DNA of 46,951 bases from a virus. Made by a program: the position numbers and the translations under genes. Below are positions 1-46,951 of this stretch, piece after piece; position 1 is the stretch's first letter; each line of letters begins with the position of its first letter. Where the stretch lies: positions 1 through 46,951 of the IMG/VR virus record IMGVR_UViG_3300028044_000015; one strand, 5' to 3'. Below the pieces are notes generated by a model, which was not told the origin of the DNA, did not search any database, and saw only the letters and a list, made by a program, of their open reading frames with translations.

Positions 1-131
1 TACTGAACTCGTGTTAAACCCTGTAAAGGTGTAGCTATCGAAACCGCCCCACCTATTCAGGAAATGAACCCTTTGCGCTCCATCGCAATGGTTAACTATC
101 TTGAAAGTGATTGTTTCAGTTGTGGCAAAAT
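1..131. repeat. Left copy of 131-bp terminal overlap
   Basis: These bases are repeated at 46821-46951 with one difference (T at 123, C at 46943). A minus-strand reading frame passes through the join without a break, so the window is best read as a circular or circularly permuted genome of about 46,820 bp. The mismatch changes codon 251 of the spanning gene from ACA (Thr) here to GCA (Ala) in the other copy, which suggests mixed phage variants rather than a purely computational overlap. Confidence 0.9.
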
Positions 132-873
132 AAAACAATGCAACCTTAACACCTACGCTAACCCTGTAATCATAAGCACCCGTAGGGGGTGTTATCCCTG
201 CCGTGGCTAAGTTGGCTAATCCTACGGCTACATCGTAACGCCCTCCAATTGTGGCGGTAAAATCTATTATTTGTGTAGTGCCTAGCTGAACACCTGCGCT
301 ATCTCTAAAGATTATACGTATTGCATTTGGTACTGTGTCTGAACTGTATAAACTTAATACATAACTTTCACCAGTAGCGATGTTCATAGTTCGGGGGCTA
401 TTCGTTAGGAACTCGCCAAAGCCTACGCCAGCCGTTATGACCTTATTAGGCAAACCTGCTGCGTTGTAAGTTTGTCGGGCTGCATTGATAACTATTTTGC
501 CGCCCGTATTACCGCCCAAACTGTTGCCAACTATAAGTACTCCATTGCTGTTTAGTAATTCGTAAAACGCATAAGTTAACAAATTAAAGTAGCTGTTAGG
601 TGCGGTGTATTGCCTTGCTGCAATCGCTGGCGTTTGAATGTCGTAGCTTACATTGTCACGGTAAAACTCCTGCAAATCAAACTCAAATACGGCTGTGCCT
701 GCTATGCTTGGTTGTACTTGCAAAGTAATAATTGATGCAACTGAATTACCGTTAACGCCTTGAAACTCGCCAACCATTTTTTTTACGTTGCCGTTGTTGC
801 TGGATACAGTCCATACCGCATTCGTAAATGACTCCAACGGTGTAGCTTGTTGACCTAGTAATGTTATTGCCAT
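1..873 (-). CDS. Tail protein spanning the circular join (first 291 codons of 392)
   Basis: The gene starts at ATG 871-873, in a TAATG overlap with the stop of the upstream gene, and stays open to base 1. It continues in the same frame from 46820 down to a TGA at 46515, giving a 392-residue protein. The N-terminal part is beta-rich and ends in a segment with HFLNRWGGFDSYTF, which I associate with tail proteins of Bacteroidota siphophages. It sits between the tail-completion gene and the 853-residue tail protein, so a distal-tail or baseplate role is inferred from context. The exact function is not recognised. Confidence 0.8.
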   Translation of the reverse strand, partial: MAITLLGQQATPLESFTNAVWTVSSNNGNVKKMVGEFQGVNGNSVASIITLQVQPSIAGTAVFEFDLQEFYRDNVSYDIQTPAIAARQYTAPNSYFNLLTYAFYELLNSNGVLIVGNSLGGNTGGKIVINAARQTYNAAGLPNKVITAGVGFGEFLTNSPRTMNIATGESYVLSLYSSDTVPNAIRIIFRDSAGVQLGTTQIIDFTATIGGRYDVAVGLANLATAGITPPTGAYDYRVSVGVKVALFYFATTETITFKIVNHCDGAQRVHFLNRWGGFDSYTFTGFNTSSV

Positions 874-1346
874 TATCCTAACTTATTAAACATTTCGTTA
901 AAATGGTTCTTTATGTCTTTATCAAGTGCTGCCGTTACCATCTCATCTATCTGCCGTTCTATTTGCTCAATTGCAAACTCAATTATATTGGTAGCTGGTA
1001 TGCCCCGTTTAAATATCGCTTCACGAATTGCCCACGCTGCCGACTTTACTTTCTTATCGTCACTCTCTAATCCTTTAATCTTTACCCACTCAATTAGTGC
1101 CTTTAGAAACGAACCATCGCCACCACTTGGATAACCAGCCTTGCGCCCGTCACTTACGTTGTTGATGTACCTATCTGCCAACAAATCCACTTTGTAGCTG
1201 TTTTCGGTTCGGCTTATCACATACTCAACACTATCTCGTAATTGTCCGCTTGCTACTTTCTTTTTAGCGACTATTTCCGCTATCAAGACGTTAGCCATGA
1301 ATTGCCCTACTATCTCTAGTTCCGTTTGAAGTTCTTTAAACTCCAT
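873..1346 (-). CDS. HK97 gp10-like tail completion protein
   Basis: This 157-residue protein has the size and layout of HK97 gp10-type neck proteins: a helical N-terminus, a central segment with SGQLRDSV resembling the gp10 pattern of a Gly-x-Leu turn followed by a beta strand, and a helical C-terminus. It overlaps the tail-terminator gene by 11 nt and the next tail gene through TAATG, so the three are translationally coupled. The family assignment comes from overall resemblance and context, not from an alignment. It would act at the head-tail interface. Confidence 0.55.
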   Translation of the reverse strand: MEFKELQTELEIVGQFMANVLIAEIVAKKKVASGQLRDSVEYVISRTENSYKVDLLADRYINNVSDGRKAGYPSGGDGSFLKALIEWVKIKGLESDDKKVKSAAWAIREAIFKRGIPATNIIEFAIEQIERQIDEMVTAALDKDIKNHFNEMFNKLG

Positions 1347-1809
1347 AGTTGAATACCCCGTTTACGCACGCATCGGTAAATACTTCTATTTGTAGCGGAA
1401 ACTGCAACCTCAATAGCCTATCGTTGCCGTAATTAAACACAAAGTCGCCACCCGTTGCGGTATCGTTTACAATCCTTATACGGGCATTGGTTTTGAACCT
1501 ACTTCGTATTTCGGTTAGGTACTGCTCCGCAATGCTCAATAGGTTTTCCTGCTCGGTTTGGTCAGTATTTAGGGCTTCAACATCTCTATGAAACAACTGA
1601 AAAAATTGGAACTGCATAGAGTACACCCTGCGACCTTTTATAAAGTCCATTGTATTTACGTTTAGGTTGCGGTCAACTAGTAAACGTGGGTATAACTTTT
1701 CACCTTGTGTGTTAATCTCGGAACGGTTGCCGTATGTAAAGCCTTGAAGCCCTGCCATTGCATCGGCTGTGGTTTGGAGTATGTCAATAACATCAATGAG
1801 GGTCGCCAT
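1336..1809 (-). CDS. Tail terminator-like protein
   Basis: This 157-residue protein has a helical N-terminus (DVIDILQTTADAMAGLQGF) followed by alternating strands, like tail terminator or minor tail proteins of siphophages. It is the first gene of the tail run, and its ATG lies 4 nt after a TATATTTG promoter-like box. The mobile unit sits immediately upstream. Removing that unit would put the ATG 12 nt behind the stop of the glycosyltransferase at 5947. The family call is from position and fold-like pattern only. Confidence 0.5.
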   Translation of the reverse strand: MATLIDVIDILQTTADAMAGLQGFTYGNRSEINTQGEKLYPRLLVDRNLNVNTMDFIKGRRVYSMQFQFFQLFHRDVEALNTDQTEQENLLSIAEQYLTEIRSRFKTNARIRIVNDTATGGDFVFNYGNDRLLRLQFPLQIEVFTDACVNGVFNYGV

Positions 1810-1813
1810 GTTA

Positions 1814-1821
1814 CAAATATA
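1814..1821 (-). promoter_or_regulatory. TATATTTG -7 box / left 8-bp target duplication
   Basis: On the minus strand this reads TATATTTG, matching the Bacteroidota -7 consensus TAnnTTTG, and lies 4 nt before the start of the tail-terminator gene. The identical 8 bp (CAAATATA on the plus strand) occur at 5939-5946 on the other side of the mobile unit, so it is also the proposed left target-site duplication. Confidence 0.5.
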
Positions 1822-1857
1822 GTTATTTTAGACTTACCAAACAATAGTTTTAGAGTA

Positions 1858-1877
1858 GCCTAAATTTATTTTTAGGC
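1858..1877. other. Perfect hairpin near left end of the transposon
   Basis: GCCTAAA and TTTAGGC form a perfect 7-bp stem around a 6-base loop. It lies just beyond the terminator of the restriction-modification genes and about 36 bp inside the proposed element end. It could block read-through or mark the transposon end. Confidence 0.4.
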
Positions 1878-1881
1878 AAAG

Positions 1882-1906
1882 AAAAACCCAACCTTACGGG
1901 GCTGGG
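1882..1906 (-). terminator. Rho-independent terminator after the specificity gene
   Basis: On the minus strand CCCAGCC and GGTTGGG form a 7-bp stem with one G-U pair and a 6-base loop, followed by TTTTTCTTT. It lies 62 bp after the stop of the specificity gene and gives the transposon cargo its own transcript end. Confidence 0.65.
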
Positions 1907-1967
1907 CTTTCAATGTTTTAAGCAAATAAATTAGGCAATGATATACTTTAGTGTACTAAGCCCGATT

Positions 1968-3101
1968 TTAACGGGTTGTTTGGTTGCTTTTCTTTTTGGC
2001 CGTGCTAAAGTCGCTAGGGCTTTGTGCCATCTTTTCTATGGCTTTACCAAAGTTTACATCTTCGCCAGTGTCGTATTTTTCGGCCAGTTCTGAATCGGAT
2101 AAGCCCTTTGTCTCTTTCTTGTAGCTTTTGGGCTTAATATCCATTACATCCACTTCCAGTGACGATGAGTAAGGCAATGATTTGATGTAGTTCTCCATAA
2201 AATTAAAGTCGGGTTTGCCGTTTAAAGAAGGCAGGCTAATGCAAGATTCGGACATTCTATCTTTATGCCATTTTCGCCCATAATTAAAGCGATAGCGTTC
2301 TTTTTCTATAACTGTTGCAATAAAAAGTGCACTAAAGACATTCATCTCAAACTTTGGGTACAATACGTTAACATCATCTGATGCCCAAAACGGTACTGGT
2401 TGGTAAAATGCTTCCGCTACCGAGCCATTATAGTTAACGCTAATGGTATTACCGTCATGTATCGGTAATTGCCCTATAAAATCTCTCCAACCGTTGTTTG
2501 AATCAATGGCTGCAACAAAAGGGGTATTACCCACTTCAAAATGTTCCTTGGTTAAACGTTTGCCTTTCTTTATTTCAAAAAAGTCTTTAATCCTAAACGA
2601 TGTAAATTCACATTTTTCAAGAAACAAAGGCCGACCCATACAAGATGAATCTGGCACGTTTGTAGCGTTAATGCCTACAAGCCCAATTTCGATAGGCATT
2701 TTATCAGGAACTAATAAATCCTTTAGAGTTCGATTAGCCTGCCTGCCGTAATTATACTTGTATTTGTTTGCCCTAATACAATAGCAATAAAAGAGTAACT
2801 CCAAATCAGTCATTTGTTGTAATGGGGTCAGAACAAATACATGAAATCCAGTGTAGTATGGTTTTGGTTGCAAAAAAGAAGAAAGTACCGAGCCACCTAA
2901 AGCTACAGATATTGTTTTTGCTGGGTTTTCGGCAAACAAATCACTTCTTTTAACAATTGCCGCTATGCCATTATTCTTTTCCGTCCTAGATACGTAGTTA
3001 ATGGCATCCTCATTATCAGCAGGGCATTGCTCTAGGTTTATTAACTCTAGGCTGTTGCCATACTGAATGCGGAACAAGGTATGTAGTGGTACTAACTTCA
3101 T
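1968..3101 (-). CDS. DNA specificity subunit (S), BcgI-B-like
   Basis: This 377-residue protein has two similar halves, each looking like a target-recognition domain of type I/IIB S subunits. The first begins near FRIQYGNSLE and contains a YVSRTEKNNG segment; the second begins near FEIKKGKRLT and contains VAAIDSNNGW. It starts one base after the stop of the methyltransferase-nuclease gene, as expected for an operon partner. Its job would be to give sequence specificity to the fused nuclease-methyltransferase. The C-terminal 50 residues are lysine-rich and unlike a TRD. Two TRDs fit a bipartite target. Confidence 0.75.
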   Translation of the reverse strand: MKLVPLHTLFRIQYGNSLELINLEQCPADNEDAINYVSRTEKNNGIAAIVKRSDLFAENPAKTISVALGGSVLSSFLQPKPYYTGFHVFVLTPLQQMTDLELLFYCYCIRANKYKYNYGRQANRTLKDLLVPDKMPIEIGLVGINATNVPDSSCMGRPLFLEKCEFTSFRIKDFFEIKKGKRLTKEHFEVGNTPFVAAIDSNNGWRDFIGQLPIHDGNTISVNYNGSVAEAFYQPVPFWASDDVNVLYPKFEMNVFSALFIATVIEKERYRFNYGRKWHKDRMSESCISLPSLNGKPDFNFMENYIKSLPYSSSLEVDVMDIKPKSYKKETKGLSDSELAEKYDTGEDVNFGKAIEKMAQSPSDFSTAKKKSNQTTR

Positions 3102-3102
3102 G

Positions 3103-4932
3103 TTACTTCAAATATAATTCAGTAAACAACACATACTCTTTTATCGTTTTGATAAAATCATCTTTTGATAGATTGGAATAGTCAGTTTCCATATATGCCT
3201 CCGCACACCACTCATCGGCAGCCGTTACCCTTTTAGTGACAGAAAGCCCAGCTATATTTTTGCGGTTAACATAACTGTCAACCCATTGCGCCCTTATTGA
3301 TTCCCATTTATCATAGGCATCAACCCTGCCTTTATGCTTCCGCTTTTCAAAACCATCGATTTTCCAGTACCCAAAATATGTTTCCTTATTAGGTGGATGA
3401 GGCACGTGTGCCCTTAGTACAATGATTGCTGTCACAACGCCATTGTCGGTATTGTAGAACAAATCGTCTGGCATGGACATAACGGCCTCTAAAGTGTGCT
3501 TTTCCAAAAGCTGCCGCTTTAATTCAAGGGTCTGTTTCTTTGCCGATAATACCCTCTCCATCGGTATAATTGCCACACAAAGCCCGTTTCTCTGTAAACA
3601 TTCCATGTTGTTGAGCACAAACACAAACTCGTTTATTCCGTTAACCTTGTCATTAGGGTACGGTGGGTTGAGCATACCAACCGTAGGCGCAAACTCCTTT
3701 ATAGTTTCTACTACTTCGGGTTTTAGGCAATCCTCGTGGATAATGTTTGATTTGCCGTCTTTATGTATGTACATATTCGTGGCGGCCAATGCGTAAATGT
3801 GAGATTGGTACTCCACACCGATAAGCTGGTGCTCTTTGATATGCTTTATTTTTGTTTCGTCACCCTTGGCATCTATCACCATAGCACGCATTGCGCTGAT
3901 TAGAAATCCAGCCGTGCCCGTACAGTTATCATAAACCACGCTATCCTTGTCCACAAATGCCAAATCACAGAAAAGTTGTGTTATGTGGGGAGGTGTAAGC
4001 ACTATTCCTAAACTAGAATCAGCATTCGCATAACTTAAAAACTCTACGTAAAGCTGCCCCAAAACATCAATATACTTGTATGTCTGTAAGTAGCCGTTAA
4101 CATTCTTGTCTATATCGTCAATAAGTTCCGCAAGTATGTTTTGCTCTGTATCGGGGTTCTTTTTTAACGATAAAGTGGCATCCGACCTAATGAAGCTAAA
4201 TTGATTGTTTAGGTTCTCAACTTTCTTTTGGGGCAATGACTTTTTTAGTTCCAAAACAACCGTATCAACCAACCTGTCAGCTAAATCCTGCGGCTCTTCA
4301 ATCTCGTTATAAGACTTGTAAAAAGCCTTGTTGTCCAAGGCAATAAGTACACTGCTTAAAAACAATCCTCTTTGACTTGCTAATACCTTGTGGCTTTCTA
4401 GTTTGTTGTTCAATTTCCTAGAATAGTCAATTAAGGCATAATAATCTTGGCGGTGCTTTTGCGGGCTACCTAAGTAACTTTTTAGATAGCTTTCATAATC
4501 CAGCAACTTGTTCCCATAATCCATTTCAGTGGCCTTCGGCTCACCGTTTAGTTGCAAATAATGAGAAACCCTCAACTCTCTTTCCGTTTGTCCGCTAACG
4601 GCTATTGCTAAGACATCATATTCCTTTGAAAGAAACGAGGCATAAAGAATAGCACCGTCAACGGCAAAATCGGCATACCTATCAAGCGTTTTGCTTTGGT
4701 GCTTCGTTGCTTCGGCCTTACATTCAACAACAATCAAAAAATCGGGGCACTCCTTAAACGAAATGATAAATTCGGGATACCCCCTGCCACCACCTTTTTT
4801 GGAAGCATACTTTAATAGCTTGGCTATTTTTGGTATATCCGACATCTGTTTCTCTACGTGCACCTTTTTATAGGTGTTCGTGGCAAGGAACGCTGATACC
4901 AAATCTTCTGTTTTCCTTTCGTTAGCACGCAT
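3103..4932 (-). CDS. Fused restriction nuclease / N6-adenine methyltransferase, BcgI-A-like
   Basis: The N-terminal 130 residues look like a type I HsdR-N/PD-(D/E)XK nuclease: D64 followed by E70-C-K72 in PDFLIVVECK. The middle and C-terminus form an N6-adenine methyltransferase with motif I near DNCTGTAGF (334-342) and motif IV NPPY (421-424). A single chain with nuclease and methylase plus a separate S gene is the layout of BcgI-type IIB systems, which cut on both sides of a bipartite site; a type I-like relative is the alternative. The ATG lies inside the end of the transposase gene (11-nt overlap), so expression is probably coupled to transposase translation. Confidence 0.75.
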   Translation of the reverse strand: MRANERKTEDLVSAFLATNTYKKVHVEKQMSDIPKIAKLLKYASKKGGGRGYPEFIISFKECPDFLIVVECKAEATKHQSKTLDRYADFAVDGAILYASFLSKEYDVLAIAVSGQTERELRVSHYLQLNGEPKATEMDYGNKLLDYESYLKSYLGSPQKHRQDYYALIDYSRKLNNKLESHKVLASQRGLFLSSVLIALDNKAFYKSYNEIEEPQDLADRLVDTVVLELKKSLPQKKVENLNNQFSFIRSDATLSLKKNPDTEQNILAELIDDIDKNVNGYLQTYKYIDVLGQLYVEFLSYANADSSLGIVLTPPHITQLFCDLAFVDKDSVVYDNCTGTAGFLISAMRAMVIDAKGDETKIKHIKEHQLIGVEYQSHIYALAATNMYIHKDGKSNIIHEDCLKPEVVETIKEFAPTVGMLNPPYPNDKVNGINEFVFVLNNMECLQRNGLCVAIIPMERVLSAKKQTLELKRQLLEKHTLEAVMSMPDDLFYNTDNGVVTAIIVLRAHVPHPPNKETYFGYWKIDGFEKRKHKGRVDAYDKWESIRAQWVDSYVNRKNIAGLSVTKRVTAADEWCAEAYMETDYSNLSKDDFIKTIKEYVLFTELYLK

Positions 4933-5884
4933 CGTAGGCTATTTTGCTTGTTAGCTTTTTGTAAGTCAATTTGGTTGAGTTCAACAATGAATAATCGAAA
5001 CGCTCGTTAACGCTTTCTTTTCGTGCATTATATCTAAAGGCGAACTCGTCACAATACCTCGTTAGGTGTTTCGGGCTTACGTGGTGGTAGATACCGTAGA
5101 TACCCCTTTTAAGGTGCGACCAAAAGTTCTCTATACCGTTATTGTGAAAGCCACCCCTAACATACTCATTTTCCTTGTGGTTTAGAACAACGTGGCTGTG
5201 GGTAGTAGCCAATCCCTTGTAAGCAACCCATTCATCGGTGATTATTATCGCACCCTCTGCAACCATCCTTTTTATTATCGGCTTGATGGTGCTGGCCTTG
5301 GTATCGGTAATAACGGCAGTCCTTACCTTGCCACCCGATTGCAACAATCCAAACACGGGCGTTTTATCCTTTACGCTACGCCCTTGGCTTTCAACAACCT
5401 TTTTGTCCGCATGGCGGTTTTTGTGCTTGCCACCGATAAATGTTTCATCGGCTTGAAAACATCCGTCCTGTTTAATATCTGCATCTTTGGGACTGAACGC
5501 TTGCCTAATCCTACTCAACATAAACCAAGCTGTTTTTTGTGTCACGCCAAGGTCGCTTGCCAACTGATGCGAACTGATACCCTTTTTGTGCAGCGAAAAT
5601 ATATAGATTGCGATAAACCATTTACGCAAAGGTACGTGAGAACCCTCGAACATCGTACCTATGGTTACGGTGTAACGTTGTTTGCAATCCCCACATTTGT
5701 ACATTCCTTTGAACACGCCTTTTGTTTTTAGTGTGTATGCTTTGGTGCATTTGCAATATGTGCAAGTTGGCGTTCCGTTCCAAATCTTTTGTTCAAGATA
5801 ACTTCTGCAAGCGGCATCGTCTGGCAGTGCTGCAAGCATGGTGGTCAAGGAGTTGAACTTTGCGATATTTTGTGTAGCTTCCAT
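4922..5884 (-). CDS. IS1595-family (ISXO2-like) transposase
   Basis: This 320-residue protein shows an N-terminal zinc ribbon (C41, C44, C64, C67), a helix-turn-helix-like stretch near 103-127, and a DDE-type catalytic domain with D146 (ADETFIGG), D217 (ITDEWVAYKG) and the IS1595 signature around N249-E252 (NGIENFWSHLKRG). Length and motif order match intact ISXO2-like transposases, so it is probably active. Its last codons overlap the start of the restriction-modification gene by 11 nt, an unusual link between a transposase and cargo. The 54-base leader runs up to the right end of the element. Confidence 0.9.
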   Translation of the reverse strand: MEATQNIAKFNSLTTMLAALPDDAACRSYLEQKIWNGTPTCTYCKCTKAYTLKTKGVFKGMYKCGDCKQRYTVTIGTMFEGSHVPLRKWFIAIYIFSLHKKGISSHQLASDLGVTQKTAWFMLSRIRQAFSPKDADIKQDGCFQADETFIGGKHKNRHADKKVVESQGRSVKDKTPVFGLLQSGGKVRTAVITDTKASTIKPIIKRMVAEGAIIITDEWVAYKGLATTHSHVVLNHKENEYVRGGFHNNGIENFWSHLKRGIYGIYHHVSPKHLTRYCDEFAFRYNARKESVNERFDYSLLNSTKLTYKKLTSKIAYDAC

Positions 5885-5938
5885 TGGTAGTAGCTTTGTG
5901 GTTTGCTACTAAAATATACAACTAATTTTTGGTACAAC

Positions 5939-5946
5939 CAAATATA
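5939..5946 (-). promoter_or_regulatory. TATATTTG box / right 8-bp target duplication
   Basis: This is identical to 1814-1821. It lies between the stop codon of the upstream glycosyltransferase (TAA at 5947-5949) and the proposed end of the transposon, and on the minus strand it could act as a -7 box for the transposase. It is the proposed right copy of the target duplication. Confidence 0.5.
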
Positions 5947-6681
5947 TTATTGCCATAAATTATTCGTTTCCACTATGCTATACTGTGGCATAAACGGGTG
6001 CGGTTGCCCTAACTGCCAATCGTCTATCTCTTTTAGCCGTTTATCCATGTCCTTTATATTGCCCCGTGCGCTGCTGTTTCGTAGCTTCATTGCTATGTCA
6101 TTCCTAACGTAACTCATGTGGTGCATCAGTATCGGTACTTCCTTGCACCTACCTTGTGGGCTTGTACCTCTAGTCGGGTCTACGTATATTCCAAAACCCC
6201 CAATATTGCACGATGTGATTTTGCAAATAAACGGCACAAAGTAGTTTTCTAAAGGCTCTAATCGGTAATTAGGCTGTTTGAAGTACGTAACCAATTTACA
6301 ATAGCTAGTGTCTAGATTGTGCTCTAATACAAACGCTTTGCCAGCTTCAAAGTCACTAGGTACGTAATACTCATCGGTATCAATGTGCAGGAAATGCGTA
6401 CAACCTAAGTCCTTTGCAACCATGCTACCTTTAAACCGCTTGGCTATCTCGTTATGCGTACCGCCTTTCTGTATGTCGGGGGTGTAGTAGCTATGCGTTA
6501 CCTTTGAGTACTTAGCCGATAACGCTTGAACGCAAATAGATGTATCGGGGTTTAGTTCGCCAAAGTTGCTACGGTCTTGCCACACTAAAATAATGTGGTC
6601 AACAAACGGATAAATTAGGCTTATAGACTTATCTAAGTGCTCTAATCCGTCCCATACGTTGTAAACTGCTGCTAGTTTCAT
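5947..6681 (-). CDS. Glycosyltransferase (GT2/GT92-like)
   Basis: This 244-residue protein has a GT-A-like start (MKLAAVYNVWDGLEHLDKS), a metal-binding DxD-type segment in HIDTDEYYVP, and a run of aromatic residues typical of sugar transferases of the GT2/GT92 type. It would move a sugar from a nucleotide donor to an unknown acceptor. It overlaps the preceding small gene by 4 nt and is the last gene of the sugar cluster before the transposon. Confidence 0.7.
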   Translation of the reverse strand: MKLAAVYNVWDGLEHLDKSISLIYPFVDHIILVWQDRSNFGELNPDTSICVQALSAKYSKVTHSYYTPDIQKGGTHNEIAKRFKGSMVAKDLGCTHFLHIDTDEYYVPSDFEAGKAFVLEHNLDTSYCKLVTYFKQPNYRLEPLENYFVPFICKITSCNIGGFGIYVDPTRGTSPQGRCKEVPILMHHMSYVRNDIAMKLRNSSARGNIKDMDKRLKEIDDWQLGQPHPFMPQYSIVETNNLWQ

Positions 6682-6824
6682 TCTTTAGGTATATTTTTAT
6701 AATCACCATACGGTAAATGCCGTTCCCCTTGTGCTGCATAAATTACTTTCAGTTCAGCACATAAGGCATCTTGCTCTTTAAGTATTTCGCCTAACCTTTT
6801 TCGTATTTCGGTTTCTCTATCCAT
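6678..6824 (-). CDS. Small helical protein, 48 aa
   Basis: The reading frame is open further upstream, but ATG 6822-6824 is the better start because it lies just beyond the stop of the methyltransferase gene (6826). The 48 residues are charged and helical (RKRLGEILKEQDALCAELK), suggesting a short coiled coil. The function is unknown. It is coupled by a 4-nt overlap to the glycosyltransferase. Confidence 0.55.
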   Translation of the reverse strand: MDRETEIRKRLGEILKEQDALCAELKVIYAAQGERHLPYGDYKNIPKE

Positions 6825-6825
6825 A

Positions 6826-7443
6826 TTATTTCTTTGAGGGTCTGCCACGTTTTTTAGGTGCTGGTGTTTCGGTTTGTTGTTTATCTCTATTAGTGCTTTC
6901 AAACGGCAAAGTGTAAAAGTCACTTTCGCTTGGAAACACATCGCTAATCTTACGCAATACCCCGTACACGTTCCAGCCATCGGTTACGTTACCCATTGCA
7001 GCATGTTCGCCAACTTCAATTAGTTCATATCCTGCGACCTTGCAAAGTTCGGCATAAAATTCTTTTGTAAGGTAGTGGAAACCATGCCCGTGCCAGTTGT
7101 TTACCTTTGGGTTTTCGCTTATAATCAAGCCGCCAATCTTACACCCGTTGTGCTTGTTCAACCAACAATTGTAATAATTGCTAACGTGTTCGCTAGTACC
7201 GAAATCGGTAACAATGTCGCACGGCTCTAAATTCAAGATAGTTGACAAATCTACTATCTCGCTATCGTATTCCCCGTTTGCATCAAGGCTATAATGTTCA
7301 AATCCTTGTTTAGTGTAGTAGTCTTTAGCTACTCCCATTGGCTCACAATCGAAGTAGGTGTTTTGGCTACCTAATTCGAGCATTGTTTTAGCGTTGCCTT
7401 TGTGCTTTTGCACTAAATTGTTTGAGTGTGTAGTTACTCCCAT
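6826..7443 (-). CDS. SAM-dependent methyltransferase with basic AT-hook-like tail
   Basis: This 205-residue protein has a Rossmann-type start (TMLELGSQNTYF) and an acidic motif (HYSLDANGEYDSEIVDL), followed by DIVTDFGTSEHV, as in class I methyltransferases. The C-terminus is unusual: after residue 180 it becomes Lys/Pro/Arg-rich and ends KKRGRPSKK, an AT-hook-like motif that could contact DNA or nucleoprotein. The substrate is unknown. Its position among glycosyltransferases suggests sugar or glycoprotein methylation. Confidence 0.65.
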   Translation of the reverse strand: MGVTTHSNNLVQKHKGNAKTMLELGSQNTYFDCEPMGVAKDYYTKQGFEHYSLDANGEYDSEIVDLSTILNLEPCDIVTDFGTSEHVSNYYNCWLNKHNGCKIGGLIISENPKVNNWHGHGFHYLTKEFYAELCKVAGYELIEVGEHAAMGNVTDGWNVYGVLRKISDVFPSESDFYTLPFESTNRDKQQTETPAPKKRGRPSKK

Positions 7444-7446
7444 AAA

Positions 7447-8115
7447 TTAAATTGATAACAGGCATACGTCAGCACCCCTGTCTAGTTTGATTAACTGATT
7501 GTTATACTCGAATTCAAGCCCTACCATAAAGTAGTACATAAAAAAGGTTTCATGCCCTTGCAAGATAGCTATATTATTCCTGTTTATCAATAGGCTTGCA
7601 ACCGTTTGGTCGTGCCTATGGTCGTCCCAACTGCCAACAAAAGAACCGTTTAAAGCACCTTCGTAATACTGGTCAATAAAGTCTTTAGCCTTATCTCGGT
7701 TAAGTCCCATAACACAAGCCATAATCATAGGGGCTTGCAGTTCCATTTCGGTTATGCTGTAAATTGATTTGCAGCTATCGTTACAGTACGAACCAATGGC
7801 ATAGGTGTAGTTGTCAAAGAATGCATACCCCGTGTCTTGTATGTGCTCAAATAGCTTATCTAAAGGGGCTACGCATTGCACCACGCTATCTAACCAAAGG
7901 ATATTATCGTACCCCTCATCAAATGCCTTTTTAATGGCATAGGCTTTGAACGCATACGGGTTATCTTTGTGGTTTGGGCAACCTAGTTGCTTTTCGCTGG
8001 TGTAGCAAATATATTCGCCTGTATAGCCTTTAGCGATTAGGCTTTGCTTTTGCGCTTTAGCGGCTGCTATGTATCGGGGGTTGCCTTTAGCAAATGTTAC
8101 TATTACGTTTCTCAT
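7447..8115 (-). CDS. Glycosyltransferase-like protein, 222 aa
   Basis: The start is placed at ATG 8113-8115 (MRNVIVTFAKG), in an ATGA overlap with the preceding gene. A longer frame reaching 8178 would overlap that gene heavily. The protein has a GT-A-like pattern with an acidic motif in NILWLDSVVQ and a helical KAYAIKKAFDEGYD before it, resembling nucleotide-diphospho-sugar transferases of capsule and LPS loci. The acceptor is unknown. Confidence 0.6.
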   Translation of the reverse strand: MRNVIVTFAKGNPRYIAAAKAQKQSLIAKGYTGEYICYTSEKQLGCPNHKDNPYAFKAYAIKKAFDEGYDNILWLDSVVQCVAPLDKLFEHIQDTGYAFFDNYTYAIGSYCNDSCKSIYSITEMELQAPMIMACVMGLNRDKAKDFIDQYYEGALNGSFVGSWDDHRHDQTVASLLINRNNIAILQGHETFFMYYFMVGLEFEYNNQLIKLDRGADVCLLSI

Positions 8116-8711
8116 ATCGCTGCAAAAATTAGGTTTTCTCCGTTGCGGTGTATTTCGGTTAATTCGTAGCCAGCGCAATACTCAATATACTTTTTGGGGT
8201 CAATTCCGTTGTACTCTACGCATACGCATTTTACATCGGTAAGGTCTATTTGGCTCAACACTTCAAAATCCATGCCCTCAATATCAATATTGATAAAGTC
8301 AAACGTGCGCCCGTTCATTATGCTCTTAACCGTATCGCAAGGCACTTGCACCTCTGTAAATTGTTCGTTAATCCATCGCTGTTTCTCGCTTTCGATTATC
8401 GTACTGACTAAGCTAACATCTTCACCGCCTAAATGCGTGCCGCTTTCATAAAACGTAATAAAGCCCTTGTACGGGGCTATCGCTACATTAACTACTTCTA
8501 CCCTGTCATTGTCTTTATAAAGCGTTTGCGCTAGGCTTGCAGCGGTTTCGCTGGCATCTACTAACATACCACTCCAGCCGTTTAAAGCAATAGCACGGGT
8601 GTTGCTAAATGTTGCCCCATCATTGCAGCCTAAATCTAAAAACGTACCGATGTAGTGTTCGCCAAAGTAGTCTAATATTACTTGCTGCTCGTTGTTTTGT
8701 GAATACCTCAT
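8112..8711 (-). CDS. FkbM-type methyltransferase
   Basis: This 199-residue protein matches the FkbM pattern: TFLDLGCNDGATFSNT (motif I), GMLVDASE (motif II), VNVAIAPYKG and FINIDIEGMDFEVL, the last being the hallmark DIEGxD segment. FkbM enzymes typically O-methylate sugars or polyketides. Both ends show 4-nt ATGA overlaps with neighbouring glycosyltransferases, which argues for joint action on one glycan. Confidence 0.8.
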   Translation of the reverse strand: MRYSQNNEQQVILDYFGEHYIGTFLDLGCNDGATFSNTRAIALNGWSGMLVDASETAASLAQTLYKDNDRVEVVNVAIAPYKGFITFYESGTHLGGEDVSLVSTIIESEKQRWINEQFTEVQVPCDTVKSIMNGRTFDFINIDIEGMDFEVLSQIDLTDVKCVCVEYNGIDPKKYIEYCAGYELTEIHRNGENLIFAAI

Positions 8712-9265
8712 TTGCCTTGTGTGCTTATTGCTGCTTGAAAATCGTAATGGTACATATCTTTGTTAATATACACCTCTGTTTTAAGTAACGGGCGTAGCCT
8801 GTTTGAATAGTCCGCATCTTCACCGCTATTAATACCCCTCGGAAACTTAACCCTTAAAGCGAGTTCCCGTTTAACAGGGCAAAGGTGGTTTATAGTCCGA
8901 TAATACACCCCGTTCAATTCGTACCAACTGTCAAACGTATTACTAATCTTAAAGTTGTGGCGGTCTTTGCCATTGGTCGTCATGTAACCGTCAAAGCCCA
9001 CGCAATCGGGTTTACTTTCAATAGCCTTTAGTAGTTCACTAACGTAGTAACTCGGCACTAGGTCGTCATCGTCTATAAATACTATGTAGTCGCCTTTAGC
9101 CTTGTCTAGTAACTCGTTGCGCTTATCGCTTATTTTCTTTTGGCGGTTGTCAATCGAAACTAACACCTCCGCATTAATATCGCTTTGCATATCTAGTGTA
9201 GCCAATAACCTAGCTAACAAGTGGCTACGGCTTTCGATTGAGCATATTAAAATTGATAGCTTCAT
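8708..9265 (-). CDS. GT2 family glycosyltransferase
   Basis: This 185-residue protein starts with MKLSILICSIESR, then VLVSIDNRQK and YIVFIDDDDLVP, the donor-binding Asp cluster of GT-A family 2 enzymes. The later NSGEDADYSNRL segment fits the catalytic ED motif of this family. It is short but looks complete, and it is coupled by 4-nt overlaps to genes on both sides. Confidence 0.8.
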   Translation of the reverse strand: MKLSILICSIESRSHLLARLLATLDMQSDINAEVLVSIDNRQKKISDKRNELLDKAKGDYIVFIDDDDLVPSYYVSELLKAIESKPDCVGFDGYMTTNGKDRHNFKISNTFDSWYELNGVYYRTINHLCPVKRELALRVKFPRGINSGEDADYSNRLRPLLKTEVYINKDMYHYDFQAAISTQGK

Positions 9266-9939
9266 AGCCCGTAATTATTTAACCTCCGTTTGGTGTGTAG
9301 CGTTTGCCCTTGTGTCCACATACCATTAGAACGGTTGTAAGTGTTATCGCTTTGCCCTTGTAGTTCCTTTGTCGGGTTACTAGGGTGCAAGTGTGGGAAC
9401 TTTAAATCGGGTGCAAATACTAAACCGTTTATTATCCTCGCTACATGGTACAAGTCCTCATCGCAAAACATTGATTTGTATTCGGGGTGGAAGAAATACC
9501 CAAACCGATTGTAAAACGCTTTAGTCATTATCGGTATGGTTAACACGGCTACGCCCATCGGTTGCAAACAGTCGTCAACCTTTAGTATTTGCTCTAGGTT
9601 AATATCCATTTTATCCGCTATCAACCTATCCCAATGTTTCGGGCAATCAAAGTCGTCACTAAGGTAAATCAGTATATTGCCTGTGGCGTACTTAGCCGCT
9701 GCATTAGTCGCACCCACTACATACCCATCGCTTGTATTCTCACGTACTATGTGATGCGCCCCAAATAACCGTACATAGTCATCGTATCTCGGCTCGTCTA
9801 AGTCCAATGATAAAATATGTTCAATGGTTATCTTTGATGTACCGTTGTTGTGGGCTTCGCTTTTAGCTAGCCAATTAAGGTAGTTAGCGTGCGCCATTTC
9901 GGGGCGACTGCGGCTGGGGTGTATTAGGCTTATTCTCAT
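9262..9939 (-). CDS. GT2-like glycosyltransferase
   Basis: This 225-residue protein starts MRISLIHPSRSRPE, a common beginning of GT2 enzymes. NAAAKYATGNILIYLSDDFD carries the donor-binding Asp cluster and FCDEDLYHVA the likely catalytic acidic motif. ATGA-type overlaps on both sides place it firmly in the sugar operon. The transferred sugar is unknown. Confidence 0.75.
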   Translation of the reverse strand: MRISLIHPSRSRPEMAHANYLNWLAKSEAHNNGTSKITIEHILSLDLDEPRYDDYVRLFGAHHIVRENTSDGYVVGATNAAAKYATGNILIYLSDDFDCPKHWDRLIADKMDINLEQILKVDDCLQPMGVAVLTIPIMTKAFYNRFGYFFHPEYKSMFCDEDLYHVARIINGLVFAPDLKFPHLHPSNPTKELQGQSDNTYNRSNGMWTQGQTLHTKRRLNNYGL

Positions 9940-10340
9940 GCAAATGCTTTTTTTACTTGACTATCTAATTTATCATTGCCAGTCATTAGCCAATCTATTC
10001 TTTCTTTCCAATGCTCCCATAAGTTCTGTATAAAATATTCAAACGTGGCAATTGGGTAGCTATTATTAATTATGCTAGTTGATATATTGCCAATAATCCT
10101 ATTTGGTTTTTCAGCAAAGTATTTTACATTTGTTGGGCAAAACGGATAATCCATTAAATATTTACTTGTATCTATTCCCGAAATAAAACCACCGAATAAC
10201 CCTGTTTTTACCGTTGGAGAATAATATGCAATATCGGTAAAGTTATGCAAGTATCTAGGCTTTGCAAGTGATAGCATATGAACTACATAAGCACCGTAAG
10301 CCGCTTGTTTAGTTTGCCAATCTTGTATGTCTAGTTTCAT
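9936..10340 (-). CDS. Hypothetical protein in sugar cluster, 134 aa
   Basis: I do not recognise this 134-residue protein. It is rich in aromatic residues (NFTDIAYYSPTV, IATFEYFIQNLWEHW) with no signal peptide or clear membrane segment. It is coupled to its neighbours by 4-nt overlaps, so it probably belongs to the same pathway. Its base composition appears somewhat more AT-rich than its neighbours by eye. Confidence 0.6.
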   Translation of the reverse strand: MKLDIQDWQTKQAAYGAYVVHMLSLAKPRYLHNFTDIAYYSPTVKTGLFGGFISGIDTSKYLMDYPFCPTNVKYFAEKPNRIIGNISTSIINNSYPIATFEYFIQNLWEHWKERIDWLMTGNDKLDSQVKKAFA

Positions 10341-10804
10341 TTTACGGCTTTTAGTTGTTCGGTTGTCGGTACTTTCGCAGCGTTAACGTGCTCGTTAATC
10401 TCCCATATCCTTGCATACCATTCAGGCGTTTCACGTTGCGGCATTTCCTTTGTCAAGACCTCTAATACGCTTGCCTTATCAGTTTTTCGGTCTATACATA
10501 CCCTTACTTTTTTCAGAACATCTAAGTAATGGTTTTTGCAAAACTCCATATATTGACCTAGCCACCACTCTTGTTGCGCCTTATCCTTCCTCATACTTTC
10601 AATGTAGTGCAGCTTTACCTGTATATTTGTTTCTAAGTCAAATATCTCAATACCTAGCTGCCAATATTCCACGCTATCGGGTTCGGCTTTATCTAGCGCC
10701 TTTTGCTTTGCTCCTTTATATCCTTCAATTAGGGATACATTTCGATGTTCACGGGCAAACCTATCTTGCCAGTCTTGTTCTAACTTGTCTTTATCGAACT
10801 CCAT
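10337..10804 (-). CDS. Hypothetical helical protein, 155 aa
   Basis: This 155-residue, highly charged and helical protein (LEQDWQDRFAREHRNVS; IESMRKDKAQQEWWLGQYME) has no recognised domain. It overlaps the upstream glycosyltransferase by 25 nt and the downstream gene by 4 nt. A structural or partner role in the sugar operon is possible but not supported by motifs. Confidence 0.6.
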   Translation of the reverse strand: MEFDKDKLEQDWQDRFAREHRNVSLIEGYKGAKQKALDKAEPDSVEYWQLGIEIFDLETNIQVKLHYIESMRKDKAQQEWWLGQYMEFCKNHYLDVLKKVRVCIDRKTDKASVLEVLTKEMPQRETPEWYARIWEINEHVNAAKVPTTEQLKAVK

Positions 10805-11466
10805 TGGGGGTTTCTTTTATGTGTTGAAATTATATCGGTTACTATCACGGGGGTTATGCCTGCTCTCATGCTGTCAAGGTGAAACCAACTATCGCTAAAC
10901 TTACCTAACTGGTTTGGGTCATGCCTAAACTTTACCTTTTCGAGCAAGTTACGGCTAAACAGGCTACACCCTATTGATGGTACGCCTGTCTTTAGTTTGC
11001 CATCAAAAAACCCTATGCAGCTTTCGGGCGGTGGTACATCAAACCGCCTGTATGTGGCTTGGTTAATACCCATCAACTGAACGCCAACGGTGGTATTTAA
11101 TCCTTCCTTCAAAAAGTATGGCACGTTAATGTTATCGGTACGGTAAACTAGTAGCCGTTCAATAGTGTCTTGTGGGCAAAAGTTATCACATTCCAAACTA
11201 AACAGATAATCAAACCCGTTGGTTAGTGCGTACTCTCTTATCAGTTCTTGTGATGCTGCGATATACGCTTCGGGTCTGCCTTTAGGTTCTACCCTGCGTA
11301 CATCAAAACCCTTTATTGTCTTGTGCCATTTCGGGTCGTTGCTGTTATCCACTAGAATAATATGCAAGTTAGGATAGGTAAGTGTCCTAATGAACTTCAG
11401 CCACTCGTCAAGTACGTACGCCTTGCGCTGGTTTATTGGTGCTCCGAGTAGTATTTTGGGTATCAT
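10780..11466 (-). CDS. GT2 family glycosyltransferase, 228 aa
   Basis: The protein opens with KILLGAPINQRKAYVLDEW and continues with IILVDNSND (nucleotide-binding Asp) and FDYLFSLECDNFCPQDTI, where ECDN replaces the usual DDD/DxD donor motif. It is the first enzyme of the sugar and methyl cluster in transcription order. Its ATG overlaps the stop of a 45-residue gene as TAATG. Confidence 0.75.
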   Translation of the reverse strand: MIPKILLGAPINQRKAYVLDEWLKFIRTLTYPNLHIILVDNSNDPKWHKTIKGFDVRRVEPKGRPEAYIAASQELIREYALTNGFDYLFSLECDNFCPQDTIERLLVYRTDNINVPYFLKEGLNTTVGVQLMGINQATYRRFDVPPPESCIGFFDGKLKTGVPSIGCSLFSRNLLEKVKFRHDPNQLGKFSDSWFHLDSMRAGITPVIVTDIISTHKRNPQWSSIKTS

Positions 11467-11603
11467 TAGTTTAATTGTGGGTCAAACGGGAACACCCCGT
11501 ATCGTCTGTAATGTACTATCGCATTAAATTGAGCATACAACGTGGGGTAACAGTTCAATAATGCCTGCTGTATATCCGCTTCGTTGGCTTGCTCTATCGT
11601 CAT
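11466..11603 (-). CDS. Small protein, 45 aa
   Basis: ATG 11601-11603 overlaps the stop of the preceding gene as ATGA, and the stop overlaps the next start as TAATG, so this short frame fills a gap exactly and is probably real. The sequence begins MTIEQANEADIQQALLNCY and ends VFPFDPQLN. No family is recognised. Confidence 0.65.
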   Translation of the reverse strand: MTIEQANEADIQQALLNCYPTLYAQFNAIVHYRRYGVFPFDPQLN

Positions 11604-11809
11604 AATCCAAATGGCTGTTCTTTATTAACCAATTCCGTTAATGCGATACACGCCTCATGCCTGCCTATTATTGCACGTTCAAAAATATTATGCCAATTTA
11701 AATGATACCACTTTTTTAATTGCAGTACATAAAACTGGTCTAATCCTGTTTGCTCTTTATTCACCCCAACAACGGGTTTAATCCTGTATTTAATCTTAAA
11801 TATACTCAT
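11600..11809 (-). CDS. Hypothetical protein, 69 aa
   Basis: The protein starts MSIFKIKYRIKPVVGVN and contains two Trp residues in KKWYHLNWHNIF. No family is recognised. It overlaps its neighbours by 4 nt on each side, consistent with the compact late operon. Confidence 0.6.
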   Translation of the reverse strand: MSIFKIKYRIKPVVGVNKEQTGLDQFYVLQLKKWYHLNWHNIFERAIIGRHEACIALTELVNKEQPFGL

Positions 11810-12027
11810 ATCCTATCGGTTGCTTTTAGTGCGTTCTCGAATGCTCTATCTCTGAATCTGCCCCCGTTACGTGCGCCACGTTCCTTCAGCCGTGCCAGTC
11901 GTAATTGCGCAGCGGCTTCGGCTCTGTCTTCATACGGGTATGTTTGCCTGCCGTTTATTACATCAAGTTCGGTAATACCGTACTGGTATGTTTTGCTTTC
12001 AGGGTAATATCGGTCAACTATTTTCAT
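11806..12027 (-). CDS. Hypothetical basic protein, 73 aa
   Basis: ATG 12025-12027 is chosen over the TTG at 12033, which lies inside the TATATTTG promoter-like box. The protein has an acidic/aromatic N-terminus (KIVDRYYPESKTYQYG) and an Arg/Ala-rich C-terminus (AEAAAQLRLARLKERGAR). No family is recognised. It is the first gene after the tail chaperone. Confidence 0.6.
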   Translation of the reverse strand: MKIVDRYYPESKTYQYGITELDVINGRQTYPYEDRAEAAAQLRLARLKERGARNGGRFRDRAFENALKATDRI

Positions 12028-12030
12028 GCT

Positions 12031-12038
12031 CAAATATA
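12031..12038 (-). promoter_or_regulatory. TATATTTG promoter-like box
   Basis: The minus strand reads TATATTTG, then 3 nt, then ATG. The same close spacing occurs before the tail-terminator (1814) and portal (37297) genes, suggesting very short-leader or leaderless late messages. Confidence 0.4.
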
Positions 12039-12050
12039 ATTAATTATCTG

Positions 12051-12329
12051 CTACTTAACAACTTCACTCATGTAAATCTGCATCTTGTATTCAACTTTAC
12101 TACTCATGCGCTTGTGCATTATGTACGCAAACACTTCATGCACGGGTAAAGATTTTACTATACTATCCTTGCTGATGTCGGGGCTTGCTTCCCTTAGTGT
12201 GGCATACCACCCGAACGGGGCTAACTTATCCTCGCCAGCCCGTTGACCTGCTGCTTTGTGTTTTGCCGTTCTGTAATCTCCGCTAGTCGGTTTGATAAAT
12301 GTGTTGTATATCCACGCCCTAACCTCGCA
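12051..12329 (-). CDS. -1 frameshift extension of the tail chaperone (T-like part, 92 codons)
   Basis: This frame has no start codon of its own but is open for 92 codons directly behind the T9 slippery run, in the -1 frame of the 200-residue gene. It begins CEVRAWIYNTFIKPTSGDYR and ends YKMQIYMSEVVK. A -1 slip would fuse it to the first 165 residues of the upstream frame, giving a 257-residue product. This is the layout of lambda G/GT-type tail assembly chaperones. The region 12051-12220 would otherwise be an unexplained gap in a tightly packed genome. Confidence 0.75.
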   Translation of the reverse strand, partial: CEVRAWIYNTFIKPTSGDYRTAKHKAAGQRAGEDKLAPFGWYATLREASPDISKDSIVKSLPVHEVFAYIMHKRMSSKVEYKMQIYMSEVVK

Positions 12330-12823
12330 AAAAAAAAGAACGCACTAGCCGCATCTCTCGCATCCATATCCAAAAACTCGTTTGCTTTTTCGGTAACGTG
12401 TCCCTCCCCTTCGTACAAGTAAGCTAACACCATTGGCATAGCCCTGTGAATGTGCGTAGTGTTATCCATTATCGTTAGGGCTTCGATGCAGTTTCCAAAT
12501 TCGATATTTCCGTACGGTATTCTTTTTGCCCCCATGTCCATTAGCAATGGCTCACAAGCGGTGTAGGTTTTGCCGTTCACCTCAATAAAAGGTACTTCGT
12601 AAGGCTTTGGAAGGTATAACCCTTGTACGGCTATTTCAAGCATACCCACGACCTCTGTAACGGGTTTGGCTAGTAGTTCCGCTTCGGTCTTATCCGTGCA
12701 AACTAGTAGCACTTTATAAGCCTGTTTAGGGTAACTTACTAGCATATCCGTTCCTGTCATATCGTCTGTAATGTCAACACCTATCAAGGCATCCATTACT
12801 TGTATGTACTGTCGTAGTGTCAT
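12221..12823 (-). CDS. Tail assembly chaperone, short form (G-like, 200 aa)
   Basis: This 200-residue protein starts MTLRQYIQVMDALIGVD and overlaps the terminase stop by one base. It is alpha/beta without catalytic motifs. Near its end, codons TTC TTT TTT TTT (residues 162-165) form a slippery tract, and the -1 frame behind it codes for 92 further residues. Tail chaperones of siphophages are made in two forms by such slips and coat the tape measure during tail assembly. Here the gene is about 14 kb of late-operon sequence (across the circular join) upstream of the tape-measure gene instead of next to it. Confidence 0.7.
   Translation of the reverse strand: MTLRQYIQVMDALIGVDITDDMTGTDMLVSYPKQAYKVLLVCTDKTEAELLAKPVTEVVGMLEIAVQGLYLPKPYEVPFIEVNGKTYTACEPLLMDMGAKRIPYGNIEFGNCIEALTIMDNTTHIHRAMPMVLAYLYEGEGHVTEKANEFLDMDARDAASAFFFFARLGRGYTTHLSNRLAEITERQNTKQQVNGLARIS
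12329..12337 (-). promoter_or_regulatory. Slippery T9 run (programmed -1 frameshift site)
   Basis: Nine T residues on the minus strand are read in frame as TTT TTT TTT after TTC, so the heptamer T TTT TTT is in the correct phase for tandem -1 slippage. A slip here leaves the 200-residue frame and enters the open 92-codon frame directly. Confidence 0.7.
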
Positions 12824-14022
12824 TAGTAGTATATTTGGTTTTTAGGTTGACCCATTAACCCCGTACAGGCGTAGCGTGCCGCATCTATGGTATGGTTGAA
12901 CGCATCAATAGGCTTGTTTAATAAATTACCCATCTTATCGCTTGCCCATGTATAGTTTTTCAATTCCTTCATAATGTCGGGGCTTTGACAAAATACTAAC
13001 GGATATTGTTTCATTAGTTGGATACCCAAATTAATGCTATCCGCACCCTTTACCGTTGGCTTGATGTTGAACCCTTGGCGGTATATTTCCTCAATTGATT
13101 TTGGCTCTGCACTATCAGCAAAGATAACGTCATTTCGTGTAACGCCCAAACCTCGCATCTTATCGCAAATGTCAGAGTTAGTCAACCCGTAACCGTATAT
13201 TAGCTGCCTAACGTAAATTGCGCCCTCTGAATAGCGTATGTGTACTAAAGCGGTAGGATCGTTAGTAAAACCAAAATCAAGCCCGTAGGCTTCGCTTGTG
13301 AAGTGTTGCGGAAATTCGCCCGTTTCGTATTTGTCGAATATCTTACCTTGCTTACCGCTGCCCCACTCACCCAGTACAACTACCCTGTAATATTCGGGGT
13401 CGATTTCCAATAGGCTTTCCATTTTGCGGATATAGTCGGGGTGTAAGTTCCGTATATTGCAATGGTAGGTAGTATGGATAAACTCGCACTCTGAATAGTT
13501 GGTATCGTGAAACTTGGTTTTTAGCCAGCAGTCCTCATTCTCGGTATTATAGCTTAAAACAATCTTTAGCTTTTTGCCTTTGGTTGTTCTTAATGATAGG
13601 TCAAACTTATTAAAGTCTGTATAACTCACCTCATCGGCTTCCTCAACCCATGCGTAGTTGACCTCTGTAATTGATTTCATTTTAGCCGTTGCGCTGCCGC
13701 TACTTGCACGAAACCCTTTAGCGATTATCTTGTTGCCGTTTAGCTTGCATTCTATTTCCATTGTGTTTTCTCGAATGTGAAATAGGTGCTCCATGCCGCT
13801 ACCATTTATAATATCTTTTAGCTGTTGGAACTGTGAACCTCGAATGTCGCTAAAATTGGCACGGGCTATAACGCAACGAAAATAGTCTTGTTCAACCATG
13901 TTGATTACAATATCCTGTGCAGCGGTGTAGCTTTTCGCACTGCCACGCCCTCCCCACAAGCAAACATAACGCTTATTGGTTGACTTTAGACTATTATACG
14001 CACGGTTAAAATTTAACTCCAT
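12823..14022 (-). CDS. terL: Terminase large subunit
   Basis: This 399-residue protein is the DNA-packaging motor. It has Walker A at 24-31 (GGRGSAKS), Walker B at 121-130 (VNYAWVEEAD), and an RNase H-like nuclease with D249 (GLDFGFTNDP), D303 (FADSAEP) and D380 near the C-terminus (FNHTIDAARYA). Length and motifs fit the PBSX/Terminase_3 group. It follows the small terminase with one short gene between and overlaps the tail chaperone by one base. Confidence 0.95.
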   Translation of the reverse strand: MELNFNRAYNSLKSTNKRYVCLWGGRGSAKSYTAAQDIVINMVEQDYFRCVIARANFSDIRGSQFQQLKDIINGSGMEHLFHIRENTMEIECKLNGNKIIAKGFRASSGSATAKMKSITEVNYAWVEEADEVSYTDFNKFDLSLRTTKGKKLKIVLSYNTENEDCWLKTKFHDTNYSECEFIHTTYHCNIRNLHPDYIRKMESLLEIDPEYYRVVVLGEWGSGKQGKIFDKYETGEFPQHFTSEAYGLDFGFTNDPTALVHIRYSEGAIYVRQLIYGYGLTNSDICDKMRGLGVTRNDVIFADSAEPKSIEEIYRQGFNIKPTVKGADSINLGIQLMKQYPLVFCQSPDIMKELKNYTWASDKMGNLLNKPIDAFNHTIDAARYACTGLMGQPKNQIYY

Positions 14023-14226
14023 TTAAACCAATTCAGTCTTTACAAAGGTAATGTTTGTTTTCTTATGGAAGTACCTATCTTTATTAGGGTTGTCTTTAAG
14101 GTAACTCGTTGCGCTGTGGTAGCTAACCCCGTGAGCCTTACACGCCTGTTTTAATGTCTTGTAGGCTAGGTAAAAGGTTTCGCCACGTACCGTTGTGATG
14201 GGTACTATTATTATCTTACCTTTCAT
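14023..14226 (-). CDS. Small HTH-like protein, 67 aa
   Basis: This 67-residue basic protein lies between the terminase genes. The segment TLKQACKAHGVSYHSATSYL looks like a helix-turn-helix of the kind seen in small phage DNA-binding proteins. It ends directly before the terminase large start. A regulatory or packaging-accessory role is possible. Confidence 0.5.
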   Translation of the reverse strand: MKGKIIIVPITTVRGETFYLAYKTLKQACKAHGVSYHSATSYLKDNPNKDRYFHKKTNITFVKTELV

Positions 14227-14269
14227 TTATTATCATTTACACAACTAAACCCCGATAAGAATTGTGCCT

Positions 14270-14647
14270 TTATTCGGGTTTGCTCATATCAACGTGCTTA
14301 ATTACTATCGTGTTGTCTATCTTATCACCTCCGCTGGTTACATCTACCTTGCTCATGCTTAGTGCGTTCCTTTCGTCTGTCGTGGCTATTAGCTTGTATA
14401 GGCTTAATTGCAATGCTGGCGCTTCGCTTTTGTACCACTTGCTACGCATACTCGTTTTTACTTCGATGCGGTTGCGTTCAAGTAGTTCGTCTATTTCCTT
14501 TCTATCGTTCGTTTCGTTCGCAAAATGTTCGTAAAAAGCTGTTTTGCCACACGGTATAAACGCAACAACATCCTCAATAAAGAATAGCTTGTGTTTCTCT
14601 ATTGCGGCTAAAGCTTGTTTCTTTAGCGTTGCGGTGTTATATGCCAT
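14270..14647 (-). CDS. terS: Terminase small subunit
   Basis: This 125-residue protein has an N-terminal helix-turn-helix (IEDVVAFIPCGKTAFYEHF), a charged helical middle (EIDELLERNRIEVKTSMR) and the SKWYKSEAPALQLSLYKLIA segment, which I recognise from small terminases of Bacteroidota phages. Its position just upstream of the large subunit supports the call. It would recognise viral DNA and load the motor. Confidence 0.75.
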   Translation of the reverse strand: MAYNTATLKKQALAAIEKHKLFFIEDVVAFIPCGKTAFYEHFANETNDRKEIDELLERNRIEVKTSMRSKWYKSEAPALQLSLYKLIATTDERNALSMSKVDVTSGGDKIDNTIVIKHVDMSKPE

Positions 14648-14858
14648 TACTTTTTATTTTGTCTAACCATTGCAATTTGATTTGATTAGCTATTTGTGCT
14701 GTCATTACTGGTGGTACACTCATGCCGATTAAATACTTTGGCTCGATGTTCTTAAAGTTGTAATCCATTGGATATGTTCCACATTGCTTTAATTCATTAT
14801 TGGATAGCGCTTTTTTCTTTTCATAATGATACAATTCACTTCCACTTGCAAACCCCAC
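14637..14858 (-). pseudogene. C-terminal remnant of a C5-cytosine DNA methyltransferase
   Basis: The 73-codon frame (GTG start) contains ALSNNELKQCGTYPMDYNF and LIGMSVPPVMTAQIANQI, matching the last motifs (IX-X region) of phage C5-cytosine methyltransferases. The catalytic core, including the PC and ENV motifs, is absent. The frame overlaps the end of the ParB gene, and a heptamer A AAA AAG in the ParB frame could shift ribosomes into it. Phages often pair a ParB domain with such a methylase, so this looks like the scar of an internal deletion. Confidence 0.6.
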
Positions 14859-15229
14859 TCGTTCAACTCATCGCTATTCCACTCGTTTGCCAGCAATTCC
14901 CAGTCCCATTCACCAAAGCCTACGTTATCCTTGATTATAAACTGCCGTTGTTCCTGCTCGGTCAATTCGCTGGCTTGCTTTACCCATGTATCGGGTATTT
15001 CCTCGTATTTAAGGTGTTGTAGGGCTTTTAAGCGCATATTGCCACCGAGTAGTACATTATCTTCGTTTACTACCATTGGGCGTAATTCAAGCATCTTTGG
15101 GAACTCCTTGATAGAGTTAACTAGCTTGTGGAACTTATCGTCTTTAATTACCCTCGGATTGCTTGGGTTTGGTTTTATTGTACTTAGCTTTATCATCTTG
15201 TTGTATTCGCTTGGTCTACCTGCTGGCAT
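14789..15229 (-). CDS. ParB/Srx-domain protein
   Basis: This 146-residue protein opens with a short basic stretch and then a ParB-type N-terminal domain: IKPNPSNPRVIKDDKFHKLV, followed by PMVVNEDNVLLGGNMRLKAL, the GGNMR motif replacing the usual GxxR. Phage ParB-domain proteins of this type are usually linked to DNA methylases or nucleases, not to partition. The last 20 residues are lysine-rich and look like a readout of the neighbouring methylase sequence in another frame, which suggests that the original C-terminus was lost. Confidence 0.75.
   Translation of the reverse strand: MPAGRPSEYNKMIKLSTIKPNPSNPRVIKDDKFHKLVNSIKEFPKMLELRPMVVNEDNVLLGGNMRLKALQHLKYEEIPDTWVKQASELTEQEQRQFIIKDNVGFGEWDWELLANEWNSDELNEWGLQVEVNCIIMKRKKRYPIMN
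14810..14816 (-). promoter_or_regulatory. A AAA AAG heptamer in the ParB gene
   Basis: In the ParB frame the codons read AGA AAA AAG, so A AAA AAG is in phase for -1 slippage, the strongest known bacterial shift heptamer. The -1 frame continues directly into the methylase remnant. It may be a functional shift site or a by-product of an A6 run at a deletion scar. Confidence 0.35.
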
Positions 15230-15509
15230 AATTACTTTTTAAACTCATTTCACTTATAATAAATTCTTCCGCAGTTGCGTATTCCCATTTTGTTTCCTTT
15301 GGTAATACTTCTACATACGCACTTTGCCCTGCAACAAGTATGCAGTTATCTTCGTTGTAATCATTCTTATGGTACACTATGCCGTTATACTTAACGTACG
15401 TACTACGAATTACTATTTCAGCAAAAGTATCTGACGCATCTTTAAGCATGGTTAGCTTATAAGATAAATAGCAGCATAGTAAAGCTAGTAATATAATAAT
15501 GATTAACAT
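15216..15509 (-). CDS. Single-pass membrane protein, 97 aa
   Basis: An N-terminal membrane segment (LIIIILLALLCCYLSY) is followed by a soluble region with beta character (IVIRSTYVKYNGIVYHK). No family is recognised. It overlaps the ParB gene by 14 nt and the upstream gene by 7 nt. It may sit in the inner membrane with the C-terminus in the cytoplasm or periplasm. Confidence 0.6.
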   Translation of the reverse strand: MLIIIILLALLCCYLSYKLTMLKDASDTFAEIVIRSTYVKYNGIVYHKNDYNEDNCILVAGQSAYVEVLPKETKWEYATAEEFIISEMSLKSNYASR

Positions 15510-15895
15510 GGCTTGACAAGTTCAATTTTCAAATCTTTTAAATCGCCACCGCCTTCGGTAAAATCATTCTCGGATTGCAATAAGTCTTGGTATGCGGCTC
15601 GATAGCTTTTGTGCGCTACTATCTGCAAAAAATCGCCATTACCTGTTTTATTGTAGTGCAATATAGCTTTAAACGCTTGTAATAAATCATCGGTAACAAA
15701 CGTAAAGCCATTGTCGTTAGTTATTATCCATACTTGGTAATCGCTTATGCACATCCAATCAATAAAACTTAGCATAGTGGTTTTGCCGTACTCAATGCTT
15801 TGCCGTTTGTCATTTAGCTTGAAGTTTATTACGCTGTCAAATCGCATCTCAACATCTGAATACTTATCAATAAATCGGGCTAGTTTGTTGCTCAT
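15503..15895 (-). CDS. Hypothetical protein, 130 aa
   Basis: This soluble 130-residue protein contains FIDWMCISDYQVWIITNDNG and an acidic C-terminal region rich in Gly and Asp. No family is recognised. It is the first gene after a TATCTTTG promoter-like box at 15938, with a leader of about 40 nt. Confidence 0.6.
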   Translation of the reverse strand: MSNKLARFIDKYSDVEMRFDSVINFKLNDKRQSIEYGKTTMLSFIDWMCISDYQVWIITNDNGFTFVTDDLLQAFKAILHYNKTGNGDFLQIVAHKSYRAAYQDLLQSENDFTEGGGDLKDLKIELVKPC

Positions 15896-15937
15896 TGTCT
15901 TATGGTTTAGCTATTAGGTTATTGGTTTAGGTTTATA

Positions 15938-15945
15938 CAAAGATA
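15938..15945 (-). promoter_or_regulatory. Promoter-like -7 box (TATCTTTG)
   Basis: On the minus strand this matches TAnnTTTG. It lies 42 nt upstream of the 130-residue gene and just outside the preceding gene. No clear TTTG is seen at the -33 distance. Confidence 0.4.
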
Positions 15946-15951
15946 CATTAT

Positions 15952-16347
15952 TTATTCGTTATTTGGTTTATCTTCGGGGTTCTTTAAAAGTCTTTCTTGG
16001 GCTTTACCCCAATCACTTAACTTCAATAATCCAGCTTCACGGTTGCCGTTAATCTCACCTTCAATGTAAAGGTAATTGTCATTCGCTGCTGCGTGTTTTT
16101 GTTTATTGGCTACTAATTCAAATTTAGGAAATTTGCTAGTAACTTCATAAAGCAAACTTTCACACTCGTTTAAATCCGTTTGTAGCTTTTGTTTTTTAGC
16201 ATAAATCCATTGATATTGGTCACGCCAATAATCACGGGCTTTAGATACGTTATCAAATTCCTTTGCTTTTACGGCTCTAAAGTACCTACCGATTAAAAAA
16301 GTAATTACAGGGGCTAGTATACCTATTGTTATTGTTAATGTGTTCAT
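15952..16347 (-). CDS. Membrane-anchored coiled-coil protein, 131 aa
   Basis: Residues 3-23 form a membrane segment (TLTITIGILAPVITFLIG), followed by a positively charged stop and a charged helical region (KARDYWRDQYQWIYAKKQK). No family is recognised. It is a stand-alone gene in the early region between two promoter-like sites. Confidence 0.55.
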   Translation of the reverse strand: MNTLTITIGILAPVITFLIGRYFRAVKAKEFDNVSKARDYWRDQYQWIYAKKQKLQTDLNECESLLYEVTSKFPKFELVANKQKHAAANDNYLYIEGEINGNREAGLLKLSDWGKAQERLLKNPEDKPNNE

Positions 16348-16401
16348 TGGTTAGTCTTTACGTAAATTTACTAATTAATACTCTAATTATCAACTATTTA
16401 G

Positions 16402-16596
16402 CTACTTATTTAGTAGCGTTTCCAGTTCTTTTACCCTAGCCTTTAGCTGGGCTATCTCGGCATCACGTTCAGCAAGTGCCGTTTCACGCATTTCATGTGC
16501 GTAGGCTTTGATAGCTTCAATGGCTTTGTCGTTTGCGCCTTGTACATCATAAATATTATAACGTTTAAGTTGTTTAATTATTTCCTCTGGTGTCAT
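16402..16596 (-). CDS. Small coiled-coil protein, 64 aa
   Basis: ATG 16594-16596 (MTPEEIIKQLKRYNIYDV) is preferred over an upstream ATG at 16626, which lies next to the promoter box. The C-terminal half is a coiled coil (AERDAEIAQLKARVKELETL). The function is unknown. Confidence 0.6.
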   Translation of the reverse strand: MTPEEIIKQLKRYNIYDVQGANDKAIEAIKAYAHEMRETALAERDAEIAQLKARVKELETLLNK

Positions 16597-16623
16597 TGCT
16601 TTTGGTTTTAGTGTTTGACAAAA

Positions 16624-16671
16624 CAAATCTATTCTTTTGAATTTACAAAACTTATTTTAAACTATTTTTAG
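16624..16671 (-). promoter_or_regulatory. Promoter region with TAGATTTG and the CTAAAAATAGTTTA repeat
   Basis: The minus strand has TAGATTTG (16624-16631, -7-like) downstream of CTAAAAATAGTTTA (16658-16671). The same 14-mer stands upstream of two other early promoter-like sites (24526-24539, 26908-26921). It probably drives the 64-residue gene. Confidence 0.45.
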
Positions 16672-16873
16672 GGTTTATTATACTTTTCCAATATTCTTTT
16701 CCTTGTTGGGTTTTACCCCAAACAAAACCGAAAATTATAAAGTCTTTTAGGCTTTCAAAATTACTTGCCGTTGTACGGGCTTGGATTAGGTCGGCTCGCA
16801 TTCCTATCGGAAGTTTATTGAGCCAATAATTAAAAGGGTATATCACTTCCAATGTTTTCAAATTCCTCATCAT
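16652..16873 (-). CDS. Hypothetical protein, 73 aa
   Basis: The gene overlaps the end of the primase-helicase by 44 nt. The C-terminus has FVWGKTQQGKEYWKSI, a Trp-x(n)-EYW pattern I have seen in short phage proteins in replication regions. The function is unknown. Two adjacent ATG codons leave the start ambiguous by one residue. Confidence 0.6.
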   Translation of the reverse strand: MMRNLKTLEVIYPFNYWLNKLPIGMRADLIQARTTASNFESLKDFIIFGFVWGKTQQGKEYWKSIINPKNSLK

Positions 16874-18590
16874 TAGGTCGTCTTATTTTGGGCTCAATTA
16901 TAGGTGTGGCAATCGGCTGTATTGATTGGAAATCGTCAACCTCTTTGTAAGTGGCGGTAACTTTGTCATGCGTAAAGTTCACCACGCCTTGTTGGCCGAG
17001 TATACCCTCAAATTTAACCTTCCAAATATGTACATCAACTATGCCAGTATCAAAGTTACGGTACACGGTTATACCCATGTCAGCCTTGTTGTAAAAGTGT
17101 GCGCTGTCTGAAACATTGTACCCTGTTGGCACTTTGTATGTACCGTTGTCGTTCTTTTGCATCTTGGTAGGGTGTGCCACTAGAAACACCGCACAATCTA
17201 GTTTGCTGTTAAATAGCTTCAGCTTGGTTAGGGCTTTGCTAATGTACTGCTTTTCGTTTATGCCATTTGGGATCTGATGATCTACCGTATTCCACGGGTC
17301 AATTATCAAACAGTTAACGCCCTTTTGAACTACCAACTGTTTGCCAATGTCTAGTATATTTTCAAGCCCAAAGTCGTCATTGTCGGGCATGATAAAAAAT
17401 ATGCGTTCATTAAGCCATGCCACTGTATCCAGTAGTTCCGTTTCCGTCATTCTGCCATGCCCGAAAAAAGCCTTTTCGTTTAACATACGGGCAAGCCTTT
17501 GTAGGTGTAATTGTGGGGGGTGTTCGGGTGAATATACGGCAAACTTCCAATTGCTATACTCCATTAGCCTACATACTATTTGGTCTAAAAAGGTACTTTT
17601 ACCGTGTGAGGGTATTCCTGTAACCATGTACAACATCGGAACCCATCTAATGAACTTGTCTAGTGTCGGGAAGTTAACCCCGTTGCCGCTGTCAAAGCCG
17701 TTGCGATAAATATCCAATAATTGGTCTTTAAAATTGTTGACCGTTTGCGCCCCCTCAATTGGATATGGCTTTGCGTTTGTTATAGCGTTTCTAAGGAACT
17801 CAATTCCCTCTACCTTACCTAGTGTGGTTAATACCTCGTTAGCGTCTTTAAAGTCGCCCAAATCAATTATAAAACACTTTTCACGCCCTACCCTTCGGCT
17901 CAATTCTTTTTGAAGGTGTTGCCCTGCTGGGTCGTTGTCAATGCTTAGGTAAATGTCCTTTACCCCTAACAACACATCAATGTCGTTGTCTATGTACTCA
18001 AATTTAGTATCGGAGTATTCAGCGTTGGGGGGTAGTGCTCCATCGGGTACGGATATGCCGTAATTAAACCCTGCTTCCTCCCAACTAAGCGCATCCCATT
18101 CACCCTCGCAAATAATAGCCGTATCCTTTACATCGTCAATTTTGTAAAAGTGTTTTGAGCCGCCCTTTACTTGGGTGAACTTTTTATTTGCGGTTCTAAA
18201 TTTAGTGTTCGTGTGTTGACCGCCTTTGAAGTAATTGAACCAAATGCAGTTCATTTCTTTTTGCTCACTTGGTATGTACCGTAAACCCTCGGTTATCTTG
18301 TTACGTTTGATGGTGGTGGTGCTTATGTGGCGACTCTGAAAATAAGCAAACATCTTTTCGCTTAACTCGGTAGTGTTTAGCTTAGGCATTTCCACCACTA
18401 CCACCTCTTTAGGTTGGAACTTGTTTTTTGTGCCGCCAGTACCGCAATGATGGCACTTGTACAATCCACGGTCTAAATCCACGCTTAAACACTTATCCGT
18501 CTTTTTCTTACGGGTGTGGCTGCATTCGGGGCAAGTAGTTTGTATAGTGCCTGTGGTGCGGTTTCCTAACTTAATATCCTTCCATTCCAT
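16830..18590 (-). CDS. Primase-helicase (T7 gp4/Twinkle-like)
   Basis: This 586-residue replication enzyme carries a CHC2-like zinc site (C20, C23, C46, C49), a TOPRIM primase fold (E162 in ICEGEWDAL; D218/D220 in SIDNDPAG, 216-223), and a RecA-like DnaB helicase domain with Walker A at 324-333 (TGIPSHGKST) and a Walker B-like CLIIDPWNTVDH. It would both prime and unwind DNA at the fork. It starts one base after the replication-initiator gene ends, so the two are in one operon. Confidence 0.92.
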   Translation of the reverse strand: MEWKDIKLGNRTTGTIQTTCPECSHTRKKKTDKCLSVDLDRGLYKCHHCGTGGTKNKFQPKEVVVVEMPKLNTTELSEKMFAYFQSRHISTTTIKRNKITEGLRYIPSEQKEMNCIWFNYFKGGQHTNTKFRTANKKFTQVKGGSKHFYKIDDVKDTAIICEGEWDALSWEEAGFNYGISVPDGALPPNAEYSDTKFEYIDNDIDVLLGVKDIYLSIDNDPAGQHLQKELSRRVGREKCFIIDLGDFKDANEVLTTLGKVEGIEFLRNAITNAKPYPIEGAQTVNNFKDQLLDIYRNGFDSGNGVNFPTLDKFIRWVPMLYMVTGIPSHGKSTFLDQIVCRLMEYSNWKFAVYSPEHPPQLHLQRLARMLNEKAFFGHGRMTETELLDTVAWLNERIFFIMPDNDDFGLENILDIGKQLVVQKGVNCLIIDPWNTVDHQIPNGINEKQYISKALTKLKLFNSKLDCAVFLVAHPTKMQKNDNGTYKVPTGYNVSDSAHFYNKADMGITVYRNFDTGIVDVHIWKVKFEGILGQQGVVNFTHDKVTATYKEVDDFQSIQPIATPIIEPKIRRPNDEEFENIGSDIPF

Positions 18591-18591
18591 G

Positions 18592-19401
18592 TTATCCTAA
18601 TTTGCTTACGTCAAATCCGTAGTGGTTCAATATTGGTTTCTTTTCGGTTGTGGTTTCAATATCCACTGTAAACGGGTTTGCGGATTCAACTACAATCATG
18701 CGCTTTATGCTTTCAATAACTTGTGTTGAGCCTTTGCACTTTGCTATTAATGTTTTAAGGGCTTGTGCTTCGCTTATGTCGCTGGTAAATTGTTTGTTGT
18801 GCGCTTTGTAACGAACCGCTATCCATGTGTCCCATAATTCGGCTATCTCGTTTAACGTGGCTTTACCGTTTGGGTGCTTTAATATTTTTTCGGTAAAGTC
18901 AGGCATAAAAGGTATATCCCATTCCCTTTTTAAATTTGACTTTTCAAAAATAGGGTGCGCTTTTTCTCTTTCTAGTTTGTTGTTTGTTGTTTGTTGTTTA
19001 TATAATGTATCACTTAGTGTTGCAGTTAGTTCATCACTTACTACATCACCTAGTGTGTTAGTTAGTGTGTTAGTTAGTTCATCACTTACTATGTCATTTT
19101 GTGATATACTAATTATGGTAGCTTGATGATGGTTTGGGCTTTTCCTTACCACGGAAATAAAACCGTGCAATACCAATTTATCAAATGCCTTTTTGTAGGT
19201 GTTGTAATGCGATATGCTCAATACTTCCATAGCGGTACTAGCTGCAAACGAAAACTTGCTTTTCCAGCCGTTACGGTTAGCGCAGTCCATTACCCAAAAG
19301 TATAAAGCGTGGTCAGTAGTATTAAATACTTCGGGGTTATTAAAGGCAAAATTAAACCATGCCTTTGTTAGCGTGTAGCCGTTAAGTTTTTCACTAGCCA
19401 T
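18592..19401 (-). CDS. Replication initiator, DnaD/lambda O-like
   Basis: The start is placed at ATG 19399-19401 (MASEKLNGYTLTKAWFNF) because the upstream codons to 19440 lie inside a strong hairpin. The 269-residue protein has an N-terminal winged-helix region (ALYFWVMDCANRNGW; SYNTY-like SHYNTYKKAFDKLVLHGFIS), a repeated Ser/Thr/Leu linker (residues about 105-135), and a C-terminal helical domain ending in a conserved-looking NHYGFDVSKLG. Next to a primase-helicase this fits an origin-binding helicase loader. The linker is encoded by the repeat cluster proposed as the origin. Confidence 0.75.
   Translation of the reverse strand: MASEKLNGYTLTKAWFNFAFNNPEVFNTTDHALYFWVMDCANRNGWKSKFSFAASTAMEVLSISHYNTYKKAFDKLVLHGFISVVRKSPNHHQATIISISQNDIVSDELTNTLTNTLGDVVSDELTATLSDTLYKQQTTNNKLEREKAHPIFEKSNLKREWDIPFMPDFTEKILKHPNGKATLNEIAELWDTWIAVRYKAHNKQFTSDISEAQALKTLIAKCKGSTQVIESIKRMIVVESANPFTVDIETTTEKKPILNHYGFDVSKLG
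18976..19091. repeat. Repeat cluster inside the initiator gene, candidate origin
   Basis: Within the linker-coding part of the initiator lie three tandem TTTGTTG units (18976-18996), an AT-rich stretch (about 18997-19012), a tandem pair of AGTGTGTTAGTT (19052-19063 and 19064-19075) and a 20-bp direct repeat (19024-19043 and 19072-19091, 48 bp apart). Lambda-type phages carry origin iterons at this same place in gene O. No binding data support it; low-complexity coding is the alternative. Confidence 0.45.
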
Positions 19402-19508
19402 ATAAAATAAAAATACCCTTGCGCTTTCGGATACTGCCATATCCTACGGCTACAAGGGTATATAAAAATGTCTTAGATACTTCGGTTGCGTTTTGGCAGT
19501 CGTCAACC
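19402..19508 (-). promoter_or_regulatory. Structured leader with attenuator-like terminator and possible kissing loops
   Basis: Transcribed order: hairpin A (stem GGTTG/CAACC, 19484-19508, loop containing CTGCCA), then a long stem ATACCCTTG/CAAGGGTAT (19413-19421 with 19453-19461) enclosing hairpin B (GGATA/TATCC, 19429-19444) whose 6-base loop is TGGCAG. Loop B is the exact complement of CTGCCA in loop A. A TTTTTATTTTAT tract follows and ends at the initiator ATG. The long stem plus T-tract looks like an intrinsic terminator placed to control the initiator. Confidence 0.55.
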
Positions 19509-19539
19509 TTAGTTTATTATCGTACCGCTAAATTACACT

Positions 19540-19653
19540 TTACTTTTCACTTGTGCAAGTTTTTCGGTTAATTTGTTGCTTTGCTATGTAGCTTCCAACA
19601 CGCCAGCCAATAGCACATAAGCCAATTATTGCCAGCGCAATTAAATACTTCAT
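19540..19653 (-). CDS. Small membrane protein, 37 aa
   Basis: ATG 19651-19653 lies right after the stop of the upstream gene. The protein starts MKYLIALAIIGLCAIGW, a membrane segment or uncleaved signal, followed by a basic tail (AKQQINRKTCTSEK). The function is unknown. It ends just before the structured leader. Confidence 0.55.
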   Translation of the reverse strand: MKYLIALAIIGLCAIGWRVGSYIAKQQINRKTCTSEK

Positions 19654-19654
19654 G

Positions 19655-19882
19655 CTATTTGTTTTTACGGTGAATAATTCCAGCGGTGTCAATGTCAATT
19701 CCACGTGTGGAAATTACAAAGTCCGCATCTTGTTTGAGATAGATAGTGTCGCCTTTGATGGTGAACATATCCGTTACTTGTGTTGGTATTGTTTCGGGGC
19801 AAATGTGACGTTTAGTATATAAATATACACCAATAAATAATACCATTAAATAACATACACTAAATCCTAAAAATTTACCCAT
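19655..19882 (-). CDS. Single-pass membrane protein, 75 aa
   Basis: Residues 4-22 form a membrane segment (FLGFSVCYLMVLFIGVYLY), followed by a short soluble domain with DTIYLKQDADFVISTRGIDI. No family is recognised. It lies in the early operon between a DNA-related gene and a second small membrane protein. Confidence 0.6.
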   Translation of the reverse strand: MGKFLGFSVCYLMVLFIGVYLYTKRHICPETIPTQVTDMFTIKGDTIYLKQDADFVISTRGIDIDTAGIIHRKNK

Positions 19883-19885
19883 AAC

Positions 19886-20164
19886 TCAATCGTTTATACG
19901 GTTATCGAATTTACTTCTGCGCAACTCAAAGAACCCATCAAGTGATGGAAGGTCTTTTATCGCTTGTCTTGCAAACATCGGGGTAACATTGTTGTTAATT
20001 TTGAATTTGCCGCCATTTTCGGCAACGCTGGTGAAGTATCTTACTACTTCAAGGATTGCCTTAGCCGAATAGCGTTTAAAGCCTTTAGAGTGCATTTCTA
20101 TCGCTATTTTTAAAAAGCGAGGGTAAACAGTGGGGTTTTGCTCGTGATATTCTTGGAAGTTCAT
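19886..20164 (-). CDS. Hypothetical phage protein, 92 aa
   Basis: The pattern RYSAKAILEVVRYFT, then GGKFKINNNVTPMFARQAI, then GFFELRRSKFD resembles a short family often found beside phage replication genes, whose members carry KINNNYxxxYARL. Its biochemical role is unknown to me. It overlaps the preceding zinc-ribbon gene by 4 nt. Confidence 0.6.
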   Translation of the reverse strand: MNFQEYHEQNPTVYPRFLKIAIEMHSKGFKRYSAKAILEVVRYFTSVAENGGKFKINNNVTPMFARQAIKDLPSLDGFFELRRSKFDNRIND

Positions 20165-20463
20165 GGTTTAAAGTTTTGGTTAGTGCCAGCACATAGCCAG
20201 CTAAAGAATTTTGGGTTGTGGTTTAGGTTTTCGATTTCATTCATTGCGCTACGCTTATTGCCAAAAGGTGGTAACACTATTTTCGGTTTTACCCTCAACT
20301 CAATTACGGGTGCGTTATGGCATACAATACACTTGTGCGACCTTATTACTCCATTCGCTTTGAAATAGTATTGACCACGTTTTTTATCTTCGTTGCATTG
20401 TAAGCACTTGATAATTTTGGGGTATCGCTTTATGCGTTGCGTTCTAATCGTTGCGGCTTTCAT
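20161..20463 (-). CDS. Zinc-ribbon protein, 100 aa
   Basis: A four-cysteine site is formed by CLQC near residue 20 and CIVC near residue 45, separated by YYFKANGVIRSHK. The same layout is found in the neighbouring 116-residue protein (CNKC...YYKNNGIITRYICKGC), so the two are probably tandem paralogues. DNA binding or a nuclease-like treble clef is possible. It overlaps its paralogue by 20 nt. Confidence 0.65.
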   Translation of the reverse strand: MKAATIRTQRIKRYPKIIKCLQCNEDKKRGQYYFKANGVIRSHKCIVCHNAPVIELRVKPKIVLPPFGNKRSAMNEIENLNHNPKFFSWLCAGTNQNFKP

Positions 20464-20794
20464 TCTTATACACTCTCCTACTTTCTATTTTGTCAATTAA
20501 CGCCTGTCTTTGTTCTTTAGTCGGGTTCATTGGATGGCCTTTTGGAAATGTGCGAGTTTTGACTATTTCCAGTAAAACTTGTTTCCTTTCGGGTTTCGGT
20601 TCTTTAGCCTTTGCCCTGCTTTCGTACAACCTTGATTTTGTGTATAATTTGTAACAACCTTTGCAGATATACCTAGTTATTATTCCGTTGTTTTTGTAAT
20701 AAAAGTTATCGGGGTTTTTGGCAAAAGGCAATTTACATTTATTGCACAAACACGTTTGACCTTCGGGTATTAACCTTTGCAAGTGTTTAGCCAT
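20444..20794 (-). CDS. Zinc-ribbon protein, 116 aa
   Basis: The start is set at ATG 20792-20794 (MAKHLQRLIPEG), giving an 8-nt overlap with the upstream stop; a longer frame from 20872 would overlap too far. Four cysteines (CNKC and CKGC) flank NFYYKNNGIITRY. The C-terminus is basic and contains FPKGHPMNP, close to IPNGHPLSP in the adjacent 79-residue protein. A DNA-related role is inferred. Confidence 0.65.
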   Translation of the reverse strand: MAKHLQRLIPEGQTCLCNKCKLPFAKNPDNFYYKNNGIITRYICKGCYKLYTKSRLYESRAKAKEPKPERKQVLLEIVKTRTFPKGHPMNPTKEQRQALIDKIESRRVYKNESRND

Positions 20795-21026
20795 GATTGA
20801 TTTTCCTTTGCGGTACGTAATCGGGTGTACCGTATATCGGCTTAACTTTTGGCAATACCGTTTTATCTGCAATTTTAGGGCTTAATGGATGTCCGTTGGG
20901 TATCACTTTAGCCGTTGCCCTGTTGCGTTCCCTAATGGCTTCTAAATTGGCTCGTTGCCGTGCTGCCTTTTCGCTTATGTCTTTGCAGCGTTTAGCGTTG
21001 TATTCTTGTTTCTGTTCGGGTGTCAT
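20787..21026 (-). CDS. Basic protein with GHP motif, 79 aa
   Basis: The N-terminal half is a charged helix (QRANLEAIRERNRATAK); then IPNGHPLSP, a motif shared with the next gene product, and a basic C-terminus. The shared motif suggests common ancestry or a common partner. It overlaps the methyltransferase stop by one base. Confidence 0.6.
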   Translation of the reverse strand: MTPEQKQEYNAKRCKDISEKAARQRANLEAIRERNRATAKVIPNGHPLSPKIADKTVLPKVKPIYGTPDYVPQRKINHG

Positions 21027-21706
21027 TAGTCGATGGTTAGTTGAATGTTAGTTAATTGTTTTGGAGTAAATAGTTTGGGGTGCGCCTGTACGTGTTCTTT
21101 AAAACGCTTAATTGCGGCTTCGTAATAATCCTTATCAAGTTCGCAACCTACAAAGTCAAACCCCAACTCCCAGCACGCTATCATGATACTTCCGCTGCCT
21201 ACGTGGGTGTCTAGTATGGTGTCGCCCTCTTTGGCATAGTTTTGGAGTAGCCATTTGTAAAGCGCAACTGGTTTTTGAGTGGGGTGGATGCGTTCGGTAA
21301 GGTTTGGGTTTTTATCAAACTTTTTTGCTGTTGATTTAAAAGATGTGTAAGCCATTTCGAATTGTGCAAACGATACTTTTTTATTAAATCCCTTATCCCA
21401 CAATAGCCAGCAACTTGAATTTCTTGCCATATTTTCAATAAAATGATTTGCACCCCAAACAATTTGATTTTTCGAAATATTAAATAGCTGATTAAAATAT
21501 AATATAGAGGGGGGTATTTTATCCCAGGTTTCGGGTTTATAATTTGATGGCTTATCTCCTTTTCTCCTACCCATATTATGATTCACCCCAATCCCGTAAG
21601 GCGGGTCCACAATAGCCAACTCAAAGTGTTTATCTGAATATCGTGCCATCAAGCACATGTTATCCTCGCAAGTAAATTCTATCCGTGGATTTTCGCTTAA
21701 TATCAT
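21026..21706 (-). CDS. DNA N6-adenine/N4-cytosine methyltransferase
   Basis: This 226-residue enzyme has motif IV DPPY at 34-37, HPTQKP at 141-146 and the SAM-binding motif I region D166-S173 (DTHVGSGS) toward the C-terminus. That order fits the beta-class N6/N4 methylases. Its likely substrate is phage DNA, protecting it from host nucleases or marking it. It is coupled by ATGA to a 28-residue membrane protein upstream. Confidence 0.9.
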   Translation of the reverse strand: MILSENPRIEFTCEDNMCLMARYSDKHFELAIVDPPYGIGVNHNMGRRKGDKPSNYKPETWDKIPPSILYFNQLFNISKNQIVWGANHFIENMARNSSCWLLWDKGFNKKVSFAQFEMAYTSFKSTAKKFDKNPNLTERIHPTQKPVALYKWLLQNYAKEGDTILDTHVGSGSIMIACWELGFDFVGCELDKDYYEAAIKRFKEHVQAHPKLFTPKQLTNIQLTID

Positions 21707-21789
21707 AAAACAGCGTTTATAGAGTTAGCGGCATCAATAACTAGCCACAGTATAACTATGGCTAGTATTATTTTTACAAGTCGTTTCAT
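21703..21789 (-). CDS. Membrane microprotein, 28 aa
   Basis: The frame begins at ATG 21787-21789 in an ATGA overlap with the upstream stop and ends in an ATGA overlap with the methyltransferase start. Its sequence is one membrane helix (VKIILAIVILWLVIDAA). Tight coupling on both sides argues that it is a real gene. The role is unknown. Confidence 0.55.
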   Translation of the reverse strand: MKRLVKIILAIVILWLVIDAANSINAVL

Positions 21790-21977
21790 TGCTGGCTAGG
21801 TTTTGAGAAAATCATTAAACAATCGCCTGTTATTACGTAGTGTAGCGTACAATCTGGCATATTGTGTAACTCATGTAAAAGTTCGTAATTGCTTTTCTGA
21901 ACGTGGTTAATTGAGCCAAACATATTGTCGTAATCAAGCAATATGCTATACAATTCTGATGGTGTTGCTGTTTTCAT
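21786..21977 (-). CDS. Hypothetical protein, 63 aa
   Basis: This 63-residue soluble protein (starts MKTATPSELYSILLDYDNMF) has no recognised domain. It is the first gene after the early promoter at 22015-22045, with a leader of about 35-40 nt. Confidence 0.6.
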   Translation of the reverse strand: MKTATPSELYSILLDYDNMFGSINHVQKSNYELLHELHNMPDCTLHYVITGDCLMIFSKPSQQ

Positions 21978-22014
21978 TTTTGGTTTGTTTATTGGTAACT
22001 GAATAACTATTTGA

Positions 22015-22078
22015 CAAAGCTAAGGTAAAAAACAATACAAAGTATCATTTCCTAAAAGTTTTTTAAAATTATTTTTAT
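22015..22078 (-). promoter_or_regulatory. Early promoter with ATACAAAGTAT palindrome
   Basis: The minus strand has TAGCTTTG at 22015-22022 (-7) and, 12 bp upstream, the palindrome ATACTTTGTAT (22035-22045). The same arrangement with the same spacing occurs at 24476-24506, and the two regions align over about 60 bp. The palindrome lies where a repressor or activator could cover the -33 region. Confidence 0.6.
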
Positions 22079-22407
22079 CGGGCTATTCGATAAAAGATAA
22101 AACCCTTTGCCATTGCTTCGTTTGGGTGCGTTTCGGCTCGCATATTGCAATTATGACAACTTGCTTTGAAGTATTTAGTATTACTTAATAGTTCACCAAC
22201 TCGCCCGATTGAGTGGTGCAATTCCGTTGCCACGCCAGTACACCCTGTTAATTGCCCTTCGCACGTTGGATTGGCTGCTAGGTAGTCATTGCGTAGCTTA
22301 GTATATTCACGTTCCTGTTTTGCCCGTTTAGCTGAACGTGCTTTAATCGGTTTGGGTTTTGCTTTGGCTTTTGGTTCGGGCTTTGGTACTGGTCGGAACT
22401 CTCTCAT
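22075..22407 (-). CDS. HNH-type nuclease
   Basis: After a Lys/Pro/Ala-rich start (PKPEPKAKAKPKPIKARSAK) the protein has CEGQLTGCTG, TELHHSIGR and CHNCNMRAETHP, which form the zinc site and His motif of a compact HNH fold similar to NinG-like or phage-encoded HNH proteins. It may process recombination intermediates. It overlaps the PD-(D/E)XK nuclease gene by 4 nt. Confidence 0.75.
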   Translation of the reverse strand: MREFRPVPKPEPKAKAKPKPIKARSAKRAKQEREYTKLRNDYLAANPTCEGQLTGCTGVATELHHSIGRVGELLSNTKYFKASCHNCNMRAETHPNEAMAKGFIFYRIAR

Positions 22408-22706
22408 AACAGGCTTTCAATATCCGTAAAAAATTGGCTTTTGTTCAGCACCGTGTAGCGTAGCACCTTCCAGCCTAGTAATTGCGCTGCATTATATTTC
22501 TCACAATCGTTTGTAAAGCCTGTTACACTTGTATGTCTTGATTTGGTTGCGATTATGCCTTCAAATTCGATAAGCACGTTTAAGCTAGGTATTGCTATGT
22601 CTGCACGCCATTTACGAGTAGGGTGAAAGGTTGACTCTAAAACGTAGTCAACTGATTTAGACTTTAGCCATAAGCAATAGAGTGCTATTTGTGGGCTTTG
22701 TTTCAT
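22404..22706 (-). CDS. PD-(D/E)XK-type endonuclease, 100 aa
   Basis: The sequence FHPTRKWRADIAIPSLNVLI followed by EFEG, RHTSVTGFTNDCEKYNAAQL and GWKVLRYT matches the short phage VRR-NUC/DUF559-like nuclease pattern: D in ADIAIP and E in EFEG form the metal site. Such enzymes resolve or trim DNA in recombination. It begins just after a terminator, so it needs its own promoter; TATCTTTA lies about 10 nt before the ATG. Confidence 0.7.
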   Translation of the reverse strand: MKQSPQIALYCLWLKSKSVDYVLESTFHPTRKWRADIAIPSLNVLIEFEGIIATKSRHTSVTGFTNDCEKYNAAQLLGWKVLRYTVLNKSQFFTDIESLL

Positions 22707-22721
22707 ACTTTAAAGATACTA

Positions 22722-22753
22722 AAAAAGCCCCACACGTTAATGTAGGGCTTTTT
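22722..22753 (-). terminator. Rho-independent terminator
   Basis: AAAAAGCCC (22722-22730) pairs with GGGCTTTTT (22745-22753) around a 14-base loop that can pair further (ACA/TGT). On the minus strand it ends in a T-run and lies directly behind the stop of the 70-residue gene. The AT-rich base makes it usable in both directions. Confidence 0.8.
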
Positions 22754-22754
22754 G

Positions 22755-22967
22755 TTATTCGGGTTTATATTTGAGTAAAATATCCCTTATTTCACTTCTG
22801 TTATACCTGCGTTGTAAACCTAACCCATCTGTTATTTCTTGTGCTACAGTAAGCGCACACATATCACCAGTTCCGTCAAGGTACGCATTAATATAACCTT
22901 GTAGGCTAATAGCTAATTTTTTGTGCCCAATAAGGGCTAAAATTTCATCAGTTGCTTGTTTTTTCAT
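22755..22967 (-). CDS. Hypothetical protein, 70 aa
   Basis: This 70-residue helical protein (ILALIGHKKLAISLQGYINA; NRSEIRDILLKYKPE) has no recognised family. It is the last gene before the terminator at 22722-22753 and follows the NinB-like gene. Confidence 0.6.
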   Translation of the reverse strand: MKKQATDEILALIGHKKLAISLQGYINAYLDGTGDMCALTVAQEITDGLGLQRRYNRSEIRDILLKYKPE

Positions 22968-22972
22968 GTCGT

Positions 22973-23419
22973 TTAGTTTTTGTCTTTAAAAATAGGTTCG
23001 TTAGGGTCGTGCACGTAAATATCCCACTCGGTTGCAGCGTGCTGCTGGATAGCGTTTTTAATGGTGTTAAATTCCTCTTTGCTTATTCCTTTGGGGCTGT
23101 TAGATAGGCTTATACGGGCTTTTAGCGTGGTATCTAGTACCGGGTTGTATTCCTCACGAAACATAAACAGGGTTTCTAGTAACGTGCGTAATTCTTGAAC
23201 GCTTACCGCAATACCTTTGTTTGCAAATCCTGACTGTAAATCCGAAATTACAACGCCAAAAAAGTATTTTCGTTGCTGGTGGCTAATGTTGTCCGTAACG
23301 GGTTCAATGGCTACCGTGTATAAACCATCTTTTAAGGCTTTTACTTGGCGGTCTAGGGCTACCCTGTTTAATTGGATAGCCCCGTTAACCACCTCGCACG
23401 GTATTTTAATACTTTTCAT
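22973..23419 (-). CDS. NinB-like recombination protein
   Basis: The protein has a basic N-terminal half (VALDRQVKALKDGLYTVAIE), then SHQQRKYFFGVVISDLQ and a C-terminal GISKEEFNTIKNAIQQHAA followed by DIYVHDPNEP. The RSxxQNxYYxxV pattern followed by a YxxDPNE end is seen in NinB/Orf-type proteins of phages, which promote single-strand binding in recombination. Its place behind the ERF gene agrees. Similarity is moderate. Confidence 0.5.
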   Translation of the reverse strand: MKSIKIPCEVVNGAIQLNRVALDRQVKALKDGLYTVAIEPVTDNISHQQRKYFFGVVISDLQSGFANKGIAVSVQELRTLLETLFMFREEYNPVLDTTLKARISLSNSPKGISKEEFNTIKNAIQQHAATEWDIYVHDPNEPIFKDKN

Positions 23420-23604
23420 TGGAACTGTTGCCCTTTGCTACGCTTGTCGTATTCGTCTATGTACTTAAACGCTTCCGCTTGCGCTTCACGTTCCGCATCG
23501 GTTAGCGGTTCTACACGCTTTACTCTAAACGCTATGCTGTCTTGTGAATGCTTTGGCTCTTTATAGTCGGGCGGTAGGTTGCTGTCTTGGTGCTGGCTTA
23601 TCAT
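23416..23604 (-). CDS. Small acidic-basic protein, 62 aa
   Basis: This 62-residue hydrophilic protein starts MISQHQDSNLPPDYKEPKHS. No domain is recognised. It overlaps the 47-residue frame upstream by 44 nt and the NinB-like gene by 4 nt, so it looks translationally coupled to the latter. Confidence 0.5.
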   Translation of the reverse strand: MISQHQDSNLPPDYKEPKHSQDSIAFRVKRVEPLTDAEREAQAEAFKYIDEYDKRSKGQQFQ

Positions 23605-23704
23605 GTTTTAGGTTTATTTGGCGGTTAGTAAATTCTTGTTCTTGTGAACGGGCTTTGTCAATCATCGCCCGTTCTTGTTGGATTTCGTATAGTTCTTTGC
23701 TCAT
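23561..23704 (-). CDS. Small helical protein, 47 aa
   Basis: ATG 23702-23704 overlaps the ERF stop as ATGA. The frame codes for a charged helix (MSKELYEIQQERARMI-like start, actually ELYEIQQERAMIDKARSQ) and a Pro/Gln-rich end. It fills the gap behind ERF. The 44-nt overlap with the next gene is larger than usual here, so either frame could be the spurious one. Confidence 0.45.
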   Translation of the reverse strand: MSKELYEIQQERAMIDKARSQEQEFTNRQINLKHDKPAPRQQPTARL

Positions 23705-24297
23705 GCTGACTGTTTTTTACACGCTTCAATAAAACGCTTATCGGCTTTTACCTTTGCGGTTTGTTTGTTGAAGTATGCGGTAACTTGTTCACGACCTTCA
23801 TAGTCAATTAGCCCTGCAATAGCCGTATCAATAGCATTAGCTAGTTCGTGGCTTTCTGCATCGGGGTCAACCATACCCTCGTAAGGGATAGTAAAGGTTT
23901 GCGTTAGTGCGTACTTGTGCGCTACTGCCATTGCTTTGTTGCTGGCTTTATCGCCGCTGTCCATACCTTCGCCACGGGCTTGTGTGCTTACGTTGCTACC
24001 GTCTTTGGCGTAAAACGTAAATTCCACGTCAATGATTGAGTAAATAACCTTACCACCGTTTTTGGTTTCCTTTTCCTCACGGATAGCGTTGATAATCTTA
24101 CTAGTGGTAAATACTTCATGCTTAGCTAGTAACGGGTGTAGTGCGTTGTAAACGGCATCTACGCCCCGAAACATAAAGCCCTGCCCTGCGTTCTTTTGGT
24201 TCTTGCCGATAGGGTTAATGTCTTGCTGAATGGCTGCCAGCTTTTCAAATATCAAACTCATGTTTGGTTGTTTAGTGGTTAAATTATCTTGTTCCAT
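23701..24297 (-). CDS. erf: ERF-family single-strand annealing protein
   Basis: This 198-residue protein matches the ERF recombinase core: KNQKNAGQGFMFRGVDAVYN near the start, a beta-rich middle (VIYSIIDVEFTFYAKDGSNV), and the signature GEGMDSGDKASNKAMAVAHK followed by YALTQTF. ERF proteins form rings on single-stranded DNA and anneal complementary strands. The neighbours (SSB-like protein upstream; NinB-like, nuclease and HNH genes downstream) form a recombination module. Confidence 0.92.
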   Translation of the reverse strand: MEQDNLTTKQPNMSLIFEKLAAIQQDINPIGKNQKNAGQGFMFRGVDAVYNALHPLLAKHEVFTTSKIINAIREEKETKNGGKVIYSIIDVEFTFYAKDGSNVSTQARGEGMDSGDKASNKAMAVAHKYALTQTFTIPYEGMVDPDAESHELANAIDTAIAGLIDYEGREQVTAYFNKQTAKVKADKRFIEACKKQSA

Positions 24298-24445
24298 CTT
24301 TATGACCGTCTTTGTATCTTAGGCTGCCGTACTCAATAATCAAATCGGCTAAGGCTACTTTGTCTAGGTTGTCTGAATATATCAACTTAGATATTTCGCT
24401 AAATTTGTCGGTTGCTAGTTTAAAATAGGGGGTTTCGTTTTCCAT
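24284..24445 (-). CDS. Small protein, 53 aa
   Basis: ATG 24443-24445 follows the promoter at 24476 with a leader of about 30 nt, and the frame ends 14 nt inside the ERF gene. The product (starts MENETPYFKLATDKFSEISK) is soluble and acidic. No family is recognised. Its leader is nearly identical to that of the 50-residue gene at 26838. Confidence 0.55.
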   Translation of the reverse strand: MENETPYFKLATDKFSEISKLIYSDNLDKVALADLIIEYGSLRYKDGHKDGTR

Positions 24446-24475
24446 TGTGGTTTGGTTTACTGGTTAAGTGTGAAA

Positions 24476-24539
24476 CAAAGATAAGGCAAAAAACAATACA
24501 AAGTATGTATTTCCAAAAATAATTTTAAACTATTTTTAG
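24476..24539 (-). promoter_or_regulatory. Early promoter with ATACAAAGTAT palindrome and CTAAAAATAGTTTA
   Basis: The minus strand has TATCTTTG (24476-24483), the palindrome ATACTTTGTAT 12 bp upstream (24496-24506) and the 14-mer CTAAAAATAGTTTA at 24526-24539. It drives the 53-residue gene and ERF. The layout matches 22015-22078. Confidence 0.6.
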
Positions 24540-24895
24540 AAGGGCAATTTGTCGTCAAAATCTCCTGCTGGCGCATCGTAACTCGCTGCCGTGTCATTGG
24601 TTTGCTGACTGCCCTCAATACGCCATGCGTCAAGGTTTGTAAAGTAGCTTACTTTGCCTTCCTTTTCCCATTTGTTACCACGAATGTTAAAATGTACCGT
24701 AACCGTGTCCGCTGTCTTGTAACGGTTCAGCACATCGCATTTATCGTTAGTGGTTTGAAACTTTACGTAGTCGGTAACGCTGCGGTCCCCAACTTGCTTA
24801 ACGGTTTCGAGCACAAACTCACGGCTCTTAAATTTCTCTGTCTTTTGTTGGGTGGCGAATATCTCAAAGAGTTTACCCGTTAGTTCAAAATTCAT
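24536..24895 (-). CDS. DUF3127 single-stranded DNA-binding-like protein
   Basis: This 119-residue protein begins MNFELTGKLFEIFATQQ and has KFKSREFVLETV, TVHFNIRGNKWEKEGK and WRIEG, the OB-fold pattern of DUF3127. It ends in an acidic tail DFDDKLPF, as SSB proteins do to recruit partners. DUF3127 is almost confined to Bacteroidota and their phages. It stands upstream of ERF, as expected for a recombination partner. Confidence 0.85.
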   Translation of the reverse strand: MNFELTGKLFEIFATQQKTEKFKSREFVLETVKQVGDRSVTDYVKFQTTNDKCDVLNRYKTADTVTVHFNIRGNKWEKEGKVSYFTNLDAWRIEGSQQTNDTAASYDAPAGDFDDKLPF

Positions 24896-24896
24896 A

Positions 24897-24995
24897 TTAA
24901 TATTGGGTTTTTACAAGTAAATAAATAGCAAAAAGAATAAACAGATAAAACAAGCCTAAGGCTAAATCCATCGCTTTAAAAGGTCGTTTGAACAT
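24897..24995 (-). CDS. Membrane microprotein, 32 aa
   Basis: The frame fits exactly between the YopX-like gene (stop at 24998) and the DUF3127 gene (start at 24895). It codes for a basic start (MFKRPFKAMDLALGL) and one membrane helix (LFYLFILFAIYLLV). The close packing supports a real gene. The function is unknown. Confidence 0.55.
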   Translation of the reverse strand: MFKRPFKAMDLALGLFYLFILFAIYLLVKTQY

Positions 24996-24997
24996 GG

Positions 24998-25453
24998 TTA
25001 GTTTTTTAGTAGTTCGGGGTTATCGAATATGTTGCCTAATACTTCAGAGTTAGTTAAATAGTCGTTGCTAATTGCAAAGTCGTAATCTTCGCCCTCGTAT
25101 TCAATTTCCCAATTTATCGGTGAATAAGCATTAGGCATATACGTTAGTGCAAAACCACCGTTAATGTAAACTACTTGCAGGATTGTGTTAGTTGGGATAT
25201 ACTTTATTATACTACCCTCCCAAATTCTAACCCCGTTCTTATCGGTTAAGCCTGTGAATTCGCAAACGGTTTCGGGGTCTACTGTTACATCGTTTGTGTA
25301 ATCGAATATGTCCCAGCCGTTTTTTTCGGTTTCTTTTGCGTAGGATTCATTATCAAAAGTGTGAATTTCACAAATACCGCCCGTTTGCTTTAGGCTACCT
25401 TCAACCCATTGGCTTTCTCCTAGCCTTTTGGCTTTAAAAATTATTTCACGCAT
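24998..25453 (-). CDS. YopX-family protein
   Basis: ATG 25451-25453 (MREIIFKAKRLGESQWVEGS) is chosen; three more codons upstream are possible. The pattern DPETVCEFTGLTDKNGVRIW followed by EGSIIKY and, at the end, SEVLGNIFDNPELL is the YopX family signature. YopX proteins are common in phages and integrated elements, and their role is unknown. Length (151 residues) is usual. Confidence 0.88.
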   Translation of the reverse strand: MREIIFKAKRLGESQWVEGSLKQTGGICEIHTFDNESYAKETEKNGWDIFDYTNDVTVDPETVCEFTGLTDKNGVRIWEGSIIKYIPTNTILQVVYINGGFALTYMPNAYSPINWEIEYEGEDYDFAISNDYLTNSEVLGNIFDNPELLKN

Positions 25454-25848
25454 TTCAAACAAAATTGTGCAAGCCTGTAAACACTTGCTGGTTCGTAATA
25501 GATAGTTAGTTTCGGTCTTCCTGCACCCCGTTTCGTTTCAGTTGGTACTTTCTCCGATGTGGTGGTAATCTCGAAGCCGTTGCGTTGCGCCCAACACTTT
25601 GTTTCAATAAAGTTATCTACGGTGTTCTTTTTGCCTGTTAGCCTTGCCCACAATTCAACCGCTTCACTAACGGTTATCTTTTCGCCTGTGGCGTGGTAAT
25701 CACCATGCAAACCTATCAATTCAATCTGAAGGTCTGTATAATTACAAGCCATTGCATTAGCTATCCATGCAAAACCCGTTTCGGGGTCTTTGTCCTTTAA
25801 AAAATTGGCTCTTATTAGTGCCTTGTGTATTTGTGTTTCTATGCTCAT
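25441..25848 (-). CDS. Hypothetical protein, 135 aa
   Basis: The first 80 residues are helical (ITVSEAVELWARLTGKKNTV), and the end has RGAGRPKLTIYYEPASVYRL, reminiscent of antirepressor-type basic tails, but I cannot place it in a family. It follows a structured intergenic region and overlaps the YopX-like gene. A regulatory role is a guess. Confidence 0.6.
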   Translation of the reverse strand: MSIETQIHKALIRANFLKDKDPETGFAWIANAMACNYTDLQIELIGLHGDYHATGEKITVSEAVELWARLTGKKNTVDNFIETKCWAQRNGFEITTTSEKVPTETKRGAGRPKLTIYYEPASVYRLAQFCLKCVK

Positions 25849-25876
25849 TCTTTTAGGGTTATTTGTTAAAATTATA

Positions 25877-25998
25877 CCGCTGCCAGCAAAACGGTTTCAA
25901 AATATTGCACAAATTGATACCTCACTGACAGCGGCTTTTGTTTACCCGTGAGGACGCTCTGCCCGAACTAGCTTAAATAAATAAGCTGCCCCCACGGG
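25877..25998 (-). ncRNA. Structured intergenic RNA candidate
   Basis: The transcript would form a first domain closed by CCCGTG/CACGGG (25993-25998 with 25945-25950) enclosing AGCTTA/TAAGCT (25970-25987), and a second hairpin with a 10-bp stem (25925-25934 with 25877-25886, one G-U pair) extended by GGTaTCAA/TTGAaACC. CCTCAC (25948-25953) can instead pair with GTGAGG (25920-25925), so two folds compete. It lies between the secreted-protein gene and the 135-residue gene. It may be a cis-regulatory leader or a small RNA; no known class is recognised. Confidence 0.5.
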
Positions 25999-26008
25999 AT
26001 TACTTTAA

Positions 26009-26518
26009 TTAATAAGTAGCATTATACTCATCCAATGCTTTAAAAACATTGATAAAATAATTCTTGTCATTCTGATTGGTAAAGGTCATTTCAAAAGTCG
26101 TATAGTCTCTTGCATTTTGGAAGCGAATGGCCTTCATAGGTTTGCAAAGTTCTTTCCTAAACTTAGCATACAAATCAAACCCAATATCACCTTTACAATT
26201 AAAGGCTCTCCAAGATGTCATACTAAATTTGCTACCATCCTCAAAAATGATAAAAACCTTATCGTTTTCAAAGCAATCACCGATGGTTGAAACTCCGCCC
26301 ATAGTTGAGTAAGCCCATTTGCTGCCTTCTTTTCTTAAAACAGGGTAAAGAGTGAAACCTTTTTTACCATCTTCAGATACCAACAAGGTTGGCTCTACTT
26401 CTAGGTATTCTTTACCTGTAAACTCATCTTTTTCGTAGATTAGTTTAATTGGATTTTCTGATTGCGCAAAGGTGAAAAGTGATACCAATACCATTGCTAA
26501 GGTTAATAAATTCTTCAT
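26009..26518 (-). CDS. Secreted protein, probable cargo gene
   Basis: This 169-residue protein begins with a Sec signal peptide (KNLLTLAMVLVSLFTFAQ), cleaved after AQ as is typical of Bacteroidota. The mature part is beta-rich (GKKGFTLYPVLRKEGSKWAY; KVFIIFEDGSKFSMTSW) with a Cys pair, and resembles small periplasmic proteins of host genomes. It has no obvious phage function and sits between two structured intergenic regions, which suggests a lysogenic-conversion-like moron acquired from a host. The function is unknown. Confidence 0.7.
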   Translation of the reverse strand: MKNLLTLAMVLVSLFTFAQSENPIKLIYEKDEFTGKEYLEVEPTLLVSEDGKKGFTLYPVLRKEGSKWAYSTMGGVSTIGDCFENDKVFIIFEDGSKFSMTSWRAFNCKGDIGFDLYAKFRKELCKPMKAIRFQNARDYTTFEMTFTNQNDKNYFINVFKALDEYNATY

Positions 26519-26564
26519 AATAATATTGTTCAGAAACCTGTTCCCGTTTTGGTTAGTTTAAAAA

Positions 26565-26590
26565 TTTACCCGTAAGCAATACGCCCACGG
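26565..26590 (-). other. ACGGGTAAA element upstream of the secreted gene
   Basis: The minus strand reads CCGTGGG, then a short loop, then ACGGGTAAA. The same pair of words occurs at 25941-25997 on the other side of the secreted-protein gene. The two may be related hairpin elements bounding the cargo gene. Confidence 0.3.
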
Positions 26591-26610
26591 CTATATTGGC
26601 TTTATTATAA

Positions 26611-26667
26611 GGGGTAATGGCTTAAATTTATATGCCAAATGGCAAGCAATTTTGTAACCATTACCCC
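26611..26667 (-). other. Hairpin with 10-bp stem, GGGGTAATGG/CCATTACCCC
   Basis: A perfect 10-bp stem (26611-26620 with 26658-26667) encloses a smaller hairpin TGCC-AAAT-GGCA. It lies between the 50-residue gene and the secreted-protein gene. There is no T-run, so it looks more like an mRNA leader structure or operator than a terminator. Confidence 0.45.
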
Positions 26668-26685
26668 CGTATCTTGAAAGAACTG

Positions 26686-26838
26686 TTAGGCTTGCCATTG
26701 AATATCAATGCCGCATATTCCGTAACGGTAAACGATTACGTTTAATATCCTTGCGTGCATTTCCGCTTGGGTTTCGGTGTCTGACATTTGGTAAAACATG
26801 CCTACTGACTCTCCGTTTACTTTTACTAGTGCTTTCAT
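26686..26838 (-). CDS. Small protein, 50 aa
   Basis: ATG 26836-26838 follows the promoter at 26869. The product (starts MKALVKVNGESVGMFYQMSD) is soluble and has no recognised family. Its leader, from promoter to ATG, is nearly the same as that of the 53-residue gene at 24445 (TTAACCACTAAACCAAACC versus TTAACCAGTAAACCAAACC), so the two promoter-leader units are duplicated. Confidence 0.55.
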   Translation of the reverse strand: MKALVKVNGESVGMFYQMSDTETQAEMHARILNVIVYRYGICGIDIQWQA

Positions 26839-26868
26839 TGTGGTTTGGTTTAGTGGTTAAGTATAAAA

Positions 26869-26921
26869 CAAAGATACACCTTTAGATAATAGCTAGTATA
26901 ATTTTACTAAACTATTTTTAG
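26869..26921 (-). promoter_or_regulatory. Early promoter with CTAAAAATAGTTTA
   Basis: The minus strand has TATCTTTG at 26869-26876 and CTAAAAATAGTTTA at 26908-26921. The downstream leader duplicates that at 24445-24475. The ATACAAAGTAT palindrome of the other two early promoters is missing here. Confidence 0.5.
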
Positions 26922-26968
26922 AGTATTTACGGGTGTTTAGCTAAATAGTTGATTATCAATGCCTTTAA

Positions 26969-27262
26969 TTTACGGTTAGGCATAAAAAAAGGGGTCGAGC
27001 AAAGTCAGAAACACGTGTGCCCAATATGCCCTCTTTTATCGACGCAAACAACCTACAACCGTTTATTGATGCGGATTTGAGGGTTGGGCTCAAACAGATA
27101 GATTATGCCGAAAAAAACGGGCAAGTAAATAGTGGATACGATGCGTTTATATTGCCTCTGTTATGTAGACCAGATAATCCTCAACCTAAAACAGAGCAGT
27201 TGTCCATATTTAATTCCAATTTAAAAACCGATCTAGATTTTAACCCTAAAGAAGATAAATAA
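26969..27262 (+). pseudogene. Remnant of a P63C-type host gene
   Basis: The plus-strand frame is open from 26969 to a TAA at 27260. From KKRGRAKSETRVPNMPSFID through ANNLQPFIDADLR and SGYDAFILPLLCR it resembles the internal part of P63C-domain proteins of Bacteroidota (about 250-300 residues). The expected N-terminus is missing and the sequence after LLCR diverges, so it looks like a truncated fragment, although translation from GTG 27017 or ATG 27026 would give a 78-81 residue protein. It is one of only two plus-strand frames kept. The family call is from memory of the pattern. Confidence 0.45.
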
Positions 27263-27263
27263 A

Positions 27264-27581
27264 TTATTTAGAGGCAATTCGCAAAAGGTTATTATACTCC
27301 TCCGAGTAATTGGAAACTTTTTCTATTTTCATAACCTCTGTTTTTAGGTCATCTATCTTATCTTCTACTCCATTAAACCCATCTTTAGCTGCGGTTTGTA
27401 GTGTTTGTACTCTATTGTCTAGGATTTCCACTTGCTGCTTAAGGTTCTCAAAGTTACTATCGACAGTTTTAAAAGACTCTACACTATGTTTCCCGATAGT
27501 TAATACCAATCCTCTTATGTCATTAACTAAATCTTCCAATGACTTAATTCTAGTTTCTAAAGAAGAGCTATTATTTTCCAT
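27264..27581 (-). CDS. Coiled-coil protein, 105 aa
   Basis: Nearly the whole protein is heptad-like (SLETRIKSLEDLVNDIRGL; QVEILDNRVQTLQTAAKDGF), suggesting a dimeric or trimeric coiled coil. It has no signal or DNA-binding motif. It ends 1 nt from the convergent P63C remnant and has the best promoter in the window (27607-27639), so it is expressed independently of the phage operons. Confidence 0.7.
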   Translation of the reverse strand: MENNSSSLETRIKSLEDLVNDIRGLVLTIGKHSVESFKTVDSNFENLKQQVEILDNRVQTLQTAAKDGFNGVEDKIDDLKTEVMKIEKVSNYSEEYNNLLRIASK

Positions 27582-27606
27582 AGGTGTTTCTCTTGTGGTG
27601 TATTTG

Positions 27607-27639
27607 CAAAGATAGAAGTATTTACATTAAGAAGTCAAA
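27607..27639 (-). promoter_or_regulatory. Textbook Bacteroidota promoter
   Basis: The minus strand reads TTTG (27636-27639), 21 bp, then TATCTTTG (27607-27614), matching the Bacteroidota sigma-ABfr consensus TTTG-N19-21-TAnnTTTG. The predicted start of transcription is about 20 nt upstream of the coiled-coil gene. Confidence 0.75.
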
Positions 27640-27690
27640 TATCATTCCATTTAGCCTAAACAAGCATATGGTTACCAAATAATTTTATCG

Positions 27691-27702
27691 TTATTTACAC
27701 CT
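27691..27702 (-). promoter_or_regulatory. Single AGGTGTAAATAA site (operator candidate)
   Basis: This 12-mer is an inverted copy of the unit repeated three times at 28696-28731. It lies between two divergent genes (27581 minus, 27725 plus), 22 bp before the plus-strand start, a position where a regulator could act. Confidence 0.4.
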
Positions 27703-27724
27703 ACAACTGAATAAACCAATTTAT

Positions 27725-27940
27725 ATGTCAAATCAACCACTAGATACCCAACAGCTAATTCAGCACTTATTTGACAGCTCTGTTAGGATAGAAGCCATGC
27801 TAAAGACTTCAATGGATATGCATTCAGAAATACTAGCAAAGCTAAATGACAAAAGCGTAGAATATGTTACGGGTAACGCTATAAAGCGAACCAATGAATA
27901 TGTAATAGCAATAAAGAAAACACTGGGAACTGCAAAATAA
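27725..27940 (+). CDS. Hypothetical protein, 71 aa (plus strand)
   Basis: This 71-residue helical protein (starts MSNQPLDTQQLIQHLFDSSV) is divergent from the coiled-coil gene and convergent with the 44-residue gene, ending 1 nt from it. No family is recognised. It is the only plus-strand frame in the window that looks intact, so it probably belongs to an acquired or separately regulated block. Confidence 0.55.
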   Translation: MSNQPLDTQQLIQHLFDSSVRIEAMLKTSMDMHSEILAKLNDKSVEYVTGNAIKRTNEYVIAIKKTLGTAK

Positions 27941-27941
27941 G

Positions 27942-28076
27942 TTAACCTATAGTTCCTTTGTTAATTATATCAATCAGGTGTTCACTCCCAAGTTTATTAT
28001 CTATTTCAATCCGTTTCGGTAAACGGTTATTACACAACCATACTACGTTGTAAAAAAAGTTTTTTATTGTTTTCAT
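27942..28076 (-). CDS. Small protein with strong Shine-Dalgarno, 44 aa
   Basis: ATG 28074-28076 is preceded on the minus strand by AAGGAGG with a 5-nt spacer, the clearest ribosome-binding site in the window, where most genes lack one. The product (starts MKTIKNFFYNVVWLCNNRLP) is basic, with a short hydrophobic stretch. The function is unknown. The strong site may point to a different origin. Confidence 0.55.
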   Translation of the reverse strand: MKTIKNFFYNVVWLCNNRLPKRIEIDNKLGSEHLIDIINKGTIG

Positions 28077-28123
28077 TTTTCCTCCTTATTTTTATCTAGT
28101 GTAAACAGGTATATAGTTACCAT

Positions 28124-28153
28124 AAAAAAGGGGGTGCGAACCACCACACCCCC
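28124..28153 (-). terminator. Rho-independent terminator of the late operon
   Basis: On the minus strand GGGGGTG and CACCCCC form a 7-bp GC-rich stem with a 10-base loop, followed by TTTTTT. It lies 22 bp after the spanin gene, the last gene of the lysis region. Confidence 0.85.
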
Positions 28154-28175
28154 ACACTAACCAATAAACAACCAA

Positions 28176-28679
28176 CTAAATGAACGGTAAATAGGGCTTG
28201 ATGTTTCGCCAAAACCTCGCAACTAAATAAATGCAAGTAACGATTATGGCAATCCACCACCACCGCTTTAAAGTTAGCAAAACTTTTGAATAAAACCGTT
28301 CCCATTTGGAAATAATTATTTCGGGGCACGGTATTTTTACACTAATGAACGTAGTGTCTGTCGGGCATTCAATACTAACGCTGTAAGGCACGTAAATACT
28401 GTCTACCTTACCACGTGTTATGCGCCACTTAATAACCTCGTTAGGTTGGCTGTAAATAGTGTCTACGTCAAACCGCCATTGTACTAACGTGTCCGTCTTG
28501 TAACCGCCTGTTATTATCGTATCTCGAAATATAACCGTGTCACGTGTGCCTATGTCGTATTTATCGGCTAACCGTTCCTGTCGGGCTTGTAGCTTTTGGA
28601 TTTTCTTTATGGCTCTAGCCTTTGGCATATCCATTACAGCGCATCCGCTAAATAAGAATAGTAGTATTAGGTATCTCAT
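28176..28679 (-). CDS. Unimolecular spanin (u-spanin)-like lipoprotein
   Basis: The protein starts MRYLILLFLFSGCAVMD, a lipoprotein signal with the lipobox ending at Cys13, and has a single membrane helix near its C-terminus (WWWIAIIVTCIYLVARFW, about 140-157) with a short basic tail. This outer-membrane lipid anchor plus inner-membrane helix is the topology of u-spanins such as T1 gp11, which fuse the membranes in the last lysis step. The 120-residue periplasmic span is beta-rich rather than coiled coil, as in T1. The position after lysis genes and before the terminator fits. Confidence 0.75.
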   Translation of the reverse strand: MRYLILLFLFSGCAVMDMPKARAIKKIQKLQARQERLADKYDIGTRDTVIFRDTIITGGYKTDTLVQWRFDVDTIYSQPNEVIKWRITRGKVDSIYVPYSVSIECPTDTTFISVKIPCPEIIISKWERFYSKVLLTLKRWWWIAIIVTCIYLVARFWRNIKPYLPFI

Positions 28680-28695
28680 AACGCTAAGTTAGTGA

Positions 28696-28731
28696 AGGTG
28701 TAAATAAAGGTGTAAATAAAGGTGTAAATAA
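28696..28731 (+). repeat. Three tandem AGGTGTAAATAA units
   Basis: Three perfect 12-bp copies lie in the 56-bp gap between the phosphoesterase and spanin genes. They are flanked by an 11-bp direct repeat CTAAGTTAGTG (28684-28694 and 28736-28746, the second copy at the stop of the phosphoesterase gene). A fourth copy in inverted orientation is at 27691-27702. It may be an operator or iteron set, or a slippage product. Confidence 0.7.
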
Positions 28732-28735
28732 TACC

Positions 28736-30151
28736 CTAAGTTAGTGTATAATCGGTTATTAATGGCAAGCCGTTACGGTTGGAAATGATAATAAAGCCAG
28801 CCGTACCGCTAAAACCTAAATCGTCTGAATAGGCATTGCCAGTAAACACGCTAGGAACTGTTATTTTGCGGTATTTTGAACTGTCGCACCCTGTTATCCT
28901 ACTATGCAAATGCCCTGCCAAAACTAGGTTAAACATATCTTGTTTGCCGTGGTTGAATACTAGCGTGCCTATCTTGCTATCTTTAGAATGTCCTTTGTCG
29001 CCATGTACCAAAATGTAGTTGATACCGTCAATGACTTGTGCGTTCAAACTATGATTATAGGTAAATTTGATAGATTTTAGCGACTCTGATAGCATGAAGT
29101 TGATTAACTCGGCTATCTCTCCATTTGTTTCTTCTTTGTTGCTTGCTGTCGGTCTGTCGTGGTTGCCGCCTACGCTGTTTACTTGGCTTAGATTATGTAT
29201 TGAGCACAAGAATTCAAGTAGCATTTTATAGGCTTCGATAACAACCGTTACCCCGTACATTTTAGACTGCATAGACTTCCAGCTATTCGGGTGGTTTAAG
29301 CCTGTGAAACTTTCTATCAAGTCGCCTAAAATATTAATGTGTACCTCCTTTGCGCCTTGCTGGTTGATTATTTCGGCTATCTCTTTAAGTTTGGCTTTGC
29401 ACACCTCATTGTTGTAGTCTTGTGTTGCTCTTAACCCTTCAACTTGGGCCCCGATGTGTAAATCGGTTATGGTAGCCGCTATGCAATCTATCTTGTAAGG
29501 TTCGGGTATTCGGCTAATCCTGTATTTTTCGATTATCGGTAAATGGTCAAGTAGTGCTGCTTTTAGTTCGTCTCCAAAAAACTTTGACTTTGCCCCTTTT
29601 TCAATTTCAGCCTTATACGCCTTTAAGACTTCCTTTTCGTGTTGCTCTTGCAGTACGTGCCCTGTATCTTCAAGTTTAAGACGTATTTTAGCCGCTACCA
29701 TACCCTCACGTTCACCTAGTGGCGTATTGTCCCATGTGTACGGGCTAAATACGTTAGAGTCTTTATAAAGCTGTAATCTTGTTTTAATGCTGTGGAACTC
29801 CCACGGCTTTAAATTATGCTTGTGGCATATCCTACGGGGGGTGTAATTGCGCCCTTTGTTTGAGTATTCAAAGAATAGCTGGTCTATAAATTCAACCGCT
29901 AGGTTAATTACCCCGTGCTTAGTTTGCCAAATGTACTTGCCGTTTTTTACTTCCCATGTTTCACCGCCTTCAACTTCGACTTGCACGGTCTGTTTGTCAC
30001 GTTCCCGATAATACACCATTTTTACGTACTTATCCGTAGAACCTACTACGTCGGCTATAATGCTAAATTCAGGTGCTTTAGGGGCTTCGTATTTACTTAG
30101 TTCCGCCCTTATCTTATCGGTTACGTTTTGCTTTTCAAATGCAAATTCCAT
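28736..30151 (-). CDS. Calcineurin-like metallophosphoesterase
   Basis: The C-terminal 250 residues of this 471-residue protein carry the metal-binding motifs in order: D230-x-H232 (TDLHIG), GD 276-277 (ILGDLIES), GNHDRP 329-334, VHGDKG and AGHLHSR. Relatives act on DNA or nucleotides (Mre11-like) or on proteins. The N-terminal half is of unknown fold and has a helix-turn-helix-like patch (YTPRRICHKHNLKPWEFH). It stands alone between DUF3310 and the spanin gene, an unusual place for a DNA enzyme. Confidence 0.8.
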   Translation of the reverse strand: MEFAFEKQNVTDKIRAELSKYEAPKAPEFSIIADVVGSTDKYVKMVYYRERDKQTVQVEVEGGETWEVKNGKYIWQTKHGVINLAVEFIDQLFFEYSNKGRNYTPRRICHKHNLKPWEFHSIKTRLQLYKDSNVFSPYTWDNTPLGEREGMVAAKIRLKLEDTGHVLQEQHEKEVLKAYKAEIEKGAKSKFFGDELKAALLDHLPIIEKYRISRIPEPYKIDCIAATITDLHIGAQVEGLRATQDYNNEVCKAKLKEIAEIINQQGAKEVHINILGDLIESFTGLNHPNSWKSMQSKMYGVTVVIEAYKMLLEFLCSIHNLSQVNSVGGNHDRPTASNKEETNGEIAELINFMLSESLKSIKFTYNHSLNAQVIDGINYILVHGDKGHSKDSKIGTLVFNHGKQDMFNLVLAGHLHSRITGCDSSKYRKITVPSVFTGNAYSDDLGFSGTAGFIIISNRNGLPLITDYTLT

Positions 30152-30177
30152 TGGTTAGTGTTTAAAATGAAAATAGC

Positions 30178-30435
30178 CTACAAATGTAAGCCATCACGCA
30201 ATTCCTTTGCTTTGTCAAGATACCAGCGTTCTTTGGCTAGGTCGTCTGCAATGCTTTCGCCTTGTTTCTTACCCATTCTCATACGGTATTTAAATGCGTT
30301 GCACTCGCAATATGTGGCTACCTTTTCAGCACCGTAAATAGCTACCATCATTTCGATAGTTTCCTTAGAATAGCCTTTATAGTGGTTTGGATTAACTTTA
30401 TCGCTGCCAATACTAGAAAGATGGTTATCACTCAT
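30178..30435 (-). CDS. DUF3310 (SaV-like) protein
   Basis: This 85-residue protein contains VNPNHYKGYSKETIEMMVA, NAFKYRMRMGKK and a C-terminal DLAKERWYLDKAKEL, the DUF3310 pattern: an HYK/E motif and a KY-R-RxxxK motif. Such proteins are common in phages and are often annotated as nucleotide-kinase-like, but no activity is established. It overlaps the DUF5675 gene by 4 nt. Confidence 0.85.
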   Translation of the reverse strand: MSDNHLSSIGSDKVNPNHYKGYSKETIEMMVAIYGAEKVATYCECNAFKYRMRMGKKQGESIADDLAKERWYLDKAKELRDGLHL

Positions 30436-30866
30436 AAGTCATTGTATGTAATGAAAACCTTTTGCCCTGCGGTAAGCGCTGCTGCAATTGGTGGGTAAAT
30501 CTTTTTGTAAGCTGCTACGCTTTGCCCGATTGTTTTGCCTACCTTAGTTAAGCCTACCAATAAGCAACCCATCGTGTCCCCTTCATGGTTGCCCACGTGG
30601 ATAAGGATAAATTGGAAGTTCGGCACACCCGTAACGTGTAGCATACCTTTGTGAATATCTGCAAACCGTTTGGCGTAGTTCATATGAAAACCGCCCTCAC
30701 GCCTTAATACGACTTCATAACGCCCTGCTGGTATTCTTGTATCACCTTTTACCTTTACTTCACGGTGCTCATCTTCTAGGGTGTAGCATTGGTAAATGTC
30801 GTTAATATAGAACCTACCAATGGTTTCGTTTTCTAGGTGGGCATATCGGTCTACTCTTAGTTCCAT
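30432..30866 (-). CDS. DUF5675 protein, probable lysis enzyme
   Basis: ATG 30864-30866 (MELRVDRYAHLENETIGRF) is chosen; the frame is open further but without family residues. The 144-residue protein has CYTLEDEHREV, TRIPAGRYEVVLRREGGF, ILIHVGNHEGDTMGCLLVG, the DUF5675 pattern with conserved His, Asp and Cys resembling an L,D-transpeptidase-like site. The family lies in lysis regions of many phages, and no other endolysin is visible here, so it may degrade or modify peptidoglycan. The enzymatic role is inferred. Confidence 0.75.
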   Translation of the reverse strand: MELRVDRYAHLENETIGRFYINDIYQCYTLEDEHREVKVKGDTRIPAGRYEVVLRREGGFHMNYAKRFADIHKGMLHVTGVPNFQFILIHVGNHEGDTMGCLLVGLTKVGKTIGQSVAAYKKIYPPIAAALTAGQKVFITYNDL

Positions 30867-30931
30867 GCTGCTAAGATAAGTATTAATGCTTAAACAAAAA
30901 AAGGTCTGTCGGTTTTTCCGACTACCCATAC

Positions 30932-31150
30932 TTATTCCTCAATATTGTGCAAGTCTTTTTTTGCTCGTTTCTCGTTGTACTCCATTAGCTTTAAACGTAG
31001 CGTAATACCGCCAATCATTACGCCAATAACCAACGCCACAAACTGAAGTATGGGGGTAAGCGTGTCCAGAAACGGTTGTAAAAACGCCCAAAAGCTAGTT
31101 ACAAAACCCAACGTCGGATGCTTGCGTAAAAAATCTTCCACTCTATTCAT
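30932..31150 (-). CDS. Single-pass membrane protein, holin-like, 72 aa
   Basis: Start at ATG 31148-31150 (MNRVEDFLRKHPTLGFVTSF). One strong membrane helix (ILQFVALVIGVMIGGITL) is followed by a charged tail (KLMEYNEKRAKKDLHNIEE). Its size and place between the two-pass membrane protein and the lysis-enzyme gene suggest a second holin or an antiholin. Confidence 0.6.
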   Translation of the reverse strand: MNRVEDFLRKHPTLGFVTSFWAFLQPFLDTLTPILQFVALVIGVMIGGITLRLKLMEYNEKRAKKDLHNIEE

Positions 31151-31176
31151 GTTTGCGCCCCCCAAAGGCTTATTAG

Positions 31177-31458
31177 TTAAATTTTATTTTTACTCTCAAT
31201 ATACTTTGCTGCGTTCTTTCCCCCGTAGGCAAAAATCCATAAACCAAATACCAATGTTACATAGTCGTATCCTATGGTGGTGCTGCTTAATACGGTGGCA
31301 ATATCACAAGCTGGCACACTTATGCACTTCCACGCCAACACAAACATAATACTTGAACCGCTTATCGTTACCCATGAAGCTACCAACACGTTAATAAAAC
31401 TCATTAACCGTGTCATGCTGTAATTATTCGGGCTTTCTTGAAAAAATCCTGTTTTCAT
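31177..31458 (-). CDS. Putative holin, 93 aa
   Basis: The pattern FFQESPNNYSMTRLMSFINV at the N-terminus, then two membrane helices (about 18-40 and 62-82) and a KNAAKYIESK tail, is what I know from small holin-like proteins of Bacteroidota phages. It would open the inner membrane for lysis. The genes for the lysis enzyme and spanin follow downstream. Confidence 0.65.
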   Translation of the reverse strand: MKTGFFQESPNNYSMTRLMSFINVLVASWVTISGSSIMFVLAWKCISVPACDIATVLSSTTIGYDYVTLVFGLWIFAYGGKNAAKYIESKNKI

Positions 31459-31461
31459 ATA

Positions 31462-31623
31462 TTATTCTTTAGGTTCAATTAATCCGTTCACGTATTTATA
31501 CTTGTTAGCGGTATCGCCACAATCAATAAAGTCATTGGGTGCGGCAACTTCAATTGCCCCTTCGTGCGGTTCGGTGTGCACCAATAAAATATCTTCTCCA
31601 TCAGCTACAATCCAAAATGTCAT
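31462..31623 (-). CDS. Hypothetical protein, 53 aa
   Basis: ATG 31621-31623 overlaps the stop of the beta-propeller gene as ATGA; a longer frame would lie within that gene. The product (starts MTFWIVADGEDILLVHTEP) is acidic and looks like a small tail-fibre-associated domain. No family is recognised. Confidence 0.6.
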   Translation of the reverse strand: MTFWIVADGEDILLVHTEPHEGAIEVAAPNDFIDCGDTANKYKYVNGLIEPKE

Positions 31624-33116
31624 ACAATTAAATTTATGGTGGTGGTTAATTGAGTGCAAGGCAAAACTAAAGTGCCACAATTAGCAGGGTTATACGCCAC
31701 CCCCCAAAGGTTAGTGCCGTTGATACAAGTGTTTTCGCCCCTTTGCAGTACGTAGCTTAGGTTGTATTCGTACACAAACAAGGTAGTGCTGTTACCCGAA
31801 CCTTTTAAGGTACATAGATAAGCACTACTGCCCTCAATTGCAATAGATTGTACTGTGCCTATGGTTGTTACCGTGCCTAATGGATTGCTTGATTGTTCGG
31901 TGTTAGTAGCAAAGTCCATAACCCTCACACGTTGCGTACTTGCGCCTGCCGTTCCTGTGGCGGTCAAGACGTGGTAATTAGAACCTACTCGCCTTACTTC
32001 TAATATACGCCCGTCAAAGCCCGTTACCGTGCCTAGTGTTGACCCTGTTAAGTTATAACGGGTTATAGTTGATGTTGTGATAGTCGAAATATACAACTCC
32101 GTGCCATCGGCATTATAAGATACTGTCCACGGATTATTTACAACCGCAAAGCTAGTTATTTGGATATTGGTAGCGGTGTCTATTATCCGTACCGTGTTGC
32201 CCGTAAAGTTCACCACCGCATACTGACTTCCATCGGGGCTAATTGCCATTTCGCTAGCACCGTTAAAGCCCGTTACGGTTGTTTGTAGTGCGTAGGTTGT
32301 GGCATTATAAATCAGTACGTTGTTTAGGCTTGTGATGTATATTAGCCCATTGTACACCATCGATGCACCATTAGAACCAGCTAACGTACCGAATGAACCA
32401 ATTGAAGCAAAACCCCCTACTTTATAGCGATCTAATAATTGACCTTGCACATCGCATTCCTTACCAGCATTAGTTATAGCTGTTACTATTTGAGCGGTGG
32501 TACTTGCATCTACATTATTCTGTAATGTTAATTGATTAGGCACTTGTATTGTTGCCGAACTTGCCGCCTTTACATTTGTATTGCTTATCAAAGTACCGTT
32601 TAGGTATTCAACACTTACGGGGCTATCGGCTACCGTGTATGCTACGGTTGCTGGTGTGGTTGCTATTGTGCTGGTATCTGAACGTAGTATAGTACTATCT
32701 GCAACGCTTACATTAGCCGTTGCTCCACTTGGTATTGCTGCCGTGCCTACTGTCGTATTTGCGCTGTTTTTAGCGTTAGCCGTTCCGTTAGGTGCGGTTA
32801 TCGTTGCGCTGCTGTCTGCTTTTACGTTTGTAACGCTTAAAAAGGTTAAAGCGGTGTTTTGTAGGGTTACGGGGCTATCGGGTATTGTGGCGTTTGTTTC
32901 CGCTGGTATGCTTACGATTGTGGTTAGGTCTGAACGCCTTGCAAGGCTATCTGTTATAGGTATGTTTCCAGTACCCCCACTAGGTACGCTTATCGAACCT
33001 ATGTTAGTTCCTAACGTGTTTGTAGCTGTTGCCGTACCGTCCAAACAAGACGTTACGATATTCTTTGCCCCTACTTCAATTTGGAAGTCCTTCTCAATTA
33101 CCTCAACCGTTATCAT
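31620..33116 (-). CDS. Tail fibre with internal repeats and beta-propeller
   Basis: The N-terminal half (about 20-215) consists of imperfect repeats of about 70 residues built around NVKADSSATITAPNGTANA- and VSVADSTILRSDTSTI-like segments. The C-terminal half (about 250-490) shows repeated blade-like units (EMAISPDGSQYAVVNFTG; PWTVSYNADGTELYISTI) typical of YVTN/NHL-type beta-propellers. This suggests a receptor-binding protein with a sugar- or protein-binding propeller at the tip. It lies among fibre genes just before lysis. Confidence 0.65.
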   Translation of the reverse strand: MITVEVIEKDFQIEVGAKNIVTSCLDGTATATNTLGTNIGSISVPSGGTGNIPITDSLARRSDLTTIVSIPAETNATIPDSPVTLQNTALTFLSVTNVKADSSATITAPNGTANAKNSANTTVGTAAIPSGATANVSVADSTILRSDTSTIATTPATVAYTVADSPVSVEYLNGTLISNTNVKAASSATIQVPNQLTLQNNVDASTTAQIVTAITNAGKECDVQGQLLDRYKVGGFASIGSFGTLAGSNGASMVYNGLIYITSLNNVLIYNATTYALQTTVTGFNGASEMAISPDGSQYAVVNFTGNTVRIIDTATNIQITSFAVVNNPWTVSYNADGTELYISTITTSTITRYNLTGSTLGTVTGFDGRILEVRRVGSNYHVLTATGTAGASTQRVRVMDFATNTEQSSNPLGTVTTIGTVQSIAIEGSSAYLCTLKGSGNSTTLFVYEYNLSYVLQRGENTCINGTNLWGVAYNPANCGTLVLPCTQLTTTINLIV

Positions 33117-33457
33117 CCTAAGTCGTTTATTTTGAATATGCCATCACCCCACGGTATTATATTTCCATTGGCGTATTCGGCTGTTATTTTCCAAATGAAG
33201 TTGCCAGCACGTTTCGTATTATCAAAGGTCAATAGGAACTCGAATATCCCATTGGCTGCATCGGTTATCGTACATACTTCGTCAAATATTAAATTTAGGT
33301 TTATGTCGTAAACGCTAAACGTAATAGTTGCGCCCGATATGTTCGACGGAACGGTGTTGCCGCTGCTATTCTTTTCAGTAGCCGCAAACGTCAACGGGTA
33401 TTGCGTTCCTTTTTGGCTCGTTATAGGCTTACCCATGCTTATTTTTTTTATAGTCAA
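33113..33457 (-). CDS. BppU-like Ig-fold baseplate or fibre protein, 114 aa
   Basis: The sequence TFSVYDINLNLIFDEVCTIT followed by GIFEFLLTFDNTKRAGNFIW and a final EYANGNIIPWGDGIFKI resembles the N-terminal domain of BppU-type baseplate proteins, an Ig-like fold. It would join fibres to the baseplate. It overlaps the propeller fibre gene by 4 nt. Confidence 0.55.
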   Translation of the reverse strand: MTIKKISMGKPITSQKGTQYPLTFAATEKNSSGNTVPSNISGATITFSVYDINLNLIFDEVCTITDAANGIFEFLLTFDNTKRAGNFIWKITAEYANGNIIPWGDGIFKINDLG

Positions 33458-33644
33458 TCATTATCGCAACCCCGACAAACGGAAATCCACTAGCAAAGAT
33501 AGACAGCCCTACATTCTTATTATAAGGCACTATGTTCGCACCAACTACTGACAAACCAAAACCAGTAAGCCCGTAAATCATTTTTACGTTAGGCTTTGCT
33601 CGTACGCTTGTGCTGAATAGTAATATGGCTAGTAAGTATTTCAC
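33429..33644 (-). CDS. Small exported or membrane protein, 71 aa
   Basis: The protein starts with a signal-like segment (KYLLAILLFSTSVRA) and has a second hydrophobic stretch (NVGLSIFASGFPFVGVAIMI) before a basic end (KKNKHG). It overlaps both neighbours (4 and 29 nt). The function is unknown; it may be an envelope protein or pairs with the exported fibre upstream. Confidence 0.55.
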   Translation of the reverse strand: MKYLLAILLFSTSVRAKPNVKMIYGLTGFGLSVVGANIVPYNKNVGLSIFASGFPFVGVAIMIDYKKNKHG

Positions 33645-34537
33645 CTTATTTTGTTAACGGTTAATTTGCCACCTACTGCAGCTACATCATCACCGTTAGC
33701 CGTGTTGGTTATCACTACTTGCAATACATCGCCAGCATTCAACGCATCTATGTTTATGTAGCTTAGTTGTAAAATACGGTTGTTCAATAACTCTTGGTAG
33801 CCCGTGCAAGTGCAAGCTAACAGCCCGTTCAGAAACACGCCCAAACGGATAACGCTACCAGCCGAACCGTCAACGCTTAGTTGTAAGTTCACTTGATATG
33901 TACCTGCGCTGTCGATTATAAGGCTATCACCGCTGTATGTTACATTGTGTAGGTCAATAGCTGCGGTGCTCCATAAAGTATTATTAGAATTGGTAACAAC
34001 ACTAAATACGTTTTGAGTTAGTGCTATCGTTCTAAGGCTATCGCCAAAACCCATTTCACCGTATGCCGTGTGGTCTTGCCATTTAGAATTCCCTGCCGCA
34101 TCTTGTGAGGTCAATACGTAACCCGTGGCGGCACTTGGTATGTCGTATGTTAGCGTGTCGGTAAATACACTCGTGCCGATAACGTGCAGCTTTTCGGTAG
34201 GCGTTTCCGTTCCTATGCCTACGTTGCCATCATTCGCACCCCATTGTAGTAATACTCCACCATCTCGAACATCAAACGTATTAGAGTCCCCGTTTACATA
34301 GTTAAGGGTAAAACCCAAATCGCCAGCAAAGAAATCAAAAGTAGTGGTAGGTTTTTTTAAATTCACAATTAACCCAGCACCGCTTACCTTGTTTTGCACT
34401 AAAAAAGCTAAAGTATCGCCGCTAAAAATCTTATTTAATTCTAAACTCTCGTTTAAATAAAGCCTATCAGTTCTTATTGTTTTTTGCGCTTGAACATTTA
34501 AGCTAACCAATAAACCAATAATAAATAAATACCTCAT
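33641..34537 (-). CDS. Fibre-like protein with Sec signal peptide, 298 aa
   Basis: ATG 34535-34537 overlaps the stop of the preceding gene as ATGA and starts a clear signal peptide (MRYLFIIGLLVSLNVQAQ). The middle has GNVGIGTETPTEKLHVIG, the Bacteroidota fibre/adhesin motif, and the C-terminal 120 residues look like a C1q/TNF-type jelly roll (AGTYQVNLQLSVDGSAGSV). A signal peptide on a virion protein is odd: it may be exported and act at the cell surface, or have been captured from a host adhesin. Confidence 0.6.
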   Translation of the reverse strand: MRYLFIIGLLVSLNVQAQKTIRTDRLYLNESLELNKIFSGDTLAFLVQNKVSGAGLIVNLKKPTTTFDFFAGDLGFTLNYVNGDSNTFDVRDGGVLLQWGANDGNVGIGTETPTEKLHVIGTSVFTDTLTYDIPSAATGYVLTSQDAAGNSKWQDHTAYGEMGFGDSLRTIALTQNVFSVVTNSNNTLWSTAAIDLHNVTYSGDSLIIDSAGTYQVNLQLSVDGSAGSVIRLGVFLNGLLACTCTGYQELLNNRILQLSYINIDALNAGDVLQVVITNTANGDDVAAVGGKLTVNKIR

Positions 34538-35328
34538 ATTAAATAGTTTGCGACAACCAATACCGTTCCTGCGGTTACCGTGTTGCCTGTGATTAATAAC
34601 TTCAATGAATACCCACCGCTTACCACCTCGCCATTGCACCCGTTCTTAAATAACACCCCATCAAGTTCTGCCGTGCTGATGCTTGGCATTATCTCTATGT
34701 CATTAGCTGGCGTACCGTCGTGCAATACTACTTTAATTAAGGTGCTGCCGTTGCTTGGTAACAAACCCGTGCTTTTTAACAATACCGACTCAAACATTTT
34801 ACCCACCGCTGGCGTAAACAAATTAACGTAGTTATTTATTAACCCGTTGTTTGCACCTCCGTTTAATGTTACCGTGGCATTGTCTTTGTCAGTCGGGTTT
34901 ATGCCTGCTGCTAAATCCTTCCATATTGAGCCATCATAATAGTAAAACGTATCGACACTTGTGGCGTAAATTAATGTGCCTGCCTGTGGTGCTATGAAGT
35001 CCCATGAGTTGTAATTAAGCCCATAACTGTCAACCGTTAAATAGCTTACTATCGAATTGGTTGTCGCACCGCCAAACTCTGCTGAACTTCCAACGCCCGT
35101 ATAAATGTATCTATCCCCGTCACTTGGTGCGCTACTCGCTACGCTTGTAAACCCGATAACAGGCTCTTGGTAGTATTTAAACTGCCATTCTAGTTCTGCG
35201 TGTACGTTCCTAACGGGGTAACTTTCACGCCCTGCCAACGTATATCCTTTAGGGTAGTGTAGTTCACCCTCAACTAAGTCTTTGTGGTCGTTTAATAAGA
35301 TTGTCCGTACTGGTGGTATAACTGGCAT
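34534..35328 (-). CDS. Tail fibre/appendage protein, 264 aa
   Basis: The N-terminal part has GDRYIYTGVGSSAEFGGATT and DTFYYYDGSIWKDLA, a pattern common in phage fibre proteins (DUF2793-like tryptophan-rich blades). The C-terminus is beta-rich (GTLIKVV-, VVSGGYSLKLLITGNTVTAG). It is the first fibre gene after the head connector. The receptor is unknown. Confidence 0.6.
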   Translation of the reverse strand: MPVIPPVRTILLNDHKDLVEGELHYPKGYTLAGRESYPVRNVHAELEWQFKYYQEPVIGFTSVASSAPSDGDRYIYTGVGSSAEFGGATTNSIVSYLTVDSYGLNYNSWDFIAPQAGTLIYATSVDTFYYYDGSIWKDLAAGINPTDKDNATVTLNGGANNGLINNYVNLFTPAVGKMFESVLLKSTGLLPSNGSTLIKVVLHDGTPANDIEIMPSISTAELDGVLFKNGCNGEVVSGGYSLKLLITGNTVTAGTVLVVANYLI

Positions 35329-35329
35329 C

Positions 35330-35830
35330 TTATCTGTTTTTGTCTAGGAAAACCTGTGAATTGCTATCGCCCAAGTACAAACCAAAACCACCGCTTATCT
35401 TATCCGTGCAATTATACAATGGGTATGAATTGGCGTTCTCTCTTAAAAAGTCCTTTGCATATTTTACAAGGCTTTCGGCTGCCGATAATACCGCATTCGT
35501 GCTTAGTGATACTTGCGCTTCGGTCGGGTTTTGCCCAAATTCGGGTAAGGTTTGTAGGATACCGTTTGCCGCTGGTTCTGCCCTTCGTATTGCAAGTCCA
35601 CTATACATAGCGTAATGCGCTATAATCGGTTGCAGATAGTCTTGCATGAACTCTTTGTTTGCTGTCGTTAGCGTGTCTGTATTGTACTGACTCAACAACT
35701 CGTTGTAAAAGCTAGCACCTAAAAACGGTCTGATGTATTGAACGTAAACAATAGGCAACCTACTTGTAAAAAATGCGGGGTCGTCTGACTTGTTTGGAAA
35801 GTATGCGAGTATCTGTTTAACCGTTATCAT
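35330..35830 (-). CDS. Head-tail connector-like protein, 166 aa
   Basis: The protein begins MITVKQILAYFPNKSDDPAF and is mostly helical, as in gp6-type adaptor proteins of Bacteroidota phages (DUF6712-like). It overlaps the portal stop by 4 nt, the usual place for the first connector. The family call is from pattern and position. Confidence 0.6.
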   Translation of the reverse strand: MITVKQILAYFPNKSDDPAFFTSRLPIVYVQYIRPFLGASFYNELLSQYNTDTLTTANKEFMQDYLQPIIAHYAMYSGLAIRRAEPAANGILQTLPEFGQNPTEAQVSLSTNAVLSAAESLVKYAKDFLRENANSYPLYNCTDKISGGFGLYLGDSNSQVFLDKNR

Positions 35831-37290
35831 ACCGTTGGGGTTAATGGTGGTAAAATACTGTTTATTTGTTCGTCATTCAGATTAAATGCAACGGCTAACA
35901 ATCCACGTTTACTAGCATCGCTTAACTCAACATCGCTAACGATAGCTGTCATAGCTTGCAATCCACCTACTCCGATTATTTCGGCTAATGTTTTGGTTTG
36001 CCCTTGCTCCGTGTCCAAAGGTGCGTAGCCTAATTCCTCTCTTATCTCGTTTATGCTTAGTATGTTGGATAGGTCAATGTTATTGAGCAACGATATAGGG
36101 CTGTTATTGGCTATCTCTAAAGTGTATTCTCCGAACCCTGCATACTCCAATATAGTGTCCCATGTCTTTAAGACTGACGATTGATAACCTTCAATTACGT
36201 TTTTGTAAAACAGTTCAAAAATGGTCTTTAACTCGCTTGCCTGTCCTAGACTTCCAGCGGTTGCCATTAGTATGCTAGGGTGCAACCTATGTGCTCTTAA
36301 AACGCTTTCGGTAGCTAAAGTGCTTAGGCTTTCAAATATACCCTCGGGGGCATCGTTGAACAATTCGATTATCGGGGCTGCATCTTTTTGGTCAACGATA
36401 CTGATAACCATTGAACTGTTATTACCCTCGCCTGTAAACCTATTCTGAACCTCGTTTACATAATCTTCGGGGTCTTTACCTTCGGGCGGTCTACCTATCA
36501 AAGTCATTGATCCACTCGGTCTGAATTGGTTTTCTATCCTTGAATGGTTGTAAGTAGGTATCGCATAGCTTATATCTGCCCACCTCTTAAATTCTAAAGT
36601 AAAGTAGTCGGGTATAGCGTAGTAATACGTTCCCGTTTCGTAGGTGGTGCTATAAATTACTGATTTTGCGTAGTCCTGCCCGTCAAACAACGGCAACCGT
36701 TCCGCAAAGTCCATTAGCTTTTTCTGCTCGTACTTTACTAGGTCGGTTGTCCATCGGTAACTTAGGTAACATTCCTTTAGTTTGTTTTCGATTGGCTTGC
36801 CTAGTCTAAACGTACTTATATCCTCATGCGTTACCGATAATTCCTCTCTGATAACTTGCTGTTCTTCACCTTCGCCAATCGTTTGCAGGGTAATCGCTAC
36901 CGTGTGCATACGGGTCATTATCTCATCGAATAGCATTTTCTGAATAACATCTTCCGCACTTTCGTTTTTGTCGTTCACCTTGGCTAAAAACGCATCTAAT
37001 GCTTCGTTAGTTACGTATTGCTCACCGTCTTTGCGCTTGATTATTATACCATCGCCACAAGCGATAACGTGCTTAATCAAGATACAAGCCTTGTGCATTG
37101 CGCTACGGTCTTTTATCTGTATTAAGGTCGTCATGAACCCGTTACCATCTTCCTTGTAATACGGTACTATCGGTAGCTTGTCGTCAAAAGCCGCCACCGT
37201 TGGCATTACGCTTGTATTATTGTACCGAGATAACGCTAATATCTGCGGCATTTTGGCTTGTACTGATGGAGTGCGTCTATTTCGTGCCAT
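35827..37290 (-). CDS. Portal protein
   Basis: This 487-residue protein has the PBSX-type portal pattern: a helical wing, a beta-rich stem (YETGTYYYAIPDYFTLEFKR), the segment NDAPEGIFESLSTLATESVL with RAHRLHPSIL and LGQASELKTIFELFYKNVIE, and a helical crown. It forms the DNA channel at one capsid vertex. It lies after the capsid and tail-tube genes rather than directly after the terminase, which is unusual. A TATATTTG box lies 6 nt before the ATG. Confidence 0.85.
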   Translation of the reverse strand: MARNRRTPSVQAKMPQILALSRYNNTSVMPTVAAFDDKLPIVPYYKEDGNGFMTTLIQIKDRSAMHKACILIKHVIACGDGIIIKRKDGEQYVTNEALDAFLAKVNDKNESAEDVIQKMLFDEIMTRMHTVAITLQTIGEGEEQQVIREELSVTHEDISTFRLGKPIENKLKECYLSYRWTTDLVKYEQKKLMDFAERLPLFDGQDYAKSVIYSTTYETGTYYYAIPDYFTLEFKRWADISYAIPTYNHSRIENQFRPSGSMTLIGRPPEGKDPEDYVNEVQNRFTGEGNNSSMVISIVDQKDAAPIIELFNDAPEGIFESLSTLATESVLRAHRLHPSILMATAGSLGQASELKTIFELFYKNVIEGYQSSVLKTWDTILEYAGFGEYTLEIANNSPISLLNNIDLSNILSINEIREELGYAPLDTEQGQTKTLAEIIGVGGLQAMTAIVSDVELSDASKRGLLAVAFNLNDEQINSILPPLTPTV

Positions 37291-37296
37291 ACGTTA

Positions 37297-37304
37297 CAAA
37301 TATA
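37297..37304 (-). promoter_or_regulatory. TATATTTG promoter-like box before portal
   Basis: This -7-like box ends 6 nt before the portal start. The spacing implies a very short mRNA leader, as at 1814 and 12031. Confidence 0.4.
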
Positions 37305-37307
37305 ACT

Positions 37308-37336
37308 AAATAGCCCCACAAATTGCAGGGCTATTT
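37308..37336 (-). terminator. Hairpin AAATAGCCC/GGGCTATTT between tail-tube and portal genes
   Basis: A perfect 9-bp stem with an 11-base loop lies 28 bp beyond the tail-tube stop. The following bases are AT-rich but not a clean T-run, so it is probably a weak terminator or processing site that sets relative expression of capsid/tube and portal. Confidence 0.5.
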
Positions 37337-37345
37337 TAGATTGGT

Positions 37346-37361
37346 CTAAAAATATTTTTAG
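37346..37361. repeat. 16-bp perfect palindrome CTAAAAATATTTTTAG
   Basis: It lies just after the tail-tube stop and shares CTAAAAATA with the 14-mer near the early promoters. It may be an operator or add to the terminator hairpin. Confidence 0.4.
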
Positions 37362-37363
37362 CC

Positions 37364-37915
37364 TTAGCTAATAACCACTGGCGAACCGCTTACAAGTATA
37401 GTTCCTTCGAAATTGTAAGGTAGTTCAACTTGTTGTCCTGTGAAGGTCAAAGTGTATTGGTTCGGGTCGCCCAATCCTGCGCCAACTGTGGTGTTGACTT
37501 GTGTACGAAGTGCGCCCTTTTCCTCAACTCGGTCGTCCCATCCATACACAAATGCGTTACCTTCGTTAGTTACCGCAATTACAACCACTTTACAACACTC
37601 TTTAAGTGCGTTAAGCTGTGCGCTTTTGGTTTTGTCAATCTTAGGTACGGTCAAAGTCAATGAAGTGTTTACGAAGTTAGGGCCATTGTCGCTAAGTTCG
37701 TTAGTCGCTTCCAAAGCTATCGTATAATCTTTGCTGCCAATCTCATGCCATTGGTCTGCTACTGCGGTACTTGCCATACTTACGGCATCGTACAAGTGCA
37801 ACGCACCTTTAGTGAATGACACCACGCTATCACGGCTGGCAACGTATAGGTTTTTGAACCCACCTACTGCGGACTCATCCGCACATAGTATTGTAATACT
37901 CGCTGTTAAGCACAT
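37364..37915 (-). CDS. Major tail tube-like protein, 183 aa
   Basis: This beta-rich 183-residue protein has an N-terminal region of CADESAVGGFKNLYVASRDS type, a central ECCKVVVIAVTNEGNAFVYG segment and a C-terminal YTLTFTGQQVELPYNF, resembling tail tube proteins of Bacteroidota siphophages. Its place between capsid and portal rather than next to the tape measure is unusual. A head-decoration role is an alternative. Confidence 0.55.
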   Translation of the reverse strand: MCLTASITILCADESAVGGFKNLYVASRDSVVSFTKGALHLYDAVSMASTAVADQWHEIGSKDYTIALEATNELSDNGPNFVNTSLTLTVPKIDKTKSAQLNALKECCKVVVIAVTNEGNAFVYGWDDRVEEKGALRTQVNTTVGAGLGDPNQYTLTFTGQQVELPYNFEGTILVSGSPVVIS

Positions 37916-37963
37916 ATCTAATGTTTTTTAAAAGGGGGCTATTACACCCCCTTCGTTTTTTAA

Positions 37964-38917
37964 TTAACCACGACCGTAAACAATCAACTCGCTGTGAGTG
38001 TAATTTACACCCAAATCGAAGTTTGCTTTGAAGTAGTACTTTTCTTCTAGTTCGTCAAAGAACAACTTAGCATCGCTGCCAGGATTGGCAATGTCAGTAC
38101 CAACGTGCAAGTTCTCCAAGTTACCAAAGAACATACGTTTTTCGTTAGCCAAAGAATAATCGTTGATAGTTACCGCCCATGTTGTTTCTTCGATAACTGG
38201 TATGCCACGGTAAGTAAGTGCGCCACCGTTAGACAAACGAGTTAGACCGTAATCGGTGTTGCTGTTTTCAAACGTGCTCAAAATGTTGTAATACATTTGA
38301 GGCGTAACGTGGATAGCTGGAGTGCCTGTTTGACGGATAAGCTGTCCTGTTTCGCTTTCGTAAGCGGTTTTCAAAGCAGCTACACCGTAATCGCCAGTTG
38401 AACCGATAGAGATTTTTGACACATTGGCATCGGCTTCAAAACGTGGAAACCAACCTTGTATTTTGCTCAAAAATGCGGTGGTAGCTAGTGAAGTGTTACC
38501 GAACCAAGCCAAAGCAAAGGTATCGTTAACCAAAGCACGTTGATAGTTCTCAACGATGTAAGGCACGATAATAGTACCGCTTAAATCGGTAACGGCTGTA
38601 CCTTTTTTAAGTTCTTTCTTAAACACGGTATCGTAAAAAGTAGCGGCACATTGCTCAACGTTGATTGCCAACGGCTCGGTACTCAATACTACTTCTGACA
38701 AAGCAAAAGTACCAACGGGGTTAAAACCACAAGTTGATTTCTTTTGCACTATGCCTTTCATTTCTGAACCTACATAAACGGTCTTTGACTTGTTAACCAA
38801 CGGGTCAACATCGTAGCCGCCATTAAATAACCCGTTTGATACGAGTGCTGGAGTAAGGAACACTTCTGCAAAGTATTCGCTAGTCCATGTTGATACGATT
38901 GTAATTGCGCTTGCCAT
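37964..38917 (-). CDS. Major capsid protein
   Basis: This 317-residue protein follows directly behind the protease/scaffold gene. It has a long helix-rich first half and beta-rich end, with the segment LTRLSNGGALTYRGIPVIEE resembling the P-domain loop of HK97-fold capsids. The region upstream of the ATG is purine-rich (AAGAAAAAGAAAAAGC), which may aid strong translation. No cleavage site is evident. Confidence 0.75.
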   Translation of the reverse strand: MASAITIVSTWTSEYFAEVFLTPALVSNGLFNGGYDVDPLVNKSKTVYVGSEMKGIVQKKSTCGFNPVGTFALSEVVLSTEPLAINVEQCAATFYDTVFKKELKKGTAVTDLSGTIIVPYIVENYQRALVNDTFALAWFGNTSLATTAFLSKIQGWFPRFEADANVSKISIGSTGDYGVAALKTAYESETGQLIRQTGTPAIHVTPQMYYNILSTFENSNTDYGLTRLSNGGALTYRGIPVIEETTWAVTINDYSLANEKRMFFGNLENLHVGTDIANPGSDAKLFFDELEEKYYFKANFDLGVNYTHSELIVYGRG

Positions 38918-38941
38918 AACTTTAGCTTTTTCTTTTTCTTG

Positions 38942-40372
38942 TTAGTTAATTTTGATATTTTTCTTAGCCATTACAGAACGGAAGTGATTTGAAACCACAT
39001 CAATACCGTTTTGCACTTTAACCGTTTTGTCCAATGATGGGTCGGCTGATGGTGCTTTAGCTGCAATCGTTTGGGCTACCCTACGGGCTACTGGTGCGGC
39101 TGCTGCTACTGGTGCTGGTGCGCCTTGTGCTTTGATTGTAGCTAGTTCCTCACGGATAGCTTTCAACTCTTCTGCGAACATTGTAAGCACGTTTTCCATT
39201 TCGGGGGTAGTGCTTTGCATAGCTTCAACTTCCAATTCTTTTAGTTCGGTAATTTTACCGCCCTCGGTAACAACAACAGTTACACCGTCACTCAAAATGT
39301 GTTCACCGTTTGGTGCTGGCACTTCGCCATCTTCTGTTAATACGGCTACTAGGTCGCCAATAGCGATAGTTTCACCAAATGACTCAATACGGATTTTAGT
39401 CCCGTCTTCAAGTTCACCGTCAATCAATTTAGATTGGATGCCTTGGATTGTGTTTTTCAACTTTGTGAATAGACTCATGTCTGCGTTTTTGAATAGATTA
39501 ATAAAATTTGTTATTGTGTTTGATTTTTCGATTGCCCAATTTACACCGCTTGTACCGCCCCACATCAACCATGCTACATAGCCCTTATCCTTCCACGGCT
39601 CATCTTTAAATTCGGGGGCTACCTCGCTGTTTTGCTTGTGGCGGTTAAATGAAGCCATACGCTTTACCGTGTCATCACTTATCGGCTCTTTGTTGGCTAA
39701 CTGCCTTGCTCGTGCTAGTCCTACCTCTGTGCCTGCTTCAACTATGTCCCTGCCGTATTCCTCTATCCAATCTAATGCCTTACGTGCGTTGTTGCTTGCG
39801 CTTTCGGGGTAATCGGTAAATGTCCTATCTTCGATAAGCAAACGCCATTCGGCTATCTGGTCAACCGCTTTAGCTGCTATTCTTACTTGCGTGTTAATGC
39901 CTTTTACAAAACCCAACTCCATCGCACCTTCCGCATCCATAAATGTTTCGGCTTTCATTAAAGCACGAACCCTGTTTATCTCTAAACCAGTATGTACGTT
40001 GTAAATAGATGCTAAACGTGCGTTCATTGTTTCCAATATCACAAGTTCGCCCGTGTTGGGGTCGTATTCTGGGTAGTATGCATCGTGTATTAGGAAACCG
40101 CTATTCTCGCCAATCTTTGCGTTGCAAGCCAATGCGATAACCGTAGCGGCACTTGCTGCCATACCTACGATATTAGCTTCAAACTTGTAATTCTTACCGC
40201 TAGGGGTCTGTAAGTAGTCGTAAATAGAAAAGGCATCAACTAAGCTGCCACCGTTGCTATTTATGTTTATAGTAATTGGAAGTGAATAGCCATAGGCTTG
40301 CAATTGCTCAATGAACATCTTACTAGTGATGTCACTGCCAATATCGCCCATAACGTTTATTACACGTTCCAT
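38942..40372 (-). CDS. ClpP-type prohead protease with scaffold domain, 476 aa
   Basis: Residues 1-165 form an S14 ClpP-like protease (NSNGGSLVDAFSIYD; S74 in GMAASAATV; H96 in FLIHDAYY). Residues about 185-290 hold a domain with VKRMASFNRHKQNSEV and KGYVAWLMWGG, which recurs in phage head proteins. The C-terminal part contains a coiled coil (MFAEELKAIREELATIK) and an Ala/Pro-rich linker, as in fused scaffolds. It would shape and then mature the procapsid. Confidence 0.85.
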   Translation of the reverse strand: MERVINVMGDIGSDITSKMFIEQLQAYGYSLPITININSNGGSLVDAFSIYDYLQTPSGKNYKFEANIVGMAASAATVIALACNAKIGENSGFLIHDAYYPEYDPNTGELVILETMNARLASIYNVHTGLEINRVRALMKAETFMDAEGAMELGFVKGINTQVRIAAKAVDQIAEWRLLIEDRTFTDYPESASNNARKALDWIEEYGRDIVEAGTEVGLARARQLANKEPISDDTVKRMASFNRHKQNSEVAPEFKDEPWKDKGYVAWLMWGGTSGVNWAIEKSNTITNFINLFKNADMSLFTKLKNTIQGIQSKLIDGELEDGTKIRIESFGETIAIGDLVAVLTEDGEVPAPNGEHILSDGVTVVVTEGGKITELKELEVEAMQSTTPEMENVLTMFAEELKAIREELATIKAQGAPAPVAAAAPVARRVAQTIAAKAPSADPSLDKTVKVQNGIDVVSNHFRSVMAKKNIKIN

Positions 40373-40420
40373 AACTCAAAATTGAGAATAGAACGGCTTA
40401 TAATATGGGCAAAATGAATA

Positions 40421-40609
40421 TTATTTAACGGTGCGCCTTACTGTGCTTTCGTCAATGCCAAATTTATTAGCGGTGGTTAGTACCGCATCTTTGATGGTGT
40501 GGGTAATCGGCAACAAAGCCCGATAATAAGCCTTGATAGCTTTTACCCTTGTTTCTTTGCTCAATAGCCCTTTTTCGGCTAACTCAATTAGTTCCTTATC
40601 TGTTGCCAT
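40421..40609 (-). CDS. HTH-like protein, 62 aa
   Basis: The end of this 62-residue protein (AVLTTANKFGIDESTVRRTV) is a plausible helix-turn-helix. It overlaps the next upstream gene by 14 nt. It may regulate late genes or be a leftover of a recombinase-type domain. Confidence 0.5.
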   Translation of the reverse strand: MATDKELIELAEKGLLSKETRVKAIKAYYRALLPITHTIKDAVLTTANKFGIDESTVRRTVK

Positions 40610-40808
40610 GCTCTGTTATGTACGCCCTCCAAAACTTAATAATATCAACCATGCAACTTGGGCAACTTGTGTTTTTAGGGTACTTAAAACCCATTGCCTT
40701 GTAAGCTACGTAAGCCGTGTTGAGTTCGGCTGCACTCCAACTGTCTTTAAACACGAACCCCCGTAATTGCTCTACCACTTCCCTACTGGGCAACTGCTGA
40801 ATTTCCAT
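40596..40808 (-). CDS. Hypothetical protein, 70 aa
   Basis: ATG 40806-40808 (MEIQQLPSREVVEQLRGFVF) is used. It contains NTSCPSCMVDIIKFW, a CxxC pair that could bind metal with other residues. No family is recognised. It overlaps the zinc-ribbon gene by 37 nt. Confidence 0.5.
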   Translation of the reverse strand: MEIQQLPSREVVEQLRGFVFKDSWSAAELNTAYVAYKAMGFKYPKNTSCPSCMVDIIKFWRAYITEHGNR

Positions 40809-40951
40809 GCTATTTTGGCTTTTAAAAAACACCTGCACTCGTTACATTGCGGCAACAAATTTACGATAGGCACTACGTACTCTTTGTGCTCGCACTTATC
40901 GCAAATCTTTTCACGAATTGCCTTAGTCCTGTTATCTGTTTTAACCTCCAA
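40772..40951 (-). CDS. Zinc-ribbon protein with TTG start, 59 aa
   Basis: The frame opens with TTG at 40949-40951, inside the last codons of the tape measure. It codes for EVKTDNRTKAIREKICDKCE, then a second Cys pair CNEC-R-C and the end KAKIAWKFSSCPVGKW. The pattern of two CxxC pairs followed by CP-x-GKW is common in short phage proteins near tail genes. It fills a gap of 130 bp that has no other gene. Confidence 0.65.
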   Translation of the reverse strand: MEVKTDNRTKAIREKICDKCEHKEYVVPIVNLLPQCNECRCFLKAKIAWKFSSCPVGKW

Positions 40952-43900
40952 TGCTCGTTTGGTTTTGGATTTGAATAATAGATGTCTGTTGGCTTGTGGT
41001 GTCCACTACGTTGTTTAATACTTGGATAGGTGGCATCTCAAACGTAAAGCCCGAACCAAAACTTTGCTCACTAGCTGCAAGGCTCGCCCCTGCTGCACTA
41101 AATATGGGGGCTACAATACCGCCCGTTTCAAAAAACTTTTTGCCGCCCGTCATGTAGTTCATTTGGCTGATAGCACGTACAAAGTCGGGGCGTTTCTGTA
41201 TGCCTTTGTTTACGATTATTTCGCCCCCTTCGGCTTCCATAAGCCTACCGCCTGCGGAAAACTTTACACCGCCTTGTGAGTGTGAGTTGCCTGTGATAAA
41301 ACCACCATCCATAGGTATTTCACCACCTAATGCGAATTTTGCAGCGTTTACGGCTGCGGTTGCGCTTACTATACCCGATAATACCGCTGCAATACCAGTA
41401 ACAATAGCGGCTAAGTTTAAAGGAAACGGTTTCGTTGCAATACCAACCGCTATGGCTGATGCAATCGCTGTACCCGTGTCCAATGCAATCTGAATTAATG
41501 CAAACCGCTTTTGACTTTCTGCGTTCTTTTTGCGTTCTGCGTTTGCCCTTATTTCCGCTTGTTTATTTATTTCCGCTATCTTTTTGGCTTTCGCTTCCTC
41601 GCTTAGTGTGCTCTCTTGCACGGCTAATATTTGCGCATCTCGGTCTTTATTTATACGGGCGATATTCTGCTCCGTTTCCATATCCTTTAATTGCGCTAAT
41701 GTGTCAATAGCATTACTAGCAATACCTAAGGTAATGGCGGCATATTCAGCATTCTGTATTTGCTCTTCTTCTCGTTCTGTTAATACCCGTGCTTTATTTT
41801 CTTTTCGTTTAACTGCCGCATCTTCTTCTAGTTTAGTCGCATCGGCAATGGCTTGTTCAATTAACAATTTTTCAGCGGCTGACCCTGCCTTAACCGATTC
41901 TAATTTAATCTCTAGTTCCTTATCAAGTCGCTCTTGTAATATAGTTAATTCCTCTTCTGAACCTTGTTCAACTTTAAGCAACCTAATATCTATTTCAGCT
42001 AACTCTTCGTTTAAAGCGGCTAATCTAAGGGCTTTAGCATCGGCATCGGCTTTAGCATCATCGGCTAATTTCTTTGCGTTTGCATCTTCGTTAATCTTAA
42101 TTAATTCAGCTTGATAGGTTTTTTCTGCTGCTTTAAGTGCGTTATCTTTTGCGGTCTTACTTGCTTTTGAATTGTTTATGTTTTTTACTTCCGCATCAAA
42201 AGCAATTTTAGCAAGGGCTTCGGCTTTTAGTTTCTCGTCTTGAATTAAATTAGCGTTTGCTATTTTGGTTTGTTCTATTAATTGCTTGTTAGCGGCTTCA
42301 AACTCGTCACGTTTCCTTTTAGCATCATCACGCAGTCTTTTAGCATCGTCATCAGACTTTTTATCATCGGCTTCGGCATCATCTTGCCTTGCTTTACTTT
42401 TTGCTGCAAAAAAATTGGTTATAGCACTTACAGAGTCTTTATATGCCTCTGATAGTTCAGCTAACCTATTTTTTTCCTCTTTTAGTAGCTTTTGCTCCTC
42501 CTCACTTATTACCCTGCCATCATTTAGTTTTTTCTCTAGGTTCTTTAGTACTTGTTCTTGTATGTTTTCTTGGTCTCTAGCAAAGCGTTTTAATTCTTGC
42601 AACCTTTCCAACTCCAATTTTGATGCGTCATTGCCAGCGGCTTTTAAAAATGCAATCTCACGGTCTAACTGTCTAACTCGTGTATCGGTATATTTTTTGC
42701 CGTCCTCGGCTTGTTTTTCTAATGCCTTAGCTGTTTTTTCTGCCGCTTCGTCTGCTGCAAAACTTGTAACGCCAATCGCATCGCCTAAATCTTTGAACGC
42801 TTGAATTAACAACCTCGGACCTAGTGTAGCCAATTCAAACGCTTGTCCGATTATCTTTACTTTGTCTTTAAGCGCAAACAACGCTATACCAACGGCTGCC
42901 GCAATAGCCGCTATTAAAAATATAGGGTTAGTCAGTAGTACTTTACCGAATGCACTAAACGAACTAGCCGCACCCTTTAATCCGTCTTTTAAGCTACTAA
43001 ATGTTAAGCCCTTTAAGGTTGTGCCTAATTGCGCTATACGTTCATTAGCTTGCTTAAAATCAAGGTTACCGAGTGATTGCCCAACACCCCCTAATTGCTC
43101 TTGAAAGTTCTGAAACGCTGTGCCCTTTTCCGCTTTAATAGCTTCGTTGGTAGCATCTATTTGACTTTGTAATTTACCAGCTTCAGCTGTAAGACGTTTA
43201 AAATCTTCAGTACCCTCACCAGCTACCGCTGCGGCTTCCTTTAACGCACTTAGTTTGCTTTTAAGGCTATCTGCTGATGCACCAGCTTCGTTCTCGGTTT
43301 GGGTTAACGCCTTTAATTGGTTGTCAACTTCCTTTTCGGATTTGGCTAATATCTGATATTCTTCTGCAAGGGCTTGTATCGCTGCTTCGTTTGCTACAAA
43401 TACCGCATTGTTTTCTTGTCCGCTTTTACGGGCTGCCGCTTGCGCTTGTAATAATTGTTTTAGGCTTGTTTCGAGTTCCCCTAATGCTTCTTTATAATTA
43501 CCTACGTTACGGCTTGTGTTACCTACTGCGCTTTCAAGTTTCTTTAACTCATCGCTAATCGCTTTGGCTTGGTTCTGTACGTCTTTGCCTTTTGCGCTTT
43601 CACGTTCCGCCCTTGTAAGATTGTTGTATTCTTTGGTAAGGTTCGATAATTGCGCCCGTAAGGAAACAATACTACCCTCGTTTTCGTTTAGTACTTTGGC
43701 TTCGTTTTGCGTTTCCCGAATTAGGTCGCCTTTGGCTTTAGTTAGGTTACGTTGTTGAACTATGTTTTCGCCTAACTGCTCTGTTAAATCTCTGTATGCA
43801 GCGGTGTTCTGCATATTCAATTCAGTATAGTTGACTAAATCCGCCCTATTCTTTTTGATGGTTTGGTTTAGAGTGGTTAACTCGTTATCAACCTTACCAA

Positions 43901-43964
43901 TAGCTGCGGCTTGGGCTTCAAGTCCGTCAAAGTTAATTCGATATACTAGTGTTTTTTCAGCCAT
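40941..43964 (-). CDS. Tail tape measure protein, 1007 aa
   Basis: The first 750 residues are largely coiled coil (long runs of Ala, Glu, Lys, Leu), with a hydrophobic segment near NPIFLIAAIAAAVGIALFAL. A second hydrophobic region (about 860-905) precedes a Gly-rich end (GGEIPMDGGFITGNSHSQGG). This is the tape-measure layout; at about 1.5 angstrom per residue it predicts a tail of roughly 150 nm. It overlaps the 853-residue tail gene by 8 nt. Confidence 0.88.
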   Translation of the reverse strand: MAEKTLVYRINFDGLEAQAAAIGKVDNELTTLNQTIKKNRADLVNYTELNMQNTAAYRDLTEQLGENIVQQRNLTKAKGDLIRETQNEAKVLNENEGSIVSLRAQLSNLTKEYNNLTRAERESAKGKDVQNQAKAISDELKKLESAVGNTSRNVGNYKEALGELETSLKQLLQAQAAARKSGQENNAVFVANEAAIQALAEEYQILAKSEKEVDNQLKALTQTENEAGASADSLKSKLSALKEAAAVAGEGTEDFKRLTAEAGKLQSQIDATNEAIKAEKGTAFQNFQEQLGGVGQSLGNLDFKQANERIAQLGTTLKGLTFSSLKDGLKGAASSFSAFGKVLLTNPIFLIAAIAAAVGIALFALKDKVKIIGQAFELATLGPRLLIQAFKDLGDAIGVTSFAADEAAEKTAKALEKQAEDGKKYTDTRVRQLDREIAFLKAAGNDASKLELERLQELKRFARDQENIQEQVLKNLEKKLNDGRVISEEEQKLLKEEKNRLAELSEAYKDSVSAITNFFAAKSKARQDDAEADDKKSDDDAKRLRDDAKRKRDEFEAANKQLIEQTKIANANLIQDEKLKAEALAKIAFDAEVKNINNSKASKTAKDNALKAAEKTYQAELIKINEDANAKKLADDAKADADAKALRLAALNEELAEIDIRLLKVEQGSEEELTILQERLDKELEIKLESVKAGSAAEKLLIEQAIADATKLEEDAAVKRKENKARVLTEREEEQIQNAEYAAITLGIASNAIDTLAQLKDMETEQNIARINKDRDAQILAVQESTLSEEAKAKKIAEINKQAEIRANAERKKNAESQKRFALIQIALDTGTAIASAIAVGIATKPFPLNLAAIVTGIAAVLSGIVSATAAVNAAKFALGGEIPMDGGFITGNSHSQGGVKFSAGGRLMEAEGGEIIVNKGIQKRPDFVRAISQMNYMTGGKKFFETGGIVAPIFSAAGASLAASEQSFGSGFTFEMPPIQVLNNVVDTTSQQTSIIQIQNQTSIGG

Positions 43965-46518
43965 TGCCTAATAAGTGTATTGTTTCGTAATTACCCCCAA
44001 TCGTTGCGTAAACATCTTGTATAGTGCTGTTTACTATTGTCCTTACCGTACCCCCGTGTACTTTAAATACTCCTGCTGGCGTTAGCTGCAAACCGTTGTA
44101 TCGGCTGTCGTCGCTTTCACCTATGCCAATAATCCATACGCTATCGTTTCCGAAATTATAGTTGCCGAAAATATGCTGATTGCTTGCGGTTTGAATGTTG
44201 CCGTTGCCTAACACCGTACCGCCACCACGAATAATACCCACGTTACCGCTGCCATTAAACCCTACTAAAGACTCAAAGGACTGTTTGCCCCCTGCGGTTA
44301 ACGTACCGCCACCTATTGCGCTTAGTTGCCTTGTGCCGCCTTGTATAGTCGGTATCTCTGTTACTATCGGTCTATCAAACGGCAAAGTGTCAAACGCTTT
44401 CACTAACTCGTAAATAGTGGTTTTGTTTTTGTTGGGGGTGAAGTCAATTACTTGGTTTACATAATACCAACCTTGTAAGTTGACATGCTCCAGATAAATA
44501 GGCTTGAACAAATCAAGGTTTCTAAAGTCCACGCCCGTTATCTGAAAGTATGCTTTATGTACCCTTCTATCGCTTATTACGGCTACATCTCCATTATAGT
44601 AAGTCCTAACTAATCCGTTGCGGTTCGTGCTGTCATTGTATAACAGATTAACGCTAACAGGGGCTACCGTGTCGGGGTCAATCATGAAACAACTAGGCAT
44701 AGTGGTTAAGATGCTATTAATCCATTTCCAACTAGCCTTAACGCCCCCCGATTGAAATACCTCAACATACCCTTTAAAGTAAAGTATGCGAGGTAAGAAA
44801 TCAAAAGACTTTGGCGGGCTTGGTGCGTTTACGTTCCACATAACAGGGATAGGGCAACCGCTTGGGCTCCACGGGTGCAAGTTATAACTTACCGTGGCCG
44901 CAAATACTTTAGTACCTAAGTTAGTCACTCCATCTTTGAAGTTGCTACCCAAATCGTACAAGGCACTACCAAAAACACTACCTTGCTCTTGGTTGTAATT
45001 TTGCTGCCATTTATCGTTGCTGTCCGTTGCGTACCGAAACTGTAAATTACGGTTATACGATTGGATTATGTCCGTTGTAATTCGATTGTCTACATCTAGT
45101 TTATCAGTCAAGTCAACGCCTTGTGAGATTGGTTTGATTAACGCAATCTTTGGCTCAATCCTAACTACACGGTCATCGTTATTGGTTTCAAAATATAGGT
45201 TGAATATGTTTTGCATGCCCCCTAAAATATCCAATACCTTAACATCTTTTAAGACACTAGATAAAACGTAAGTGCGCCCTGTGGTAATGTTTCTTTGAAA
45301 TGTTTGAGTAAATGCGGACTCGTTTAATAGCCTAACGGTCAAAAGTCCACCTAACGTAGTAGAATAAGCATACTTTAGTATTATCTCATATTGCCCTATT
45401 GGTATATTTTGTATCGTGCTTTGGCTGCTAAATACTATTGTATTTTGCGAAAATGGGTTTGTAGTTTGTACTACAACTGGAGGGTCTAGTGGTAAATCTA
45501 TAACTTCTTGTAACGTGTTTATATTGCGAATAATAATATGGAAATCGCCTATGTTAAAATTATTGGCTGCATCAAAATTTATTTCAGCTTCAACACCGTA
45601 TTGATAATCGCCTTGCTCCGTTATGGTTATTATGCCTGTGGTATTATCATATACGTTGCTTTGGTCGTCAAATTCTACGTTAGGTATTAACCTACTATAA
45701 ATATAGGGACTAGTTCCTACTGGGCTTGGTGGGAATGTGACACTACTTACTATCAAATCGCCGCCAGCACGTACATCGAAATCAAACAATCCGCTTTTGT
45801 TGAACGCATCGCCCGTAAACGGTAGTATTAATTTTGAACCTACGCCCGTGCTAAAGAAATCACTTTCTAAAGTATAGCCAATACTTGCAAAGGCTTTTGT
45901 TAGCATCTTACCAATGTAAATAGCTGGTCGCATATCCGTTTCCGCTACGTAGTTACCGTTGTCGGGTTGCCCGTAACTTATCAATGGGTAAACATAATCA
46001 AACAAACTTGGAAACCTCCAACTAGCTTCGATATACGCACGGCTCAAAGTTGATTGCGCGGTGCTTGCTGGCAATATACCGCTTAAACTTCCATTACTCA
46101 TGCCAAAACTAGCTACCTCTAAGTTTCCGTAATCATAGCTGTTTATAGTGGCTGCGCCTAACAAGGTGTACCAATCCACATTATCGCTGTAAATCCGTAG
46201 CGTGTATTCGTCAGCTTGGTTTCTTTGCCCTATGTTGATGGCAAAGATAATGCCCGTTAAGATTGGCATACCGTTGTAACTTACCGAGCAATCACGCCCA
46301 CCTATTGCGGTTGCATTAGCATTGTAAATGTACTTTAGAAATCGGTTGTTTTTAGCCGTTGCTAATACTTTGAAGTCCTTTGTATAAACGCCCTGCCGTT
46401 TCGTAATATCTTTAATATCGCTATTCGACTTAGTTAAAGACAAAGGGAACGTGTCACTATCGTTTATCTCAATAGTGCCTATATTGGCATCGTTTTCGTA
46501 CAAAGTTACCTCTATCAT
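43957..46518 (-). CDS. Large tail/baseplate protein, 853 aa
   Basis: The protein begins MIEVTLYENDANIGTIEIND and has an N-terminal domain (TKRQGVYTKDFKVLATAKNN) known to me from tail proteins of Flavobacteria phages. Most of the chain is beta-rich, and the last 150 residues are Gly-rich (GGGTLTAGGKQSFES; GNGNIQTASNQHIFGN). It probably forms the tail tip or a receptor-binding arm. It precedes the tape measure, which is reversed from the usual order. ATGA overlap with the join-spanning tail gene. Confidence 0.75.
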   Translation of the reverse strand: MIEVTLYENDANIGTIEINDSDTFPLSLTKSNSDIKDITKRQGVYTKDFKVLATAKNNRFLKYIYNANATAIGGRDCSVSYNGMPILTGIIFAINIGQRNQADEYTLRIYSDNVDWYTLLGAATINSYDYGNLEVASFGMSNGSLSGILPASTAQSTLSRAYIEASWRFPSLFDYVYPLISYGQPDNGNYVAETDMRPAIYIGKMLTKAFASIGYTLESDFFSTGVGSKLILPFTGDAFNKSGLFDFDVRAGGDLIVSSVTFPPSPVGTSPYIYSRLIPNVEFDDQSNVYDNTTGIITITEQGDYQYGVEAEINFDAANNFNIGDFHIIIRNINTLQEVIDLPLDPPVVVQTTNPFSQNTIVFSSQSTIQNIPIGQYEIILKYAYSTTLGGLLTVRLLNESAFTQTFQRNITTGRTYVLSSVLKDVKVLDILGGMQNIFNLYFETNNDDRVVRIEPKIALIKPISQGVDLTDKLDVDNRITTDIIQSYNRNLQFRYATDSNDKWQQNYNQEQGSVFGSALYDLGSNFKDGVTNLGTKVFAATVSYNLHPWSPSGCPIPVMWNVNAPSPPKSFDFLPRILYFKGYVEVFQSGGVKASWKWINSILTTMPSCFMIDPDTVAPVSVNLLYNDSTNRNGLVRTYYNGDVAVISDRRVHKAYFQITGVDFRNLDLFKPIYLEHVNLQGWYYVNQVIDFTPNKNKTTIYELVKAFDTLPFDRPIVTEIPTIQGGTRQLSAIGGGTLTAGGKQSFESLVGFNGSGNVGIIRGGGTVLGNGNIQTASNQHIFGNYNFGNDSVWIIGIGESDDSRYNGLQLTPAGVFKVHGGTVRTIVNSTIQDVYATIGGNYETIHLLGNG

Positions 46519-46951
46519 AGCCTTTGGTTGCGGATATTGTTAGCCAATCGGATTGCTAAAGTCAAGCTGCCTAGTTTGTTTTGGTTGTCGTAAACAAACC
46601 TCTCATCGTCTATCGTTATCGGTATTAGTTGCCCTGCGGTTTCCATGTATGCTACGGGGCTACCTACCAACTCTGCTAACCATTCGGACTCATCTTGTGA
46701 CAATATGTCACTGTTTAAAGTCATTGTTTGTACCACATCTCTATACTGCGCCTGTGCGCCCCTGTCTTTAGGTGTAAACCCGTTGCGTAAATACTTTTCG
46801 TATTGGGTGCTGCTTGGCTTTACTGAACTCGTGTTAAACCCTGTAAAGGTGTAGCTATCGAAACCGCCCCACCTATTCAGGAAATGAACCCTTTGCGCTC
46901 CATCGCAATGGTTAACTATCTTGAAAGTGATTGTTTCAGTTGCGGCAAAAT
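46515..46951 (-). CDS. Tail protein spanning the circular join (3-prime part)
   Basis: This is the rest of the 392-residue tail protein that begins at 873. Bases 46515-46820 code for its last 101 residues; 46821-46951 repeat the start of the window in the same frame. A GTG at 46734-46736 could be mistaken for a start, but the frame is open across it. It ends TGA at 46515 in an ATGA overlap with the 853-residue tail gene. Confidence 0.8.
   Translation of the reverse strand, partial: FAATETITFKIVNHCDGAQRVHFLNRWGGFDSYTFTGFNTSSVKPSSTQYEKYLRNGFTPKDRGAQAQYRDVVQTMTLNSDILSQDESEWLAELVGSPVAYMETAGQLIPITIDDERFVYDNQNKLGSLTLAIRLANNIRNQRL
46821..46951. repeat. Right copy of 131-bp terminal overlap
   Basis: Matches 1-131 at 130 of 131 positions, with C at 46943 instead of T at 123. 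See the left copy for interpretation. Confidence 0.9.

Follow-up and report, generated by a model that had tools for sequence, protein, structure and literature searches.

A BcgI-like type IIG restriction-modification system carried by an IS1595-family transposon in a phage genome

The IS1595 family of insertion sequences was reportedly defined by Siguier in 2009. Members of this family that carry passenger genes are known, such as tISCpe8, a lincomycin resistance element, and MTnSag1 (tISSag10), both of which can be mobilised by conjugation (PMC5704250). The movement of restriction-modification (R-M) systems has also been linked to insertion sequences, in complexes where the R-M genes lie as a composite between IS copies or form part of co-integrates (PMC3031569; PMC4176335). 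A further likeness is offered by Tn7-like transposons with defence cargo, which spread defence genes (PMC8649781); they use a different transposition machinery and are not IS1595 elements. Among the R-M systems themselves, the BcgI-type enzymes (type IIB or multimeric type IIG) are encoded by two separate genes, one for a fused nuclease-gamma-methyltransferase and one for a specificity (S) subunit (PMC3874165).

The element described here was found in viral DNA of 46,951 nucleotides (IMG/VR record IMGVR_UViG_3300028044_000015, positions 1 to 46,951; the whole of this stretch is called the window). It resembles tISCpe8 and MTnSag1 in combining an IS1595 DDE transposase with passenger genes, but it carries an entire type IIG R-M system and resides in a phage. 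In contrast to the IS-flanked R-M complexes, a single transposase and one pair of terminal inverted repeats (TIRs) enclose the R-M genes. The likeness to BcgI-type systems is drawn from the genes, which match the PADLOC type IIG and Specificity_II models, and from a predicted fold of the type IIB/IIG kind; the difference lies in the transposon that carries the system. A phage-carried pair of BcgI-like RM and S genes, Sau42I, is also present in Staphylococcus phage phi42, a temperate phage, and there are relatives of this system. It is about 30% identical to that of the window, and a transposase is absent from the phi42 record, which is short (2980 bp). The literature searched, which did not extend to the paper that founded the family, yielded no account of an IS1595 element with R-M genes, and a prior description is possible. 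For one carrier, the ends, the target duplication and the empty site have now been resolved, and the same type of carrier with R-M cargo occurs in bacterial genomes and in several viral contigs, which provides a concrete route by which R-M systems may enter phages and pass between replicons.

We consider it very probable that this 4021-bp unit on the minus strand (Table 1) is a passenger-carrying IS1595 element (tIS) and that a BcgI-like type IIG R-M system moves with it in its entirety. The original prediction of an intact ISXO2-like transposase that overlaps by 11 nt the start of a fused nuclease-methyltransferase gene, followed by an S gene, was borne out in all these parts. The transposase matches the Pfam models PF12762 (DDE_Tnp_IS1595, E=7.2e-46) and PF12760 (2e-10), as well as the NCBIfam model NF033547 (transpos_IS1595) with 215 bits against a cut-off of 75; its gene ends at 4922 and the R-M gene starts at 4932, and the two cargo genes are recognised by PADLOC as REase_MTase_IIG and Specificity_II. 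An ISXO2-like DDE transposase with a zinc ribbon, together with TIRs and an 8-bp target site duplication (TSD), places the element in the IS1595 family, and the position of the R-M and S genes between the TIRs, within 1934-5954, makes it a tIS.

Table 1 Features of the R-M-bearing transposon and its surroundings in the window, and four similar elements found elsewhere
Feature	Location	Position or length	Strand	Basis or remarks
Left copy of CAAATATA, phage-owned, TAnnTTTG-like, upstream of the tail-terminator gene	Window	1814..1821	-	Proposed earlier as a flanking repeat; present in L003 and L004
Terminator-like hairpin with T run, phage-owned	Window	1880..1908 (about)	-	Spotted by eye; conserved in L003
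TSD, left copy, ATAAATTA	Window	1926..1933		Exact 8-bp repeat directly outside the TIRs
IS1595-family transposon with R-M cargo	Window	1934..5954	-	TIR and TSD; absent from L003 and L004, present in L002/L005
TIR, S-gene end, GGCAATGATATACTTTAGTGTACTA	Window	1934..1958	+	19/25 positions match the opposite end
S subunit, 377 aa, two Methylase_S stretches	Window	1968..3101	-	Pfam PF01420; PADLOC Specificity_II
Type IIG fused nuclease (PD-(D/E)XK-like) and gamma N6-adenine methyltransferase, 609 aa	Window	3103..4932	-	PADLOC PDLC03608; Pfam N6_Mtase
IS1595-family transposase, 320 aa, zinc ribbon and DDE domain, ORF intact	Window	4922..5884	-	Pfam PF12762, PF12760; NCBIfam NF033547
TIR, transposase end, GGCAATAATATATTTGGTTGTACCA (minus-strand reading)	Window	5930..5954	-	TIR search
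Glycosyltransferase-like phage gene, 3' end interrupted	Window	5947..6681	-	L003 comparison; last codons and stop now in the element
TSD, right copy, ATAAATTA	Window	5955..5962		Exact 8-bp repeat directly outside the TIRs
R-M-bearing element L108	Bacteroidetes MAG	4917 bp		TSD AAAAATTT
R-M-bearing element L145	Gammaproteobacteria MAG	3622 bp		TSD TTTTTTTA
R-M-bearing element L146	Candidatus Enterocola	3980 bp		TSD ATAAAATT
R-M-bearing element L168	Viral contig	3581 bp		TSD AATCTTTT

The ends of the element are formed by imperfect TIRs (GGCAATGATATAC... and GGCAATAATATAT...) that begin with GGCAAT, and most other IS1595 elements that were delimited have similar ends. When both end regions were shuffled 2000 times, no shuffle reached the observed TIR beside an exact 8-bp duplication (maximum 14 matches, as compared to 19/25). 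The earlier view of the R-M genes as passengers of an IS1595-type transposon that makes an 8-bp duplication was right. The empty site is preserved in a related phage, L003, of which the tail gene protein is 98% identical to that of the window phage and the genome stretches share about 88-93% DNA identity. In L003 a single copy of the 8-mer TAATTTAT is present where the window has two around the element, and the sequence (...GAAACGAATAATTTATTTGAGTAAAACATTGG...) runs from the end of the glycosyltransferase-like gene via a hairpin terminator to the tail gene. On the minus strand of the window this sequence is interrupted (...GAATAATTTAT / GGCAATAATATATTTGG ... AAAGTATATCATTGCC / TAATTTATTTGCTTAAAACATTG..., with slashes at the breaks), and joining the window flanks without the element gives the L003 sequence across the junction. 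The transposase, R-M and S genes are all missing both from L003 and from L004, a more distant phage relative. The existence of the mobile unit and its insertion into the phage are well supported, in line with the suggestion that it had entered this phage lineage. Two further records, L002 and L005, contain the element in a phage record that is 99.97-99.99% identical to the window; they almost certainly represent the same phage, which leaves one distinct insertion known for the exact element. A foreign origin was also sought in the base composition, and no difference in GC content appeared between element (0.407) and phage (0.408).

The original prediction had drawn the boundaries differently, using the 8-mer CAAATATA as the target duplication, assigning the terminator to the element and expecting a 12-nt gap between the glycosyltransferase stop and the tail-terminator ATG after deletion. 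A unit bounded by these 8-mers, with the terminator and the region upstream of the tail gene included, can practically be dismissed. The 8-mer does occur at both places (1814-1821 and 5939-5946) and IS1595 elements do generate 8-bp duplications, but the left copy and the terminator are present in the element-free L003, the left copy also in L004, and the right copy lies inside the terminal region of the element itself. Moreover, CAAATATA is frequent in the window (10 occurrences, against a mean of 4.8 after shuffling), the search gave no pair of TIR and TSD for the element besides the one at 1934/5954, and in L003 the glycosyltransferase stop and the tail-gene ATG are separated by 108 nt that include the terminator. 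The expected empty site in a related phage thus exists, at 1934/5954 instead of 1809/5947. It is also very unlikely that the transposase belongs to a simple IS that landed beside a resident phage R-M system, with the R-M genes outside the mobile unit. Such a history would suit the observation that no IS1595 transposase is annotated in the six inspected plasmid regions with R-M homologues, so that R-M genes also travel alone, yet it conflicts with the location of both R-M genes inside the TIRs and the duplication, with the lack of all three genes in L003 and L004, and with the recurrence of this arrangement within TIRs in four other elements with an exact TSD.

For the tIS, the following course of events can be envisaged. 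Recognition by the transposase would involve the two GGCAATnATATA inverted repeats (1934 and 5954), and insertion would produce an 8-bp duplication. The element landed two codons short of the stop of the glycosyltransferase-like gene, co-oriented with the late operon and with the phage terminator downstream of it. The label of this gene stems from the earlier reader's naming, and no Pfam or PHROGs match was found for it. Its last two codons were replaced, and the protein now ends in ...NNLWQ, with a stop codon from the element's TIR, as compared to ...NNLFE in L003. An insertion near the gene end, co-directional and upstream of the phage terminator, should therefore cause little damage and be readable by phage transcription, which would proceed through the element and stop at the phage's own terminator. 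The start codon of the R-M gene overlaps the end of the transposase gene, and translation of both is therefore probably coupled. The element may still transpose today, and its genes may be expressed together. Any benefit could lie in shielding a modified genome from rivals or host DNA, or in simple selfish spread. Read on the minus strand, the left CAAATATA is TATATTTG, a short distance ahead of the ATG of the tail-terminator gene; as a putative promoter element it fits the TAnnTTTG motif of Bacteroidota, and an inverted repeat adjoining CAAATATA was examined in the sequence and found unsupported.

The phage record contains genes for a terminase, a portal, a head protease, a tape-measure protein, a primase-helicase and recombination functions. 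A domain search of this record, which may be incomplete, detected no tyrosine integrase or serine recombinase; a lytic lifestyle of the carrier is a possibility, and lysogenic addiction becomes a weaker explanation because of this result. A search of a phage collection gave no relatives of the tail gene, and the two best transposase matches were in short unannotated records. Apart from the transposon cargo, the phage encodes a solitary DNA methyltransferase (21026-21706, phrog_67). In the late region beside the tail genes (5947-9939) there is a run of glycosyltransferase-like and methyltransferase-like genes, which, with functions judged by eye from the translations, may serve virion decoration.

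The R-M protein matches PADLOC model PDLC03608 (REase_MTase_IIG) with 512 bits over most of its length. Like in BcgI, an N-terminal nuclease is fused to a gamma N6-adenine methyltransferase, and a separate S protein carries two specificity domains. Invariant positions in an alignment of 26 relatives, also followed in one of 92 sequences, are P53, E70 and K72 of the nuclease and D335, G339 and NPPY 422-425 of the methyltransferase; the window protein keeps all of them and is predicted to have both activities. Its AlphaFold model (pLDDT 88, pTM 0.82) gave type I M subunits as best Foldseek matches, and the type IIB/IIG enzymes BsaXI, BpuSI and DrdV were matched over longer alignments, with a high whole-chain rmsd. 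The activity predicted for the R-M and S proteins together is methylation and cleavage at a bipartite site that contains adenine.

A search for transposase-R-M units elsewhere, as the original prediction proposed, did reveal similar units. Among the fetched loci, and excluding the window and its near-identical record, an IS1595 transposase adjoins related R-M genes in ten cases. In six of these the R-M genes lie between inverted repeats, and exact 8-bp TSDs were found in four of the six (L108, L145, L146 and L168; Table 1), where near-perfect TIRs and the duplication surround transposase, R-M and S genes. The other two, the viral contigs L174 and L006, have matching TIRs, and a matching 8-bp duplication was not found there. 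The right end of L131 (Mucilaginibacter) is the same as that of the window element and its left side is cut; the transposase is incomplete or cut by the contig end in L139 and L065 and decayed in L118. One TIR type is common to the window, L108, L131 and L006, which have a nearly identical repeat at their ends. The start of the cargo overlaps the transposase end or lies within a few bases of it in the window, L006, L131, L139, L168 and L174. The R-M-bearing relatives are found in bacterial genomes and viral contigs alike. Among the viral contigs, L006 lies close to a gene for a major head protein, L168 adjoins phage replication genes and L174 an integrase gene. In 396 genomes from one phylum, the survey gave one close R-M relative, already in the set, and five distant ones, with no new unit. 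The L006 element starts where the preceding phage gene ends, directly behind its stop codon (L006:4955-4960), again a nearly harmless site.

The transposase of L006 is the nearest R-M-linked one, with 64% identity to that of the window, and in the transposase tree the two form a pair (support 92/53) that groups with L007 and L008 (100/99); for L007 and L008, whose transposases come closest after that of L006, no clear TIR pair was found. The cargo of L006 is a single-chain R-M-S protein (HSDR_N, N6_Mtase, Methylase_S) that is only about 23% identical to the window R-M protein. Related transposases thus carry different R-M systems, because the TIRs of the window and L006 are nearly the same and the cargo is far diverged. 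The nine transposase-linked proteins are dispersed over a tree of R-M proteins (92 rows), with at least eight label changes on well-supported branches according to a quick method, a number that is approximate since some unlinked rows are short contigs in which a transposase could be missed. Because of this scatter, IS1595 elements appear to have captured such R-M systems repeatedly, which is the simplest reading, and repeated loss of the transposase is another possible cause of the same pattern. The chances are about even that IS1595 transposons are, more generally, a recurrent vehicle for DNA methyltransferases and R-M systems, with a first cargo gene that is often translationally coupled, with cargo swapped between close transposases, and with delivery of whole R-M systems to integrase-free phages.

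Two views on what the system does for its carrier are both compatible with the tIS. The phage may benefit, if the system modifies phage DNA, cuts unmodified DNA of host or rivals and is kept by selection; the intact catalytic residues, the position in the phage late operon in its reading direction and the L006 element near a major head protein gene point this way, as does the weaker case for lysogenic addiction in a phage where no integrase was found. We regard this as conceivable and rather doubtful, since the insertion is known from one phage lineage only and the phage already possesses a solitary DNA methyltransferase. The system may also be a pure hitchhiker, in which case the transposon would ride in the phage from host to host and the R-M genes would serve it in cellular genomes, a proposal that could equally well prove right or wrong. 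It agrees with the presence of R-M-bearing relatives in both bacterial genomes and viral contigs and with the unrelated cargo of other viral-contig IS1595 elements, but no copy of the exact element was found in a cellular genome.

The wider cargo of IS1595 elements was surveyed in about 25 viral-contig elements with TIRs and an exact TSD, a set that was drawn with a transposase query and without R-M queries, is limited to relatives of one transposase and omits two doubtful cases. A gene for a DNA methyltransferase or for restriction is present in seven of these (L009, L022, L024, L033, L045, L073 and, less surely, L010), including an MvaI/BcnI endonuclease in L033, and other cargo comprises DUF3800 and P63C proteins. 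The L022 element (7908-10339, exact TSD) combines a D12-class adenine methyltransferase with a PD-(D/E)XK nuclease gene; this is another R-M-like cargo, unrelated to the first. A 5.9-kb element in L010 (7868-13813) encodes a 1443-aa protein with helicase/ResIII and methyltransferase-like domains, and DUF3800 is the main cargo in L072 (7886-10024), L068 (7922-10062) and L053 (7935-10667).
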